Source: Saprospirales bacterium GYS_P2D
GTDB taxonomy: Bacteria; Bacteroidota; Bacteroidia; Chitinophagales; Saprospiraceae
NCBI GenBank assembly: GCA_009833045.1
Contig: WUUP01000009.1
Span: forward strand, 1-64,000
DNA length: 64,000 nucleotides
Reading direction: 5' to 3'
Positions 1 to 64,000 of this stretch are shown here, in pieces. Both the position numbers and the translations under genes were made by a program. The notes below the pieces were generated by a model that made no database searches, was not told where the DNA came from, and worked only from the letters and a program-made list of their open reading frames with translations. Each line of letters opens with the position of its first letter. The stretch's first letter is position 1.

Positions 1-1
1 C

Positions 2-388
2 CCTCAAGATATGGGACGGGTCTTGCTAAATATCATCACCAATGCATTTCATGCTGTACATGAAAATAGTTTGAAAGTGAAAAGTGAAAAGTCACAAGTG
101 GATTACTCACCCACCGTTAGTGTCTACACACAATTGTCCCCCTCTGGAGAGGGTATCGGGGGAGGAACAGTCCTTATCTCTATCTCTGACAATGGCTCAG
201 GCATCCCCGATGATATAAAAGACAAAATCTTTCAACCATTTTTTACTACTAAACCAACTGGGCAAGGGACTGGGCTCGGGCTGAGTATGGCTTATGATAT
301 TGTGAAGGCACATGGTGGGGAAATAAGTGTAAATAGCATACAAGGAGAAGGGACTGAATTTATTATTCAACTACCTTCAATGATATGA
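2..388 (+). CDS. Sensor histidine kinase, C-terminal part (cut by window edge)
   Basis: The last ~129 residues of a sensor histidine kinase whose start lies left of the window; the frame is open from base 2. What remains is the HATPase_c domain: N box NIITNAFHAV, G1 box DNGSGIP, F box FFTTKPTG and G2 box GTGLGLSMAYD, all intact, so ATP binding looks functional. It is a close tandem paralogue of the next gene; bases 1-51 are identical to 2070-2120. Between the N and G1 boxes it carries extra sequence (about bases 68-170) absent from the paralogue and built of simple-repeat-like DNA. Its stop overlaps the next start as ATGA, so the two are probably co-translated. Confidence 0.93.
   Translation, partial: PQDMGRVLLNIITNAFHAVHENSLKVKSEKSQVDYSPTVSVYTQLSPSGEGIGGGTVLISISDNGSGIPDDIKDKIFQPFFTTKPTGQGTGLGLSMAYDIVKAHGGEISVNSIQGEGTEFIIQLPSMI
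68..170 (+). repeat. Repeat-like in-frame insertion in kinase domain
   Basis: The segment begins with iterated GAAAAGT-type units (68-93) and ends with a C-run/G-run hairpin (CCCTC 140-144, loop TGGA, GAGGG 149-153, then a G-rich run 158-162). The paralogous kinase gene has shorter, unrelated sequence here. The first half resembles the intergenic sequence at 60120-60146. It stays in frame and lies in the variable loop between the N and G1 boxes. Origin as a captured interspersed repeat is inference. Confidence 0.45.
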
Positions 389-2442
389 GATTTACCGCTG
401 TCAATATATTCTTACCAACTAGTAAAATTCTACATACAATTGTTGTGATTGTCTGGGTTGTCTTGAGTGGCTTCGGACAAGAACAAATTGTGGATCAAGC
501 ATCACTAAAATCTCTATTCACAGAATTAAACGAAACCAAGGATCCTACTAAAAAAATGGAAATAAGCCTTGAAATCGCTATAAAGCACATTTCTTATAAT
601 CCAGATACTGTAATAAAATATGCTGAAGACGCATTGCTGTTGGCTCAACAAACTGGAGACGTGCGGACTCAGGTATCAGCCATGGGTTTTATAGGAGAAG
701 CAAACATATATAAAGGAAATCTACCAAAAACACTTCAGTTGGGTTTAGAAGCAATTGATCTGCACAAGAGCCTTAAACTTACCAGAGACAATGCTGGCCC
801 TACCATTGGCCCAACTTATTTTAATTTGATAGAACTATACATTCAACTGAAAGACTATAACAAAGCTTTTGAATATTCGAAGAAAAAAATAGCGCTTGGA
901 AAATTTGAAGATGGTGACGGAGAGGCAAAAACAACCTCTGCTTTTGCCTACTATTTGACGGCAAAAACATTTGAACAAAATAACCAGTTAGACTCAGCCG
1001 CTCTTTACATTCAAAAGGCATTTGAAGCATTTGACAATGTCAAGGAATTACTTTTTGGTGATGTTTATGAGGCTTATCCAAAGTGTTATAATGTGGAAGC
1101 AGCTATTTTATTTAAGCAAAATCAAGCTCAAAAAGCTCTCGAGAGCCTAAGAAAAGGGCTCGCAATCAGTGAAGCATCTGGTGAAAGTTTACACTCCTCA
1201 GAGTTTAACAATGACCTATCAAAATATTATCTGTCAGAAGGCAAAACTGATTCTGCAATATACTATGCCAACAGGGGGTTAGAAGAGGCCAAAAAAATCA
1301 GATATGCCCAAGCAATGCTAATCTCGAATAACATCCTGGCAGAGATATATGACAGTATTGATGCCGCCAAAGCACTTGAGTACTACAAAAGAGCAAATAA
1401 TGCAAAAAATGAATTATACGGCTCGGGTAATATAGAAGTAATGAAAGATATGATTGCTGAATATGAAAAACGTAGCCTTGCAATAGAACAAGCTGAGAGA
1501 AACTATCGCAATAAATCTTATTTACTAATGCTTTTGGCTGCTCTTAGCATATTGGCTCTGATACTTTATTTTCAATATCAAGGCAACAAAAAATCCAAAG
1601 AAGCTAATATCATTCTGTCGAACACGCTTAACGAACTCAAAGCCACCCAAGCCCAACTTATCCAATCCGAAAAAATGGCATCTCTTGGAGAGCTGACTGC
1701 TGGCATCGCCCATGAGATACAGAATCCTCTCAACTTCGTCAATAACTTCGCTGAGGTCAGTACGGAGTTAATCGACGAAATCAATGAAGAGCTCGAAAAT
1801 GGAGATATCGCTGAGGTCAAAGAAATACTCTCTGACTTAAAAGGCAATCTGTCTAAAATCAACCACCATGGCAAACGTGCCGATGGCATCGTCAAAGGTA
1901 TGCTCCAGCATAGTCGCAAGAGCACTGGTCAGAAAGAACCGACTGATATCAATGCACTATGCGATGAATATCTCAGATTATCCTATCACGGACTGAGGGC
2001 CAAAGACAAATCATTTAATGCAACTCTGGAGACTGATTTTGATAAATCTATTGGCCTGGTCAAGGTAATCCCTCAAGATATGGGACGGGTCTTGCTAAAT
2101 ATCATCACCAATGCATTTCACACCGTACAAGAAAAGAAAACAAAACTATCTGGACAGATAGAAGAATATAATCCAACGGTCTCTGTCAAAACCATGAAGC
2201 ATCAGGAAGAGGTAATCATCAGGATATCGGATAATGGTGATGGCATCCCAAAAGAGATCAAAGACAAAATATTTCAACCCTTTTTCACTACTAAACCTAC
2301 TGGAAAAGGCACCGGATTGGGCCTAAGTTTAGCTTACGATATCGTATCATCACACAATGGAGAGCTAAAAGTAGAATCAGAAGAAGGAGAAGGAACTACA
2401 TTTGAAATACACTTTCCTATAAACCATATAACTGCCTCATGA
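385..2442 (+). CDS. TPR-containing transmembrane sensor histidine kinase
   Basis: A 685-residue hybrid sensor. A signal-peptide or membrane segment (about 15-31) is followed by a periplasmic array of TPR-like helical repeats (about 40-360), a transmembrane helix (about 377-397), a coiled coil (400-430) and a histidine kinase core. The H box ELTAGIAHEIQNP puts the phospho-acceptor at His443. The ATPase boxes are NIITNAFHTV, DNGDGIP, FFTTKPTG and GTGLGLSLAYD. The start is set by the ATGA overlap with the preceding kinase, and the stop overlaps the next receiver gene in the same way. It probably phosphorylates one or both downstream receivers; the ligand read by the TPR array is unknown. Confidence 0.95.
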   Translation: MRFTAVNIFLPTSKILHTIVVIVWVVLSGFGQEQIVDQASLKSLFTELNETKDPTKKMEISLEIAIKHISYNPDTVIKYAEDALLLAQQTGDVRTQVSAMGFIGEANIYKGNLPKTLQLGLEAIDLHKSLKLTRDNAGPTIGPTYFNLIELYIQLKDYNKAFEYSKKKIALGKFEDGDGEAKTTSAFAYYLTAKTFEQNNQLDSAALYIQKAFEAFDNVKELLFGDVYEAYPKCYNVEAAILFKQNQAQKALESLRKGLAISEASGESLHSSEFNNDLSKYYLSEGKTDSAIYYANRGLEEAKKIRYAQAMLISNNILAEIYDSIDAAKALEYYKRANNAKNELYGSGNIEVMKDMIAEYEKRSLAIEQAERNYRNKSYLLMLLAALSILALILYFQYQGNKKSKEANIILSNTLNELKATQAQLIQSEKMASLGELTAGIAHEIQNPLNFVNNFAEVSTELIDEINEELENGDIAEVKEILSDLKGNLSKINHHGKRADGIVKGMLQHSRKSTGQKEPTDINALCDEYLRLSYHGLRAKDKSFNATLETDFDKSIGLVKVIPQDMGRVLLNIITNAFHTVQEKKTKLSGQIEEYNPTVSVKTMKHQEEVIIRISDNGDGIPKEIKDKIFQPFFTTKPTGKGTGLGLSLAYDIVSSHNGELKVESEEGEGTTFEIHFPINHITAS

Positions 2443-2813
2443 AAATACTTGTAGTAGATGACGAACAAGATGTCAAAGCATTATTCGAACAGCGATTTCG
2501 AAGAGAAATAAGAAATGAAGAAATGCAATTCATTTTTGCATTTTCTGGAGAGGAGGCTCTTGAGCGATTAAAAGAGATACGTCATGAGGCGGTACTGATC
2601 CTCTCTGATATCAATATGCCAGGTATGACTGGATTAGAATTATTAGAGACAATCAAGAGCACCTATCACGAGCCTCCACCTATGGTCATGATGATCACAG
2701 CTTATGGAGATGAAGACAATTATAACTCGGCGAAAGAATTAGGAGCCGAAGACTTTTTAACAAAACCAGTTGATTTCAAATTATTGAAAGAAAAACTAAA
2801 AACGATCATTTGA
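2439..2813 (+). CDS. Single-domain response regulator (receiver only)
   Basis: A 124-residue stand-alone receiver domain. The acidic pocket is Asp7-Asp8 (VVDDE), the phospho-acceptor is Asp57 (LSDINMPGM), with conserved Thr87 (ITAYGD) and Lys109 (TKPVDF). No output domain is present, so it acts as a phosphorelay shuttle or by protein contact. It overlaps the kinase gene by 4 nt (ATGA), and its TGA shares a base with the next ATG, so translational coupling is likely. Confidence 0.95.
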
Positions 2814-3850
2814 TGGCAAAAATATTAGTAGTTGATGATGAGACAGACTTGGAAGTCCTCATCCGTCAGAAGTTCAGAAAGAAAATAAAAAACAAAGAAT
2901 ATGACTTTGTATTTGCCATAAATGGTAGTGATGCTCTTGAAAAATTAGGAGAGCATCAAGATATTGATATGGTACTTAGCGATATCAATATGCCCCAAAT
3001 GGATGGCCTGACCTTGTTAGGAAAACTAAATGTTCAAAAGCCACTATTGAAGTCAGTCATTGTATCGGCGTATGGGGATATGAAAAATATCCGAACTGCC
3101 ATGAATAGAGGGGCGTATGATTTCATCACCAAGCCGATCGATTTTGAAGATCTTACCATCACGATGGAAAAAACCTTGGTGCATGTCAATCAAATAAAAG
3201 AAACAGTCAAGGCCCTACAAGAAAATAACATCCTAAAGATGTATGTGGATGAAAATGTCATCAACTTCATGTCCAGTCGTGATTTTGAGAAAACAATTAT
3301 GGATAGCGAGAATATAGAGGCCACCGTTGTATTCATTGATATCTGTAAGTTCACTGCCATCAGTGAAAACTATAATCCCTCAGAAGTTGTCAAGATTCTC
3401 AATACATACTTTGATGTCATGGTCAAAGATATTATAGCGCATAAAGGAGAAGTAGATAAATTCATTGGTGATGCTGTCATGGCCGTCTTTAAAGGGGAAA
3501 AACACCTCACTAATGCCGTCAAAGCAGCTAAATCGATTAGAAAGAATATTGAGGAGTTACCCTCATTAGAACATGGGATCAAATACAAACCAAAGGTATC
3601 CATAGGCATTAATACCGGTGATATGGTATCTGGCAATATCGGCTCTGCCACTCTGAAAAGACTGGACTATACGGTCATAGGAGATATAGTCAATACGGCG
3701 CAGCGTTTACAAAATGCAGCGAAAGAAAATCAAATCATTGTTAACGAAGATACTTTGTCGAAATTAGAGGGCCAATTTGAGTACTCGGACGAAGGAGAAG
3801 TCACACTAAAAAATAAAGCAAAAGCCACTAAATTATTTGATATCAAATAG
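2813..3850 (+). CDS. Response regulator fused to class III nucleotidyl cyclase
   Basis: A 345-residue fusion. The N-terminal receiver (1-125) has Asp7-Asp8, phospho-acceptor Asp57 and Lys107; the C-terminal class III cyclase domain spans about 168-345. Cyclase residues are all visible: metal-binding Asp176 (VVFIDICKF) and Asp220, substrate-specifying Lys216 (VDKFIGD) and Asp285 (DYTVIGD), and transition-state Asn294/Arg298 (VNTAQRL). The Lys/Asp pair is that of adenylate rather than guanylate cyclases. The ATG at 2813 was preferred because it makes the usual TGATG overlap; a TTG three bases earlier is possible. Phosphorylation by the upstream kinases probably controls cAMP synthesis, which is inference. 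Confidence 0.95.
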
Positions 3851-4210
3851 TGTAGCTCACACTGTCTATCCGTCCGGTGATATCGGCATATCGGCACAGC
3901 AGTTAAGAGCATATCTTCTAAAGCGCACTACTTGCCACCTATTGATCGTTCGCTGCAAGAAGTAATAAAATACAAGAGTCCGCCATCTGCTTTTGCACAC
4001 CACCCAATGGTATTGACCTCGACTCCCGCCCTACTATATACTGTAGCAAACTGTGCCCTAAAAACTCTAAGATCCAGAATTATAAATTGACTACCTTTCG
4101 GTAGTAGTGCCCTTGATGGGCGTACATCAAGTATAAGCTTGCCAGAGAGAGGGCTTTTTGCAGACTCGGTCAATTATGCTTGATATGGTAGCTATAACAA
4201 TTGACGAAAG
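3851..4210. other. 360-bp intergenic region, no confident gene
   Basis: No supported gene. The minus strand has an 81-codon open frame (3928-4173) whose translation (for example LILDVRPSRALLPKGSQ) reads somewhat like real protein, but I do not recognise it and no start context stands out. It may be a decayed gene tail. No tRNA and no strong terminator are seen after the cyclase gene. Confidence 0.3.
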
Positions 4211-5251
4211 ATGAAAATATTCGCATTACTACTTTTACTCCATCTCAGTGTATTAGGAGTTAGCCAAGAGACCATGGTATGGCAGGAGGAATTAGATCTT
4301 GATCAATTCGAACCAAATACTAAAAACAAAATTTGGCTAAAAATGATCGACGACGGGATGTCCCATCCTGTCACAATACCCGTTATTGTAGTCAGAGGAA
4401 AACAAGCCAAACCCATATTAGGTCTCATAGCTGCCATACATGGCAATGAGCTAAATGGCATCAAGGTAATCCAGGAAATAGTAAATAAAATAGATGAAAC
4501 TAACTTCACAGGAACCTTAGTGGCTATTCCTGGCATCAATGGTATCAGCATCCCTCAACACAGTCGGCGGTATATCGATGAGGAAGATTTGAACAGAAAT
4601 TTCCCTGGAAAGGAAAAAGGAAATAGATCACAACAGTATGTCTGGCAGATCAACAACAAGATTTTAACTAAGCTTGATTATTTGGTGGATATGCACACCG
4701 CAAGCTTTGGGCGAGAAAATTCACTGTATGTTAGAGCCGCTTTACAAAATGACACGATCCGCAGAATGGCAGAACTGCAGGATGCGGATATCATCCTTAA
4801 TAGCAATGGGCTACCAAGTGCTAACGAACAAATCTCTGCTACACGAACAATGAGAGCAGAAGCGATGATGAAAGGAATACCGTGTATAACAGTAGAATAT
4901 GGGAACCCACAGGTATATCAAGCCGATATGATAAGTAGAGGTATTAGAGGGGTTAAGAATATTCTGAGTTGGCTAAAAATGATAGATGTAGAAATCATAA
5001 ACCCAAGCAAGCCTGTGATGTGTAAAAAATCGTACTGGATCTATGTACAAGAGGGTGGCTATTTGGAGCTTAAAGTAGAACTAAAGCAAAAACTAAAAAA
5101 AGGAGAATTAATTGCAATAATGAGAAATCCATTTGGCGATATACTGAATGAGTATTATAGTCCGGAGGATGGAATCGTCATAGGGAGAAGTAGCAATCCG
5201 ATCAATATGAATGGAGGCAGGATAATACATTTAGGGTTATACATGGAATAA
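4211..5251 (+). CDS. Succinylglutamate desuccinylase/aspartoacylase family zinc hydrolase
   Basis: A 346-residue exported M14-like amidohydrolase. The signal peptide (1-18, ending near VLGVSQ) suggests a periplasmic location. Zinc ligands are His77 and Glu80 (AIHGNELNG) and His162 (VDMHTAS). Arg129 (DLNRNFPG) matches the substrate-carboxylate arginine and Glu229 (ITVEYGNP) the catalytic glutamate. The C-terminal ~90 residues form the beta-rich domain usual for the family. Family members cleave N-acyl amino acids or trim carboxypeptidase-type substrates; the exact substrate cannot be read. The gene stands alone, with 360 bp before and 232 bp after it. Confidence 0.9.
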   Translation: MKIFALLLLLHLSVLGVSQETMVWQEELDLDQFEPNTKNKIWLKMIDDGMSHPVTIPVIVVRGKQAKPILGLIAAIHGNELNGIKVIQEIVNKIDETNFTGTLVAIPGINGISIPQHSRRYIDEEDLNRNFPGKEKGNRSQQYVWQINNKILTKLDYLVDMHTASFGRENSLYVRAALQNDTIRRMAELQDADIILNSNGLPSANEQISATRTMRAEAMMKGIPCITVEYGNPQVYQADMISRGIRGVKNILSWLKMIDVEIINPSKPVMCKKSYWIYVQEGGYLELKVELKQKLKKGELIAIMRNPFGDILNEYYSPEDGIVIGRSSNPINMNGGRIIHLGLYME

Positions 5252-5483
5252 TTCAATATTTACAATTTGGATTTGGATATGGCACTTTCTTGGGAATGAT
5301 AACCATCTATTTGTTAAAAGCATCTATATAGCCAAAATGCTATACCCCATCGATTAGCCAGTCCTGAGCGGTAATGTCCACACTGACCTATGATGGTAAG
5401 AACCTCATCCCATAAGGAGAAAAGTATTCTGAATTCACATTGAATGGCCAGACTTTTCAATCCATCTTTCTATCATTGCTCTT

Positions 5484-5966
5484 ATGAAACGAAAGTGGGA
5501 CAGCTCAGATGAGCGATATTTTGGTATCGGCATCTATCGACCAAAAACTGTGGAGAATGTAGGTTCTCTATGGCGGACTGCCTATGTTTTGGGAGCGAGC
5601 TTCGTATTCCTGATCGATGCAAAATACAAGAAGAAAAGCAGCGATGTGCTCAAGGTGTGGGCAAGAATTCCACTTTTTCAATTTGAGACTATCGAAGCCT
5701 TCATTCAGACAGTGCCCTACAGCTGTCAGCTCATAGGTGTTGAGATGGATGATAGCGCTACACCGATTCAAGACTTTTTTCATCCTGATCGAGCGATCTA
5801 TCTGCTCGGCTCAGAGAATAATGGTCTACCTAAATCTCTCAAATCTAAATGCCAAGAGCTCGTGATCCTACCAGGAGAACCCTCTCTCAATGTGGCTGCT
5901 GCCGGCAGCATAGTCGTCTATGACCGCATCCTAAAAAAGGTCAATAGAAGTCTGTTGATCCAATAA
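5484..5966 (+). CDS. TrmH/SpoU family RNA 2'-O-methyltransferase
   Basis: A 160-residue SPOUT methyltransferase. Motif 1 is PKTVENVGSLWRTA with the conserved Asn and Arg, motif 2 is AIYLLGSENNGLP, and motif 3 is SLNVAAAGSIVVYD; together they form the trefoil-knot SAM site. There is no N-terminal RNA-binding extension, so this is the short TrmH/TrmL-like form. The substrate is tRNA or rRNA and cannot be decided from sequence. It sits alone on the plus strand. Confidence 0.9.
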   Translation: MKRKWDSSDERYFGIGIYRPKTVENVGSLWRTAYVLGASFVFLIDAKYKKKSSDVLKVWARIPLFQFETIEAFIQTVPYSCQLIGVEMDDSATPIQDFFHPDRAIYLLGSENNGLPKSLKSKCQELVILPGEPSLNVAAAGSIVVYDRILKKVNRSLLIQ

Positions 5967-6124
5967 TTTGCAAGTTTATACCCTTTACCCTTCAGTACTC
6001 ATCCACCATCATTACTACATTATAGCTCTATACTGAGTGATAAGATTCAATGTCATCATAATCAGACATAATTGGATTATCTTAACTAAGCCTGACATCA
6101 TATCGGGATAAAAAAAGTCGAATT

Positions 6125-7052
6125 ATGAAAAATTGGAGATTATATCTATTACTTATTCTATCCATTTCAGCTTGTAAAACACAAGAAATAAATCTTACTT
6201 CTTTTGCTGTAGATCAGAAATGGGAGAAAAAAATATACCGATTAGCACCGAGTAGTACAGTCGCACCTATCACTAAAAAACATAAGGTACTACTCTTCTC
6301 ATTGCACACAGGATTCGAGCACTGGGTCATACCTCATGCCGATGTAGTGATCCAAACATTGGCCCATAAAACAGGCGCTTACAGCGTAAGCCACATCCAA
6401 GGATATAAAAATGTTTCAAGCAGATGAACTTTCAAACTTCGATGCAGTGATTTTAAATAATAATTGCTCTATCGGTCCAAAAAGAGATTTATTTTATGAT
6501 GTGATCAAAGCTGATTCCACTTTGAGTGAAGATGAGGTGATTAAGAAAGCTGCTAAACTCGAATTAAATTTATTGGAATTCATAAAAAATGGCGGTGGTT
6601 TAGCAGTAGTCCATGGTGCTATCGTCATGCAAAACAACTCCGAAGAAGTCAGCAACATGATAGGTGGAAGCTTTGACTATCATCCACGACAACAATCTAT
6701 AGAAGTCAAAGTCGTGGATGAAACTCACCCCATTTCTTCTGCTTTCAAGCATGGTATATTCAAACATTATGATGAACCCTATTTCTTCAAAAATGCATAT
6801 GCTAATAAAAACTTCAGACCACTACTGTACATGTCCAGTGAGAAAATCATGGAAAAACGTCATCAACCAAAAGATGACAAAAGTTACATCTCATGGATCA
6901 AGAAATATGGGAAAGGTCGAGTCTTCTATGTCTCTCCTTCTCATAATGCTCAGAGCTATGAAAATAAAGAATTGTTGCAATTCTATTTAAATGGAATCCA
7001 ATACGTACTCGGTGATTTAGTCTGTGATGATAGCCCGCTGTCATCAAGCTAA
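6125..7052 (+). pseudogene. ThuA-like lipoprotein gene broken by a frameshift
   Basis: Two overlapping frames encode one ThuA-like (trehalose-utilisation / glutamine-amidotransferase-like fold) protein. The first part (6125-6427) has a lipoprotein signal ending in the lipobox ISAC and the ThuA start KVLLFSLHTGFEHW. The second part (from 6411) continues with MFQADELSNFDAVILNNN, NGGGLAVVHGA and YGKGRVFYVSPSHN. The family junction should run straight into MFQADEL, so a +1 change of frame lies near 6395-6412, beside an A5 run (TATAAAAATG). It could be a real disabling mutation, a sequencing error at the homopolymer, or less likely programmed frameshifting. Both halves keep family motifs, so any break is recent. 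Confidence 0.8.
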
Positions 7053-7148
7053 ATACTGTCTGAAAATGGTATATCAGCTCCACTGTCCCGAACATTATGC
7101 CTATCAATATGCTCTCATAAATACTAAGAAAATACAGAAATACACCCC

Positions 7149-7820
7149 ATGAAAGTAATCATCACAGGATCCACAGGTATGGTAGGCAAAGGAGTCCTCC
7201 TCGAATGTATGGATGACTCCCGAGTGTCAGAGATACTCCTCATCAACCGTCATCCTATAGACCTATCTCACCCAAAGATCAAAGAAGTCATACATCAGGA
7301 CTTTACCTCATTCAGCACTATCGCTCAGGAGCTAAAGGGCTACGACGCCTGCTATCACTGCATGGGTATCTCATCTATAGGCGTCAGTGACGAAAAATAC
7401 AAGAAAGTGACCTACGATATGTCTAAAGCACTTGCTGATACGCTCTATGAACTCAATCCTGACATGGTCATGACCTATGTCTCTGGGACGGGCACCGACT
7501 CGTCAGAGAGTAGCTCTACGATGTGGAAGCGTGTCAAAGGGAAGACCGAAAACATGATATTCGATATAGGCTTTAAAGATGCCTATGCCTTCAGGCCAGG
7601 TGCTATCATCCCTGAGCGAGGTATCAAGTCCAGCACTGGCTGGTACAATGCAATCTATGTAATCTCTCGACCCATATTCCCACTACTGAAAAAAGTAAAC
7701 TCTATCACCACTACGACTAAGCTCGGCAAGGCGATGATCAACTGTGTGACTCATCCTCAGGAGCTCAAAGTATTAGAAGGAAGCGATATCAACGAGCTAT
7801 CCATGAGGCACTTGAATTAA
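7149..7820 (+). CDS. NAD(P)-binding Rossmann-fold epimerase-like protein
   Basis: A 223-residue atypical short-chain dehydrogenase/epimerase. The N-terminal dinucleotide motif is GSTGMVGKGV (residues 7-16). YDACYHCMGISSIG corresponds to the family's NNAG-like strand, and YAFRPGAIIPE to the region after the active site. Serine and lysine are present (VSGTGTDSS, WKRVKGKTEN), but the classical YxxxK is not obvious, placing it near the HTATIP2/NAD(P)H-binding group. Cytosolic; substrate unknown. It converges with the following minus-strand gene, with 4 bp between the stops. Confidence 0.8.
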   Translation: MKVIITGSTGMVGKGVLLECMDDSRVSEILLINRHPIDLSHPKIKEVIHQDFTSFSTIAQELKGYDACYHCMGISSIGVSDEKYKKVTYDMSKALADTLYELNPDMVMTYVSGTGTDSSESSSTMWKRVKGKTENMIFDIGFKDAYAFRPGAIIPERGIKSSTGWYNAIYVISRPIFPLLKKVNSITTTTKLGKAMINCVTHPQELKVLEGSDINELSMRHLN

Positions 7821-7824
7821 GCAA

Positions 7825-8715
7825 TTATTTCTTTCGCTCCAAGCCTATGAGATCGAGATAGCCATCCACTTTATCATTGGGCACGGCGATGCTCAGATGA
7901 TAGTGCTGTATACGCCAGCCGTCCTGTGTAGCGATCATCACTCCGGAAGATCTACAAGTCCCCATCCAGGTATCCAGTAGCTCATCAAACCATGCTAAAT
8001 CTTTGTCATCATTGAATACTACATTGCGCTCCAGCGGTGTGAAATCCCAGGCCGTCTCTCGCTGAAAATACGGTAGCATTAGCTCCAACATCTCATCTCG
8101 AGTCCAACGCTCTGTAGCATCCGTGCCGATATAGATCCCATCCTCTGCCATCAGACCAAAGAAAACATCCTCATCGGCCTCCGCAGCCGCTCTGTGCCAA
8201 CTGTTCAGCAGATTGTGGATATCGTACTCAGGATTGGACTGGCAGCCCGTCTTACGACGAGTATCGACCACAGAGGAGATACGCCAGCCTTCAGATGTCT
8301 TGATCAATTCAAACATATTGACCCCACAGTGGAGCATCTGTATACCGAGATAAAAGGTGTACTCTGTCCATGCGTATGCCATAGGACCATCTATCTGGAT
8401 ATCATAGGACCAAATCTGCTCATCATATGTCGACTCGTGAGGTGTCCCCATCGCAGTGACAAATCGCCCATAGGGATTAGTCCGCTTGACCGTCTCGCCA
8501 GACTGATCTACCATGATCGTAGACATCTGCGCCTCAGGGATGAATAAATCATGCACACCAGTACTGTCATTAGCCCTCATAGCATCAAATAACTCATCTA
8601 TGACAGTACGTATCTGCAATGTATCACTCGACTGTGCCTGCAGATCTACTAAAAGAAATGGCATGAATATTGACACTATCAAAGTATAAGGATATAGAAT
8701 AGTATTTCGTATCAC
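7825..8715 (-). CDS. Exported protein with two NTF2-like (SnoaL/DUF4440) domains
   Basis: About 296 residues. An N-terminal signal peptide (ending near DLQAQSS) is followed by two tandem NTF2-like alpha+beta cone domains. The first ends in GWRISSVVDTRRK and the second in GWRIQHYHLSIAVPNDK, the usual last strand of SnoaL/DUF4440 folds. The start is uncertain: a GTG at 8715 gives a proper signal peptide beginning MIRNTILYPY. The longest frame starts at an ATG at 8790 but would overlap the divergent gene at 8763, and an internal ATG lies at 8664. Role unknown; such domains often bind small ligands. Confidence 0.7.
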   Translation of the reverse strand: MIRNTILYPYTLIVSIFMPFLLVDLQAQSSDTLQIRTVIDELFDAMRANDSTGVHDLFIPEAQMSTIMVDQSGETVKRTNPYGRFVTAMGTPHESTYDEQIWSYDIQIDGPMAYAWTEYTFYLGIQMLHCGVNMFELIKTSEGWRISSVVDTRRKTGCQSNPEYDIHNLLNSWHRAAAEADEDVFFGLMAEDGIYIGTDATERWTRDEMLELMLPYFQRETAWDFTPLERNVVFNDDKDLAWFDELLDTWMGTCRSSGVMIATQDGWRIQHYHLSIAVPNDKVDGYLDLIGLERKK

Positions 8716-8762
8716 TGAGCATCCAAAATTTAAACTGTTAATCAATAAAACGTCACAAGGGC

Positions 8763-10667
8763 ATGAAAGCAAAACTGCTGACCTGCACACTGATCATGCT
8801 ATGTCATATGGGCATGCTGATCGCTCAAGATCTCCCTACTCTCTCAGATGTACCCGATAGCCTACTACAAGGTGCTCATGCGGTCATCCTCGATGATGAG
8901 ACCATCGTCTCCCATACTGGCAATAAGTATCGCTGTCAATATCGAAAAACTGTAGCAATACTCAATAAAAAAGCGGAGTCTTACCAACACTTAATTTTTG
9001 GCTACAAGGAAAATAGCGAAAAACTCATTGATATCTCTGCTATCATCACCACTGCAGATGGGGAACTCATCAAAAAGGTCAAGAAAAAAGAATTCAGTGA
9101 TGTGAGCATGGGTGATGGCTACTCCATCATCTCTGACTATAGAGCTAAGCACTATGACTATACCAGTGACGACTATCCACTCATCGTCCACTATGACTAT
9201 ACCATAGAGTCTGAGAATACGCTGATGCTACCCTCCTGGATACCTATCGATGGACATAAAATATCGGTACTCCAAAGTAGCTACGAGCTATACACCGACC
9301 AAGATATCAGAGTCAAAGAGCTCAACATAGAGTCATATCCCATCACGAGGCAGAAAAAACATCACTATACACTCGCTCATCAGCCAGCAGTACGCTCAGA
9401 ATCATATAGTCCATCGATCTATGAGATATTTCCCATGGTCTATCTGAGCCCTACCTCATTCAGCTATGAGGGATACGAGGGGCAGGTCGAGACATGGGAT
9501 GACTATGCTAAGTGGATCGATACCCATTTTCTGCAAAAGAAAATGAATGAAATGCAGATCGATGAAAGCGCAGTCAGTGATCTTGTCAAATCTGCTAATA
9601 GTGACATCGAAAAGGCACAAATACTCTATCGCTATCTCCAAGATAATACTCGCTATATCAGCATCTCCACGGCTGAGGGCGGACTCAATCCTATGCCTCC
9701 AGCTAAAGTCGATGAAGTGAAATATGGAGACTGCAAGGCGCTATCTTTTTACTATATGGCTATGCTGAGATCGCAAGACATCGACGCACACTATGTAGAG
9801 GTGCATGCCTCCTCCAGTGATCAGCGGGGTCTCTACCCTAACTACCCCGCCCCTGTGCCTGGCAATCATATCATAGTATGTATCCCTCAGGAGACCGATA
9901 GTATATGGGTCGACTGCACCTCTGACTATAATGCTTTTGACTATCTCGGACCATTCACCGATGACCGAGATGTACTCTTGATATCGGCAGACGGGGGCGA
10001 TCTCGTACGGACACCTCACTATGATGAGCACCACAGATCTACAGATACTATCTCTATTAGCTGGACAGAGGATGACAGCTATCAGCTCAGTGCACAGTCC
10101 TCTCACAGCGGTCAGTACAGAGGATCTCATCTCCACCTACTACGGTCCACTCCCTCTGATCATGAGAAATATATACGAGAAGACTGGGCTAAAGGACTCA
10201 GAATCAAAAATATATCACAGCATAGCATAACAGATGCCGACACTCATGATATCCTAAGTACTACCTATGATATGGAGATTGATGACCCCTACGAGCACGC
10301 AGGAGACTATTTATTTTTGCCGATGAAAGAGAGGTATCAGATGGACATCCCTCTTTTACCCAAAGATGGAAATCGTGAGAATGACATCGTATTCAATAGG
10401 ACTCATCAGCAGGAACTCTATATCATACTATCGCTGCCTGAGCCATACGAACTCGTCGCAGAAATCGATGAAACACATGAGTCACCATATGGCCAATACA
10501 GTATCAAAAGCACCCGTATATCGCCACGAGAGATCATGTTAGAAAAACTACTCAAGGTCAACAAAGGTCGATATACCCCCACAGAATACCACGAGATCAA
10601 AAGCTTCTTTGACAAGGCAAAGAAGACGGACATAACTACTATTACTTTAACCCAAACAACAAACTAA
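8763..10667 (+). CDS. DUF3857 / transglutaminase-like protein, catalytic triad intact
   Basis: A 634-residue exported protein. A signal peptide (about 1-21) is followed by a beta-rich DUF3857 domain (about 55-220) and a transglutaminase-like papain-fold core (about 270-390). The triad is visible: Cys324 (KYGDCKALS), His369 (PGNHIIV) and Asp384 (WVDCTSDY). A C-terminal beta domain of about 200 residues follows. Family members are periplasmic proteases, amidases or crosslinkers of unknown substrate. Its stop overlaps the start of the next gene by one base (TAATG), and that gene is a paralogue without the triad, so the two probably act together. Confidence 0.88.
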   Translation: MKAKLLTCTLIMLCHMGMLIAQDLPTLSDVPDSLLQGAHAVILDDETIVSHTGNKYRCQYRKTVAILNKKAESYQHLIFGYKENSEKLIDISAIITTADGELIKKVKKKEFSDVSMGDGYSIISDYRAKHYDYTSDDYPLIVHYDYTIESENTLMLPSWIPIDGHKISVLQSSYELYTDQDIRVKELNIESYPITRQKKHHYTLAHQPAVRSESYSPSIYEIFPMVYLSPTSFSYEGYEGQVETWDDYAKWIDTHFLQKKMNEMQIDESAVSDLVKSANSDIEKAQILYRYLQDNTRYISISTAEGGLNPMPPAKVDEVKYGDCKALSFYYMAMLRSQDIDAHYVEVHASSSDQRGLYPNYPAPVPGNHIIVCIPQETDSIWVDCTSDYNAFDYLGPFTDDRDVLLISADGGDLVRTPHYDEHHRSTDTISISWTEDDSYQLSAQSSHSGQYRGSHLHLLRSTPSDHEKYIREDWAKGLRIKNISQHSITDADTHDILSTTYDMEIDDPYEHAGDYLFLPMKERYQMDIPLLPKDGNRENDIVFNRTHQQELYIILSLPEPYELVAEIDETHESPYGQYSIKSTRISPREIMLEKLLKVNKGRYTPTEYHEIKSFFDKAKKTDITTITLTQTTN

Positions 10668-12622
10668 TGATTAAAAAAACGTTACTGATCATCTCCATGC
10701 TCTGCAGTGGACTGTATCTCTATGCCGCTAAAGCCGGCAAGATCGACGAGCAACTGATCCGAAAAACACACAGTGATATAGATAGCATGGCACAGGCAGA
10801 ATATCTATTCTCCAAGGGGGATGTCAAATATGACTTCACCGGCAATGGGCTTAAGCTCCGTATGGACTATCACTATGCTATAAAAATCTATGGATCGGAA
10901 GGCGAGAAATACGGTGAGATTTCCATACCAGAATATGCCAATGATAGAGATAAGGAGCGTGTCTCAGGTATCAAAGCCTATAGCTATAATATAGTGAATG
11001 GTAAAGTCGTACGAGAGGAGCTTAGCAAGAAAGATATCTTTGAAGAAAAGACCTCTGAATATCTCACGAGACATAAATTTGCCATACCCAACGTCAAGCC
11101 TGGTACAGTGATCGAGGTCAAATACACTAAAACCTCACCATTCGTATACACTATACCAAAGTGGTATTTTCAGCACGACATACCTACTATCAGCTCAGAG
11201 TTTTCTATAGGGGTACCAGAGTTTTTTACTTTGACACCAGTACCATCGGGATTCGTACCTGTGAGTAAGGATCAAAGCAAACGAGCAGATAGAGGATACT
11301 CTATCACTACCTACACCCTCGAGGCAGCACAAGTACCGAGCATGGGCGATGATGATTACGTGCTCAATATAGATGACTATCGTGGAGGTATCAAATATGA
11401 AATCTATAGTGTTAAATGGCCTAATCAACCCATCGAATACTTCTCTAAAAGCTGGCAAGATATCGTAACTAATCTATACGAGAATAGCGAATTCAGAAAA
11501 GCAATAGAGAAAGAAATCAAAGAACTACAGCCGCAGATTGCCGCCACTGATGATATGTCTGATGACGAAAAGATCAAATACCTGTACGACTATGTCAAAG
11601 ACAGCTATGAATGGGATGGCTACTATGGCATATACCCAAATGAAAATTCTAAGAAATTCGTCGAAAGTAAGTCCGGAAATATCGGCAACATCAACTTACT
11701 ACTCGTCAATCTTCTACAGAAAGCGGGCATCAATGCACAGCCTCTCCTTCTCAAATCGAGATATGATGGACTACTCAATACTAACTATCCATCACTATCA
11801 GAGCTCGACTATGTCGTAGCCCATATAGCTGCGGATGGCGAATCGATGATACTCGACGCCACCGAAGATCAGATACCAGTAGGACAGCTACCATCCAGAG
11901 CGGTCAATCTGTATGGCATACTCGCTCACCCTACTCAGGCTCAAGTAGTCAATCTCTCTAACCCAAATAAGTACAGAGTGGTCACTGTGAGTGATTATCA
12001 ATATGATGTAGAAAACAATAAAATCCATGGCCAAAGTAAACGTGTGAGAATGGACTATGCAGCGAGCAAATTCAGACTGGATTTGGAGAAAGAAGAGGAT
12101 GACTCTCAGGAAGAATATGCTGATAATCAAGAAGCGGACATCACAGACTTCAATATCGAAAATACCTACAATATCACCTCGACAGAGGGGATCGATGATC
12201 CATATGATAAAGTAGTCCTTGAGTATGACGAGGAGCTCTATACCTGCTCCCAATCCATCGGAGATAAGATCTTCATAGATGCATTGTTGGATTTTGGCAT
12301 TAAGGAAAATCCGTTTACGGATGTGTCCCGAGAGTTCCCCATATTTTATAACTATAAAATCAATACGCAGTCCACTATCCTACTCCAGATCCCAGATGGA
12401 TACACGGTAGAGAGTATACCCGAAGAGGTGATCGCCAGCCTCCCTGATAAGAAAGGACAGCTCTTCTATCAGCCGACTATACAGGACGATAAGATCATTA
12501 TCACTTACAGATTTAAAATTAATGATGATATACATTTTGCAAATGAGTACGCAGGTCTCAAGATGCTATATGATATGGCTGTCAATAAGACGAAAGAAAA
12601 AATAGTACTAACAAAAGCCTAA
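10667..12622 (+). CDS. DUF3857 / transglutaminase-like protein, catalytic Cys lost
   Basis: A 651-residue paralogue of the upstream protein with signal peptide, DUF3857 region (about 30-230), transglutaminase-like core (about 280-410) and C-terminal DUF3858-like beta domain. The position of the catalytic cysteine reads SGNIGNINLLL (Ile near 339), and the histidine strand reads LDYVVAHIAADG. Only the aspartate strand MILDATED is preserved. It is therefore probably a non-enzymatic scaffold or regulator. It is translationally coupled to the active partner (TAATG overlap) and ends before a strong terminator. Confidence 0.85.
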   Translation: MIKKTLLIISMLCSGLYLYAAKAGKIDEQLIRKTHSDIDSMAQAEYLFSKGDVKYDFTGNGLKLRMDYHYAIKIYGSEGEKYGEISIPEYANDRDKERVSGIKAYSYNIVNGKVVREELSKKDIFEEKTSEYLTRHKFAIPNVKPGTVIEVKYTKTSPFVYTIPKWYFQHDIPTISSEFSIGVPEFFTLTPVPSGFVPVSKDQSKRADRGYSITTYTLEAAQVPSMGDDDYVLNIDDYRGGIKYEIYSVKWPNQPIEYFSKSWQDIVTNLYENSEFRKAIEKEIKELQPQIAATDDMSDDEKIKYLYDYVKDSYEWDGYYGIYPNENSKKFVESKSGNIGNINLLLVNLLQKAGINAQPLLLKSRYDGLLNTNYPSLSELDYVVAHIAADGESMILDATEDQIPVGQLPSRAVNLYGILAHPTQAQVVNLSNPNKYRVVTVSDYQYDVENNKIHGQSKRVRMDYAASKFRLDLEKEEDDSQEEYADNQEADITDFNIENTYNITSTEGIDDPYDKVVLEYDEELYTCSQSIGDKIFIDALLDFGIKENPFTDVSREFPIFYNYKINTQSTILLQIPDGYTVESIPEEVIASLPDKKGQLFYQPTIQDDKIIITYRFKINDDIHFANEYAGLKMLYDMAVNKTKEKIVLTKA

Positions 12623-12670
12623 GAAGTAACCACCCTAACATACTGCACATACCATTCAATAATCTATTCA

Positions 12671-12708
12671 GACAGTTCAGCCAGATTGGCTGGACTGTCT
12701 TTGTTTTT
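12671..12708 (+). terminator. Rho-independent terminator after the DUF3857 pair
   Basis: A 13-bp stem (12671-12683 with 12687-12699, one G-U pair) with loop GAT is followed by a T-rich run. It lies 49 bp after the second DUF3857 gene and closes that two-gene operon. Confidence 0.9.
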
Positions 12709-12765
12709 GGTGGGCATATTTGAGAGCATATCAATCAATCTATTACTCATTCAAATATCATCATC

Positions 12766-13209
12766 ATGAAAAAGAGCACTTTATTTTCAAAAAGCCTATT
12801 GGGTCTGGGATTATTCCTCGGGACGAGCATGACCATCCATGCGCAGAGCGAGCTGGCGGCAGTGAGCTCCAATGAACTCAGAACTAATCGCAGCAACACC
12901 ACTCGTAGCGCTGCATATGACCAGCATAATCAACTGGCTTTTAATCAAATACGCAATCACATCATCACTCAGGTACTGTATCCTGATCGGGCTACTAACT
13001 ATGATGTCGAAGGTCAGCTCGTCATAGAGGTCAATCTCGATCGCTCAGGAAAAATCAAAAACACCTACGTAGTGCAGAGCCTCTCCCCTTTATTTGATCA
13101 GGCAGTAGTCGACGCTGTGGAGGAGATCGGACAGGTCCAGCTCAATAGTAGCAACTACTTAGGTGAGCGCACCCTGCAGATACCTGTGAGATTTACTAAT
13201 GGATACTAA
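12766..13209 (+). CDS. Exported protein with TonB C-terminal-like domain
   Basis: A 147-residue secreted protein. A signal peptide (1-26, ending SMTIHAQ) and a short Ser/Asn/Thr-rich linker lead to a TonB_C-like fold (about 58-147: VLYPDRATNYDVEGQLVIEV, then SGKIKNTYVVQSLSPLFDQA). Unlike true TonB it has no proline-rich spacer, and the N-terminal helix looks cleavable, so it is not an obvious energy transducer. Such isolated domains are common in Bacteroidota. It lies between two terminators as a single-gene unit. Confidence 0.8.
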   Translation: MKKSTLFSKSLLGLGLFLGTSMTIHAQSELAAVSSNELRTNRSNTTRSAAYDQHNQLAFNQIRNHIITQVLYPDRATNYDVEGQLVIEVNLDRSGKIKNTYVVQSLSPLFDQAVVDAVEEIGQVQLNSSNYLGERTLQIPVRFTNGY

Positions 13210-13241
13210 GAGTATCCGCATGGATAGCATTAATTTAGTCG

Positions 13242-13275
13242 AGCTGACTGGGCATGCGCTCGGTCAGCTATTTCT
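13242..13275 (+). terminator. Terminator after the TonB_C-like gene
   Basis: A 12-bp stem (13242-13253 with 13258-13269, two G-U pairs) with a 4-nt loop is followed by a short T-rich tract (ATTTCTAT). It separates the TonB_C-like gene from the LytS-type kinase gene. Confidence 0.75.
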
Positions 13276-13311
13276 ATGATTTCGGATATAGAGTAGCGTA
13301 TAGATATCAGT

Positions 13312-14397
13312 ATGAAAAAAACCTGTAGCCACTGTGAGCGATATTTAGGATTTGATGATCGATGGCTGATGATCATTGGGATTCCTATCCTGTCTCTCAT
13401 GATGCCTATATTGCTCAATCTTAAGTCAGATGCACAAAATGCCTACTGGACGCATATGGTGCCTGAGTCATTCATCTACGTCTTAGGGTTTTGGCTGACC
13501 TACAGATATGTACTGATCGGACTCTACAGACGCTATCCGAGATTTGACCAGACTAAGAAGAGAGTGATGACCGAAGTAGCTGTCATACTCCTCACAGCCC
13601 CGATAGTCAAATACCTACTCGAGGGCATTACACATGCTCTCATGACCTACTGCCATATAGTAGATCATATCATGCCAGATACGCTGACGACCTTATTGGT
13701 TATTTACCTACCATCTGGATTGATAGTAGCGATTTATGATGCATTTTATTTTTTCAATAAATATCGAGAATCAATCATCGAGAAAGAGAAACTCGAGAAG
13801 ATGCATATTCAGTCCCAACTGGATAATCTGCGTAATCAAATCAATCCTCACTTTTTATTCAATAGTCTGAATACACTGATGAATCTCATCCCGACCGATC
13901 CAGACAAAGCAATGACCTATCTATCCAAGCTGTCAAAATTTTATCGATATACGGTAAATGTCAAAGAAGAGAAGCTCGTGTGCCTCACTAAGGAGCTCAA
14001 GTGTGCAGAGCTATATGGGGATTTGCTGAGTGAGAGATTTCACACAGGTATAAACATTAAGTATCCGAGTACCTATAGTGAGCAATATCTCGTGCCTCCA
14101 ATGAGTCTGCAGCTGCTCATAGAAAATGCGGTGAAGCATAATATCGTATCTCGTCATCAGCCGCTACAGATAGACATATCAGTAGATACCGAGACTGCCT
14201 ATATCATCGTCCAGAATAATCTGCAGAATAAAATGGAGGCCGTCAGCTCCACAGGCATGGGACTCAAGAATATTAAAGAGCGCTACTCGTATTTTACTAA
14301 TCGGGAGATGATCTGTGAGAAAACAGACCACACATTCGTCGTAAGACTCCCACTCCTCAACATAAAAGACTATGAAGGTACTCATCATAGAGGATGA
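13312..14397 (+). CDS. LytS/YehU-type sensor histidine kinase
   Basis: A 361-residue membrane kinase of the LytS family. Four transmembrane helices (about 19-37, 52-71, 87-105, 123-148) are followed by a coiled coil and the His_kinase domain with NQINPHFLFNSLN, placing the phospho-acceptor at His180. The ATPase part has LLIENAVKHN and GMGLKNIKERY. An N-terminal CSHC cysteine motif (5-8) precedes the first helix. The gene overlaps the cognate LytTR regulator by 26 nt, so they form one translationally coupled pair. Confidence 0.93.
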   Translation: MKKTCSHCERYLGFDDRWLMIIGIPILSLMMPILLNLKSDAQNAYWTHMVPESFIYVLGFWLTYRYVLIGLYRRYPRFDQTKKRVMTEVAVILLTAPIVKYLLEGITHALMTYCHIVDHIMPDTLTTLLVIYLPSGLIVAIYDAFYFFNKYRESIIEKEKLEKMHIQSQLDNLRNQINPHFLFNSLNTLMNLIPTDPDKAMTYLSKLSKFYRYTVNVKEEKLVCLTKELKCAELYGDLLSERFHTGINIKYPSTYSEQYLVPPMSLQLLIENAVKHNIVSRHQPLQIDISVDTETAYIIVQNNLQNKMEAVSSTGMGLKNIKERYSYFTNREMICEKTDHTFVVRLPLLNIKDYEGTHHRG

Positions 14398-15127
14398 ATG
14401 GAACGCCTATGAATACCTCAGCTCTATCCTACTGAAGATAGATAGCTCTATCGAGATCATGGACAATATCGATAGCGTGCAAGCTGCAGTGACCTATCTC
14501 AGTGAGCGACCGAATCTGGATCTCATATTCCTTGATATACAGCTGTCTGATGGGCAGAGTTTTGAGATATTCAATCACGTGAGCATCGATACACCGATCA
14601 TATTCACCACAGCCTATGATCAGTATGCTCTTGATGCCTTCCGAGTACACAGCATAGACTATCTACTCAAGCCTATACATATCGATGAGCTCGAGCGATC
14701 ACTGGACAAGTATCGAAAGCACTACTCTACCGGCTCCACGAGCACAGAGGAGCTTTCTAATATCCTCAGCAGTATATCTCGTCCAAAGAAAAAAAGATGT
14801 CTCGTCAAAAGAGGTGGACACTATGAATATGTGGATGTCGAGCAGATCAGCTATGTATACTCAGAAGATAGCATGACTTTCTTATCCACGGCAGATCAGC
14901 GACGACATATCTATTCTAAGTCGGTAGAAAATCTATTCAAAGAACTCGATGAAGCCCAGTTCTTTCAGATCAATCGCAGTCAGATCGTCAATATCAATGC
15001 CATCAAGGAGGTACATCCCTACTTTAATCAGCGCCTGAAGATCCTGCTCACAGGGGCGAATGACACCGAAGAATTCGTCGTGAGTCGTAATCGCATGAGC
15101 AGCTTCAAACAGTGGCTCGATCAGTAG
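14372..15127 (+). CDS. LytTR-family response regulator
   Basis: A 251-residue regulator. The receiver (1-120) has an acidic pocket (IIEDEW), phospho-acceptor Asp55 (IFLDIQL), TTAYDQYALDAF and the lysine in DYLLKPIH. A linker leads to a LytTR DNA-binding domain (about 138-250) with FFQINRSQIVNINAI and VSRNRM. It is the partner of the LytS-type kinase it overlaps. The targets are unknown; the DUF2254 gene 66 bp downstream is a candidate. Confidence 0.94.
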   Translation: MKVLIIEDEWNAYEYLSSILLKIDSSIEIMDNIDSVQAAVTYLSERPNLDLIFLDIQLSDGQSFEIFNHVSIDTPIIFTTAYDQYALDAFRVHSIDYLLKPIHIDELERSLDKYRKHYSTGSTSTEELSNILSSISRPKKKRCLVKRGGHYEYVDVEQISYVYSEDSMTFLSTADQRRHIYSKSVENLFKELDEAQFFQINRSQIVNINAIKEVHPYFNQRLKILLTGANDTEEFVVSRNRMSSFKQWLDQ

Positions 15128-15193
15128 GGAGTAAGTGTATTTGACAACTTTTATCCGATCAGAAATGTCCTATATGGACAGATACATACCACG

Positions 15194-16486
15194 ATGCTCA
15201 CACCCATTAAAAATAGATTTTATGTCATCTACCGCCGACTGATATCCAGTATCGCCTTCTATCCGAGCATCATCTCTTTATGCTTTGTAGTATTCGCTAT
15301 ACTGATACTATCTTTGGACAATCATGACGTGATCCAGCTATTAAAAGAGCATGCTGCTCCACTCATGATCAATAATGCAGATACGGCTCGTACCATACTG
15401 GCGACTCTCGTAGGAGGTATCATATCATTGACAGTATTTAGCTTTTCGATGGTGATGATCCTGCTCAATCAGGCATCGAGCAACTTCTCTCCCAGACTAC
15501 TACCTGGCCTCATATCAGATAGAGGAAATCAAACGGTGCTGGGAGTATACATCGGTACGATCCTATATAATATCATCGTCATGATAAGCATTCGTCCGTC
15601 AGATGGATCACAGATGAAAAGTCTATCGATCCTATTTGGGATCATTTTTGGCGTAATCTGTTTAGGGATGTTTGTGATGTTCATCCATGGGATCAGTACG
15701 GGGATCCAGATCAACAACATCCTCGATAAAATCTATCATAAGACTAAAGAAAGAATACAAAAGCTCATCTCAGAGGAACGAGAAGAGGTAGATGATCAGA
15801 GTAGCTTTGAACCTACTACTGTCATCAATAGCGGACGATCAGGCTACTACGAAGGTGTCAATCTCGAAGGCCTCAAGGCATATGCTAAAGAGCATAAGAT
15901 CAGGATAAAAGTATGTGCCCACAAGGGCAAATACCTACTACCAGATATGCCTATCATGACATCTGATACAGAGCTCGATACAGAGCAGCAAGATCTCCTC
16001 AGAGGCTATATCATATACGGTAATAATCAGGAGATCGCTGATAATTTTGTATTAGGGGTAAAAGAAATCACCGAAGTAGGTGTCAAGGCGATGTCACCCG
16101 GTATCAATGATCCGGGTACAGCACTGATCACCATTGACTATCTCACAGATATATTCTCCATGCGTATGGAGATAGATGATACTGAGGTACATCACGACGA
16201 GGAGCACGACTGGTCAGTAGAGCTGGAGGTAGTGGATTTCTCCACATTGATCTATCAGACATTAGCGGCTTATCGCCAATATTGTAAACACGACATCATC
16301 GTCATGGAAAAACTAATACTCATGCTACAATACCTCAAAGGCAAATCAAAATCCTACGAGCAATACAGAAACACCATCGAAGAACAACTCCAAATACTAA
16401 GAGAAGACTACAAGGCTAACATACAAAACGCAGCAGATGTCAAACGACTGGAACGGCTCTATGATAGAGATGTAAGTCGAGAATAA
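15194..16486 (+). CDS. DUF2254 family membrane protein
   Basis: A 430-residue inner-membrane protein of the DUF2254 family. Four hydrophobic helices lie in the first ~185 residues (about 23-42, 65-92, 114-133, 145-172). The conserved signature TLVGGIISLTVFSFSMVMIL is in helix 2, followed by QASSNFSPRLL. The soluble C-terminal part contains the family motif VKAMSPGINDPGTA. The function is not established. It follows the LytS/LytTR pair at 66 bp and may be part of that regulon. Confidence 0.88.
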   Translation: MLTPIKNRFYVIYRRLISSIAFYPSIISLCFVVFAILILSLDNHDVIQLLKEHAAPLMINNADTARTILATLVGGIISLTVFSFSMVMILLNQASSNFSPRLLPGLISDRGNQTVLGVYIGTILYNIIVMISIRPSDGSQMKSLSILFGIIFGVICLGMFVMFIHGISTGIQINNILDKIYHKTKERIQKLISEEREEVDDQSSFEPTTVINSGRSGYYEGVNLEGLKAYAKEHKIRIKVCAHKGKYLLPDMPIMTSDTELDTEQQDLLRGYIIYGNNQEIADNFVLGVKEITEVGVKAMSPGINDPGTALITIDYLTDIFSMRMEIDDTEVHHDEEHDWSVELEVVDFSTLIYQTLAAYRQYCKHDIIVMEKLILMLQYLKGKSKSYEQYRNTIEEQLQILREDYKANIQNAADVKRLERLYDRDVSRE

Positions 16487-16557
16487 TCTCCAAATGATCT
16501 GAAAAACCTTACGAAATAATAGAAAATACTTAGTTTGGGCCGACAGAAGAGCAGCGG

Positions 16558-17040
16558 ATGAAGATCAATCAATACGTCATAGAAAGTAAAGGTGTCATCA
16601 CCAAACGATATAAAATCTATAAGGAGAAAAGCTTACTCCTAAAGGTAAATGGAGGCTTCTTTCTCAAAGAAATGAAGATCAATGACACAGATGGCAATGA
16701 GGTGATGCGTATCCGCAGACCCTTCTCTCCATTTAAAATGAAATTTGAAATCATCGTCAATGACGAAGTCAGAGGAACCATCATCGCTGATAAAAATCCA
16801 CTCTCTAATGATTTGACAGTTGATACATTGGTTGGACTATTTTTCGTGGAGGGCAACTTTTGGGCAAATGAATTTACCATAGAAGATGCCCATAAGCAGA
16901 TAGCAAAAATCTCTCGAAAGCGATTTTCGTCAAAGCGGTATGGAGTCGCTATCCTACAGGGACAGGACGAGCTGTTTATCATGGGTATCGTCATGGCCAT
17001 CGAGATGATGATCCAGGTCAACCGACGACGAAAAAGCTAA
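16558..17040 (+). CDS. LURP-one-related / YxjI-like protein
   Basis: A 160-residue cytosolic beta-barrel-type protein. Alternating strands such as YKIYKEKSLLLKVNGGFF, NEVMRIRRPFSPFKMKFEI and RGTIIADKN match the LURP-one/tubby-like fold, with a closing hydrophobic helix (about 140-152). The family is linked to membrane phospholipids by its scramblase relatives, but a role in bacteria is not settled. It is 1 bp from the deformylase-like gene, so they are co-transcribed. Confidence 0.7.
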   Translation: MKINQYVIESKGVITKRYKIYKEKSLLLKVNGGFFLKEMKINDTDGNEVMRIRRPFSPFKMKFEIIVNDEVRGTIIADKNPLSNDLTVDTLVGLFFVEGNFWANEFTIEDAHKQIAKISRKRFSSKRYGVAILQGQDELFIMGIVMAIEMMIQVNRRRKS

Positions 17041-17041
17041 T

Positions 17042-17533
17042 ATGGCAGATCTCCGACATATCAGACTCCTGGGAGATCCCCTACTTTATGAGACTGCTCT
17101 CCCCGTCACTGAAGATGAGCTGCCGCATCTACTACCTCAGATCAATCTGCTCCACGACTTAGTCAAGGCATTCAGAGCTCGATATGGTAAAGGTCGTGCA
17201 ATCGCTGCGCCACAGATCGGCCTACTCCGTCGTATCATCTGCTATCATGTTGGAGATGATCGCCGCACACTGATCAATCCTGTACTGACCGATCTCAGCG
17301 ATGAGATGATCACTCTCTGGGATGACTGCATGTCCTTCCCTGATCTACTGGTGAGAGTTCAGCGACATCGCCAATGCACTATCGAGTATCTCGACCTCGA
17401 CTGGCAGCCTCAGCGCTGGGAGCTTAGCGATGATCTCTCAGAGCTCATGCAGCATGAGTACGACCACCTGGATGGCATACTGGCTACCATGCGAGCCATC
17501 GATAGTCAGTCATTCAAGATGATTAATTCTTAG
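17042..17533 (+). CDS. Peptide deformylase-like protein
   Basis: A 163-residue member of the peptide deformylase family. Motif 1 is GRAIAAPQIG (52-60). Motif 2 reads WDDCMSFPD instead of the usual EGCLS, but the metal-ligand Cys96 is kept. Motif 3 HEYDHLDG supplies His138, Glu139 and His142. All three metal ligands and the catalytic glutamate are therefore present, but the divergent motif 2 suggests a secondary deformylase rather than the housekeeping enzyme. Its 3' end overlaps the convergent plug-repeat gene by 11 nt. Confidence 0.82.
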   Translation: MADLRHIRLLGDPLLYETALPVTEDELPHLLPQINLLHDLVKAFRARYGKGRAIAAPQIGLLRRIICYHVGDDRRTLINPVLTDLSDEMITLWDDCMSFPDLLVRVQRHRQCTIEYLDLDWQPQRWELSDDLSELMQHEYDHLDGILATMRAIDSQSFKMINS

Positions 17534-18053
17534 GATTCTTTTTCTTGAGGGTGATCTCTATGACACCATTGGGAGCTTCATATTTTTGCATTGCCTTCTC
17601 GCCTTTGAGTACATTGATACTCTCGATATCATCAGGAATGATCTCCTCGAGACGATCCCGAGATGACTCTACCCCGTCTATTACGATCAGAGGATATACA
17701 TCTTCCTTTGTTTTACTTTTCAATTGCGCCTTAGCATCCTTGACGACACTCTTTTCTTTGCTCTTCAGGACAGGCTTAGGATCCTTAGTCGTTACTATTA
17801 TTACTCCATGTGGAGCATTGTATTTTTGTAAGGATTTTTCATCCTTTAGCACCTCTACAGACTCTATGAGCTTGGGATCGATGAGTCCCACTATATAGCT
17901 ATCATATTTGCGACCATCTACGTATACATCCGGTTCTTGCCCTTCATTGACAGATAGATTTATCTCTTTATCGGGAGTTTTCTCATTGATTTCTACCTGA
18001 GCCATTACTGCCATACTGAGGAGCATGATTATCAGCGTACTTAGTATTTTCAT
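17523..18053 (-). CDS. Exported protein with two tandem TonB-receptor-plug-like repeats
   Basis: A 176-residue exported protein (signal peptide 1-18, ending AVMAQ) with two copies of a plug-like motif. Copy 1 has VYVDGRKYD, IESVEVLKDEKSL and APHGVIIVTTK; copy 2 has LIVIDGVESS, IESINVLKGEKAM and APNGVIEITLK. This is the pattern of the SusC/RagA plug (VVDG..., IESI.VLK, .GVI.ITTK), but without any beta-barrel. It is the last gene of a sigma factor operon (37 bp after the one-TM gene). A role as a decoy or signalling module for the sigma system is inference. Confidence 0.75.
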   Translation of the reverse strand: MKILSTLIIMLLSMAVMAQVEINEKTPDKEINLSVNEGQEPDVYVDGRKYDSYIVGLIDPKLIESVEVLKDEKSLQKYNAPHGVIIVTTKDPKPVLKSKEKSVVKDAKAQLKSKTKEDVYPLIVIDGVESSRDRLEEIIPDDIESINVLKGEKAMQKYEAPNGVIEITLKKKNPKN

Positions 18054-18089
18054 ATTTATTGTATTTATTGATTTATATGTGATTCTATG

Positions 18090-18515
18090 TTATCCTTCTT
18101 CATTTCGCTGCAGCGAAATAGTGATTAACTCATCTCTATAAAGCACATCAGCTGATTCTTCGTCGCTATCTGTCATCTCGAGAGCGATCTGTAGTAGACG
18201 CTCTTTCTCGGCAAGGCTTTGCCCAGAGCTATTCTCTCTTAAGCTATGCCACCCTATCAGCAACAATACTAATCCAGCTGCCACTGAAGATATGTATGCC
18301 CAGAGAGGACGATTTCGGATTTGACTGAGCTCAGACTCTGCCCACAGCCTATCGGCCAGTCCCTCTGGAGCAGACACTCTCGCATCACGGACATAGGCCA
18401 GCCATGGATCCTGCCCCTCTGAGTCTTGCTGCTTTATGAGTTCGCTCTCCTCTTTAAGATCAGATGAGCCGCTATAATATTTCTCCGATAGCTTTTGGTA
18501 GTCTTTATCCTTCAT
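18090..18515 (-). CDS. Single-TM protein downstream of sigma factor (possible anti-sigma)
   Basis: A 141-residue protein with a polar, charged N-terminal part (1-69), one transmembrane helix (about 71-90) and a short C-terminal domain (95-141). Position and topology are those of an anti-sigma factor, but no zinc-binding HxxxCxxC is present and I do not recognise the family. The start overlaps the end of the sigma gene by 11 nt, which supports stoichiometric coupled synthesis. Confidence 0.72.
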   Translation of the reverse strand: MKDKDYQKLSEKYYSGSSDLKEESELIKQQDSEGQDPWLAYVRDARVSAPEGLADRLWAESELSQIRNRPLWAYISSVAAGLVLLLIGWHSLRENSSGQSLAEKERLLQIALEMTDSDEESADVLYRDELITISLQRNEEG

Positions 18516-19011
18516 AGCTATAGTTTTTCTTTAGATGTCGCTGGACATATACTCGCTGTCGAGATACTATGACTCGTAGATGCTCAACAGTCAGATCCGT
18601 GACAGCTGCTATCTCCGCATAGCTCATCCCATCGAGATCACGCATGAGCAGGACCTCTTTGTGCTCCAGCTTACTGCTCTCGAGTATGCGCTCTATGAGC
18701 TCTGACAGCTCTCTTAGCACCAGACGCTCATGTCCAGTATCCCCAGAGGCGATGTCATGTGCACTATCCAGATCGACCAGTCTCACTGGTCGTTTTTTGA
18801 GTAGATCCAGACAGTGATTTCTCGCAGCGACGAATACCAAACCCGTAACATTGGGATGCGCAGATAGTATTTTTCGTTTTTGCCACAGCTTGATCATTAT
18901 CTCTTGGATAGCATCCTCCGCATCTCGCTCACTACCCAGCATCCTGACCATCATCGGATAGATGCGCTCTGAGAGTGAGAAGATTTGTGATCTGAATGCT
19001 TTTTTGTCCAT
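18505..19011 (-). CDS. ECF-type RNA polymerase sigma factor
   Basis: A 168-residue ECF sigma factor. Region 2 (about 10-80) has DAEDAIQEIMIKLWQKR, the DAED.Q signature for core binding and -10 recognition. Region 4 (about 105-160) ends in the helix-turn-helix GMSYAEIAAVTDLTVEHLRV. It is the first gene of a three-gene minus-strand operon (sigma, one-TM protein, tandem-plug protein). Confidence 0.92.
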   Translation of the reverse strand: MDKKAFRSQIFSLSERIYPMMVRMLGSERDAEDAIQEIMIKLWQKRKILSAHPNVTGLVFVAARNHCLDLLKKRPVRLVDLDSAHDIASGDTGHERLVLRELSELIERILESSKLEHKEVLLMRDLDGMSYAEIAAVTDLTVEHLRVIVSRQRVYVQRHLKKNYSYEG

Positions 19012-19072
19012 CGTATATCATAAGTACGATATCGGAAGCTCATTCATAACAGTCGGATTAAAATTTCTCCTC

Positions 19073-19105
19073 AAAAAAAGAGGATCTACCAAATGGCAGA
19101 TCCTC
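19073..19105 (-). terminator. Terminator after the cyclophilin gene
   Basis: Read on the minus strand, an 8-bp perfect stem (19098-19105 with 19080-19087) is followed by seven T residues (19073-19079). It lies about 80 bp after the cyclophilin stop and insulates the downstream sigma operon. Confidence 0.88.
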
Positions 19106-19186
19106 CGAGCTAAGTCTTGTATATCAGACCAGCAGTCTGAGATCGATTTTCGGGATGACCTCAGATTTTCTTTTCTTGACTATTTA

Positions 19187-19618
19187 TTAGTCATTGATGA
19201 TGACCTCGAGGATTTTATCTCCTGCTCTGATATCATCGATCACATCGAGACCTTCCGTCACTTTGCCAAAGCATGTGTGATTTCTATCCAGATGAGATGT
19301 ATTATTACGACTGTGACAGATGAAAAATTGTGACCCACCTGTATTTCGTCCAGCATGTGCCATAGAGAGTACTCCTCTCTCGTGATACTGATTATCTCCT
19401 TCGAGCTCACAGTCTATAGTATAGCCTGGGCCACCTGCTCCTGTACCATTTGGGCATCCACCTTGAATAACGAAATCCGGGATCACTCTGTGAAAATTCA
19501 AACCGTTGTAAAAGCCTTTCTTAGCAAGATCAGTGAAGTTTTTCACCGTATTAGGAGCATCTGCAGTGTAGAATTCCACTTTCATTACTCCTTTCTCTGT
19601 ATGTATTTCTCCTGTCAT
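19187..19618 (-). CDS. Cyclophilin-type peptidyl-prolyl cis-trans isomerase
   Basis: A 143-residue single-domain cyclophilin. Active-site sequence [13 protein letters not shown] carries the catalytic arginine; GSQFFICH and the final [15 protein letters not shown] complete the pocket. No signal peptide is present with the chosen ATG at 19618 ([10 protein letters not shown]), so it is cytosolic. The frame can be extended to 19699, but that adds 27 residues not seen in cyclophilins and would overlap the upstream gene. Confidence 0.93.
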
Positions 19619-19695
19619 GATATCATTTTTGATTTTGGATCTGCGAAGTAACAATAAATCTGGTGATATGTGCAACTTTGGATAGTAGGCAATGA

Positions 19696-20079
19696 TCAAT
19701 AGGCCTTACCATGCCGATGCGCTCGAGTTTTATTGTACTCGAGCTTAGCTCGGATATACCACTCCAGATCGATATTATATGCGGCAGATAGATCCATGAT
19801 GCGTATCATCGTATCGGCCAACTCATCTGGAAAGGTATTCTTGACATTCTCTCTGAACCATGGTGAATAGTCAGGAGTACCCTTCTTATTTTGATATTCA
19901 GCCTTCACTTCTTCAGCTATATTGAGACTACCTCCTGATCGATGAGCCTCGAGCGCCTCCGACAGCTCCGATACACACAGCATCAATAGCTCTCCTATAT
20001 TGCGCTCCTCTTTTTGCTCCCAAAATCCTTTGTCTACATTCACCTGATGTATTTCTTTAGCTATCTCATTGATATTCAT
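19696..20079 (-). CDS. MazG-like nucleotide pyrophosphohydrolase
   Basis: A 127-residue all-alpha NTP-PPase. The metal-binding acidic motifs are [12 protein letters not shown] (helix 2) and [15 protein letters not shown] (helix 3), an ExxE...ExxD arrangement. Family members hydrolyse non-canonical or excess nucleoside triphosphates to monophosphates. It precedes the cyclophilin gene by 77 bp on the same strand and may share its promoter. Confidence 0.85.
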
Positions 20080-20192
20080 ATCTGCTGCTTTATGACAGCA
20101 TATATAGGCTTTTCTGGGACATATTTCTAAATCTTAAATGGGAATTAGTGCATTAACTTTATCTTACAGTAGGCCAAAAAAATTAATCAACT

Positions 20193-22028
20193 ATGAAATC
20201 CAGCTTCCCTTTCTTCGTCCTTAGTCTCTCTTTACTTTTTTCTCCATTTTTCGGCATCAGCCAAGATCGTCTCAAAAACATCGAAAAAGATATAGAACGA
20301 ATCCTCGAGGCTACTAAGGCGCCAGGCGTCGCTGTAGCAGTCGTAAATAGAGATCAGACTATATATGCTCAAGGCTTTGGCCTCAGAGATGTAGAAAACA
20401 ATGTACCTATGGACGAAAACACACTCTTAGCAATCGGATCAAGCACCAAAGCGTTTACCTGTGCAGTGTTAGGGCAGCTCAGGGATGAGGGAGAGCTGAG
20501 CTTTGATGATAGTCCTCGAGACTACGTCCTTGATCTCAGTTTTTATAATGATGAGCTCAATAACAATATCATCATCCAAGATCTGATGAGTCATCGCACA
20601 GGTATCCCAAGGCATGACTACTCGTGGTATTTATTCCCCACCGATGATCGGGATAGCCTCCTCCATCGCATCGAGCATCATGAGCCATTCACAGGGCTTC
20701 GCCAGCAGTGGTACTACAATAACTTCATGTATCTCACTCAGGGCGTCATAACAGAACGGATCACTGGCAAATCGTGGGAGGATAATATACGAGAGCGATT
20801 TTTCGCACCGCTCGATATGACCAGATCAAATCTCTCTATCGATGAGCTCGAAAAAGAGTCTAACAAAGCTATCGGATACGAACTCCATCAGGATAGTATC
20901 GTCAGAGCGATGGACTACTACCATATAGCTGCCATGGCGCCAGCCGGTAGTATCAATAGCAGCGTATCCGAGATGGCTAACTGGCTAAAGGTATGGATCA
21001 ATGGTGGCAAGCTAAGGGAAAAACAAATCCTGCCAGAATCATACATCACAGAAGCGATGAGCTCGCATGCCGTCATCACGGGAGCACTACCTGACATGAC
21101 ACATCCCGACATGTATCTGTCCAACTATGGATATGGATGGATGATCAATTCCTATCGAGGGCACTATCGAGTAGAGCATGGTGGCAATATAGATGGATTT
21201 TCAGCAAGTGTGGCTTTCTACCCTACTGATAGTATCGGCATCGTAGTCCTGACTAATCAAAACGGCTCTGCGGTCCCTTCGCTGGTGCGAAATGCTATAG
21301 CAGATAAAATACTGGAAGAAGAATATATAGACTGGGCAGCATACTACCTTGATCAACAAGGTGAAGATGAGGAGGAGAACAGTGCTGATGAAGATGAGGA
21401 CGACTCTACAGAGGAGGAAAACGCAGCTACACCACTGCTCATCACTACGCCGTCACATCCTATCGCTGACTATACAGGTAGCTATCATCACCCTGGATAT
21501 GGTAGATTCACCATCAGTGCTCATGAAGACTCTTTATTTGCCCGTTTTAAACTCATGAAGTTCTACCTCAAGCATGAGCATTATGACATATTTGAGCCGC
21601 TACAGGTATCCGAAGACTACGGCATTGACACTACAGACAGTAGTCCACTCAGATTCAACTTTACGACTAATGATGCTGGAGAAATAGCCTCTGTCAAACT
21701 AAGAATCGAGCCAGCACTCGATCATCCCATCGAGTTCAAACATGAACCCGAAGTCGTAGAACTCGAACTGTCAGAAATCCAGATCTATGAGGGCGAATAT
21801 GAAATAGCAGGTGCTACTATCAAGGTATACACTAAAGCAGATGGTGAGCTCTATCTATTCGTGCCAGGACAGCCCGAGTATCAGCTATTAGCGTCAGGAG
21901 ATGACCTGTTCATTTTCAAAGACTTAGATGGATTCAAAGCATCTTTTAATAAGTCAGCGGAGGGTACTGTCACAGAGTTAGTCCTTCATCAGCCTAATGG
22001 AACTTTTACGGCGAAAAGGAAGGGGTAG
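20193..22028 (+). CDS. Class C beta-lactamase-fold serine hydrolase
   Basis: A 611-residue exported serine hydrolase. After the signal peptide (1-23) comes the beta-lactamase/esterase domain (about 25-370): nucleophile Ser83 in SSTK, the YxN-type element at WYYNNFMY (Tyr175-Asn177) and the third motif at VEHGGNIDGF (His329). A Glu/Asp-rich linker (about 387-410) separates a C-terminal DUF3471-like lipocalin-type beta domain (about 420-610). Family members are D-aminopeptidases, esterases or peptidoglycan-related hydrolases; substrate unknown. Monocistronic by position. Confidence 0.9.
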   Translation: MKSSFPFFVLSLSLLFSPFFGISQDRLKNIEKDIERILEATKAPGVAVAVVNRDQTIYAQGFGLRDVENNVPMDENTLLAIGSSTKAFTCAVLGQLRDEGELSFDDSPRDYVLDLSFYNDELNNNIIIQDLMSHRTGIPRHDYSWYLFPTDDRDSLLHRIEHHEPFTGLRQQWYYNNFMYLTQGVITERITGKSWEDNIRERFFAPLDMTRSNLSIDELEKESNKAIGYELHQDSIVRAMDYYHIAAMAPAGSINSSVSEMANWLKVWINGGKLREKQILPESYITEAMSSHAVITGALPDMTHPDMYLSNYGYGWMINSYRGHYRVEHGGNIDGFSASVAFYPTDSIGIVVLTNQNGSAVPSLVRNAIADKILEEEYIDWAAYYLDQQGEDEEENSADEDEDDSTEEENAATPLLITTPSHPIADYTGSYHHPGYGRFTISAHEDSLFARFKLMKFYLKHEHYDIFEPLQVSEDYGIDTTDSSPLRFNFTTNDAGEIASVKLRIEPALDHPIEFKHEPEVVELELSEIQIYEGEYEIAGATIKVYTKADGELYLFVPGQPEYQLLASGDDLFIFKDLDGFKASFNKSAEGTVTELVLHQPNGTFTAKRKG

Positions 22029-22088
22029 AATAAATGCAGATTGTATATGTGGGAATGATCTGATGTAAACGAGTTATTACTAGGCAAA

Positions 22089-22646
22089 ATGAAAGAAGTA
22101 ACTAAAATAAAAATTGGGAATTCAACAGCAATCATTTCCTTTTTAATAGGCACTGCAATATTCCTTAGTTATGTGATTAGTGAAAACGATTCACTATTTC
22201 TCATAGGATATATCTATTTAATAGCTGCAATTTTAGTAAACATCTATGTACTATGTTGGCTACTTCTTCAATCCTCGGATGACAATGCCATCAAGAAAGG
22301 ACTCAATAGAAGCAAAATTTTCATAGTTGCAAATATCCCAATTGCAATAGGCTATTTTTTTACCATAGTGTACTTGCTAAGTTATCTACGAATAACATTT
22401 GTGAATAGCACAGGTGAAACAATCACAAACGTTCGAATTATTGGCTGTGATAATAAAAATATCAGCCAATTAAGAACTGATCAAAAAGAAACCAAATGGA
22501 TAGGTATTAATGGTGACTGTTCTGTTGACATCAAATACTTCATAAATGGCGAAGAGAACCAAGAAACTGTAGTTGGATATGCTTCAGGTCCAATGGGACA
22601 ACGACTCATATATGAAATAGGCAGTAATGTTGAGGCAATACAATAA
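22089..22646 (+). CDS. Small membrane protein of unknown family
   Basis: A 185-residue protein with three clear transmembrane helices (about 12-31, 36-60, 76-101) and a soluble C-terminal beta-type domain (105-185) with two cysteines (Cys115, Cys135; short motifs IIGCDNK and INGDCSVDI). I do not recognise it. It is visibly richer in AT than the preceding hydrolase gene and opens the AT-rich accessory stretch that contains the NACHT gene. Confidence 0.75.
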   Translation: MKEVTKIKIGNSTAIISFLIGTAIFLSYVISENDSLFLIGYIYLIAAILVNIYVLCWLLLQSSDDNAIKKGLNRSKIFIVANIPIAIGYFFTIVYLLSYLRITFVNSTGETITNVRIIGCDNKNISQLRTDQKETKWIGINGDCSVDIKYFINGEENQETVVGYASGPMGQRLIYEIGSNVEAIQ

Positions 22647-22820
22647 GGAGAGAATCCATAGTAGAATACCATCATTAAGTAGTTACTACTTTAGGATAAA
22701 GCTATCACCACTCCATATCGAATTTGAGAACAGATACCGTTCGGCCCTTCATAAAAGATATGTCGTTCATGCTGCTAAACGCCAGCACGACGCAAAGACA
22801 AACCATTCGTCTACCCCACT

Positions 22821-22940
22821 CTACCCCATCCTCACAGGCTCCTTCAGTTCCTCCAGGGTCATGGCAGGGACTTTATTGGCTCGTAGATCGTCTTGATAGT
22901 TAGAGATGAGCTGTAGGACGATGTCAGCGATGATGAACTC
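22821..22940 (-). pseudogene. Gene remnant, C-terminal tail of unknown protein
   Basis: About 40 codons read cleanly to a stop, with a natural-looking amphipathic sequence (EFIIADIVLQLISNY ... VPAMTLEELKEPVRMG). No start codon; the frame is closed just upstream. Protein family not recognised. It overlaps head-on with the plus-strand remnant, so this looks like a rearranged junction. Confidence 0.4.
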
Positions 22941-23065
22941 GTATCCTACTCATACGAGCTGAAATAGAGACTATGCGTCAGGAGCTCACGAAGCGCAAAA
23001 ATGAGGTGCTATATAAAGCTAAATGGGATGGTACGAGAGTGAGGGAGCTGTCAGTGAATGAGTAA
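22937..23065 (+). pseudogene. Gene remnant, C-terminal tail of unknown protein
   Basis: A short plus-strand frame ends in a helical, charged tail (AEIETMRQELTKRKNEVLYK, then AKWDGTRVRELSVNE and stop). It has no plausible start. Family unknown. Together with the minus-strand remnant it suggests deletion or insertion events beside the NACHT gene. Confidence 0.4.
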
Positions 23066-23191
23066 ATCTACTTGTTTTTACTTTATCCTTTTTGATACCG
23101 TCTTTATACTACCTATCTTTCGTGTGAATCAATCCCATGAAGGGTGTGAAAAGTAGATCAAGAACACCGGTTTTGATCTGATATATACGAG

Positions 23192-23200
23192 TTGTGTGAA
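23192..23200. repeat. Left 9-bp inverted repeat bracketing the NACHT gene
   Basis: TTGTGTGAA, 15 bp before the NACHT start. Its exact reverse complement TTCACACAA lies at 25088-25096, directly after the stop codon. The core GTGTGAA also occurs at 23122-23128 and 23144-23150. Confidence 0.6.
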
Positions 23201-23215
23201 ATAAAATAAAAAATC

Positions 23216-25087
23216 ATGAATGAAATAATAATGAAAGTATTAGTAGAGTCATTTATAAAGGCTGTATTTGATGAAATAAAATCATTACTATCTGATATTT
23301 CAGATGTAAGCAGTGATGAATTAAAACAATACTTCAATGGATACCTAAAAAATTATTTAAAGAAGAAAAAAGATAATTACTCAAAGATTAAAACACTATT
23401 AAGAGGAAATACTCCAACCGATTTTTATGAAGTTTATTATCCTCTCAAAATTTCATTTGACAAGGAAGAGCATTTTACATGTGAAATCGAAAAAATATTT
23501 AAAGATTACAATTCCATTACTTTAATAGGTGGCGCAGGAAGTGGTAAAAGTACAATTGTAAAGCATTTATTCTTATCTGCACTAGAAAGAAAAAAAGAAA
23601 TTCCTATTCTTATTGAATTACGACAGCTAAATATCGAAAAAAAACCTTTTGAAATTTTAGTTAAAAACACTTTAAAGTTCAATAATTTAACCGTTAATGA
23701 AAGAATTTTAGAAAGACTTCTTAGGAAAGGTAAATTTATTTTTTTCTTAGATGGTTATGATGAATTAAGTTCTGATTTAATTGAGGAAGTTACAATAGGA
23801 ATCTCAAAGTTTCAAAACGAATATTCAGCAAATAAATTCTTATTAACTTCTAGACCATATTCAAGCGCAGAAGGACTCCCAGGATTCTACAATTGTACTT
23901 TAAACAATTTATCTTTTGATAATGGAGACGTAGAAGGATTTATACAAAAGCAGTTAGGCATAAACACTGAAATATCTCGGCGAATCATCGAATCAGTGAC
24001 TGAGAATAAAGAAGGGTATTTATCATCTTTCATGAAAAACCCATTATTGCTTTCTCTCTATATGCTCACATTTCAATATAATGCCGACATACCAAAGCAA
24101 AAGCATTTGTTTTATCGAAGAGTAATTGATGTACTTTTTTCTGAACATGACAGCAAAAGTAAAATGGGGTATGTTCGAGAAAAAAAATCAGGTTTATCTC
24201 AATTTGACTTTGAAGAAATTATGCAAATATTTTCATATTTAACTTATTTCAACGAAGTGATTTCTTTTACAAAAGATAAAGCCATTCAAATATTCAAAAC
24301 TATAAAAGAAAAGACAAAGACAATTGAATTTAATCCTTCCTATTTAATTTCAGATTTAAAGCTAGCTGTATCTTTATGGATTGAGGATGACGGTTTAATG
24401 TCATTTTCCCATAGATCTATTCAAGAGTATTATGCTGCTCTTTTTATTTCAAATTTGGATTCTGAAAATAAGCCTATGCTCTACAAAAAGTTAGTTGAAA
24501 AAATAACAGACTTTGGAGAATTAAATTCTATTTACAACTTCATGACACTTCTTGAAGAAATGGATACTTTATATTTTTATAAGCATTATAAAATCATACT
24601 CATAAATGAGGCTATTGAAAAATTAGACAAAGAAGATGATCTATACACAGGAGTTATAAAATATATTTGTAGTGGTGTGTCTTATCCCTCTAATTTCGGT
24701 GGTGAAAAATTTTATGATAATAAATTACTACCAAACATGAATAATGATTTATATCATAGGCTATACCTTTATCCTGACTTAATGCCAAGCTTAATTCAAC
24801 ATATCATGTGCGATAACAGAGTCAAGAAATTGAAAATAAACGAAATAAACAAAAAATACATTACTAGTCCAGGTAAATATAAGTTTGGCTATGCTGAAGA
24901 TAGAGAAGGAATTGATATTTCTTTTGTAGACAATATACCTCAAAACGTTAAAGAACTAATCCTTACGAAGGATTTCAAATCTGAGTGTAAAAAATTTAGA
25001 AGACACTTAAAAGATATTAAATTAAAAACAGAAAAATACATATCTGATAAACATGACAATGATCTCACTTTACTTGAAATGATATAA
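23216..25087 (+). CDS. NACHT-domain STAND NTPase (bacterial NLR-like)
   Basis: A 623-residue protein with an N-terminal helical region (1-95), a NACHT NTPase domain (about 98-290) and a helical C-terminal part. Walker A is GGAGSGKST (Lys111), Walker B is FFLDGYDEL (Asp179, Asp182, Glu183) and the sensor is LLTSRP (211-214). MSFSHRSIQEYYAALFIS is the winged-helix-type end of NACHT modules. No known effector domain or long repeat sensor is visible. Bacterial NACHT proteins include anti-phage NLR relatives, so a defence role is plausible but inferred. The gene is strikingly rich in AAA, ATT and AAT codons compared with its neighbours and lies between mobile-element remnants, consistent with horizontal acquisition. 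Confidence 0.9.
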   Translation: MNEIIMKVLVESFIKAVFDEIKSLLSDISDVSSDELKQYFNGYLKNYLKKKKDNYSKIKTLLRGNTPTDFYEVYYPLKISFDKEEHFTCEIEKIFKDYNSITLIGGAGSGKSTIVKHLFLSALERKKEIPILIELRQLNIEKKPFEILVKNTLKFNNLTVNERILERLLRKGKFIFFLDGYDELSSDLIEEVTIGISKFQNEYSANKFLLTSRPYSSAEGLPGFYNCTLNNLSFDNGDVEGFIQKQLGINTEISRRIIESVTENKEGYLSSFMKNPLLLSLYMLTFQYNADIPKQKHLFYRRVIDVLFSEHDSKSKMGYVREKKSGLSQFDFEEIMQIFSYLTYFNEVISFTKDKAIQIFKTIKEKTKTIEFNPSYLISDLKLAVSLWIEDDGLMSFSHRSIQEYYAALFISNLDSENKPMLYKKLVEKITDFGELNSIYNFMTLLEEMDTLYFYKHYKIILINEAIEKLDKEDDLYTGVIKYICSGVSYPSNFGGEKFYDNKLLPNMNNDLYHRLYLYPDLMPSLIQHIMCDNRVKKLKINEINKKYITSPGKYKFGYAEDREGIDISFVDNIPQNVKELILTKDFKSECKKFRRHLKDIKLKTEKYISDKHDNDLTLLEMI

Positions 25088-25096
25088 TTCACACAA
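25088..25096. repeat. Right 9-bp inverted repeat bracketing the NACHT gene
   Basis: TTCACACAA, starting at the first base after the NACHT stop codon; perfect inverse of 23192-23200. Too far apart to be a terminator hairpin; it could be a terminal repeat, a regulator site or chance. Confidence 0.55.
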
Positions 25097-25150
25097 TCGA
25101 ATTTCTACGTTAAACCAAGTAATAAATAGGAAAAATCATAATACATAAGC

Positions 25151-25339
25151 TTATTGTAAAACGACATAAGGGGACTGCCTTTTCACCACTGCGAAGACCC
25201 TCTGGATGAGTTTATTTTTAATGTTGTTCATTATGAGGCCCTTTGCTTTACCTTCTGTTAATTTTGACTGTCTATACCGTCCAAGCTGGGGGTCATATTT
25301 CACTGCCATAGGGTGATTAATCAGGAAAAGAACAGAGGA
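25151..25339 (-). pseudogene. IS110-family transposase remnant (C-terminus)
   Basis: Read on the minus strand, about 62 codons form the end of an IS110/IS116-type transposase: SSVLFLINHPMAVKYD, then KLTEGKAKGLIMNNIKNKLI and QRVFAVVKRQSPYVVL, then stop. This is the conserved tail after the serine-containing Tnp domain (the .EGK.K....NN.K.KL..R.FAV..RQ.PYV pattern). The frame is closed immediately upstream by a TAG, so the rest of the transposase is gone. Assignment is from motif memory. Confidence 0.7.
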
Positions 25340-25502
25340 CTAATTCGATTAATAAGCATTCAAACTTAGAGTAGACGATAGTTCACCTCTGATCCGTATA
25401 TTATTAACATCTTTCTATGATCAGAACAAAAGATAAATACCAAATAGAAAATACATATGATACTCATCTCTATGTATGTGATTTCTCTCTATTACAAAAC
25501 TA

Positions 25503-25640
25503 TAGGAGTAGACGGCCGTGAGCATTAAAGCCCACGGTACGCCTCTCCCTCCACCGTACGTACGGGAGCTACGCACTTCTCTTCGACACAAAGACCGTTC
25601 TGGGGTCTTTGTTCTCGTTCACCTATTCGGCGGTTCATCA
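25503..25640 (-). ncRNA. Group II intron 3' end (domains V-VI), degenerate
   Basis: On the minus strand the maturase stop runs into a domain V-like structure: 5' arm GAACCGCCG (ending near 25632) and 3' arm CGTACGTACGGTGG (about 25550-25563), as in bacterial group II introns. A domain VI-like hairpin follows (25516-25523 with 25530-25537, six-nt loop) and the sequence ends CTACTCCTAT near 25503, close to the usual intron end. The domain V tip, normally a tetraloop, is replaced by about 50 nt containing a perfect 8-bp hairpin (25589-25596 with 25604-25611). The 5' part of the intron is missing. Confidence 0.65.
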
Positions 25641-25904
25641 GATCAAAGTTTTGATTTGGGAGTAATACTCTAACATCGAGGTAAAGCCTCTACGTCTTAG
25701 CACCAAGATACGCAGAGTCGTTCCTAATATGGGGCTTTGGGCTACTGCCCATCCGCCCATCCGTGTCCGGCTCCATGCATAGGCTTGACGGTGTGGTACG
25801 CCCAGTTTGATCAGATTCCTTCTCTTTCGGTCAGGCTTCTTCCAGTCGTGCCAAATAGTGCCAAGCATTCTTAGGATCACAACAATTTCACATAGCCTTG
25901 TCAT
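25638..25904 (-). pseudogene. Group II intron reverse transcriptase/maturase, C-terminal remnant
   Basis: The open frame encodes the last ~88 residues of an intron-encoded maturase: IWHDWKKPDRKRRNLIKLGV, AYAWSRTRMGGWAVAQSPIL and RRRGFTSMLEYYSQI are the family's diagnostic C-terminal blocks. The reverse transcriptase domains and the 5' intron half are absent; the frame loses similarity near 25880 and is closed by a stop. Its TGA forms the first bases of domain V, the normal layout. The DUF3179 gene begins only 43 bp beyond, so the intron has been cut away by a deletion. Confidence 0.8.
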
Positions 25905-25947
25905 CTGATAGACATCAGATATCTACAGAGCAGCCTATATTGTGGCG

Positions 25948-28338
25948 ATGTTGCTCAGAGTCCAATATTTGATTTGTTTTTTCATTTTCGCTATAGCGAG
26001 TAGAACAGCTGCTCAGTCAATAGCGCTGACTATCCTGGATCAGGAGACACGACTACCGATCAGTGACGTCCATGTATTCTTGTCCAATAGTACTACTGGC
26101 AGCTATACTGATGAAAACGGTGAAATATCGCTGCTCATCGAGACTAGTGCTCATCAAGATATTATAGCCAGCCACATACAGTACGAGCTCATGAGGATAG
26201 CTGTATCTGAGCTCACCGATACGCTATATCTCACACCCTCGCAGATCGTACTCGATGATGTCGAGATCAGTGCCAAAAGAGATAAGTCTTGGAAGAAAAA
26301 CTATAAGCGATTTGAGAGGGCTTTTCTTGGAGAAGGCAAAGAGGCTAAAAAGTGTGAAATCCTGAACCCAGAGGTCATACGATTTGAGCAGCGACAAGGA
26401 TTCTTGATTACTACTGCTATTGATGTCCTACACCTGAAGAATGAGTACCTGGGCTACGAGATTGACTTTTGGCTCGACTACCTCATCCTCAGTGACCATG
26501 ATGCCGCACACTACGTAGGCTATGGCCAATATAGCGAACTCACTGACACTCCAGAAGACTATAAAAAAATCAGAGAAGAAGTCTATGCTACAAGCCCTCG
26601 ACACTTCTACCAGAGCCTCATCGATGATCAGCTCCAGGAGGACAAGTACGATCTCATGATCCAAAACTATGCGAATGGAATCTTCTCTGATATCTATAAA
26701 CCCGAAAGAGTAGAACTCATAAAAGAAGATAGCACAGGTCAATATATACTCAGCTTTCCCAGCTATCTCGAGGTGACCGACCGACGACGTAAGATACTCC
26801 AGTCACAGCAGTCACAGCTCAGTGTGACGGGGCTCGAGAGTAGTAGATTCAGCAATGGACAGCATCAGACTACAGATAGGACGACTTTCGTCAAGTCCGT
26901 ACTACACAAGACCTCCGAGCATATTCGCCTCGATCGATATGGCCGAGTGCTCAATCCCGATGGTGTCCAAGAAATAGGTATGTGGGCTACCCTACGTATG
27001 GCACATACGCTCCCCTGGGATTATATGCCCGATGACAGGTATAGCTCCCAACTGCCCGTAGAAGATCTCGCAATATTCAAAAGCCTACTCTATGATCAAG
27101 GTGAAAAGCAACAACAAGCTTTAGACTATATCCGAGATCATTGGAAGGATAGCTATACAGCTCCACTCATGGATATCCTGAGGCTATCGGCCGATGAGTC
27201 ACTCAAAGCAGCAATCAAAGCCATCCTCCATGAACAGATTGGCAAAGACAAAATCCCGAACTTCTACGATGGCATGGAGTATCTATGGTCTCAGGAGCCC
27301 AGCTACACAGACTGGTATTGGGACTTTAAGGGTGAGATCTACAGCCACGTAGATGAGAAGTTTAAAAGATACTTCTCAGATCGAGAGACGCTCTCGACTA
27401 TCCGACTCGATGAAGTGCTCTGGGGCGGTGTAGAACAAGATGGTATCCCTCCACTCCGCTATCCAGAGATGATAGCAGCAGCTGAGGCCGACTATCTCGA
27501 TGATGATGATATCGTATTTGGCATGTATATCAATGGAGTCGCTAAAGCCTACCCTCAACGCATATTGGCCTGGCATGAGTTTGTGGTGGATAGTTTTGGC
27601 GATATGGACGTCGCTGGGGTCTACTGTACCCTATGTGGGACAGTGATCGCCTATGACATGGAGCACGGAGGACAGCGACACGATCTGGGCACCAGTGGAT
27701 TTCTCTATCGCTCTAATAAGCTCATGTATGACCGTGAGACACAGTCACTCTGGAGCACTATCGAGGGACAGCCAGTCATTGGGCCATTAGTCGGCCAAGA
27801 TATTCAGCTGACTCAGTATCCAGTGACCACCACCAGCTGGAGAGCCTGGAAAGAGATGCATTCAGACACTGAGGTCCTCTCTCTGCGCACTGGCCATCGA
27901 CGTGACTATACGGCGGGTGCTGCCTATCGGGAGTACTATAGCCATGACAGGCTCATGTTTCCCGTACCGACCATCGACACAAGACTGAAGAATAAAGAAG
28001 AGGTGCTCGTCATCAGAGCGGTTGGCTATCAGGATGATCCTGTAGCATTGTCTATTTCTTATTTGAAGAGACATCCTCTCACTGCCATCAATATAGATGG
28101 GCAATCCTATATCGTCATCGCAGGGCCCGATGGCAGCTCCATGACCTTTGAGGCCAATGATCTATCCTTCGATAAGAAGATAGATAACAAACTAATAGAT
28201 GACCAAGGTGAAGAATGGGTGATCACTCCCGAGTCCTTAGTACATAGCTCTGGTCGCCATCTGAGTCGAGTCCCCACACATCGAATATTCTGGTTTGCTT
28301 GGTATAGTGTCTATCCTGATACTCGACTGATCGACTGA
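25948..28338 (+). CDS. DUF3179 protein with N-terminal carboxypeptidase-regulatory-like domain
   Basis: A 796-residue exported protein. After the signal peptide (ending near ASRTAAQ) comes a carboxypeptidase-D-regulatory-like beta-sandwich (about 25-115: LDQETRLPISDVHVFLSN, GSYTDENGEI). A Bacteroidota-type middle region (115-370) and a HEAT-like helical stretch (about 375-450) lead to the DUF3179 domain (about 490-790) with GVYCTLCGTVIAYD, LWSTIEGQPVIGP and a closing FWFAWYSVYPDTRL. DUF3179 function is unknown; the paired cysteines and histidines suggest metal binding. The ATG at 25948 is preferred; a GTG at 25942 is possible. Three tandem CGACTGAT octamers straddle the stop. Confidence 0.85.
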   Translation: MLLRVQYLICFFIFAIASRTAAQSIALTILDQETRLPISDVHVFLSNSTTGSYTDENGEISLLIETSAHQDIIASHIQYELMRIAVSELTDTLYLTPSQIVLDDVEISAKRDKSWKKNYKRFERAFLGEGKEAKKCEILNPEVIRFEQRQGFLITTAIDVLHLKNEYLGYEIDFWLDYLILSDHDAAHYVGYGQYSELTDTPEDYKKIREEVYATSPRHFYQSLIDDQLQEDKYDLMIQNYANGIFSDIYKPERVELIKEDSTGQYILSFPSYLEVTDRRRKILQSQQSQLSVTGLESSRFSNGQHQTTDRTTFVKSVLHKTSEHIRLDRYGRVLNPDGVQEIGMWATLRMAHTLPWDYMPDDRYSSQLPVEDLAIFKSLLYDQGEKQQQALDYIRDHWKDSYTAPLMDILRLSADESLKAAIKAILHEQIGKDKIPNFYDGMEYLWSQEPSYTDWYWDFKGEIYSHVDEKFKRYFSDRETLSTIRLDEVLWGGVEQDGIPPLRYPEMIAAAEADYLDDDDIVFGMYINGVAKAYPQRILAWHEFVVDSFGDMDVAGVYCTLCGTVIAYDMEHGGQRHDLGTSGFLYRSNKLMYDRETQSLWSTIEGQPVIGPLVGQDIQLTQYPVTTTSWRAWKEMHSDTEVLSLRTGHRRDYTAGAAYREYYSHDRLMFPVPTIDTRLKNKEEVLVIRAVGYQDDPVALSISYLKRHPLTAINIDGQSYIVIAGPDGSSMTFEANDLSFDKKIDNKLIDDQGEEWVITPESLVHSSGRHLSRVPTHRIFWFAWYSVYPDTRLID

Positions 28339-28347
28339 TCGACTGAT
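28324..28347 (+). repeat. Three perfect tandem octamers across a stop codon
   Basis: CGACTGAT is repeated three times at 28324-28347; the stop codon of the DUF3179 gene is inside the second copy. A change in copy number would shift the frame after the first copy and alter only the last residues. Confidence 0.75.
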
Positions 28348-28455
28348 AGCATTTCGCTCACTATACCATTCAGTTGGAATAATATACCATCCAGCTATAA
28401 TACTTAGTCCGCAAGATCTAAGAAACATAGCTTTAGCATAACATTATGACAAAAT

Positions 28456-28478
28456 ATAAACATTGTTTATTAAACAAT
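28456..28478 (+). promoter_or_regulatory. Palindromic operator candidate upstream of the tetR gene
   Basis: Two overlapping palindromes lie 21-43 bp before the TetR-type gene: ATAAAC-ATT-GTTTAT (28456-28470) and a 17-bp perfect one centred on 28470 (28462-28478). The TAAAC-N3-GTTTA core recurs exactly at 29111-29123, before the first transporter gene. Typical of TetR-family autoregulation; binding not shown. Confidence 0.65.
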
Positions 28479-28498
28479 CATAGTTTACATTTACAGCT

Positions 28499-29113
28499 AT
28501 GGCAATATCACAAAGAAGACAACGAGAGATCGAAGACATGAAGAGTCGCATACTCGATGCAGCCAGTGAGCTATTCGTCAGTGAAGGCTATGAGCAAACT
28601 ACCCTGCGCAAAATCGCTAAAAAGATAGAGTACAATCCAGCGACGATCTATAACTATTTTAAGAGTAAAGAAGAGATCTTTTTTGCCCTTCAGCATAGGG
28701 CATTTACTAAGTTTTATGCGGAGTTAGAAAGTATCAACTCACCTGAACTATCAGCTATCACTCGACTGAAGCTATTGGGGCAAAAGTACATCGAGTTCGG
28801 GCTCAAGTATCCAGAGTATTATAAGCTCATGTTCATCCTAAAAAAGCCTATGGAGGCAGCTGAGCGCCTCGATCCAGAATGGAAAATAGGAGAAAAATCA
28901 TTTGAACTACTCAAAGATATCATCCGTGAGTGCATGAAGGATGGCAGCATCCGTCTCACAGAAGTAAAGTCTGGAGCCTATCTCATATGGTCGACTGTAC
29001 ATGGTCTCGTATCGCTCGTACTCATGGATCGCTGTCAGATGATACAAGATACTAATCTCGATTTTTTAGTCAGGGAGGCGTTCACTTCATTCGAAAAAAT
29101 CTACAAAATATAA
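28499..29113 (+). CDS. TetR/AcrR-family transcriptional regulator
   Basis: A 204-residue TetR-family repressor. The N-terminal helix-turn-helix (about 14-60) reads ILDAASELFVSEGYEQTTLR, then KIAKKIEYNPATIYNYFKSK, the canonical recognition helix. The C-terminal ligand-binding domain is all alpha-helical with a TetR_C-like block (YPEYYKLMFIL). It lies 3 bp before the TolC-type gene and presumably represses itself and the efflux operon through the TAAAC-N3-GTTTA palindromes on either side of it. Confidence 0.93.
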   Translation: MAISQRRQREIEDMKSRILDAASELFVSEGYEQTTLRKIAKKIEYNPATIYNYFKSKEEIFFALQHRAFTKFYAELESINSPELSAITRLKLLGQKYIEFGLKYPEYYKLMFILKKPMEAAERLDPEWKIGEKSFELLKDIIRECMKDGSIRLTEVKSGAYLIWSTVHGLVSLVLMDRCQMIQDTNLDFLVREAFTSFEKIYKI

Positions 29114-29124
29114 ACGATGTTTAC
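29110..29124 (+). promoter_or_regulatory. Second TAAAC-N3-GTTTA palindrome, over the tolC-like start
   Basis: TAAACGATGTTTA at 29111-29123 spans the tetR stop and the ATG of the next gene. It repeats the core found upstream of tetR. A regulator bound here could block transcription or mask the start. Confidence 0.5.
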
Positions 29125-30505
29125 ATCAACACATATAAGACTTATTCATACAACAATTCTCGTTTTGCTGGTCTTGCCGATGTGTACTACCCTGCTCGCT
29201 CAAAGGAGTGACATCTTGGATGGATATGTCGAGCAAGCACTGGCAAACAATCTGCAGCTCAAGACCCATGACCTACAATATCAAAAACAAGAGAACCGAA
29301 TAGAACAAGCTCGCCAACTGTGGAATCCTCAACTTGATCTAAATGCCAGCTATCTCCTCGCAGAAGGAGGTCGTAACATCGTATTCCCTGTCGCAGATCT
29401 ATTCAATCCAACATATACTACACTCAATCAGCTGACTGGGACAAATCAGTTTCCCACCAATCTCGAAAATGAAAATATCCAACTTACGCCAAACAACTTC
29501 ATCGATGCCCAACTGAGCCTCACTAAACCACTGATCAATAGCACCATCAAGTACAATCAACTAATACAATCGGAACTACTGAAAATCAATGAGATAGATA
29601 GACAGATCACAGAGCAAGACGTGATCTACCAGACAAAGAGCAGTTATTACAACATCCTCAAGTCTTCAGAAGGCATGAAAATATTAGATGAAAATCTAAA
29701 GCTACTGGAGAGCCTATATGCATTCAATGAAAAACTGGTCAAATATGATAAAGCGACTAATGAAATCCTCTCCGATGTCAGCTATCAGATCGAAAACCTA
29801 AAATCTCAAAGAGTACAGATAGAAGAGCAACATGAGCTATCCAAAGCTCTATTCAATCTGATGCTCAATCAATCTCTACAAAACCCAGTCGCCATCGATG
29901 AATATCTGATCAATCTCATCAATATCGAGGTGCCAGATCTCACGACTACTACCACTACTGCGCTGAACCAACGTAGAGAATTTGATAAAATCACCGTAGC
30001 CCAATCTGTCAACGAACTCAATAGCGAACGGATCAATAAAGAGAAACTACCTACAGTAGGCCTAAATGCAGGCGTCGGTATACAGACGGAAGATTTCAAC
30101 TTTGATCAGGGAGGGCCACTATACACTCTCGGCATAGGCATGAGTCTCAACATCCTCGATGGAGGTATGCGAAAAAAGAAAATGCAAGAGATCACCATCG
30201 ATCAAGAAATACTGACTAATCAAGAAGCTCAGCTCAAACAACAAGTAGAAATCGAAGTCATGCAAAACTATCTGGCTCTCCGCTCTACTGCGAGCAACTA
30301 TCAATCTGCCCTGTCAGCTGTAAAAAGTGCAGAGCGCAGCTATGACCTTACTAAGACCCGCTACGAGAATGATAAAGCCATACTTATCGAACTACTGGAA
30401 GCCCAAAACCGGCTGACTACCAGCGAGCTATCTGCAGCACTAATAAAATATGACTACCTGATACTATTAGCCCAATTAGACAAAGCAACTCACCATCATG
30501 AATAA
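29117..30505 (+). CDS. TolC-family outer-membrane efflux protein
   Basis: A 462-residue outer-membrane factor. The signal peptide (1-28) is followed by two OEP repeats of long coiled-coil helices (VEQALANNLQLKTHDLQYQK; the second ends in YDLTKTRYENDKAILIELLE, where the tip residues of TolC lie). Trimeric channel component of the RND pump encoded by the two genes that follow; it overlaps the adaptor gene by 8 nt. Confidence 0.92.
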   Translation: MFTSTHIRLIHTTILVLLVLPMCTTLLAQRSDILDGYVEQALANNLQLKTHDLQYQKQENRIEQARQLWNPQLDLNASYLLAEGGRNIVFPVADLFNPTYTTLNQLTGTNQFPTNLENENIQLTPNNFIDAQLSLTKPLINSTIKYNQLIQSELLKINEIDRQITEQDVIYQTKSSYYNILKSSEGMKILDENLKLLESLYAFNEKLVKYDKATNEILSDVSYQIENLKSQRVQIEEQHELSKALFNLMLNQSLQNPVAIDEYLINLINIEVPDLTTTTTTALNQRREFDKITVAQSVNELNSERINKEKLPTVGLNAGVGIQTEDFNFDQGGPLYTLGIGMSLNILDGGMRKKKMQEITIDQEILTNQEAQLKQQVEIEVMQNYLALRSTASNYQSALSAVKSAERSYDLTKTRYENDKAILIELLEAQNRLTTSELSAALIKYDYLILLAQLDKATHHHE

Positions 30506-31550
30506 ACTATACCTACTACTCTCACTTATCATCATAGGAGCTCTATCCTCTTGCAAACAAGAGATAGAAGCACTCAATGAAATCTCTACCGTACAGGACT
30601 ACACATGGGTAGAGACAGCACCTATCGAGCGGTATACCTCTCCGATTCCTATTCATGCTATAGGTCGTATCGGTTCAGACAAAGAGGTCAAGCTGTCATT
30701 CAAAATAGGAGGTGTGATCTCTCAGCTCAGTGCTGATGAAGGAGACTATGTCAGAGCAGGCCAATCCCTCGCCAGTATCCGTACCAATGAGATCGACGCA
30801 CAAGTGCTAAAAGCTCGTCAAGGAGTCGAAAAAGCGCAGCGTGACCTGGACCGTATACAGCTCATGTATCAAGACAGTGCTGCCACTCTCGAAAACGTCC
30901 AAGATCTCAGCACCATGGTTGAGCTGCGTCAAGCAGATTTGGATATAGCTCTATTCAATCAACAATATGCTAAAATCATAAGCCCTGTGAATGGCCGCAT
31001 ACTCAGCCGAATAGCTGAGCCAAATGAACTCGTGAGTCCCGGCCAGCCAATTTATATCATCTCCTCGAGCAGCAATGGTAGCTATGTCATGACGGCATCA
31101 CTATCTGATAGAGATATCAGTCTCATTTCAACAGGCGATAAGGCCCTAGTGAGTTTTGACGCCTATCCAGGAGACACCTTTGCCGGATCAGTGATCGGAG
31201 TCGACGAGTCGGCCGATCCGAGGACTGGCACATTTGGAGTGGATATAGCTATCAAGACGAATGGCAGGCGAATGCGAAATGGTCTCATCGGTCGCATAGA
31301 AATATTGCCGAAAGGCCAAAATGACTATATACAGATACCTCTCGACGCCGTCGTAGAAGCCGATCATGGAGATGTCATACTATTCACTCCTACGCAGTCA
31401 GATACCATCGCTCGAGAGTGGCGGGTCCAGCCTATACGGATCTCACACACTCACATACTCGTAGAGCCTAGTAGCGTCTCTGGAGATCGTGTCATCACGG
31501 CGGGGGCTCCCTACCTACTCGATGGAGACCGGATCAAAGTAAAGTCATAA
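30498..31550 (+). CDS. RND efflux periplasmic adaptor (membrane fusion lipoprotein)
   Basis: A 350-residue lipoprotein with lipobox LSSC (Cys19). Barrel-sandwich/lipoyl halves are visible (GGVISQLSADEGDYVRAGQS and ISPVNGRILSRIAEPNELVS), separated by a short helical hairpin (about 105-150), then a beta-barrel and a membrane-proximal domain. It links the inner-membrane pump to the TolC-type channel. Overlaps upstream by 8 nt; 22 bp before the pump gene. Confidence 0.93.
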   Translation: MNKLYLLLSLIIIGALSSCKQEIEALNEISTVQDYTWVETAPIERYTSPIPIHAIGRIGSDKEVKLSFKIGGVISQLSADEGDYVRAGQSLASIRTNEIDAQVLKARQGVEKAQRDLDRIQLMYQDSAATLENVQDLSTMVELRQADLDIALFNQQYAKIISPVNGRILSRIAEPNELVSPGQPIYIISSSSNGSYVMTASLSDRDISLISTGDKALVSFDAYPGDTFAGSVIGVDESADPRTGTFGVDIAIKTNGRRMRNGLIGRIEILPKGQNDYIQIPLDAVVEADHGDVILFTPTQSDTIAREWRVQPIRISHTHILVEPSSVSGDRVITAGAPYLLDGDRIKVKS

Positions 31551-31572
31551 TTCACTCTCTCAAGCTATCATC

Positions 31573-34500
31573 ATGAATCTGACCCGACTGGCTGTCCGCA
31601 ATGCATTATTCGTAGTCATCGTACTATTAGTGGCGATACTGCTCGGAGTGCGTTCCTATATCGCTATGCCTCGAGCTGAAGATCCGCAGGTGGATTTTCC
31701 GATATTCATCATCACAGCGATCTATCCGGGTACGAGCCCTGAGGATATGGAGTCGCTGGTAGTAGACCCGCTGGAGGAGGCGATCAATCAAGTAGAATCC
31801 GTCACCTCCATCGATAGCAAGCTCCGAGAAGGTGCGGTAGTCATCTCCGTCGAAGCAGAATATGGAGAAGACTCCCAAAAGCAATACGACGATCTACTCC
31901 GAGAGATCAGTTCTGTCCGTGAAGATCTACCCGCTGGAGTCATCTATTTTGATGTACAGCAGATCAAGCCAGAAGACCGGGTCAACTTTAAGCTGCTGGC
32001 ACTCACATCGGATGTGGTGCCTTACGGCGAAATGCATGATGTAGCAGAGGACATCAAAGACGAACTCGAAGATGTAGACGGGGTCAACTCTGTCTCTATA
32101 GACGCCTCTCCAGCAGACCAGATCACCGTATCTGTAGACTATGAGCGCATGGCCTCGCTCAATGTCAATCTGCGACAAGTAGTCACCGTACTACAAAGCA
32201 ATAATGTCAATGTGCCAGGAGGAGATATCTCATCCGGTATAAAAAACTTCACCATAGAGAGCTCTGGCTCTATTGATAATCTGGCGGATATCGAAAAAGC
32301 TATAGTCACAGCTACTCCCGATCAGATTATACGTATCAGAGACGTAGCTACCGTCAAAAAAGGTCATGAAGACCTACTCTGGAAAGCTCAATACAATCAA
32401 CAAAAATGTATCTACATCGCCAGCAAAGTATCTAGAGGATACAACATACTGACTGTAGATCAAGAGGTCAATAAGATCATACAGCGCTATCAATCTGAAC
32501 TACCACCCAATCTAAAACTTAATGTAGCCTTTGAGCAGGCACCGGCGGTAGAGGCTCGGATCAATGACTTCTTGATGAATCTCATACAAGGGATTCTGCT
32601 GGTCGGGGCGATCATACTATTAGTCTTGGGCTGGAGAGCTGCAATCATCATCGTGACTATCATCCCTATCTGTGTGATCATTGCATTAGCGATCTTGAGT
32701 GCATCGGGATTTGGGCTGCAGCAGATATCTATCGCATCGCTGGTTCTGGCGCTCGGCCTACTCGTGGACAATGGAATCGTCGTGATAGAAAACATCACCC
32801 GATTCATCAAAGAAGGACTGCCAAAAAAAGAGGCGGCAATCAAAGGTGCATCAGAGGTGAGTCTGGCGATAGCATCATCTACCGTGACTACTCTATTGTC
32901 GTTTTTCCCGCTGACCCAGCTGGGTGAGGGTCCTGGACTTTTCCTAAAGTCGCTACCGCTGACGGTCATCTATACACTCGTGATATCGCTGATCATTGCC
33001 TTGACCTTCTCTCCTATCATGTCAAACTGGGTACTCTCTAATAAAGTAGGTCGCAAGGGACTGGCAGATCGATTCTTTGATTGGTTTACGGATCGGATCT
33101 ACCAGCCCACACTCAGAGTAGCGCTGAGATTTGGATGGTTAGCTGTACTATTTGCTATTGCATTGACAGCGTTTAGTGTGAGCTTATTTCCTCGGATCGG
33201 AGTCAGCTTCTTCCCTACTGCTGATAAGCCCGTCCTACTCGTGGATATCGATACTCCACTGGGCTCCAGTCTCGAGGAGACGGAGCGAGGAGTCGACTAT
33301 GTAGAGTCTCTCATCGATACCGTGGACATCGTCATAGACTACACATCCAATGTGGGCAACAGTAACCCTCAGATCTATTATAATCGAATACCAAGGCAGT
33401 TTCAAAAGAACCACGGGCAAGTATTAGTCAATCTCAAAGAATGGGAACAGCAATCATTTTATACTACGATAGCTCATCTGAGGAGACATTTTGCGGACTA
33501 CGCTGGAGCGAAAATAACTGTAGAAGAACTCAAAAATGGAGCGCCTGTCCCCGCTCCAATTGAGATCCGACTTTATAGCGAAGATCTCAATCGTCTCAAG
33601 CAGTACGCACAGGAAGTAGAAGATCGGCTCTCCGCTACTCCCGATGTGATCAATATCGTCAACCCCATGCGGAGAAATCAAGTCAAGCTCAAAGTAGAAC
33701 TGGATAAAGAGAAGGCGGGATTATTAGGCATCGATGAGCTCAGCTTTGATCAGACGGTGAGAGCCAGTCTCAATGGGCTACAGATAGATCAGATCACACT
33801 GGAGGATCAGGATGACTATGCGCTGGTGGTGCGGATGCCTTTCGACGAAAGTCCGCAGATCGATGACCTCAGCAAGCTCTATATCGCTAATGCATATGGT
33901 GGCCAGGTCCCTCTGAGCCATGTAGCTAAGATCAGTTTTCAGGGAGGTCCTGCAGCGTTTAATCATATGGACCTCGATCGATATGTCGCCGTCAATGCCT
34001 CAGTGGTAAACCTCGATGAGACGATCCCAAAGACCCTGGAAGTCATGGAAAAGCTCAAGGCAATGGACTGGCCCGATGACATCAAATATGAGTTTGGTGG
34101 AGAGTACGAAGAGCAGCAGAGCACCTTTGGCAGTCTTGGGATTATCTTGATCTTGGCGCAGATTGCCATTTTTGCCGTGCTTGTACTACAGTTTCGCTCG
34201 ATACTACAGCCGATTATTGTATTCGCAGCGATACCACTGGCGATATCAGGCTCATTTTTAGCCTTGTATCTGACGGGTTGGAGATTTTCATTCTTCGCCT
34301 TTGTCGGGCTCATCAGTCTGATCGGCATCGTAGTGAATAACTCAATCATCATGGTTGACTATATCAATCAGCTCATAGAAGAAGGTACCGCTAAGATGGA
34401 TGCGATCATACAGGGATCTATACGGAGATTTAAGCCAATCATACTGACTACGATGACTACGATACTGGGACTCGTACCGCTCACGATGGCCGGGACTAAT

Positions 34501-34623
34501 CAGTGGTCGCCACTCTGCTGGACGATCATAGGAGGCATGATCTCGAGTACCCTACTCACCCTAATCATCGTGCCTATCCTCTATAAATGGCTTACTCTCA
34601 CTAATAATCCAATGAAAAAATAA
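31573..34623 (+). CDS. RND family efflux permease (AcrB/MexF-like)
   Basis: A 1016-residue inner-membrane RND transporter with 12 transmembrane helices and two large periplasmic loops (after TM1 and TM7). Helix 4 carries LGLLVDNGIVVIENITR, where AcrB has two aspartates; here the second is Asn. Helix 10 has IVVNNSIIMVDY, with Asn in the place of the AcrB lysine. This variant proton-relay set is shared with a subset of RND pumps, so substrate range should not be assumed from AcrB. Last gene of the tetR-tolC-adaptor-pump operon; its stop lies 4 bp from a convergent gene. Confidence 0.94.
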   Translation: MNLTRLAVRNALFVVIVLLVAILLGVRSYIAMPRAEDPQVDFPIFIITAIYPGTSPEDMESLVVDPLEEAINQVESVTSIDSKLREGAVVISVEAEYGEDSQKQYDDLLREISSVREDLPAGVIYFDVQQIKPEDRVNFKLLALTSDVVPYGEMHDVAEDIKDELEDVDGVNSVSIDASPADQITVSVDYERMASLNVNLRQVVTVLQSNNVNVPGGDISSGIKNFTIESSGSIDNLADIEKAIVTATPDQIIRIRDVATVKKGHEDLLWKAQYNQQKCIYIASKVSRGYNILTVDQEVNKIIQRYQSELPPNLKLNVAFEQAPAVEARINDFLMNLIQGILLVGAIILLVLGWRAAIIIVTIIPICVIIALAILSASGFGLQQISIASLVLALGLLVDNGIVVIENITRFIKEGLPKKEAAIKGASEVSLAIASSTVTTLLSFFPLTQLGEGPGLFLKSLPLTVIYTLVISLIIALTFSPIMSNWVLSNKVGRKGLADRFFDWFTDRIYQPTLRVALRFGWLAVLFAIALTAFSVSLFPRIGVSFFPTADKPVLLVDIDTPLGSSLEETERGVDYVESLIDTVDIVIDYTSNVGNSNPQIYYNRIPRQFQKNHGQVLVNLKEWEQQSFYTTIAHLRRHFADYAGAKITVEELKNGAPVPAPIEIRLYSEDLNRLKQYAQEVEDRLSATPDVINIVNPMRRNQVKLKVELDKEKAGLLGIDELSFDQTVRASLNGLQIDQITLEDQDDYALVVRMPFDESPQIDDLSKLYIANAYGGQVPLSHVAKISFQGGPAAFNHMDLDRYVAVNASVVNLDETIPKTLEVMEKLKAMDWPDDIKYEFGGEYEEQQSTFGSLGIILILAQIAIFAVLVLQFRSILQPIIVFAAIPLAISGSFLALYLTGWRFSFFAFVGLISLIGIVVNNSIIMVDYINQLIEEGTAKMDAIIQGSIRRFKPIILTTMTTILGLVPLTMAGTNQWSPLCWTIIGGMISSTLLTLIIVPILYKWLTLTNNPMKK

Positions 34624-34627
34624 GCGA

Positions 34628-35104
34628 CTAAAACTGCCAGCCTATACTCACTCCTCCCCAGCCGACAGCACTGCCTCTGTCCATCAGAATCGGTGTCCAC
34701 CCTGCTCTCAGGAGGAAGCCCGATGGGCCGTGATAGCGATAGGCTATGACACCTGTCGGTTGAGGGCCTTCAGCGACATTACCACTCTGACTCACCTGAT
34801 CGATGAATAAAGTAGCCCCTGCACCTATCTCCAGTTTATGCTTTTCTGATCCTATGATATAATTAGCTAATATCGGCGCTGCCAGACTCCCCCCAAGATC
34901 AAACCCAATCCGTATCCCAGGACCTTCTGCAGGATCCATCAGCCTGAGCTCATAGTTAATACTGGCTGCGAGATAGGCATTGCCCAGTCCCTCGAGATAG
35001 ACACTATGTCTCTTTTGGCTGTAAGCCTCAGCGCTGAATAAAACAATTATGCTAATAATAAAATACAGACATTTTCCGCATCGGAAATTTGACGATTTGA
35101 CCAT
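34628..35104 (-). CDS. Small outer-membrane beta-barrel-like protein
   Basis: A 158-residue protein with signal peptide (about 10-29, ending AEAYSQ) and amphipathic beta strands ending in aromatic Phe (GWGGVSIGWQF), the usual outer-membrane insertion signature. Probably an eight-strand barrel; no ligand or enzyme motif seen. The gene is 5 bp after the upstream minus-strand gene and may be co-transcribed with it. Confidence 0.72.
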   Translation of the reverse strand: MVKSSNFRCGKCLYFIISIIVLFSAEAYSQKRHSVYLEGLGNAYLAASINYELRLMDPAEGPGIRIGFDLGGSLAAPILANYIIGSEKHKLEIGAGATLFIDQVSQSGNVAEGPQPTGVIAYRYHGPSGFLLRAGWTPILMDRGSAVGWGGVSIGWQF

Positions 35105-35109
35105 GCTCT

Positions 35110-35730
35110 TTACATTTTAAATGGACTAAAAAACCTCTTTCTCATATTATCACTCATCTTCAACTTAAAGTTTGAGGGGAGTGCAGCTATATCGGTCAAA
35201 GTATAAAAGGAACACACTCTTATTTTCCAATTAGGGTGATTCAGATTACTCCTTATACTTGCAACTATCTCTGGATACTTGTCCTGATCTATTTTGTCTA
35301 ACCAATCACATAATAACCATATCGCTTTGTAACGCAGGACATCATTTTCCGAAGAAAGGTAGTTTCCAAGAAATTGAATTATTTCTTGACGTTCTCTGAT
35401 CTCCCATTTGTTCACAAAAGAAAGCTCTTCAAGGCTCTCAAGTATCTCGAAGGGATGAGACGAAATCGTAGCATTTTTAAAACCTCGCTTGATTTCAGAC
35501 AAAAAGAAGAATCCCCAGTCCTTTGGGTACTTACTTAGAGCCTCATAAATTACTCCTATTCCAGAAAGACTTTTTTGCTCAAAATTCTCCCTTACGTATT
35601 TTATAAATTCATCCTTATCGGCCTTCTCAGAAACATCTCTAATAGCATCTATGATTACTGATTTTTCTTTCTCGGTATCTAATGAGTAAAAGTCTTTAAT
35701 ACTCTCTCTGATTTCATCCAGTTCCCTCAT
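35110..35730 (-). CDS. Uncharacterised alpha-helical (HEAT-like) protein
   Basis: A 206-residue cytosolic, all-alpha protein with repeated helix pairs (for example NDVLRYKAIWLLCDWLDKI, NWKIRVCSFYTLTDIA) that resemble HEAT repeats. No signal peptide, no catalytic motif. Family not recognised. First gene of a possible two-gene unit with the small barrel protein. Confidence 0.72.
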   Translation of the reverse strand: MRELDEIRESIKDFYSLDTEKEKSVIIDAIRDVSEKADKDEFIKYVRENFEQKSLSGIGVIYEALSKYPKDWGFFFLSEIKRGFKNATISSHPFEILESLEELSFVNKWEIRERQEIIQFLGNYLSSENDVLRYKAIWLLCDWLDKIDQDKYPEIVASIRSNLNHPNWKIRVCSFYTLTDIAALPSNFKLKMSDNMRKRFFSPFKM

Positions 35731-35902
35731 TACAATTCATATTTTGAAAAGTAAATTTAGTTTAGTTCTTCATGGGATCAACACTTAGGCCTATTAATCT
35801 CGACATCATCTCACTTTGCTAAGTACCATAATGTACCTATTAAATTAATCAATTTTCATATTACCTATTCCCACTCAGATGACTAACTCTATATTTACCT
35901 CT

Positions 35903-36439
35903 ATGAAAAAAATCATCTTGGCTACTCTACTAACTCTGATCCCATTATTTGGCTACAGCCAAACAGAAATCGGTATCGAAACTCAGGTATATCCTACTGG
36001 CATCATACCAGGTGTTCGCATCGATCAATTCGTCGGTGATAAAACAAGTCTAAGCCTTCGGTTTGGCTATCAGATCATCGATCATCGGGATCTCGGAGTC
36101 CATGATGACGAGACAGGCAGTGGCTATGGGCTCAGTCTGGGCGCCCACTTCTATCAAGACACCTCGACGATCGGATGGCATATTGGGCCACGTGTTGATC
36201 TATGGCGCAATAGTATCGACTGGAGTGATGGCAGTGCCGCCACTATGATAACAGGAGAGACAGATGTAACAGTATTGCAGCCCACTGTAGTAGGAGGCTA
36301 TAGATTCGCTATGGGCTTGAATGGCTATATATCACCGACCATTGGGTTTGGCTATGAATGGAATGTCAAAACTGAAGGAGAACCCACAGGCGAAGGAGCA
36401 ATACTTCTACTGGGTGTCCAGCTTGCATTTAGGATCTAA
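35903..36439 (+). CDS. Outer-membrane beta-barrel protein
   Basis: A 178-residue exported barrel: signal peptide MKKIILATLLTLIPLFGYSQ, then alternating amphipathic strands (SLSLRFGYQI, YGLSLGAHFYQD, ILLLGVQLAFRI) typical of OmpW/OmpX-size porin-like proteins. The frame extends to an earlier ATG at 35879, but the ATG at 35903 starts exactly at a standard signal peptide. Role unknown. Confidence 0.8.
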   Translation: MKKIILATLLTLIPLFGYSQTEIGIETQVYPTGIIPGVRIDQFVGDKTSLSLRFGYQIIDHRDLGVHDDETGSGYGLSLGAHFYQDTSTIGWHIGPRVDLWRNSIDWSDGSAATMITGETDVTVLQPTVVGGYRFAMGLNGYISPTIGFGYEWNVKTEGEPTGEGAILLLGVQLAFRI

Positions 36440-36457
36440 TTTATTATCTTGTTCATC

Positions 36458-37321
36458 ATGACTCGGCGACCTCTCTATACTGCTCTGACTAATACTGTCC
36501 GTGATAGCATCTGTACTATTGGCAACTTTCAGGGACTCTACGACTTCATCCAAGAAAATAAGATCTATCGAGGAGTATCTAAATATACTTGGCTCAGCAA
36601 AGCATTAGCTGTGGTGGCTATCATTGGAGGCATTGGCTTTATCAAGTTTATATTCTCCTATTGGCAGCGAGAAGAAGTCGCCAGTCAAATGTCTTTGGCG
36701 TCATTTGGTAGCGCATTCACGGGCTTCGTGAGTGAGGGCTATGATTTATTTGTCATAGGTGGTCTCAAGTATGTGATCCTTGTTCTAATGGAGGTGGTGA
36801 TATTTCACTTCACACGTCGGACGCTTGAGATCAAGACGGGACAGGAGTTTGATACCAGTCTCAAGGCATTTATCAATGCTCAGGTCCGTATGCTCAAGGT
36901 AGTATTTTTCTCCTATGGTATGGAGATCTTTGTGACGATCGTAGCAGGAGTCCCTCTTGGGATGCTTGGCTTAGAATTTCTTAAGCCTGCTACCGCCTTT
37001 ATCATACAGTGCTTCTTCTTGGGTTTTGCAGTCATAGATAATTATAATGAGGCCTATCATATGACCATCAAACAAAGCTTCAGATATACACAGCGATATG
37101 CAGCGGTCTCACTCTTAGTAGGATTAGTCGTGTATGTGCTCATGCTCGCACCACTCGTTGGTACTGTACTCGGCCCATTGATAGGTGCTGTCGTAGCTGC
37201 TATCACGATGTATGAACTACATGAGATCGATCAAGATATGCAGTGGGTCTTTCAGGAGACCGCTGAGCGAAAGCAACGAAAAGCTGCCAAAAAGGCGGCT
37301 AAACGAGCAAAATCCGCTTAA
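36458..37321 (+). CDS. Multi-spanning membrane protein, EI24/CysZ-like
   Basis: A 287-residue inner-membrane protein with about five transmembrane helices (roughly 47-67, 100-118, 145-172, 176-194, 218-250) and a Lys/Ala-rich cytosolic tail (EQRKAAKKAAK-type, 270-287). The segment NEAYHMTIKQSFRYTQRYA followed by a long Gly/Pro-containing hydrophobic hairpin recalls the EI24 (CysZ) domain. That family link is tentative. The ATG at 36458 was chosen over a TTG at 36449. It converges with the next gene (4-bp overlap of stops). Confidence 0.7.
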   Translation: MTRRPLYTALTNTVRDSICTIGNFQGLYDFIQENKIYRGVSKYTWLSKALAVVAIIGGIGFIKFIFSYWQREEVASQMSLASFGSAFTGFVSEGYDLFVIGGLKYVILVLMEVVIFHFTRRTLEIKTGQEFDTSLKAFINAQVRMLKVVFFSYGMEIFVTIVAGVPLGMLGLEFLKPATAFIIQCFFLGFAVIDNYNEAYHMTIKQSFRYTQRYAAVSLLVGLVVYVLMLAPLVGTVLGPLIGAVVAAITMYELHEIDQDMQWVFQETAERKQRKAAKKAAKRAKSA

Positions 37322-39000
37322 GCGAATACCCCTTTTAAGATTTCGACGGTGATAGCGTATGTAGGCTTTACTCCATCGAGACCAAGACTCCCTGAGGCTA
37401 AAGTAGAGCCAGTCTCCAGCGGATTATCAGAAGCATAATATGCATATCGCACCTTGACATCACGACTGATACTATTGCGGACATGGCTATGCGCCTGTAT
37501 CGCTTTCTGATAGTGTGCTCCCTCCATCTCGAGACCTATCGCTCCCCATGAAGAAAGCAAGAAGTATCTGAGGATATCTTCATTTTGAAGAGAGGTCCCG
37601 AGGACAGTTATCATATTGCCCTCATAGACATCCAGCCCACAGTCTGCAAAATCCTCTACCGAGAGCTCATTATTAAATGGATAGTTGTCAGCATTGCCCT
37701 CCATGATATGGGATTGAGGTATCATAATATCTCCTTTTCCACCTTTGAGTATACCTGCCTTGCCCATAATATTGACAGAGGCTACATGCATCGGGTATTT
37801 CTTCCCGTTGCGATCAAGAGGCTTGAGCAGCTCATCCATCGTCTCAAATGCCTGCTCACCAAATGCATAATCCATTACGATGATCACCTGATCTTGATTG
37901 ACTTCTTTGGGCAATGCTTTACTGATTTCTTCAGGCATAGTGGACAGATTCAGCTGTGAGCAGTCTATGACTTGCACAGTGATATTTGTCCCAGAGTGAT
38001 CATCTACTTCGTAGAGACCATTTTTCTTAGCGTAGGTACGCACCTTATCTCGTAGCTTCTTATTAGATGACTTACTGAGTTCATTAGCGATGTATTCAAG
38101 AGATTTTCCTTTGTACTCTTTGGCTAATGCTACTGGGGCATACAGACTATTGAGCACGCTGTGCATATTGGAGCTGATGATATGTACTGGACGATCATAA
38201 AGTCCTTGCTGTACGAGGAAGTTCTTAATATTAGTCGCCCACTGCTCGCCATATACATGATGTCCCAGCTTATCTACTAATGAACTGGAAAAAGATATCT
38301 CACGATCATTCTTATGTAGCGACTCATCCTGACTGAGCCTCCCCATGTGAAAGACTATACTGAAGAGATCATTGACCTTATCCGCATTGGTGAATTTCTC
38401 ATAGGCTGTGGCTGTCTCCTCATAGGTGCGGCCGAGTAGAGTACTTAGGTAGGTCAAGCCGACTTGCTCATCATACTCCTCTCCATTGCGGATACTCTTG
38501 ACAATCTTTTTGACCATCTGCCATGCTCTATTAGTCTCAGAGCGATTATTGAGACTATGTTTACCGATCTTTTCGGCTTCATTATAGAGGAATGTCAAGT
38601 GAGTCAAGACATCATAAACATCACTACGACCTCGAGTCATCTCGATATACATCTGCTCATCATCGATTCGATAGCAGTTGCGTCGACGCTTACTCGGTAT
38701 CAGAGGGGTGAATCCTGACTCCTCCAATCCCTCACGGCTGATCAACTTGATATATCTACACTCCTCTATTCCCTGTGGTAGACGCTGAAAAATGTATAGT
38801 AGACCATCCAGCTCAACCTTATCAGGATCTGTGATTGTCCCATATATCTCGGGGTGAAGTGTGTGTAGTGATTTGATCATATTTTCGCCAGAGCGGCCCA
38901 TGGGCTTGTAGCGGCCACGTACTAATAGGTGACGCATCTCTATGTATAATCGCTCAATGGCTGCCCGTGAGATATGGGCTCTGGTAGGAGTAGTATTCAT
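37318..39000 (-). CDS. DUF6909-like protein with nucleoside-phosphorylase-like C-terminus
   Basis: About 560 residues, cytosolic. The N-terminal half is helical (RAHISRAAIERLYIEMRHLL, HPEIYGTITDP); the C-terminal half is alpha/beta with VIIVMDYAFGEQAFETM, GKAGILKGGKGDIMIPQSHI and GAIGLEMEGAHYQKAIQ. The last block resembles the substrate-binding MEG loop of purine-nucleoside/uridine phosphorylases. I recall this as a conserved Bacteroidota family (DUF6909); function unknown. The ATG at 39000 (MNTTPTRAHIS) is preferred to one at 39054. Confidence 0.7.
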   Translation of the reverse strand: MNTTPTRAHISRAAIERLYIEMRHLLVRGRYKPMGRSGENMIKSLHTLHPEIYGTITDPDKVELDGLLYIFQRLPQGIEECRYIKLISREGLEESGFTPLIPSKRRRNCYRIDDEQMYIEMTRGRSDVYDVLTHLTFLYNEAEKIGKHSLNNRSETNRAWQMVKKIVKSIRNGEEYDEQVGLTYLSTLLGRTYEETATAYEKFTNADKVNDLFSIVFHMGRLSQDESLHKNDREISFSSSLVDKLGHHVYGEQWATNIKNFLVQQGLYDRPVHIISSNMHSVLNSLYAPVALAKEYKGKSLEYIANELSKSSNKKLRDKVRTYAKKNGLYEVDDHSGTNITVQVIDCSQLNLSTMPEEISKALPKEVNQDQVIIVMDYAFGEQAFETMDELLKPLDRNGKKYPMHVASVNIMGKAGILKGGKGDIMIPQSHIMEGNADNYPFNNELSVEDFADCGLDVYEGNMITVLGTSLQNEDILRYFLLSSWGAIGLEMEGAHYQKAIQAHSHVRNSISRDVKVRYAYYASDNPLETGSTLASGSLGLDGVKPTYAITVEILKGVFA

Positions 39001-39108
39001 AGCGTTTCGATTATGCTTTTTATTCAATGTGTATGGATGCAAAAATGCTTCCAAATGTAGAGATCACTACTTGATCTCACATATTAGCTATGGCAAACGG
39101 GGATAAAT

Positions 39109-39621
39109 ATGAAAGAGTTCAATAGGGAAGATTATTTTTATGAAAAAAGTCATTGGATCAATTTTCATCTTATCGGAAAGCCCCAATTCAAAAGTATGTC
39201 AACTCTTAACGAAAAAGGTCCGAGATATAGCCTTCTATTCGAATCTGAGAAATTCGCCTCAGCGATGGGTCGAATGACTCTCGAGACCGGCAGGCTCGAG
39301 ATGACTCTCAAGTCTTTTCTCCTAAATAGTGGAATCAAAGTCGACTTGTCTAAAGATAGCTTGGGATTGCTAATTGCTAAAGCAGGAAGTCGGGGTCTAT
39401 TGAATACTCATGAGCTCACCATGTTCAATACAATCAGGAAAAAGCGAAACTATCTGACTCATAACATCTACTCGACCATCACAGAGCACATAGCTGACTC
39501 AAAAGCGATGCATCCGAATCTGATAGCGACCGACGTAGACAGCTACACCCATCAAGTGATGGAACTAAGAAAAAACATCTCTGAGCTGATAAATTTAATC
39601 TTATGTAAAGAAGCTGAATAG
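39109..39621 (+). CDS. HEPN-like alpha-helical protein
   Basis: A 170-residue all-alpha protein. Helix ETGRLEMTLKSFLLNSG and the later IRKKRNYLTHNIYS carry the Rx4H motif (RNYLTH) characteristic of HEPN RNases and related nucleic-acid proteins. No antitoxin partner is adjacent: neighbours are the divergent DUF6909-like gene and a convergent protease gene. It could be an orphan RNase toxin, a stress effector or a non-catalytic HEPN protein. Family assignment rests on the motif and helical pattern only. Confidence 0.6.
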   Translation: MKEFNREDYFYEKSHWINFHLIGKPQFKSMSTLNEKGPRYSLLFESEKFASAMGRMTLETGRLEMTLKSFLLNSGIKVDLSKDSLGLLIAKAGSRGLLNTHELTMFNTIRKKRNYLTHNIYSTITEHIADSKAMHPNLIATDVDSYTHQVMELRKNISELINLILCKEAE

Positions 39622-39635
39622 AAAAGCAGATATTC

Positions 39636-42434
39636 CTAAAGCTTCACAAACCGAACCCACTCATCGGCATTCTCACCCTCCAATCTGAGATGATAAAGCC
39701 CTCGATGAAGCGCTGATACGTCCAGTAGAGATTTAAATTCTGCCGGATCTACTATATGAGTGGACATTTCTTGGCCCTGAGTATTAAATATCTTGATCTG
39801 GGATGATCCTGCTGGGTGCTTGATCGTGAGTTTATTGATAGTAGGATTGGGAAATACCATTATTTGATCATTAGGCTCCAGCGGAGAGAAAAACTGAACT
39901 GAAGAAGTGCCTAATTCAAAAATCTCTACCGCATCGATGTATATGTGATCTGTTTTAGAATTAGCAGTCGTGGCTATTTTCAGATACATTACTGAATCAG
40001 CCAGCGCAGAAAATTCAATATTAAAAGAATTAAAACTATAGTTATCAAAATCCTCATAGGATCTTAGCTGAGCAATCTCTTCCCACAACTCTCCATCAGA
40101 ACTCTGATATACGCTGAATCCATCACGGAGCTCCATACTCCAAGCATGATAATCAAAGGACAATCTGTAGTCGCCACCTCCATGTACTGAGATCGGTGGT
40201 GAAATCATATCAGAGTATTGTCGGAGTAGTATTGCGCTTTGACCTTCTGCAGCCTTCTCGCCAGTGTAGTGCTCAGCATATCCGAGAGTGGTAGTCCATT
40301 CATCCCAGCCTTCTTCAAAGTAAAATCCAGCAAATAGCTCATCTGTATAGTCATTTGCTTCCGTGACGATGGTCAATGTATCACTGTATGATAGCGATCC
40401 TAATCGCCCAATACACTCCAGCCAAATCGCATACTCACTATCCGCAGACAGATGCGCTATATGAAAGTCGTAATCCTCCGTATAGCCCATCCATTGACCA
40501 TCTACGATGACGCTGAATAAGCTATACTCACCCTGCGGATCCTCCCAACTGATCCATGCATCTGTCATTGATACACTGTCCAAGCTCAGTACCACAGATG
40601 CATGCTCTACCGGAGCAGCAGTCACTACCTGGATCACATCACTACTATATAGCTGCTCCCCATCTTTAGCCCTTATAACTACCTGCACTTCATACGCTGT
40701 GCCAGGTACTAAGTCTTTGATCTCTATCTGTAAATCACGAGTAGATGCATAGAGAAAGCCATTGATATATACCTCATAGTGAGCATCGACACGCTGATTA
40801 GCATCCGTCCAATGCAGGGTAAATCCATCTATCAAAATGTCTTGAACTGATAGCTCGAAGTTAATTTCCATTTCGGCAGCAGCCACCTCCTGATAGGGCT
40901 CTCCTACACCTACAGCATACCAAGCATTAGTAGTGGAGATCTCTTGTATACTACCCGCACCAAACAAGTCAATGGCCGACTGTATCGCTCCCTGACGTGC
41001 GTCATGATAGGAGGATCGTGCATGAAGATAGGTGGTTAGGTTTCTATAGGCGATGGACGCTGCAGCATTGCGATTGATGCCTATCACATCATAGCTATCA
41101 CCATTGTCATTTTCACCGCTTTCGCCTACTGAGAGTATGTAAAACCATTTATTTTGCACACCACTATTGGTATGTACTCCACACTGATCATTGGACCGAA
41201 GTGGCCGGACACAGTCTGTATCTATCCAGTAGTCACCGAGATAGGTATCAGGATCACCCTGACGCTTTGGATCACTCATGGTTCTAAAGGTCATATTATT
41301 CATCAGTCCGACCTCAGAGCCCATCTGCCAGTCATTTAACCCTGTAGCGAAGTACTCCACCATCTCTCCAAATATATCAGCGAAAGACTCATTGAGCGCT
41401 CCTGACTCACGGCTATAGAGCAGATCCGCACTATGATCTATCACGGCATGTGATATCTCATGACCACTGATATCCAGAGCCACTATAGGCCCATACATAC
41501 GTCCATCACCTGCCCCGTAGCTCATACGACGTCCGTCCCAAAAAGCATTGCTATACGAGGAGCCATAGTTGATATATGATTCCACGGTCGCTCCTTTATC
41601 GTCAAAAGAATTTCGACCGTGACGATATTGATAATAATTTAATGTCTGCTCTGCTCCATAGTGGGCTTGCACTGCAGTATTGAGCTGTGACATAGATCGA
41701 TCTCCGATTATCTCTCGAGCGTCTGTGTAACTCTCGCTCCCGTCCATATCGTAGGTCTGGATATTCAGTTCATCAGCTGACAGGCTATAGGCATTAGAAT
41801 CTATCTCGGCAGTCGTGATGAATACATTACCATTATGAAGAGAGCGAGCCACTTTAGGCGTCAAGCCATCAAAATAAGTGCATATATGCTGATGCTCAGC
41901 TAATAGCTCACCTGTATCGGCATCTACATATACTTCAGCAACATAGTGTGGCGCATCAGAGTGCAATAAAAATTGATAAGCTAATCGTGCCTCCGAGCTG
42001 CGGTCATCCACATAGATCATGAGCTGTTCAGATTCGTAGATTAATGTCTCATGACCTTCATCTATATCTAGCTCTGATGACGCTGCAGCGAATGCCTCAT
42101 AAGCAAAGAGTTCCGGTGACACATCTGCGATATCTAAATCATAGATATATCCGGAATAGATGTTAGAGGAAGAAACATATTTTAGCGAAGTATGTGCGAC
42201 TGGTATTCCTTTATAATATTGCAGATAGGTGTCATCATCATGACCGATAGCTCTCAGCTCATGATGGTCTGAGAGATCAAAGTTCTGTATCAGTTCACTA
42301 TTCGATTTTTGCGAGCTTTTACTTTCCTGAAATATAGGCAAAGCTTTAGCCTGCTGAGCGTATACACTCGTAGCGTATAGCTGCAGTATATAGATACATA
42401 GCAGCATAGGACCGATCCGACGGATCACATTCAC
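39636..42434 (-). CDS. Secreted M4 (thermolysin-like) metalloprotease with T9SS tail
   Basis: A 932-residue precursor: signal peptide (1-26), FTP/PepSY-type propeptide (about 45-190) and M4 peptidase domain (about 195-515). Zinc ligands are His325 and His329 in HEISH with catalytic Glu326, third ligand Glu349 (ESGALNESFAD) and His421 (CGVHTNSGVQNKW). Two fibronectin type III-like domains (about 525-700), a jelly-roll domain (700-850) and a T9SS type A sorting domain (about 860-932, VFPNPTINKLTIKHP ... GLYHLRL) follow. Probably surface-bound or secreted for protein degradation. Confidence 0.94.
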   Translation of the reverse strand: MNVIRRIGPMLLCIYILQLYATSVYAQQAKALPIFQESKSSQKSNSELIQNFDLSDHHELRAIGHDDDTYLQYYKGIPVAHTSLKYVSSSNIYSGYIYDLDIADVSPELFAYEAFAAASSELDIDEGHETLIYESEQLMIYVDDRSSEARLAYQFLLHSDAPHYVAEVYVDADTGELLAEHQHICTYFDGLTPKVARSLHNGNVFITTAEIDSNAYSLSADELNIQTYDMDGSESYTDAREIIGDRSMSQLNTAVQAHYGAEQTLNYYQYRHGRNSFDDKGATVESYINYGSSYSNAFWDGRRMSYGAGDGRMYGPIVALDISGHEISHAVIDHSADLLYSRESGALNESFADIFGEMVEYFATGLNDWQMGSEVGLMNNMTFRTMSDPKRQGDPDTYLGDYWIDTDCVRPLRSNDQCGVHTNSGVQNKWFYILSVGESGENDNGDSYDVIGINRNAAASIAYRNLTTYLHARSSYHDARQGAIQSAIDLFGAGSIQEISTTNAWYAVGVGEPYQEVAAAEMEINFELSVQDILIDGFTLHWTDANQRVDAHYEVYINGFLYASTRDLQIEIKDLVPGTAYEVQVVIRAKDGEQLYSSDVIQVVTAAPVEHASVVLSLDSVSMTDAWISWEDPQGEYSLFSVIVDGQWMGYTEDYDFHIAHLSADSEYAIWLECIGRLGSLSYSDTLTIVTEANDYTDELFAGFYFEEGWDEWTTTLGYAEHYTGEKAAEGQSAILLRQYSDMISPPISVHGGGDYRLSFDYHAWSMELRDGFSVYQSSDGELWEEIAQLRSYEDFDNYSFNSFNIEFSALADSVMYLKIATTANSKTDHIYIDAVEIFELGTSSVQFFSPLEPNDQIMVFPNPTINKLTIKHPAGSSQIKIFNTQGQEMSTHIVDPAEFKSLLDVSALHRGLYHLRLEGENADEWVRFVKL

Positions 42435-42677
42435 TCTATTACAATTCAGACTTATAGGATTTGACTGGGTAAAATTCTTGGTTGATTTTAACTCAGGCTA
42501 ACTAAACAAAAGTAACAAAAACTAATGCAACTACGGTATGTATCATATAGTAATTGTAACACATCTGTCACATACCTACATATTGGGATGTCAAAGTAGA
42601 AAACACATTACACCGAATGCTCATATTTGTTAACATCGCACAAAAACGATTTATCAACATGTTAACCTTAGATACCA

Positions 42678-42685
42678 TACTTTCG
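42678..42685 (+). promoter_or_regulatory. Possible -7 element upstream of the TerC gene
   Basis: TACTTTCG resembles the Bacteroidota -7 consensus TAnnTTTG and lies 25 bp before the TerC start. It is followed by GCATTCG, giving the same TTCGCATTCG decamer seen at the ftsK promoter. A clear -33 TTG at the right distance is not visible, so support is partial. Confidence 0.35.
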
Positions 42686-42710
42686 CATTCGTTTTTAATA
42701 GGATTATCAT

Positions 42711-43655
42711 ATGATTTGGGCTCTTTTTATCTTGATGGTTATAGTTTTCTTGGCCATTGATCTGGGTATACTCAATCGAGAGAGCCACATCATCAGCGTC
42801 AAAGAAGCTACGATCTGGACATCCGTTTGGGTGAGCTTCGCCTTGGCATTTTCTGGTGTGATATACTACCTATACTCTCATAGTCTCATCGACAATCCCG
42901 ACATCCTCACACCTACAGATGCAACACTAAAGTATGTCACTGGCTATCTGATAGAGCTATCCCTTAGTATTGATAATATTTTTGTCATCGCAGTGATATT
43001 TAGCTCATTTAAGATCCCCCAGCTTTATCAGCACAGAGTCTTATTCTGGGGCATTATCGGAGCAATCGTATTTCGAGCTTTGATGATCGTATTTGGAGTC
43101 GCTTTGATCAATCGCTTTAGCTGGATGATATATGTTTTTGGGGTATTTCTACTCTTCACTGCCTACAGGATGCTGACATCAAAGGATGATGATAAGAAAT
43201 TTAACCCACGAGATTCATTTGCCTTCAGACAGATCAGAAAGATCATACCAATCACCCAGAATATAGAGGGCGAAAAATTCTTTGTTCGTAAAAAGCACAT
43301 CTTAGCAGCTACTCCCTTATTCGTAGCGCTCATGGTGATCGAGGTGACTGATGTACTTTTCGCACTGGACAGTATCCCTGCGATATTAGCCATCACTTCT
43401 GACCCTTTCTTAGTTTTCAGCTCTAACATCTTAGCCATATTGGGGCTAAGATCGATGTACTTTTTCTTATCCAATATGCTGGAGAAATTCCACCTATTAG
43501 AATATAGCTTAGTCGCTATCTTGACCTTCGTCGGGCTCAAGATGCTCGCCTCACACTATATCCACCTGCCTGAGTGGGCCTCATTAGGGTTCATTGTGAC
43601 GGCCTTATCCTTGGGCATTATTTTCTCACTGAGGAGTAATAGCGAATCACACTAA
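42711..43655 (+). CDS. TerC/Alx-family integral membrane protein
   Basis: A 314-residue inner-membrane protein with about eight to nine transmembrane helices. The family signatures are GYLIELSLSIDNIFVIAVIF (about 85-104) and VIEVTDVLFALDSIPA (about 208-223), whose aspartates lie in the membrane. TerC/Alx proteins are linked to manganese efflux or exoenzyme metalation and to tellurite or pH stress. No ter operon surrounds it, so a metal-homeostasis role is more likely. Convergent 4-bp overlap with the aminopeptidase gene. Confidence 0.92.
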   Translation: MIWALFILMVIVFLAIDLGILNRESHIISVKEATIWTSVWVSFALAFSGVIYYLYSHSLIDNPDILTPTDATLKYVTGYLIELSLSIDNIFVIAVIFSSFKIPQLYQHRVLFWGIIGAIVFRALMIVFGVALINRFSWMIYVFGVFLLFTAYRMLTSKDDDKKFNPRDSFAFRQIRKIIPITQNIEGEKFFVRKKHILAATPLFVALMVIEVTDVLFALDSIPAILAITSDPFLVFSSNILAILGLRSMYFFLSNMLEKFHLLEYSLVAILTFVGLKMLASHYIHLPEWASLGFIVTALSLGIIFSLRSNSESH

Positions 43656-45037
43656 AACGCCTCTGCTCGCACCCCTTCTATCTCATCGGCTGACATAGGC
43701 ATCTCTATACCGAGCATACTGGCACCATCGGCCTCTATGACGTAATCGTCCTCGAGACGGATACCTCCTACACCTTTCCATGCCTCCAGCGCATCATAGT
43801 CAATAAAGTCAGCATAAATTCCTTCTTCTCGTCGCTTATCTATCAACTCAGGGATCATGTAAATACCCGGCTCGATAGTAATGACAAAGCCCTCTTTGAG
43901 TTCCTTGCCAAGACGTAGAGACTTCCATCCGAATGCTTTACTCTTCTCCATACCGCTACCATAGCCGACATACTCTTCCCCAAGATTTTCCATATCATGT
44001 ACATCAAGCCCAATCATATGGCCTAATCCATGAGGGAAAAATAAAGTATGGACATCCAATGCGAATGCCTCATCGACATTTCCTTTCACTAAGCCTAAAT
44101 CTGCAAAACCTTCTACTAAAATCTGAGCGGCCCGAGCATGTACATCTCGATATGACACACCAGGACGACACATCGCTACAGACTCTGTATACATACGATG
44201 TACGATATCGTAAAGCTGTCGCTGCTGATCCGTAAATCGAGGACCGACGGGAAAGGATCTCGTAATATCGCCAGCGTAGTGAGATGGAGACTCTCCTCCA
44301 CCATCAAAGAGTATTACTCGACCTTCTTCTAAGGTATTTTCATGCCCATGATTATGCAGTGTCTGACCATTGATAGTCATGATAGGAGGATAGGCAAAAC
44401 CTACATTGTGATCGTATAATACCTTGCTGGCTATACCTACCAATTCATATTCCTTCATCCCTGGACGAGCCGCCTTCATGACTTCGAGGTGCATTTTATG
44501 GGAGATCTCAGAAGCGATCTGCATTTCTCTTATCTCCTCAGGGGATTTGATCTCACGCTGAGCAATGACGGCTTTGATGAGCTTTTTAGAGGCTCGCTTT
44601 TCTACTTTTCTGACTTTCTTGCCTATCAGTTTCCCTATTGTGATGGTCTGCTCTCCACGGTAGGGTGGCAGAAAATGTATATCTGCATTAATATGATTGA
44701 TGATAGCTGCTTTGGATTTGACTATAGTCACACCTATCTGATCAGCCAGATCTGTTAATTTAGGTAATGGACCTGTCCAGATGATGTCGTCTATACTGAG
44801 CTCCTCTCCAAAGAGGATATCCTCATCACGATCAATATCAATGAGCCCAATCAAGCCCGGTTTATCCAGTCCAAAGTAGTATAAAAAAGTACTGTCCTGA
44901 CGAAATGGATAATGATTGTCAGCATAGTTCATACTTGCTTCTTCATTACCTAATAACAAGATGCGCCCGGTCCCGATTTCCTCTTTTAGGATACGACGTC
45001 TCTCAATATATACCTCTCGTTTAAATGTGATATTCAT
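43652..45037 (-). CDS. Xaa-Pro aminopeptidase (M24B, aminopeptidase P)
   Basis: A 461-residue cytosolic metallopeptidase. The N-terminal AMP_N domain (about 1-140, NYADNHYPFRQDSTFLYYFG) controls oligomerisation, and the C-terminal pita-bread domain carries the dinuclear metal ligands Asp245 (LFDGGGE), Asp257 (YAGDITRSF), His340 (HGLGHMIGLDVHD), Glu389 (TIEPGIY) and Glu429 (IRLEDDYVI). It removes N-terminal residues before proline. The ATG at 45037 was chosen; a TTG at 45043 adds two residues. Confidence 0.94.
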   Translation of the reverse strand: MNITFKREVYIERRRILKEEIGTGRILLLGNEEASMNYADNHYPFRQDSTFLYYFGLDKPGLIGLIDIDRDEDILFGEELSIDDIIWTGPLPKLTDLADQIGVTIVKSKAAIINHINADIHFLPPYRGEQTITIGKLIGKKVRKVEKRASKKLIKAVIAQREIKSPEEIREMQIASEISHKMHLEVMKAARPGMKEYELVGIASKVLYDHNVGFAYPPIMTINGQTLHNHGHENTLEEGRVILFDGGGESPSHYAGDITRSFPVGPRFTDQQRQLYDIVHRMYTESVAMCRPGVSYRDVHARAAQILVEGFADLGLVKGNVDEAFALDVHTLFFPHGLGHMIGLDVHDMENLGEEYVGYGSGMEKSKAFGWKSLRLGKELKEGFVITIEPGIYMIPELIDKRREEGIYADFIDYDALEAWKGVGGIRLEDDYVIEADGASMLGIEMPMSADEIEGVRAEAF

Positions 45038-45076
45038 AGTCAAAAACAGTATTAAAATATGATCTGGCTAATATAG

Positions 45077-45098
45077 AAAAAGCTCCAAAACGGAGCCT
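45077..45098 (-). terminator. Terminator after ftsK
   Basis: On the minus strand a 7-bp stem (45092-45098 with 45080-45086, one G-U) and 5-nt loop precede a short T run (45077-45081). It follows the ftsK stop by about 50 bp. Confidence 0.7.
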
Positions 45099-45148
45099 CT
45101 TCTAAATTTCAAATATGTATTATTATAGACCTCGTCTATAGTATCTCC

Positions 45149-47695
45149 TTAGTTTCCGTTGAGCATGTTTTCTTTGAGTTGTAATAACTCTTGCTCTGAG
45201 AAGTAGAGTACTTCTCTTGGTTTGCTACCATTTGCTTCGCCGACGATACCGAGGGCCTCGAGTTGATCCATGATACGTCCTGCACGGTTATATCCGAGCT
45301 GCAGCTTTCGCTGAATGCTACTGGTAGATCCATGCTGATTGGACACTACGAGATGGGCTGCATCCCAGAAGTTTTCGTCCAGATCACTGAGTGACAGTGA
45401 CTTATTGCCCGCAGCTGACTCTTCTGTCACATACTCTGGCAGATAAAATGGCTCTGCAAATCCTTGCTGATCTCCAATATGCTTCACAATGTCTTCTACT
45501 TCTGGAGTATCGACGAATGCACACTGTAGACGTACCACGTTACCTCCAATGGATAATAACATATCTCCCCTACCGATCAACTGATCAGCTCCTCCTCCAT
45601 CGAGGATCGTACGAGAGTCTATTTTTGATGTCACTTTGAATGCTAATCTCGCTGGGAAATTGGCCTTGATGACTCCAGTGATGATATTCACTGATGGACG
45701 CTGAGTAGCGATGATGAGGTGGATACCTACAGCTCTCGCCAGCTGAGCAATACGTGCTATTGGCAGCTCTACCTCCTTGCCTGCAGTCATGATGAGATCC
45801 GCAAACTCGTCAATGACTAACACGATGAACGGCATAAACTTATGTCCATTGAGCGGATTCAACTTACGAGCGGTGAATTTGTCATTGTACTCACGGATAT
45901 TACGAGCTCTGGCCTTCTTAAGTAAATCGTATCTCGTATCCATCTCTATACAGAGCGAGTTGAGCGTGTAGATCACCTTAGACGTCTCCGTCACGATCGG
46001 CTCATCCTCATTTGGTAAATAGGCTAAGAAGTGTTTATTGATCAATCCATAAGGGAATAATTCCACTTTCTTAGGATCTATGAGTACGAGTTTCACTTGA
46101 CTCGGATGCTTCTTGTATAGTAGCGAGGATATGATCGTATTGATACCGACTGACTTACCCTGTCCGGTAGCACCCGCTATGAGGAGGTGAGGCATCTTAG
46201 CAAGATCAGCGACGAATACCTCATTGGAGATGGTCTTACCAAGTGCCAATGGAAGATCCATCTTAGCCTTCTGAAACTTATCAGACTGTACCACTTCTCT
46301 GAATGATACGATCTGCTTTTTCTTATTTGGCACCTCAATACCTATTGTTCCTTTGCCAGGTATAGGTGCGATGATACGGATACCGAGAGCTGCTAAACTC
46401 AGGGCTATATCATCTTCGAGATTTTTAATCTTACTGATCTTGACGCCTGGAGCAGGTACGATCTCATAGAGTGTGACCGTCGGACCGATCGTAGCTCGGA
46501 TTTTAGTGATCTCTATCTTATAATTGAGTAACGTACGGATGATCTGATCCTTATTCGCCTCAAGCTCATCCCTATCGATCTCTACCTTTTGATCACTATA
46601 GTCCAGTAGTAAGTCCAGAGTTGGAGGTTGATAGTTAGAGAGTTCAAGAGTTGGGTCAAATGGGTCAAGATGATCCTTATTTTCTTCCGTGATCTGGAGA
46701 TTTGGCACAGCGCTCGCAGCTGACTCCGGTGCTGTAGTCTCCAGTTCTATATCATCGAGACTTACTCTTTTTCTTGGGGTAGGTTGAGGAGCACTGATTT
46801 CTTCAAATTGATCAGTCTCCGGGCCTACTTTTTCAAATGGTTGGGCTACTGCAGGTGATGGTTCGCCGACCATAGTATCAGGAAGCTCCAGCTTTAATTC
46901 GCCGGATAGCTCCTGAGTACTATTAAAACTTGGGTTGTCGGTCGTAGGTTCGGTTTTAGGGATGACCACTTCATCACTGAAGTCGGGCTCATCTCTACTA
47001 TTATCGGTTCTCGGTTTGAGCGCCTCTTCACGCTCAGGCTTCGCAGTTACAGCGGAAGCTTTTCTTCTTGTGAACTTTAAAAAAGTCGGTATCTTAATCA
47101 TCCCCTGCGGGGTCGCTAAAGTCAAAGTCTCGAGTGCTGGATTAAACTTCCAGATCACAAAGCTTAATGCAGCAAATAGTAACATGATCACCAATCCTAA
47201 CTGTCCTACAAAATTGGACAACCAGTAAGTCACAGCGTTTCCAAAATTACCACCCCAAGGGAAAGATGAATTTTGAAATATAAAAGCCGCAGTGACAGAA
47301 GTGAATGTCATAGCAAAGAATGCTTTTTGAAAAAGTATATATATGGTACTGAGCGGCATACGCTTAATCAGGTATCGCCCAAACTCAAAAATCACTGGCA
47401 CTAAAAACAAGGCAGCTATCCCAAATCCCCAATAGATGAAGAGATTGGACAGGACAGCTCCTAATCGGCCGAGCCAATTAGTCACTACGACCTCGCCATC
47501 GACGAGTATCCCCCATGATAGTCGGAGCACAGCATCCTGATCTGCCCTCCACGTAAAGAAATACGAGATAAAGGCAATCATAAAGTAGAGTGATAACAAT
47601 ATGAGTAAAACTCCTGTTATTTTTATCAGCCTATTATCGCTCTTATTCTTCTGGACCTTCTTCGCTTTATTCTTCTTAGATGGCATATTCAACAT
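45149..47695 (-). CDS. ftsK: DNA translocase FtsK/SpoIIIE
   Basis: An 848-residue septal DNA translocase. Four N-terminal transmembrane helices (roughly 25-47, 75-97, 120-140, 160-185) anchor it at the division site. A variable Pro/Glu/Thr-rich linker (about 200-380) is followed by the motor domain with Walker A GATGQGKSVG (about 507-516) and Walker B VLVIDEFADL, and a C-terminal winged-helix gamma domain (about 780-840, STSSIQRKLQLGYNRAGRIM) that reads polar DNA motifs. It pumps chromosome dimers to the septum for XerCD resolution. Confidence 0.97.
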   Translation of the reverse strand: MLNMPSKKNKAKKVQKNKSDNRLIKITGVLLILLSLYFMIAFISYFFTWRADQDAVLRLSWGILVDGEVVVTNWLGRLGAVLSNLFIYWGFGIAALFLVPVIFEFGRYLIKRMPLSTIYILFQKAFFAMTFTSVTAAFIFQNSSFPWGGNFGNAVTYWLSNFVGQLGLVIMLLFAALSFVIWKFNPALETLTLATPQGMIKIPTFLKFTRRKASAVTAKPEREEALKPRTDNSRDEPDFSDEVVIPKTEPTTDNPSFNSTQELSGELKLELPDTMVGEPSPAVAQPFEKVGPETDQFEEISAPQPTPRKRVSLDDIELETTAPESAASAVPNLQITEENKDHLDPFDPTLELSNYQPPTLDLLLDYSDQKVEIDRDELEANKDQIIRTLLNYKIEITKIRATIGPTVTLYEIVPAPGVKISKIKNLEDDIALSLAALGIRIIAPIPGKGTIGIEVPNKKKQIVSFREVVQSDKFQKAKMDLPLALGKTISNEVFVADLAKMPHLLIAGATGQGKSVGINTIISSLLYKKHPSQVKLVLIDPKKVELFPYGLINKHFLAYLPNEDEPIVTETSKVIYTLNSLCIEMDTRYDLLKKARARNIREYNDKFTARKLNPLNGHKFMPFIVLVIDEFADLIMTAGKEVELPIARIAQLARAVGIHLIIATQRPSVNIITGVIKANFPARLAFKVTSKIDSRTILDGGGADQLIGRGDMLLSIGGNVVRLQCAFVDTPEVEDIVKHIGDQQGFAEPFYLPEYVTEESAAGNKSLSLSDLDENFWDAAHLVVSNQHGSTSSIQRKLQLGYNRAGRIMDQLEALGIVGEANGSKPREVLYFSEQELLQLKENMLNGN

Positions 47696-47708
47696 ATTAA
47701 CACGAATG

Positions 47709-47737
47709 CGAATATATTAACATGAAATGCTATTCAA
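47709..47737 (-). promoter_or_regulatory. Bacteroidota-type promoter upstream of ftsK
   Basis: On the minus strand TTG (47735-47737) is followed after 18 bp by TATATTCG (47709-47716), close to the TTG-N19-TAnnTTTG form of primary Bacteroidota promoters. The -7 element lies about 14 bp before the ATG at 47695. The TTCGCATTCG decamer at its downstream edge also occurs upstream of the TerC gene. Confidence 0.5.
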
Positions 47738-47869
47738 AGAATAAAATCACAGATTAATTACAGAAAATCAATCTTTTACACTTTATAAAAAAACGTAATA
47801 TGTATGAACGACTAAACATCAGCGGCTTACACATCAGGATTTTTATAATTGTTAAAAACCTAATGTAAA

Positions 47870-49000
47870 ATGGACTTCAGTACCGCTGAGCTCACCCGAT
47901 ATAGTCGACATTTTAATCTGCCCAACTTCTCCCGAGCGGCACAGCTGAAGCTGAAGCAGGCAAAAGTCCTACTCATAGGTACTGGTGGACTGGGTAGCCC
48001 CATGGCTCTCTATCTCACGGCTGCAGGTGTCGGTCATATAGGTCTCATAGATGCAGATGTAGTAGACCTCTCCAATCTGCAGCGTCAAGTACTCTATACT
48101 ACTAAAGATATAGGACAGTCAAAAGTCGAGATAGCTGCTCAGCGTCTATCTGCTCTCAATCCACATGTTTCGTTTACCACCTATAATGAGTATCTATCGG
48201 TAGATAATGCGATCGATATCATCAGCCAATATGACATCATTGCAGATGGCACTGACAATTTTCCAACAAGATATCTGGTCAATGATGCCTGCGTACTTAC
48301 TGGACGTGTCAATGTATATGCCTCTATATTCAGATATGAAGGGCAGGTGGCTGTATTCAATCAAGTATTACAAGATGGAACCCGCAGTGCGAACTATAGA
48401 GACCTCTACCCTACTCCACCTCCTGCTGGATCCGTACCAGACTGTGCAGCTGGTGGTATACTTGGAGTGATGGCTGGCGTCTTAGGCAATCTCCAAGCCC
48501 TCGAGGTCATCAAAGCAATCACAGGTATCGGAGATGGATTGATTAATCAGATTTTGCTCGTAGATACGCTCAGTATGTCGTTTAGGAAACTGAAATACTC
48601 TAAAAAAGCCGACACAAACATCACGGAATTAGTGAACTATGACGAATTTTGTGGTGTTCAGTCATCTGAAATAACTACTATGGCAATAAAAGAAATAACA
48701 GTACAAGACCTCAAAGAGTGGAGAGATAGCGGCAAAGCTCACCAACTCGTAGACGTAAGAGAGGCTAATGAATATGAATTCGCAAATATTGATGGAGACT
48801 TAATACCACTAGGTAGTATCATGTCGGCACAAGACAAAATAAAAGATGATGTGGATGTAGTCCTGATGTGTCGCAGTGGTCAGCGTAGCGCTGCCGCAGT
48901 AGATGCTCTTCAGAAAGCAGGATTTGACAATCTCTACAATCTCAAAGGAGGTATCCTCGCTTGGTCACGAGAGATTGATAATACGATCCCTCAGTACTAA
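47870..49000 (+). CDS. ThiF/MoeB-type E1-like adenylyltransferase with rhodanese domain
   Basis: A 376-residue fusion. The E1-like domain (about 1-245) has the ATP-binding GTGGLGSP (37-44), DADVVDLSNLQRQ with the activating arginine, and the Cys192 region PDCAAGG. The CxxC zinc pairs of E. coli MoeB are missing (TRSANYRDLYP takes the place of the first). The C-terminal rhodanese domain (about 272-375) has the persulfide Cys334 in CRSGQRS. Such proteins adenylate and sulfurate ubiquitin-like sulfur carriers (ThiS or MoaD) for thiamine or molybdopterin synthesis; no thi or moa genes are adjacent, so the pathway is undecided. Confidence 0.9.
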   Translation: MDFSTAELTRYSRHFNLPNFSRAAQLKLKQAKVLLIGTGGLGSPMALYLTAAGVGHIGLIDADVVDLSNLQRQVLYTTKDIGQSKVEIAAQRLSALNPHVSFTTYNEYLSVDNAIDIISQYDIIADGTDNFPTRYLVNDACVLTGRVNVYASIFRYEGQVAVFNQVLQDGTRSANYRDLYPTPPPAGSVPDCAAGGILGVMAGVLGNLQALEVIKAITGIGDGLINQILLVDTLSMSFRKLKYSKKADTNITELVNYDEFCGVQSSEITTMAIKEITVQDLKEWRDSGKAHQLVDVREANEYEFANIDGDLIPLGSIMSAQDKIKDDVDVVLMCRSGQRSAAAVDALQKAGFDNLYNLKGGILAWSREIDNTIPQY

Positions 49001-49063
49001 AAATCTAAATACAGATCACTTCATTGATCATAGAGATGATGAACCGTCTCCTAAGGAATAGCT

Positions 49064-49094
49064 AAGCCTCAGAATAACTCTGGGGCTTTTTTAA
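49064..49094 (+). terminator. Terminator after the MoeB-rhodanese gene
   Basis: A 9-bp stem (49064-49072 with 49080-49088, one G-U) with a 7-nt loop runs into a T tract. It lies 63 bp after the stop codon. Confidence 0.85.
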
Positions 49095-49141
49095 TTTGAT
49101 CTAATTACTTCTTCTCATTTATCTCCTTTATTTTGGGGGAA

Positions 49142-49612
49142 ATGTATCAAATGAATCAGAGCGAATCTTTAGCCGTAAGAATGGACGAAGTCTTGCTCAA
49201 TGGTAGCTGGATAGCCAATACCAATATCAAAGAGCAGCTCCAAAAAATCTCTTGGCAACAAGCGAAGCGAAAAATCGGAGATCATAACTCTATAGCACAG
49301 CTGATATACCATATCAACTACTATATAGGCGGGATACTCAATGTCCTCCAAGGCGGAGACCTCGAAATCAGGGATAAGTATAGTTTTGATATGGCACCTA
49401 TCGAATCTGCAGAAGACTGGCAGCGACTAAAGGAGGACTATCTCAAAAATGCTACGATGATCGTCAATGCTATCAAAACACAGCCCTTTGATATCTGGGG
49501 CCAGCCATTCGTCAAAGAAGCCTATGGCAGCTATGAAAGAAACCTCGAAGGCCTGATCGAGCACAGCTACTATCATTTTGGGCAGATATCCCTACTGATA
49601 AAATTAGTATGA
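49142..49612 (+). CDS. DinB/YfiT-like putative metal-dependent protein
   Basis: A 156-residue four-helix-bundle protein. Histidines in LIYHINYYIGG and LIEHSYYHFGQIS are placed like the three metal-binding histidines of the DinB/YfiT fold. Such proteins include thiol transferases and stress proteins; substrate unknown. Start at ATG 49142 (a second ATG at 49151 is also possible; an upstream TTG at 49133 is unlikely). Confidence 0.75.
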   Translation: MYQMNQSESLAVRMDEVLLNGSWIANTNIKEQLQKISWQQAKRKIGDHNSIAQLIYHINYYIGGILNVLQGGDLEIRDKYSFDMAPIESAEDWQRLKEDYLKNATMIVNAIKTQPFDIWGQPFVKEAYGSYERNLEGLIEHSYYHFGQISLLIKLV

Positions 49613-49740
49613 GATCAATATAAAAAGACCATATCATCACGTCTCCGACACATTTAGTATATGGACTAAATAGGTATATGCAAGAAATCAAACGTCAGAT
49701 ACTATGAAGCCAGTAGGTCACCTACATCAATCTACCTAAT

Positions 49741-51039
49741 GTGATAAAACAACTCTACAGAAACGGTCTCAATGATGAGGACAATCCTATCACAGTCATG
49801 CGGACTGTACTTGTCAATATCATAGTGCTCATCACTGTGCCTTTTCTATTAGTGCTCATAGTCATGCTATTAGCCTCAGGAGTATATACATCGAGCCTTA
49901 TGACATCGATCGGTACAGCTTTATTGCTTTTCGTGTTTTGGCTCAATAAGCAAAGAAGATTCAAGATCGCAAGCAGGATCGTCATACTCATGCTGACTAT
50001 ATTAACAGGAGTGACGATAACCCTCTATGGCAGGCAAAGTGAGGTCCAGGTACTATTGATATCTATGATGATCTTTGTTTTTGTCCTATTTGATTCATGG
50101 AGCGACTGGATAATGATTGGAGGAACTGTACTCTTGGCATGGTTTGTCCCTTATCTATCTCTTGAGCTATATGGCCCACTGGATGAGACTCATGATGTCC
50201 CTTATTTACACTTTGTGGTGATGGCTTTTGCATTTTTTTCGATTAGCATATTAGCTTTTGTTGTGATGGAAAACCTGAAACTGTACCTCCATCAAAAGGA
50301 TGAGGCACTCGCCACCGCATCTTCACAAAATCAAGAACTCGTAGAGAAAAACAAACATATCCAACAGCAAAAGGACGAATTGGAAATATTCACCTCGGTA
50401 GCAGCACATGATCTAAAGACACCTATTCGTACCATCAGTAGTTTTCTGGGACTTCTGGAGAGGACTCAAAATCCAGACGATAGAAAGTCTAAAGAATATA
50501 TCAATCACATCAAATCTGGAGCGGAGCAGTTGCATTCATTAGTCAATGGTATCAGAGACTATCGCCAGATCGAGGACAATCCGACTTACCTATCCTACTC
50601 TACCACAGTCGATATTCTGGATCAAATAAGAGCAGATTTGAAAAACCAATATACTGACCGAGTCATCCTAAACTATGAAGTGCCTAATAATCTCAAGATA
50701 GATAAAAGTCATCTGACTCAGATATTTGACCATCTGATAGATAATGCTATCAGATACAATAACAAGCAAGTCAAAGAAATAAAAATCACCAGTATCCTAT
50801 CTACTGATAATGTCTTAATCAGGGTAAAAGACAATGGTATAGGTATCGACCCAGAGTATCTCTCCTACATTTTTGAGCCATTCAAAAAGCTACACAGCTC
50901 TCATATCTATGAAGGCTCGGGACTCGGACTATCCATAGCTAAAAAGATCATCAATAAATATGGAGGAACAATAGAGGCGCAGTCTTCGCCATCGGGCAGC
51001 ACCTTCATCATCACATTCCCAAGAGCGATAGTCGTATAG
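49741..51039 (+). CDS. Membrane sensor histidine kinase
   Basis: A 432-residue kinase with about six transmembrane helices in the first 180 residues (from VLVNIIVLITVPFLLVLIVM to FAFFSISILAFVVM). A coiled coil (190-215) leads to HisKA with SVAAHDLKTPIRTI as H box, and HATPase_c with DHLIDNAIRYN, DNGIGIDPEYL and GSGLGLSIAKKI. No separate sensor domain, so it probably reads a membrane or intramembrane cue. No response regulator is adjacent. The start is a GTG at 49741; the first ATG would be 49798. Confidence 0.92.
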   Translation: MIKQLYRNGLNDEDNPITVMRTVLVNIIVLITVPFLLVLIVMLLASGVYTSSLMTSIGTALLLFVFWLNKQRRFKIASRIVILMLTILTGVTITLYGRQSEVQVLLISMMIFVFVLFDSWSDWIMIGGTVLLAWFVPYLSLELYGPLDETHDVPYLHFVVMAFAFFSISILAFVVMENLKLYLHQKDEALATASSQNQELVEKNKHIQQQKDELEIFTSVAAHDLKTPIRTISSFLGLLERTQNPDDRKSKEYINHIKSGAEQLHSLVNGIRDYRQIEDNPTYLSYSTTVDILDQIRADLKNQYTDRVILNYEVPNNLKIDKSHLTQIFDHLIDNAIRYNNKQVKEIKITSILSTDNVLIRVKDNGIGIDPEYLSYIFEPFKKLHSSHIYEGSGLGLSIAKKIINKYGGTIEAQSSPSGSTFIITFPRAIVV

Positions 51040-51129
51040 AAGTAATTCTTTCAAAAATTATCCAACTTGGCTAAGCGTTATCTTTTCGTGCAGTATTATA
51101 CTGACAAAGAACGCAAGAATAGCCAAACA

Positions 51130-52833
51130 ATGACAACGATCAAATCTCTCATACTGCTGCTCGGATTAAGCTTGCTCTACTCAGCCTGCTACGAAGACTT
51201 ATTAGAAACGAACACTTTAGACTCTTCAATCGCAGAACCTGAGCAGCTCTATGTCAATCAGATCTCGGGAGTCGTAACCGACACTGCCGGCTTCGCTATT
51301 GAAAATGTAGAAATCTCCATTGTTGGCGCCACTACCTTAACTGATGCAGAAGGAAAGTTTGAACTCAAAGACGTAACTCTCGGACAATATGGCTCCTATC
51401 TCTCAGCAGAGCGAAATGGCTACTACGAGACAGGCATAAGGCTATATGGTGCGGAGTCTCTCTCACTATATACGACCCTCACCTTAGTACCCAAAAAGGG
51501 TGACTATGTCTTTGAGAATAGTCAAGGTGCTGAAGTGCAAGATCCTTCTGGACTCAAGGCAAACTTCCCAGCAGGCACCTTTCAAAAAGATGGAACTCCG
51601 TATGACGGATCGGTATACGTCAATATATTTTGGGTGGCCCCAAATAATATCAACACCTACGATCATAAAGTGCAGGTCTATGAGTCTATCACTGCCGATC
51701 AGCAATACCCCTATCATAAGCCAGCGCTCAGCAGTATTGCTTATATCAGTGTGACTGATGCCTCTGGTCGACCACTTGATGTAGACCCTGAGCAGCCTGT
51801 AGAAGTGATATTCCCGGCTGAGCATCAGACCAGTAATGACGCATTAGTAGAAGAAGTAACTCTCTTATCACTAAATGAAAATATTGGTCTCTGGGTAGAA
51901 GAAGGTACGGCCATCAATACTGGAGCTGGATATCGTGCGCTGCTACCCCATTTCAGCTGGTGGTGTATCGCTACTATACGCTCGAGTGCCGATTTATGTA
52001 TTTCATTCTCTGATCTTACGGCAGAATCAACCAGTCGTGAGAGAGGAGATTTATTCTTAATCTCCGAGACTGATGGTGCGATCGTGCACGCCGGAGTGAT
52101 AGACTACGAGCATGAGGTATGTATCCCTATCCCTCAAGAGACACAGCTGGAGATCAGAGCCTATAATAATTGCTTCTCAGAGATCGGTGCATGGCGATAT
52201 GCAGGTACCGCCGAAAGCACTGACCAGCTCAGTATCGAGATCGAAGCACGTCCTACGATGATCAACCTATCTGGACTCATCGATCCCTGTACCGACGAGA
52301 CGGGGCACTATGTAGATATATACTATAGTACCGAGCTGAGTCAGGATTATTGGGGCCGCACTGATCTGAGATTTGATATTGCACTCGACGCATGCTACAC
52401 CTCAGAGATACTCTATATCACTGCGGTAGACAGCTTCAGCAATATCACGAGATCGGTGACAGTGGACCTCAATGAGCTCAGCTCTCTGGATAATATAGTC
52501 ATCGATCTGTGCTCGCTGAGCACTGGCTCTGGATATATCGAGTACAATGGCCGATCTTACGAAAACGTGATCGCCAGAGCCCAGCCAGAAGAGACCCTCA
52601 TCATACATAATGAGCAGACAGGTAATGGACTACTCCTCGGATTTGATGGACATACGACTGGGACTTTTGAGGGGAGGCTCTTCGGCCAATCTGGAGAAAT
52701 CTGCGAAGGCCAAGTAACCATCACTAAATACGGTGACATCGGAGATACTATCGAAGGAACATATGAGATGCCTGCTAATGAACTGGGCTGCGAAGGCGCT
52801 ACAGGATCATTCGTGGCATTACGAGAAAAATAA
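51130..52833 (+). CDS. Surface lipoprotein with carboxypeptidase-regulatory-like domain
   Basis: About 567 residues. A signal sequence ends in LLYSAC, a plausible though not canonical lipobox. Next comes a carboxypeptidase-regulatory-like domain (about 45-120: ISGVVTDTAGFAIENVEISI, TLTDAEGKFEL), then several beta-sandwich regions with paired cysteines. No enzyme motif. First gene of the unit that continues with an ECF sigma factor (31 bp gap). Start at ATG 51130; the longer frame from 51067 lacks a signal peptide at its N-terminus. Confidence 0.8.
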   Translation: MTTIKSLILLLGLSLLYSACYEDLLETNTLDSSIAEPEQLYVNQISGVVTDTAGFAIENVEISIVGATTLTDAEGKFELKDVTLGQYGSYLSAERNGYYETGIRLYGAESLSLYTTLTLVPKKGDYVFENSQGAEVQDPSGLKANFPAGTFQKDGTPYDGSVYVNIFWVAPNNINTYDHKVQVYESITADQQYPYHKPALSSIAYISVTDASGRPLDVDPEQPVEVIFPAEHQTSNDALVEEVTLLSLNENIGLWVEEGTAINTGAGYRALLPHFSWWCIATIRSSADLCISFSDLTAESTSRERGDLFLISETDGAIVHAGVIDYEHEVCIPIPQETQLEIRAYNNCFSEIGAWRYAGTAESTDQLSIEIEARPTMINLSGLIDPCTDETGHYVDIYYSTELSQDYWGRTDLRFDIALDACYTSEILYITAVDSFSNITRSVTVDLNELSSLDNIVIDLCSLSTGSGYIEYNGRSYENVIARAQPEETLIIHNEQTGNGLLLGFDGHTTGTFEGRLFGQSGEICEGQVTITKYGDIGDTIEGTYEMPANELGCEGATGSFVALREK

Positions 52834-52864
52834 ATCAATCAAAAACTAACAGATTATCCAGCGG

Positions 52865-53398
52865 GTGACGGATAAGACTATAATAGAAGGGTGCAAAAAG
52901 CACCAAGCAAAATATCAGAAAATGCTTTTAGAAAAGTACTCCCCTGTACTCATGGCTACCGCTATGCGCTATCTCAAGGATAGTGCCAGCGCCCAAGATG
53001 CACTGCAAGAGACCTGGATAAAAGTATTCAAAAATATAAATCGATATCAAGAAGAAGGAAAGCTCGGAGGATGGCTCAAGCGAATACTAATCAACACAGT
53101 ACTGCGAGCTAAAATCAAGCCAACTAAAGATGTCGAACTCAATGCTACCGCAGACTATATCACGACCGTCAGGCCAGATATAGAAAGCACACTGAATGTC
53201 AATGACCTAATGAAAGTAATAGAGACCATACCTGTACCTGCCAAACATGTATTCATGATGAATATCATAGATGGCATGAGTCACAGAGAGATCGCTGAAG
53301 TGCTCAATATCAAAGAAAGCACCTCGAGAGTACACCTGACTAATGCCAGAAAATACCTGAAAAACATCCTATCACAATCTAAAGAGATGAGTATATGA
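52865..53398 (+). CDS. ECF-type RNA polymerase sigma factor
   Basis: A 177-residue ECF sigma factor. Region 2 (about 22-90) has SASAQDALQETWIKVFKNIN; region 4 (about 115-170) has IDGMSHREIAEVLNIKESTS, then RVHLTNARKYL. Start is a GTG at 52865. The stop overlaps the following gene as ATGA, coupling sigma synthesis to the membrane protein that is its likely anti-sigma factor. Confidence 0.93.
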   Translation: MTDKTIIEGCKKHQAKYQKMLLEKYSPVLMATAMRYLKDSASAQDALQETWIKVFKNINRYQEEGKLGGWLKRILINTVLRAKIKPTKDVELNATADYITTVRPDIESTLNVNDLMKVIETIPVPAKHVFMMNIIDGMSHREIAEVLNIKESTSRVHLTNARKYLKNILSQSKEMSI

Positions 53399-54822
53399 AG
53401 TGGGAAGATATAGAACGAAAACTGGCACAAGAAATGGGCTCTCAAGAGCATCCGGTAGATACAGATGCACTCTGGGCCGCTGTCAAAGATCATATCCCAC
53501 AAGAAGAGAAAAAAGATCGAGGCATCATCTTTTGGCTCTGGGGCATTGGGCTATTATTTACCCTATCGAGTGTGAGCTATGGTGCCTATCGATGGTATCA
53601 GTCAGAAGACCAAGATATAGATCTGGTCGAGACCAGCACGCTATCATCTGCTATCAAGGCTACTGCTATATTGACGGATGAAGCAATAAATCAGGCTCCA
53701 GCCAAACTCGTCAACACATCACTAAGTGAGTCATCTATTGATAACATTCGCTCAACGGAACGGTCTATAGCGAGCTCACAAGCTAACGAAGGATCGAAGC
53801 CGAGCAAACAATCAAGTAAAAGTCTAATAGCTAATAACAATACCCTAAATAACTACACCTATAACGACAATACTCCAACAAAACCCATCGACTTGGCCAT
53901 CGGGCAATCTAAAAATTCAGTAGCTCCGTTCATTGAGTATGATGCTGAATTACGTAACCGAACTTCAGCAAGTGTCGCTAATAGCATGAAAACCAAAAAA
54001 TTTTGGATCAGTGAAAGTATCACAGCTCTGACCATCGATCCGCTCCTATGGGAAACAGAGGATTATAATGCTCCCCAAAATAGTATCCTACCAACTCCTA
54101 AATACAAAGGACACTGGAGTATTGAGGGAGGCCTCGGACTACTGGCAGGCCATGATCATCTATCATTGAGAAATCAGGAATGGGCAGATCATTATACCCG
54201 ACGTGAGCTGGCAGAAGAAGCGCTGCCATCGTACAATCTTCATCTGATGGGCACCTATCACTTCGCTCCAGCATGGTCGGTCAGAGCAGGTCTGCGCTAT
54301 CAGCATCGCTACAAGCGCTCCAATGGATCGATCCAATACCTCGAAGATATAGAGCTCCAGGACGCACTACTGAAGCAAGTATACTCCATGGATGGAGTAC
54401 AAAATATCACAGGGAGTGCTACAGTACAGCAAGTAATCTCAGAGAATAATCAGCGAATCAATCAATATCGCCGTCTCGAGATCCCAGCAGAACTTCAGTA
54501 TGCACTGCACAGTGGCAAATGGAGCTGGGAGACGAGTGTAGGTGGTGCTATCGGCATCTACAGTGATATCTCAGGATTTACGCATCCATTTGCCGATAGA
54601 GAGTATGATCTATCAACAGATACAGAGGGCTGGTACTTGGCTCGCATACCTACTCTATCGATAGGAGTATCCTCAGGTGCCGCCTATCAGCTCGAAAGCA
54701 TAGACATCTATAGCCGAATCCGCTACCAATATGATGTTAACTCGATCACAAATAAAGAATACGGAGTCGCAGAGCGACTCTCAGGATGGAATATAGAAAT
54801 AGGACTACGCAAGCATTTTTAA
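53395..54822 (+). CDS. Dual-membrane anti-sigma-like protein: TM helix plus outer-membrane barrel
   Basis: A 475-residue protein with an unusual layout. A short cytosolic N-terminus (1-42, acidic and amphipathic, fit for sigma binding) is followed by one transmembrane helix (about 43-64), a long Ser/Thr/Asn-rich disordered linker (about 75-240) and a C-terminal outer-membrane beta-barrel (about 241-475) with strands such as WSIEGGLGLLAG and WSVRAGLRYQHRYK, ending in a terminal Phe (IEIGLRKHF). The helix is not followed by a signal-peptidase site. The layout matches the dual-membrane-spanning anti-sigma factors (Dma) reported in Bacteroides thetaiotaomicron. Overlaps the sigma gene by 4 nt. 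Confidence 0.82.
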   Translation: MKWEDIERKLAQEMGSQEHPVDTDALWAAVKDHIPQEEKKDRGIIFWLWGIGLLFTLSSVSYGAYRWYQSEDQDIDLVETSTLSSAIKATAILTDEAINQAPAKLVNTSLSESSIDNIRSTERSIASSQANEGSKPSKQSSKSLIANNNTLNNYTYNDNTPTKPIDLAIGQSKNSVAPFIEYDAELRNRTSASVANSMKTKKFWISESITALTIDPLLWETEDYNAPQNSILPTPKYKGHWSIEGGLGLLAGHDHLSLRNQEWADHYTRRELAEEALPSYNLHLMGTYHFAPAWSVRAGLRYQHRYKRSNGSIQYLEDIELQDALLKQVYSMDGVQNITGSATVQQVISENNQRINQYRRLEIPAELQYALHSGKWSWETSVGGAIGIYSDISGFTHPFADREYDLSTDTEGWYLARIPTLSIGVSSGAAYQLESIDIYSRIRYQYDVNSITNKEYGVAERLSGWNIEIGLRKHF

Positions 54823-54832
54823 TATCAAATCC

Positions 54833-57124
54833 ATGAACATGAACAAATCATTACTACTACTATTTTCCTTGATGCTGGGTAGTCTGACTGCACAGACCGT
54901 GTATCTCTATACGGACGACTATGATACTAATATAGGCGACCAACTCTGCATACCCATTCGTACAGATAATTTTGAAAACATGGCGGGCTTTCAGTTTGGT
55001 CTATCATGGAATCATGAAGTACTGGAGTATGCAGGATATAACCACACAGAGCCACTGACAGATATCAGCCTCAGTGATGCGCTCGTAGGCGAAGGACAGC
55101 TGCGTCTACTATGGCTCGACTCTCAGAATAGTCCCGCCACCTTAGCTGCTGGTGACACGATCATTGAGATCTGCTTCACTGTAGTATCAGATTGGGAGAA
55201 CCCTACCGAGCTCAACATCACGGGATTCGATGGGTTTCATATAGAATTCACCCGTAATGACCTCGTCATCCCAGCAGTAGAAGTCAGTAATGGGCAGATC
55301 GACATCACTAATCTTTTAGACTGTTTCTTAGTTCCGATTTGCGAGGATTTTCAATGGCAATTCGAACCAGGTAAGACGATCAGCCTAAACGATCTGATAC
55401 CTGATATCGACTACTTCCTCGACTGTCACGGATACGACATACGAGACATCTATCTACTCCATCTATCTCAGCCAGATGCTCAGCTCAATAAAGAGATCAC
55501 CTTCAACTGTGACAACATATATGGTCCTACGAATATCGGCATCGTATATAAAGAGACACGCTCCGCAGCACCAATCGACGTCTATCAGCTCCTCTGTCAT
55601 AGTAGCATCACATGGGATATACCGGATATCTATGAAGACTGTATCCAGACCGATAGATCCTGTCTCGATCCAGAGCGCTGTCAGCACATCGAGCTCATCA
55701 TAGATAGCACTGTGACTGAGGTCAAATACTCAGATATCATCAATATAGATCAAGACTGTGTGGTAGAATACGGCACTCAATACACCTCTATCGATCATGA
55801 TGGGGACAATCTCTATGACAGATTCCAATTATACTGCGCTGACTATCAGCAGCATCTCGATATCAATGTTCATATATCTCACTATTTTGAAGATGGCGCT
55901 CAGCTCATTGGATTTGATTGGTGCAGGGCGTCGATCGACATGTCTGACTACGAGACGATCTGCGAAGACGGCAACTATAAGCCTGACGAGATGCCAATCC
56001 GTATCATTAATGAGCAGCAAGTCAGCCTCGAGCTGAATGATGAGCCGCTCAGTAATAGAGGAGCCTATCTGCACATCGCTACGAGAGAAGAGGTATTAGA
56101 TATTTTTAACACGCTGACTATTGGAGACAATCACGGGACGCTGCAAAACATCACAACATTAGATCTGGTATACTTATTCAGATCACTCACAGGGGACGAC
56201 ATGAGCCCTCCGGCTGCCATTGCTGCCGATATCGATCTAAGTGGTAGCGTCAGTACACGTGATTTGATCAATCTGAGAAGACATATCCTTGGAGTCGTGC
56301 CTCATGACACCTATGGTCAGCTATTCATGATTGAGACCTCTACTGATTTCAGTGGCTTTGACCAATATGAGTTCACGAATGACTATGTGAATTATCGATT
56401 TGATGGCCCTACAGTAGATTTTAGTGAAGGACTGAATTTTGAGATATTCAGATATGGTGATATCACCGGCTCGGCATCCAGCTTTCATAAGACAGATCCC
56501 CCACTCTATCTATCTGATGCTCATATCGACGTCGTGGATCGCATCGTAAGCGCTGGTGAAGAGGCTATGATCAGCCTATCCTATCCAGATGCACTGCTCG
56601 GGCTGACCGCATACCTCAAGCTCAGTGATGTAGAGATCATCGATATCGTACATAGCTATACAGGAGACATTCTGCAATATCACGAGACAGAAGAAAGGCT
56701 GAACCTGTCATTTCTTAGCCCGAAAAAAGCACAAAAATTCAAACTCACCATAAAAGTGAAAGCTATAAAGGCTGGACGCCTTTCAGAAATGCTCCAGATA
56801 GATCAGTCCCTCTACTCTGAAGTAGTCCACTATCAAGATGCACATGGCCCCTTGAGTCTATCATGGTCTGAGAGCCATATCGATGATCCTCAGGTATGCA
56901 TCTATCCTAACCCGGCTAATCACATGATCCATATAGACATTCCAAGTGAATTAGTATCAGGACAGCTGCGCATATCCAATGTCGTCGGTCAAGTCATGTA
57001 TCAACAGACCATCTCTGAGCAATACATGCAGATACCAGTATCTGATATAGCAGCAAAAGGTATCATGATCATCCAGCTAAAAAATGGAAATACAAAACAC
57101 ATATCAAGAATACATATCGAGTAG
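54833..57124 (+). CDS. Secreted cohesin/dockerin-like protein with T9SS sorting domain
   Basis: A 763-residue exported protein. After the signal peptide (1-20) comes a cohesin-like domain (about 22-158: VGDQLCIPIRTDNF-type start, MAGFQFGLSWNHEVLEYAG, GDTIIEICFTVV). Cys-rich beta regions (165-400) lead to a dockerin-like segment (about 445-492) with one Ca-binding loop (DIDLSGSVSTRDLINLRRHI), a second cohesin-like region (about 560-680) and a T9SS type A tail (about 690-763, VCIYPNPANHMIHIDIP). It is 10 bp after the dual-membrane protein gene and is followed by a terminator, so it is the last gene of the sigma unit. Confidence 0.85.
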   Translation: MNMNKSLLLLFSLMLGSLTAQTVYLYTDDYDTNIGDQLCIPIRTDNFENMAGFQFGLSWNHEVLEYAGYNHTEPLTDISLSDALVGEGQLRLLWLDSQNSPATLAAGDTIIEICFTVVSDWENPTELNITGFDGFHIEFTRNDLVIPAVEVSNGQIDITNLLDCFLVPICEDFQWQFEPGKTISLNDLIPDIDYFLDCHGYDIRDIYLLHLSQPDAQLNKEITFNCDNIYGPTNIGIVYKETRSAAPIDVYQLLCHSSITWDIPDIYEDCIQTDRSCLDPERCQHIELIIDSTVTEVKYSDIINIDQDCVVEYGTQYTSIDHDGDNLYDRFQLYCADYQQHLDINVHISHYFEDGAQLIGFDWCRASIDMSDYETICEDGNYKPDEMPIRIINEQQVSLELNDEPLSNRGAYLHIATREEVLDIFNTLTIGDNHGTLQNITTLDLVYLFRSLTGDDMSPPAAIAADIDLSGSVSTRDLINLRRHILGVVPHDTYGQLFMIETSTDFSGFDQYEFTNDYVNYRFDGPTVDFSEGLNFEIFRYGDITGSASSFHKTDPPLYLSDAHIDVVDRIVSAGEEAMISLSYPDALLGLTAYLKLSDVEIIDIVHSYTGDILQYHETEERLNLSFLSPKKAQKFKLTIKVKAIKAGRLSEMLQIDQSLYSEVVHYQDAHGPLSLSWSESHIDDPQVCIYPNPANHMIHIDIPSELVSGQLRISNVVGQVMYQQTISEQYMQIPVSDIAAKGIMIIQLKNGNTKHISRIHIE

Positions 57125-57173
57125 TCTTACATCTAATTTCATTTTTTTAATTACAAATTAGATCACCACCCAG

Positions 57174-57205
57174 AGAGGCTCTCACCCGGAGCCTCTTTTT
57201 TATTT
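57174..57205 (+). terminator. Terminator after the cohesin/dockerin gene
   Basis: A perfect 7-bp stem AGAGGCT/AGCCTCT (57174-57180 with 57190-57196) with a 9-nt loop is followed by a T tract. A weaker AT-rich inverted repeat (57131-57139 with 57155-57163) precedes it. Confidence 0.88.
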
Positions 57206-57228
57206 TGGCTTTCGCTGAATGAACAAGT

Positions 57229-58230
57229 ATGCTAAAATATTATTTCGATAGATTAGCACTATTATTAGTCAATCAGAATAATATTTTGAACAACGAGAGT
57301 AAATTAGGGGGCGCCGTCTTGGCTTTTGGAGGGGCCATACTCTTCTCGACTAAAGCTGTCTTAGTCAAGGTCGCCTATCGATATGAGATAGATACAGCCT
57401 CTCTATTGATGCTCAGAATGTTATTTGCTCTACCCCTCTTTTTGGCAATAGGCATATACTATGGTCAGAAACACAAATCAGATGTTGGCATTCTCCGAGC
57501 CCGTAAATGGCCACTACTAATTTATGGACTTATGGGATACTATATCGCCAGCTTCTTAGATATGGAGGGGCTACAGTATATCGATGCCAGTCTTGAGCGG
57601 ATCATCATCTTCATATATCCGACGATCGTAGTGATTCTATCCTATCTGTGGCTAAAAGAGCGGATCAATATATCCCAAACGATCTCCATAGTCGTCTGCT
57701 ATACCGGAATCATCATCGCCTATCGAGGCAATGTACAGATCGGTGATCCGCAGCAGATACTTACTGGCTCACTCTACGTACTCGGATCAGCTTTCACCTA
57801 CTCTGTCTATCTCGTAGGTAGTCAGCAGATGGTAGCTAAAGTCAATAGCCGTCTCTACAACTCTGTGGCTATGTGTATAGCGGCTACCGCTATCATCATA
57901 CATAATGCCCTGACTAATGGATTCAACCTATTTGACTTTCCTACTGAGATATACTGGATAGCTCTGGTGATCTCTACCCTCAGTACTGTCATTCCCTCAT
58001 TCATGATCGTAGAGGGCATACGTATCCTCGGAGCTAATAGTAGCTCAATTATTGGTACTATCGGACCTATCTCCACTATTATCTTAGCATCGATATTCTT
58101 AGGAGAGCAAATCAATTCTACGCAGTGGATAGGCACCTTCATAGTCATTGGAGGCGTACTCTACCTTATGATGGCCAAAACCAAGACTAAATCAGTCGAA
58201 ACGACATCAGTGGATATAAAAAAAGCCTGA
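57229..58230 (+). CDS. EamA-family (DMT) membrane transporter
   Basis: A 333-residue transporter with ten transmembrane helices in two EamA repeats (about 27-155 and 170-315); each repeat ends in the family pattern of an acidic residue before the last helix (LWLKERINISQ and IFLGEQINSTQWIG). It exports or imports metabolites of unknown identity. Preceded by a terminator at 57174, so separately transcribed. Confidence 0.92.
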   Translation: MLKYYFDRLALLLVNQNNILNNESKLGGAVLAFGGAILFSTKAVLVKVAYRYEIDTASLLMLRMLFALPLFLAIGIYYGQKHKSDVGILRARKWPLLIYGLMGYYIASFLDMEGLQYIDASLERIIIFIYPTIVVILSYLWLKERINISQTISIVVCYTGIIIAYRGNVQIGDPQQILTGSLYVLGSAFTYSVYLVGSQQMVAKVNSRLYNSVAMCIAATAIIIHNALTNGFNLFDFPTEIYWIALVISTLSTVIPSFMIVEGIRILGANSSSIIGTIGPISTIILASIFLGEQINSTQWIGTFIVIGGVLYLMMAKTKTKSVETTSVDIKKA

Positions 58231-58244
58231 CCTCTTACGGTCAG
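58218..58244 (-). terminator. Terminator for the DUF4252-T9SS gene
   Basis: On the minus strand a perfect 6-bp stem (58239-58244 with 58227-58232) and 6-nt loop are followed by GC and seven T residues (58218-58224). It overlaps the end of the convergent EamA gene. Confidence 0.75.
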
Positions 58245-58292
58245 ACCTTCCAAACTTTGTAAACATGAAGTTATTAATCTGAGAGATAGCGT

Positions 58293-59051
58293 CTATCTCA
58301 CTACGAGTACTTTCTTTTTCATAGAGAATCCTCCATTCTCGATATTCACTATATAGTATCCTGGAGTATAGCCAGCTGTCGAGATAGTAGTCTGCGTACC
58401 GCTGATGGTCTCTTTATGGACTTGAGATCCGTTAGCATCGATCAACGATAGCTGCCCGCCATCCATAGAACTTGGGATATCTACCGTCAGCTCTGCAGAG
58501 GCGGTGATCGGATTAGGATAGGCTCGCATCTCAGAGACTTCGGCGATACCGGCATCCTTGAGCGGAGCGAACTTGTCAGAATCTATCTTACTGATCATCT
58601 CACCGATCTTATCCAGCTCTACCTCACAGAGCAGAGAGAATATCACAAAGTCACGATCCTCTGCCACGACACCTACTAATTCGTATACGATGCCATCCTC
58701 CTCATCTATGCGGATAGAGGCTCGAGTCGTCCCATCCTTGACATTGATAAGCTCGTCGTAGTCATCACCGATGAGTGCGAGTGCATTTCGGTATTCCGCT
58801 TTAGGATCATCGATAGAGACCTTCACTAAGTCAAACGACTCGACCGACTCTATGAACTCCTTCATTTCTCGCTCTTCCTCAGTGTTTTCTGGTACAAAAT
58901 TAGCGGCATACTGAAATGTCAAAGAAGATACACTGATGACGGTGGACTCATCCATCTCTACATAATGTTCATAGTGCTTATCTATGATATTTTGAGCAGA
59001 GAGGACACCTACAGATAGGCAGATACAGATGAATGCATATAGCTTTTTCAT
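58293..59051 (-). CDS. DUF4252-like protein with T9SS sorting domain
   Basis: A 252-residue exported protein: signal peptide (1-19), a DUF4252-like alpha/beta domain (about 22-165; VISVSSLTFQYA, SFDLVKVSID, YELVGVVAEDRDFVIFSLLC) and a C-terminal T9SS type A domain (about 175-252; RAYPNPITASAELTVDIPSS, GYYIVNIENG, final KKKVLVVR). DUF4252 proteins are usually lipoproteins or plain periplasmic proteins, so secretion through T9SS is a less common arrangement. Function unknown. Confidence 0.78.
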   Translation of the reverse strand: MKKLYAFICICLSVGVLSAQNIIDKHYEHYVEMDESTVISVSSLTFQYAANFVPENTEEEREMKEFIESVESFDLVKVSIDDPKAEYRNALALIGDDYDELINVKDGTTRASIRIDEEDGIVYELVGVVAEDRDFVIFSLLCEVELDKIGEMISKIDSDKFAPLKDAGIAEVSEMRAYPNPITASAELTVDIPSSMDGGQLSLIDANGSQVHKETISGTQTTISTAGYTPGYYIVNIENGGFSMKKKVLVVR

Positions 59052-59298
59052 TGATTTAGTTTTTGTTAAGTATTAAGTATGAGTAATAGTAATCTTGATC
59101 CGCTTGAGCACCTCCTGATCAGTTGAGATGACCTATTCGGTATGTATCAAGACGACGCTGCTGCTTCTGATTATGTTACAGGATTTTCACAGTTTCTTAA
59201 GATTTCGGGATCAATGATAGTGGGCTATCGACGAAGGTGTGCAGTGATGGGATGAAAAGGTGAGATGCGGATTAAAACTTAGATTTATCATTACAATT

Positions 59299-59613
59299 TT
59301 AAGACCTTTTGATTTTTTCGGGATTTAATCTAGTATCAAAAACATCGAGGATTTCTATCCTCTCTTTTAGATTATTGATCAGGTATATGATTTTATAATT
59401 TTGACACACCAAAAACCTAAACTGCCCTGGACGATCCATCAGTAGCTCTTCTACTCTACCAAATTCTGGATGATCTATCAGGACATCAACATGACTTAGG
59501 AGCTGCTGTAAAATACCTAAAGCTAAAGTAGCTCCAACCTCGGTGTCATAATAGACATATATTTTTTTGAGCTCCGACTTAGCAAAATCGGTCCAATAGA
59601 TAGTCAACCCCAA
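59299..59613 (-). CDS. ParE/RelE-superfamily toxin
   Basis: A 104-residue toxin of the ParE type: DFAKSELKKIYVYYDTEVG start, central HPEFGRVEE, and FRFLVCQNYKIIYLINN followed by IEILDVFDTRLNPEKI, the conserved strand pair. The start is a TTG (59613 or 59607), with no ATG available, and it overlaps the antitoxin end by 4-10 nt. Such toxins poison gyrase or cleave mRNA. Confidence 0.85.
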   Translation of the reverse strand: MGLTIYWTDFAKSELKKIYVYYDTEVGATLALGILQQLLSHVDVLIDHPEFGRVEELLMDRPGQFRFLVCQNYKIIYLINNLKERIEILDVFDTRLNPEKIKRS

Positions 59614-59834
59614 CTTTTTATCTCTTCTTTCAGCTCTACCTGAGAGGTTAATCTGTTCTGCATTGAGTCATTAAGCGACTGGTCAATTCTGGTATTAAGC
59701 TCATCAATTGTCATAGGATCAGACTTTTGATTTAGCTCGGCATACAATAGGTTTTCAAACTTTGAAATAGTAGCTTCTTCTTCTAAATCAAGAAATGCCT
59801 TTATAAATTCGATTTTTCTAAGCTGTAAATCCAT
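59604..59834 (-). CDS. Antitoxin of the ParE-type pair
   Basis: A 76-residue helical protein (MDLQLRKIEFIKAFLDLEEE, then SDPMTIDELNTRIDQSL) of the kind often found before RelE/ParE toxins in Bacteroidota. No clear DNA-binding motif is seen. Assignment rests on size, helical pattern and overlap with the toxin gene. Confidence 0.75.
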   Translation of the reverse strand: MDLQLRKIEFIKAFLDLEEEATISKFENLLYAELNQKSDPMTIDELNTRIDQSLNDSMQNRLTSQVELKEEIKSWG

Positions 59835-60215
59835 ACCCTAATTTAAACATAACTAAAATCCTTTGCACTCTAAGTCGGCTATTTATCTGATTATTGTCTG
59901 TAGTGTTGTTGCCTGGCATTGCTCTCAGAGTAAAGTTAGGATCCAATAATAACTCCCGACATAGCTCTCCTCATCGAAGATATCTACGCAATTTATTCTC
60001 ACGTGTACACTTGGGAAAACAAAGATCTTTCCCTCTGGTCAAGATGAAAAACAATGGTGTGTATATCCTTTCATTCGATTTTCGAACCCTCCGCCTCCGG
60101 CACCTCCAGATGAGTAGAAAGTTTAAAAGTAGAAAGTCTGAAAGTGAATACAATAGATTCATTAAATCAATTTACACTTGAAACTTTCAGACTTGAAACT
60201 TCATACTTTACTTAT
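59835..60215. other. 381-bp intergenic region with inverted repeat
   Basis: No gene supported. The right part holds A-rich iterated units AGTTTAAAAGTAGAAAGT (60120-60137) and a perfect 12-bp inverted repeat (60134-60145 with 60183-60194) separated by 37 bp. The repeat unit resembles the insertion at 68-93 in the first kinase gene. It could be a degenerate interspersed element; it is not a clean terminator for purL. Confidence 0.5.
60134..60194. repeat. Inverted repeat (12 bp arms) downstream of purL
   Basis: AAGTCTGAAAGT (60134-60145) is exactly inverted at 60183-60194. The spacer is AT-rich. Located 22 bp beyond the purL stop; might serve as a weak transcript 3' end or be part of a short interspersed element. 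Confidence 0.65.
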
Positions 60216-63200
60216 CTACCCCATCCACTCTTTAGCATTCACAAATGCCTGCGCCCATGGGCTGACTTTATCCTCTCGGCCTGCGGGATAGAGTGCCCAG
60301 TTCCATGCATAGAAAGATCGCTCTATATGTGGCATCGTAACGAGGTGGCGACCATCAGGGCTGGCCATCATCGCTACATTGTAGTCGCTTCCATTAGGAT
60401 TAGCGGGATAGCCTTCATAGCCATACTTGCCGACTATGTGATAGGCATCTTCTGGCATTGGTAGATTAAACTTCCCTTCACCATGACTGATCCATACACC
60501 GAGCTTTGCTCCAGCTAAGGAGGATAGCATCACCGACTTATTGTCCAGGATTTCTACAGAGGTAAAGCTACTCTCATGCTTCATAGATTGATTATGATGC
60601 ATCTTAGCGAGCAGCTCATGGTCAGGATTGATCAGATCAAGCTCGAGGAATAGCTGACAGCCATTGCATATACCAATGGACAATGTATCCTCACGGTCAA
60701 AGAATTGATCCAATGCCGCTTTTGCCCGCTCGTTATATTTGAATGCTCCGGCCCATCCTTTCGCTGAGCCCAGCACGTCACTATTACTAAATCCTCCTAC
60801 AGCTCCGAGAAACTTCACATCCTTAAGATCCTCTCGGCCCTGTACTAAGTCAGTCATGTGTACATCTCTTACTGCGAATCCAGCTCTATATAGAGCATTG
60901 GCCATTTCTCGCTCAGAGTTACTTCCCTTTTCTCGGATGATGGCGGCCTGCGGCTTAGCTCCCGTGATGATCGCTGGCGCTTTGCCAGTGAACTGATCTG
61001 GGAACACATACTGAAGTGGCTGCTTCTTATAGTTGTCATAGCGCTCTTTTGCCAGACCATTGGCAGTCTGCTTAGCATCGAGGAGATAGGAGGTCTCATA
61101 CCATACATCTCTCATGGCCGCTATGTCGAGGTCGATAGTATATTCTGCATTCTCGATACTTAGAGTCGCTTCATTTTTCATAGCGCCTATGACCTGATGA
61201 GCTATACCTGACTCAGTGAGATATTGTACTAATCGATTGTCCGCAGCTTGTAAGATCAACCCAGGATTCTCAGCGAATAGTAGCTTTACTACATCCGACT
61301 CTCCTATTGACGTCAAGTCTATATCTGCTCCTGTAGCTACATCGCTATAGCATATCTCAAGTAACGTCGTGATCATCCCTCCTGCCGAGATATCATGACC
61401 AGCAGCGACCATATCATCTTTGATCGCCTCTTGGATTGTATTGAAAACTTTAGCCAGATCTGTAGCGCTCAATGGACATGGAGCGACTGCTCCGATCTTA
61501 TTTTGAGTCTGAGCGAATGAAGAGCCACCGAGAGCATAGCCACCCTGAGAGAGATCGATATAGATGATATCTCCTTTATCCTGCTGGAGTAGCGGCTCTA
61601 CCACTTTAGTGAATTCATCACAATGTCCAGCTGCCGTCACTATCACCGTCCCTGGCGCTAATACTGCTCCATCGCCATATTTCTGCGCCATCGATAGCGA
61701 ATCCTTGCCTGTAGGCACATTGATGCCGAGCGCTATGGCATACTCAGAGAGCGCCTCTACAGCCTCATAGAGTCGAGCATCTTCACCTTCATTTCGACAT
61801 GGCCACATCCAGTTAGCCGATAGCGAGATCGACTTGAGTCCCTCAGAGAGTGGCGCCCAGATTATATTAGTGAGTGACTCTACTACAGAGAGCTGGGCAC
61901 CATTCGCTGCATCGATGAGACTCGTCACGGGAGCGTGTCCGATCGCAGTAGCTATACCATGCTCACTATCATAGTCGAGTGCCATCACAGCACAGTTATT
62001 GAGCGGGAGCTGTAGTGGGCCTACACATTGCTGAGTCGCCACTTTCCCTCCTACACAGCGATCGACTTTATTAGTCAGCCAGTCTTTGCAGGCCACTGCC
62101 TCGAGACGCTGTACGGCCTCTATATATTCTTTGAGCTGAGCGACATCATAGGCTGGATCAGCATAGCTGCGCTCTACTCTTGTATCATTCATGATCGTCT
62201 TAGGGCTGCTGCCAAACATATCGCTAAGCGCCAAATCCATAGGCTTAGCACCCGTCTTAGATGACTCAAAAGTAAATCGATGATCACCTGTCACCTCTCC
62301 GACCTGATACATAGGCGAGCGCTCACGATCAGCGATTCGCTTTAGTCCTGCTATGTCTTTCTCACCGATCACGAGCCCCATTCTCTCTTGTGATTCGTTG
62401 CCAATGATTTCCTTCGCAGATAGCGTGGGATCTCCTATCGGCAGCTTGTCCAGATCTATCTTACCACCTGTCTCTTCGACAAGCTCTGAGAGACAGTTGA
62501 GATGTCCTCCTGCGCCATGATCATGGATCGATACGATAGGATTGACATCATTCTCCACCATCGCTCGGATCGTATTGGCTGCCCGTTTTTGCATTTCAGG
62601 ATTGGACCGCTGCACGGCATTGAGCTCCAGCCCAGAAGCAAACTCTCCAGTATCAGCAGACGACACCGCTGCGCCACCCATACCGATACGATAGTTGTCC
62701 CCTCCGAGGATGACGATCTGATCTCCCTCTGACGGAGTATTCTTTTGAGCCATTTCTTTCTTGCCATAGCCGATACCTCCAGCCAGCATAATGACCTTAT
62801 CAAAACCCAGTCGACGAGCATGCTCCTCGTGCTCAAAAGTCAACAACGAACCATTAATCAGCGGCTGTCCAAACTTATTACCAAAGTCAGAGGCTCCATT
62901 AGATGCTTTGATCAGGATGTCCATCGGAGTCTGATAGAGCCAATCTCTCTCGGCCATAGCGTCCTCCCACGGGCGATTTTCTGCGAGTCGGCTATAGCTC
63001 GTCATATAGACAGCTGAGCCAGCTAGCGGTATAGAGCCCGTCCCTCCTGCTAATCGGTCACGGATCTCCCCACCAGATCCCGTCGCTGCACCATTAAATG
63101 GTTCGACCGTCGTCGGAAAGTTGTGCGTCTCCGCCTTGATCGAGAGGATCGAGTCAAACTCTCGGACCTCATAGTCACTCGGCTCATCGCCACGCTGCGG

Positions 63201-63869
63201 AGCAAACTGCTCCACTCTCGGCCCATCAATGAATGCTACGTTATCCTTGTAGGCAGACACGATGGAGTTAGGATTTTCTTGAGAGGTTTTTTTGATCATC
63301 TTGAATAGGGACGACTTTTGCTCTACCCCATCAATCACAAAGACCCCGTTAAATATTTTATGTCGGCAGTGCTCACTATTGACTTGAGAAAATCCGAATA
63401 CCTCAGAGTCTGTCAGTTTACGCCCAATACGCTCAGACATCTCCTCGAGATAGCTGACCTCTTCCTCACTTAGAGCGAGCCCTTCTGCCTTATTGTACGC
63501 TGCTATATCGTCGATCTCTTGGATCTCTTCTGGCTGGACCTGGATCGTGAAAACATCTTGCGTCAGCCCCTCATATCGCTGAGAGAGCATAGGGTCATAT
63601 TTCCCGTCTGTAGCTACTGCTGGCAGGTACTCTTCTATCCGCTCTACCCCTTCGATAGCCATGTTTTGCGTGATCTCCACAGCATTAGTGCTCCATGGGG
63701 TGATCATCGTGGCTCGGGGGCCAATATACTCACCCTCCACTGTTGTCTCTTCCAAGAGCTCTGCCCCTCCAAATAGCCATATGAGCTTATCTAAGGTCTG
63801 CGGATTAATAGGCTGAGTAGACTTAAGACCGAAGATCTTCTGCGAGGAATGGCGAAAGAAAAGTATCAT
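60216..63869 (-). CDS. purL: Phosphoribosylformylglycinamidine synthase (PurL, large form)
   Basis: A 1217-residue single-chain enzyme of de novo purine synthesis, converting FGAR to FGAM with glutamine and ATP. It has the N-terminal PurS-like and linker parts (1-220), two AIRS/PurM-like halves (EVFGFSQVNSEHCRHKIFNG, ETHNFPTTVEPFNGAATGSG; later GGYALGGSS, AAGHDISAGGM) and a C-terminal class I glutamine amidotransferase with nucleophile in ICNGCQLFLEL. The ATG at 63869 (MILFFRHSSQKIFGL) matches the usual start of the large form; a start at 63911 adds 14 residues. Confidence 0.97.
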   Translation of the reverse strand: MILFFRHSSQKIFGLKSTQPINPQTLDKLIWLFGGAELLEETTVEGEYIGPRATMITPWSTNAVEITQNMAIEGVERIEEYLPAVATDGKYDPMLSQRYEGLTQDVFTIQVQPEEIQEIDDIAAYNKAEGLALSEEEVSYLEEMSERIGRKLTDSEVFGFSQVNSEHCRHKIFNGVFVIDGVEQKSSLFKMIKKTSQENPNSIVSAYKDNVAFIDGPRVEQFAPQRGDEPSDYEVREFDSILSIKAETHNFPTTVEPFNGAATGSGGEIRDRLAGGTGSIPLAGSAVYMTSYSRLAENRPWEDAMAERDWLYQTPMDILIKASNGASDFGNKFGQPLINGSLLTFEHEEHARRLGFDKVIMLAGGIGYGKKEMAQKNTPSEGDQIVILGGDNYRIGMGGAAVSSADTGEFASGLELNAVQRSNPEMQKRAANTIRAMVENDVNPIVSIHDHGAGGHLNCLSELVEETGGKIDLDKLPIGDPTLSAKEIIGNESQERMGLVIGEKDIAGLKRIADRERSPMYQVGEVTGDHRFTFESSKTGAKPMDLALSDMFGSSPKTIMNDTRVERSYADPAYDVAQLKEYIEAVQRLEAVACKDWLTNKVDRCVGGKVATQQCVGPLQLPLNNCAVMALDYDSEHGIATAIGHAPVTSLIDAANGAQLSVVESLTNIIWAPLSEGLKSISLSANWMWPCRNEGEDARLYEAVEALSEYAIALGINVPTGKDSLSMAQKYGDGAVLAPGTVIVTAAGHCDEFTKVVEPLLQQDKGDIIYIDLSQGGYALGGSSFAQTQNKIGAVAPCPLSATDLAKVFNTIQEAIKDDMVAAGHDISAGGMITTLLEICYSDVATGADIDLTSIGESDVVKLLFAENPGLILQAADNRLVQYLTESGIAHQVIGAMKNEATLSIENAEYTIDLDIAAMRDVWYETSYLLDAKQTANGLAKERYDNYKKQPLQYVFPDQFTGKAPAIITGAKPQAAIIREKGSNSEREMANALYRAGFAVRDVHMTDLVQGREDLKDVKFLGAVGGFSNSDVLGSAKGWAGAFKYNERAKAALDQFFDREDTLSIGICNGCQLFLELDLINPDHELLAKMHHNQSMKHESSFTSVEILDNKSVMLSSLAGAKLGVWISHGEGKFNLPMPEDAYHIVGKYGYEGYPANPNGSDYNVAMMASPDGRHLVTMPHIERSFYAWNWALYPAGREDKVSPWAQAFVNAKEWMG

Positions 63870-64000
63870 GTGCGAAAGCGCTTTTAGAGTTCTGACGATA
63901 TGAAAGCGCAAAGGTAGAATATCCTCCTACGATAATGGACGATTAGAATGGCTATTTTTACTAAAATGGCACGAGCGGCAATCCAGCCATACTTATGACA

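Follow-up and report, generated by a model that had tools for sequence, protein, structure and literature searches.

A predicted Dma-type sigma switch operon with a conserved lipoprotein gene and a cohesin-like T9SS-sorted protein in Saprospiraceae

Background

Dual-membrane-spanning anti-sigma factors (Dma) and their ECF sigma partners (Das) have been described in Bacteroides thetaiotaomicron, in which the Dma2/Das2 operon comprises BT_1555-1559 and includes BT_1557, annotated as PF16301/DUF4943 (PMC13088901). Dma2 is modelled there as a continuous chain, known Dma deletions alter vesiculation, and in the dma2 deletion it is BT_1555-1557 that rise most, these genes being dispensable for vesiculation; the signal proposed in this 2026 paper is an unknown glycan at the outer-membrane surface (PMC13088901). 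The Dma1/Das1 pair (PNAS 2024) is of the same regulator class, and its key target, NigD1, is encoded elsewhere, according to the Dma2 paper (PMC13088901).

In this study, we analyzed a 64-kb window (64,000 nucleotides of contig WUUP01000009.1) of Saprospirales bacterium GYS_P2D, in which the reading frames form four plus-strand genes in series: a lipoprotein, an ECF sigma factor, a Dma-type anti-sigma protein and a T9SS-sorted protein (Table 1). The spacing along the operon is 31, -4 and +10 nt, the overlap between sigma and anti-sigma genes being the 4-nt ATGA. An earlier note, made from the letters of this stretch, had described four tightly spaced genes closed by a terminator, and its coordinates, gaps and frames all proved accurate; linkage counts across relatives, given below, place the arrangement beyond chance.

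Similar to Dma2/Das2, the locus combines an ECF21-type sigma factor with an anti-sigma protein made of an N-terminal domain, a transmembrane (TM) helix, a disordered tether and a C-terminal barrel, and both operons have accessory genes, including, in Bacteroides-like genomes, a small lipoprotein gene after the pair. In contrast, the window lipoprotein is large, multi-domain, of surface type and encoded upstream of the sigma factor, the window adds a T9SS cohesin gene and a shared promoter-like element, and the accessory genes in Bacteroides are the unrelated DUF4943/DUF4858. The addition of a surface lipoprotein and a T9SS-secreted cohesin/dockerin protein had been claimed as new; within the literature searched this holds, except that BT_1557 offers a precedent for accessory lipoproteins in Dma operons, its homologue adjoining das2/dma2 in Bacteroides-like genomes having a lipobox. 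The regulator class is known; the novelty lies in a conserved lipoprotein as putative partner, in the promoter-like element and in the connection with cohesin-type proteins of the T9SS.

The switch proposed below would also resemble cell-surface signalling by TonB-dependent transducer, anti-sigma and ECF sigma (for example FoxA/FoxR/FoxI, PMC11637429), in that an outside signal crosses the outer membrane to reach an ECF sigma factor under autoregulation. However, that system employs two proteins and a large TonB-dependent transporter, whereas the window encodes one chain with a small barrel of OmpA size, and no TonB-dependent receptor is found in the window operon.

Table 1. Features of the operon in the 64-kb window (aa, residues of the respective protein)
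Feature	Position	Strand	Basis or remark
Promoter-like element TAAGCGTT-N16-TTATA	51072-51100	+	30 nt ahead of lipoprotein start codon; also ahead of homologous cassettes
Surface-type lipoprotein, 567 aa	51130-52833	+	lipobox and CarboxypepD_reg
ECF sigma factor, ECF21/Das-like, 177 aa	52865-53398	+	sigma regions 2 and 4 present
Dma-type dual-membrane-spanning anti-sigma protein, 475 aa	53395-54822	+	homology and structure prediction
Predicted sigma-binding N-terminal domain, aa 1-34	53395-53496	+	conservation and AlphaFold2
Inner-membrane helix, aa 42-66	53518-53592	+	sequence, hydropathy, AlphaFold2 (model extends helix to 70)
Disordered periplasmic tether, about aa 72-239	53608-54111	+	AlphaFold2 and conservation
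Eight-stranded outer-membrane beta barrel, aa 240-475, C-terminal Phe	54112-54819	+	AlphaFold2, Foldseek
T9SS type-A-sorted protein, 763 aa	54833-57124	+	sorting domain; diverged cohesin/dockerin-like stretches
Diverged cohesin-like domain	54899-55312	+	homology to G002/G001/G036 orthologues
Dockerin-like stretch, sub-threshold	56147-56290	+	one canonical calcium loop DIDLSGSVSTRD
Por_Secre_tail T9SS sorting domain, type A	56900-57118	+	above cut-off, 2.9e-8
Rho-independent terminator, hairpin with T-run	57172-57198	+	

The sigma factor and the anti-sigma protein

A search for related loci with the single window anti-sigma protein found none, as the sequence is too diverged. The Dma2 locus was reached through PF16301 (DUF4943), which led to two Bacteroides-like genomes, both with the gene order of the published dma2 operon (sigma, anti-sigma, DUF4943, DUF4858-type, monooxygenase-type); beyond these two genomes, no DUF4943 match lay in a Dma operon. 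The window sigma factor, the GTG start of which is backed by the aligned start of the homologue in genome G002, is 30% identical to the Das2 of these genomes (E 8e-22). In a tree that included the other sigma factors of its own genome, it clusters with Das2 and other Dma-paired sigmas; this 14-row group, separate from the remaining ECF sigmas, comprises the window sigma, relatives and both Das2 (support 96/86). The anti-sigma proteins resemble Dma2 in architecture and, weakly, in sequence at either end: a profile of 23 relatives matched the N-terminus of the Dma2 of L204 with 40.8 bits, including a D-x-x-W motif (the A5 profile scored lower, 13 bits), and the barrel end of Dma2 gave a weak profile match (probability 95.7). 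Based on the homology and tree of the sigma factor, together with the architecture and weak end similarity of the anti-sigma protein, we treat the pair as Dma/ECF21. The assignment in the earlier note is backed by the Bacteroides das2-dma2 locus: judged by sequence, the pair appears homologous to Das2/Dma2, and its sigma binding is a prediction.

The AlphaFold2 model of the anti-sigma protein, built on 27 homologues, places two helices (residues 3-14 and 23-31) at the N-terminus, where W27 shows the highest conservation of any residue in the family. Positive residues flank the TM helix on its N-terminal side. Residues 72-228 have a pLDDT below 50, and the tether is the least conserved part; when stretched, its roughly 160-165 disordered residues would be more than enough to span the periplasm. 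The barrel is modelled with a pLDDT mostly above 90 (residues 240-474), and its neighbours according to Foldseek are OmpA, NspA and OmpW (best E 4e-8). Structure prediction of this third protein hence supports the earlier view of one chain, with a single TM helix, a disordered linker and a barrel, that would span the envelope. The extracellular loops of the barrel were searched for a conserved binding face, and none was found; as the loops are no more conserved than the strands, the barrel bears no footprint of a fixed partner.

Lipoprotein-sigma-Dma cassettes in Saprospiraceae

The lipoprotein has a clear lipobox (...LLYSA-C), followed by a transthyretin-like CarboxypepD_reg domain and more beta-sandwich domains; longer homologues (890-1100 aa) contain extra SdrD_B, SprB or LamG domains. 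In Bacteroidota, the signal for surface export of lipoproteins is K-(D/E) after the Cys. The sequence C-R-K-D, which follows the lipobox in most members of the family (K at +3 in 41 of 55, D/E at +4 in 47 of 55), resembles this signal, from which the window copy deviates with an export-signal-like C-Y-E-D. The family motif and the SdrD_B, SprB and LamG domains of the longer homologues suggest that the lipoprotein may be placed at the cell surface. The alignment of 12 lipoprotein rows contained no stretch conserved enough for scanning, while a closer set of five rows was usable.

Within the family, profiles matched the anti-sigma protein in 196 of 199 genomes and the lipoprotein in 166. Linkage was then counted at 59 loci picked by the lipoprotein alone, six of which were lost to contig ends. 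At 44 of the remaining 53 loci, a same-strand sigma gene of this type followed the lipoprotein gene (with the Dma gene also in view in 42), and at nine there was no adjacent sigma; because the loci were the best-scoring matches of a profile made from linked members, this sample favours linkage. A broader count, 62 of 77, takes in loci reached via the anti-sigma protein and is less independent. The named contigs with the cassette belong mostly to Saprospiraceae. The full order is also present in Terrimonas ginsenosidimutans (Chitinophagaceae), and many lipoproteins of this family in Chitinophagaceae are orphans. Tandem lipoproteins precede a single sigma at some loci, and some Dma pairs exist without a lipoprotein of this family anywhere in the genome (e.g., G003). 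Taking the linkage sample as a whole, lipoprotein-sigma-Dma is a recurrent Saprospiraceae cassette.

The fourth gene is a genuine gene with a solid T9SS tail. The cohesin and dockerin also ascribed to it are sub-threshold in the window copy: the cohesin falls below the Pfam reporting level in the window protein itself and passes in the orthologue of G002 (5e-8), which is 35% identical, and the dockerin is under the Pfam cut-off in every member (0.062 in the window, 8e-4 in G002). This cohesin protein is present in five genomes of three genera (G000, G001, G002, G036 and G034). Elsewhere the fourth slot holds other proteins or nothing related; in G011, for example, it is taken by a giant T9SS protein that is unrelated and carries LRR and lectin domains. 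The cohesin gene of the operon is thus lineage-specific, and conservation of the outer genes, on which the earlier note had let its reading depend, is divided: the first three genes recur in relatives, but the fourth is confined to these three genera. In common with cellulosomal scaffoldin/dockerin systems, the organism has cohesin domains, a dockerin-like stretch and a separate four-cohesin protein (see below); unlike in cellulosomes, the unit contains no glycoside hydrolase, the dockerin is weak, and T9SS sorting takes the place of Gram-positive anchoring.

A promoter-like element ahead of the lipoprotein genes

A two-block element was found upstream of the lipoproteins without a preset model, with the form [GT][CA]AGCG[AT][AT], about 16-18 nt, then TTTA/TTATA. 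Its first block lies within 200 nt of the start in 33 of 60 lipoproteins, compared with 30 of the 442 other genes of these loci, and the AGCGWW element precedes the lipoprotein in about half of the cassettes, including that of the window. In 14 whole genomes, the strict form TGCAGCGAAN{16}TTTA occurs at 16 sites (reversed control, 2), of which 12 precede a lipoprotein, two precede an ECF21 sigma and two lie inside genes; because these genomes were picked since some of their cassettes had the element, the count shows specificity and not prevalence. Upstream of the lipoproteins, classical ECF promoter forms (AACTT...CGT) were no commoner than expected by chance, and the AGCGWW element was looked for before the Dma pairs of other families and not found. 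The sigma factor of the cassette would be the one to recognize this element.

In the 4.95 Mb genome to which the window belongs, the form TAAGCGTTN{15,17}TTATA has two sites only, the first being that of the window operon. The second lies 140 nt ahead of the gene for a secreted protein of 880 aa, which contains four cohesin domains as well as a T9SS type-B sorting domain, and this gene is followed by PorP/SprF. Since about 0.15-0.44 strict sites are expected by chance, the second site could be a chance occurrence, and its weight lies in its position: only five open frames of the genome have Pfam cohesin matches, and the probability that chance would place a site no more than 250 nt upstream of any of these five genes is near 1e-4, as estimated post hoc. 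Genome-wide, the looser AAGCGWWN{15,17}TTATA is no more frequent than expected by chance (13 sites versus 14 reversed), so that we make use of the strict form and position only and do not claim a large regulon.

Neighbours of Dma pairs in other families

Beside the Dma pairs of other families in the class (42 pairs), a T9SS-tail gene occupied 25 of 52 same-strand neighbour slots versus 9 of 242 other genes, a figure inflated by related loci. An independent set of 20 loci from 20 families was chosen beforehand and the hypothesis recorded before the test; the lipobox rule and T9SS profile used are home-made. T9SS or lipoprotein genes were found in 8 of 17 neighbour slots versus 19 of 127 (p = 0.004), and T9SS genes alone in 5 of 17 versus 13 of 127 (p 0.04); lipoproteins alone were not significant as general Dma neighbours beyond Saprospiraceae (p 0.07 in both sets). 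T9SS cargo is thus the stronger neighbour signal outside Saprospiraceae, and the neighbouring proteins belong to several unrelated families.

A proposed switch and its alternatives

From the computed homologies, architecture, recurrent gene order and shared cis-element, we infer that the unit is a trans-envelope sigma switch of the Dma type that has a dedicated surface partner and activates its own operon, a reading that we hold with about even confidence. When the switch is off, the ECF21-type sigma would be kept at the inner membrane by the cytosolic helices of the anti-sigma protein (475 aa), whose barrel would sit in the outer membrane, joined to the inner-membrane part by the disordered tether. 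The exported surface lipoprotein would act with the barrel as receptor, plug or ligand, and a change in the state of the partner (ligand bound, partner missing, or T9SS cargo arriving) would be the trigger, relayed by barrel and tether so as to free the sigma. Once free, the sigma would transcribe from AGCGWW-N16-TTTA/TTATA before the lipoprotein, which would increase expression of its own operon and probably, in this species, that of the distant operon of the four-cohesin T9SS type-B protein and its PorP/SprF partner. In this organism, a surface layer of the cohesin/dockerin type would thereby come under feedback control. The nature and direction of the signal, as well as the contact between partner and barrel, are predictions of this scheme.

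The earlier note had suggested the lipoprotein and the T9SS protein as external ligand or load sensor, and they may equally both be outputs. If they were products of the switch only, i.e., autoregulated adhesins or scaffold parts, the barrel would sense something else and the gene order would reflect co-expression. We regard this as a substantial possibility, albeit less probable than not. The cis-element stands ahead of the lipoprotein gene, which is thus itself a likely target, and Dma neighbours come from many unrelated families, as outputs would. However, one lipoprotein family is kept with one kind of sigma over many genera, tandem copies included, which exceeds what most outputs display. 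Autoregulated operons often carry the genes of their own sensors, and autoregulation is therefore compatible with sensing. It is the lack of conserved barrel loops and the behaviour of BT_1555-1557, which rise most upon dma2 deletion and are not needed for vesiculation (PMC13088901), that favour the outer proteins as mere products and that hold our confidence in a dedicated partner at its even level.

The same lack of a conserved partner surface on the loops, the presence of barrel and anti-sigma domain on one chain and the altered vesiculation of known Dma deletions (PMC13088901) would also fit a protein that monitors outer-membrane assembly, with failed insertion of its own barrel or lost tether tension freeing the sigma and no external partner involved; this is improbable in our view, because it leaves unexplained the conserved lipoprotein and the excess of surface proteins beside other Dma pairs. 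Less probable still is a chain cut after the TM helix, in which anti-sigma and barrel parts are separate and never span both membranes. A permissive S-Y-G/A stretch does follow the helix, but the charged 41-residue N-terminus is unlike a signal peptide, aromatic residues occupy the possible cleavage region, and domain length and order are kept in more than 50 members and match those of Dma2, which is modelled as a continuous chain (PMC13088901).

Conclusions

The reading of a switch with a dedicated partner can be extended, tentatively and with more doubt than conviction, to Dma proteins as general one-chain receptors for a dedicated, co-encoded surface partner, namely a large lipoprotein in Saprospiraceae and T9SS cargo in many other Bacteroidota, with the switch reporting the arrival or ligand state of the partner across both membranes and here governing a cohesin/dockerin scaffold. 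The same lipoprotein lies beside the switch in dozens of related genomes, a pointer to what the Dma class may sense, and the conserved candidate partner, the promoter-like element and the candidate target operon together offer a handle on this question. If the partner rule is true, the likely partners of many Dma switches could be read from their gene neighbourhood alone, and T9SS-bearing bacteria could match the supply of surface proteins to the existing surface content.

Genes flanking the cassette

Directly upstream of the lipoprotein gene, a histidine kinase gene ends 90 nt before it and lies outside the conserved cassette. A gene similar to that of the 252-aa secreted protein was also found near the homologous cassette of the relative genome G002 (L056:13491-14243).

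Features in the window and elsewhere in the same genome (G000)
Feature	Location	Strand	Remark
Multi-helix membrane histidine kinase	window 49741-51039	same as cassette	directly upstream of lipoprotein
252-aa secreted protein, T9SS-like tail	window 58293-59051	opposite to cassette	
Adjoining cohesin/dockerin genes (L312)	G000:C26:42000-56000		

Variants of the lipoprotein family

Homologues of the window lipoprotein include long forms of 890-1100 aa (L119-L130), the C-termini of which carry SdrD_B, SprB repeats or a LamG lectin-like domain, and at six loci (L065, L082, L089, L100, L116 and L128) the lipoprotein is present in tandem copies upstream of one sigma-Dma pair. In the lipoproteins of L120, L125 and L065, the middle domain resembles, at sub-threshold level (E 9e-7 to 1e-5), the N-terminal domain of FAM171 (PF10577), an animal family. 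The same lipoprotein family was observed without an adjoining sigma-Dma pair in Chitinophagaceae (L159, L174-L176, L178, L184 and L188).

Related sigma factors and T9SS proteins

The genome G000 encodes five more sigma factors in the group of the cassette sigma, each followed by a TM-bearing gene (L138, L313-L316); the downstream product is a long Dma-like protein in three of the five (L138, L313 and L314). At L138, a secreted protein of 219 aa is encoded downstream, as is a lipoprotein of 662 aa. At L315 a 1038-aa T9SS protein is encoded immediately upstream, and the anti-sigma comprises only 114 aa and lacks a barrel.

Within the same genome, the cohesin/dockerin cluster L312 contains the gene of a type-B T9SS protein that has four cohesin domains, together with PorP/SprF. 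A 1530-aa LamG/dockerin-like T9SS protein is encoded near the four-cohesin gene, and two further cohesin matches fall within approximately 17 kb on the same contig. Across several families of the class, a T9SS protein family of approximately 510 aa, with the tail as its sole Pfam domain, is encoded mostly immediately 3' of Dma genes (L239, L241, L243-L249, L251, L264, L272 and L274).
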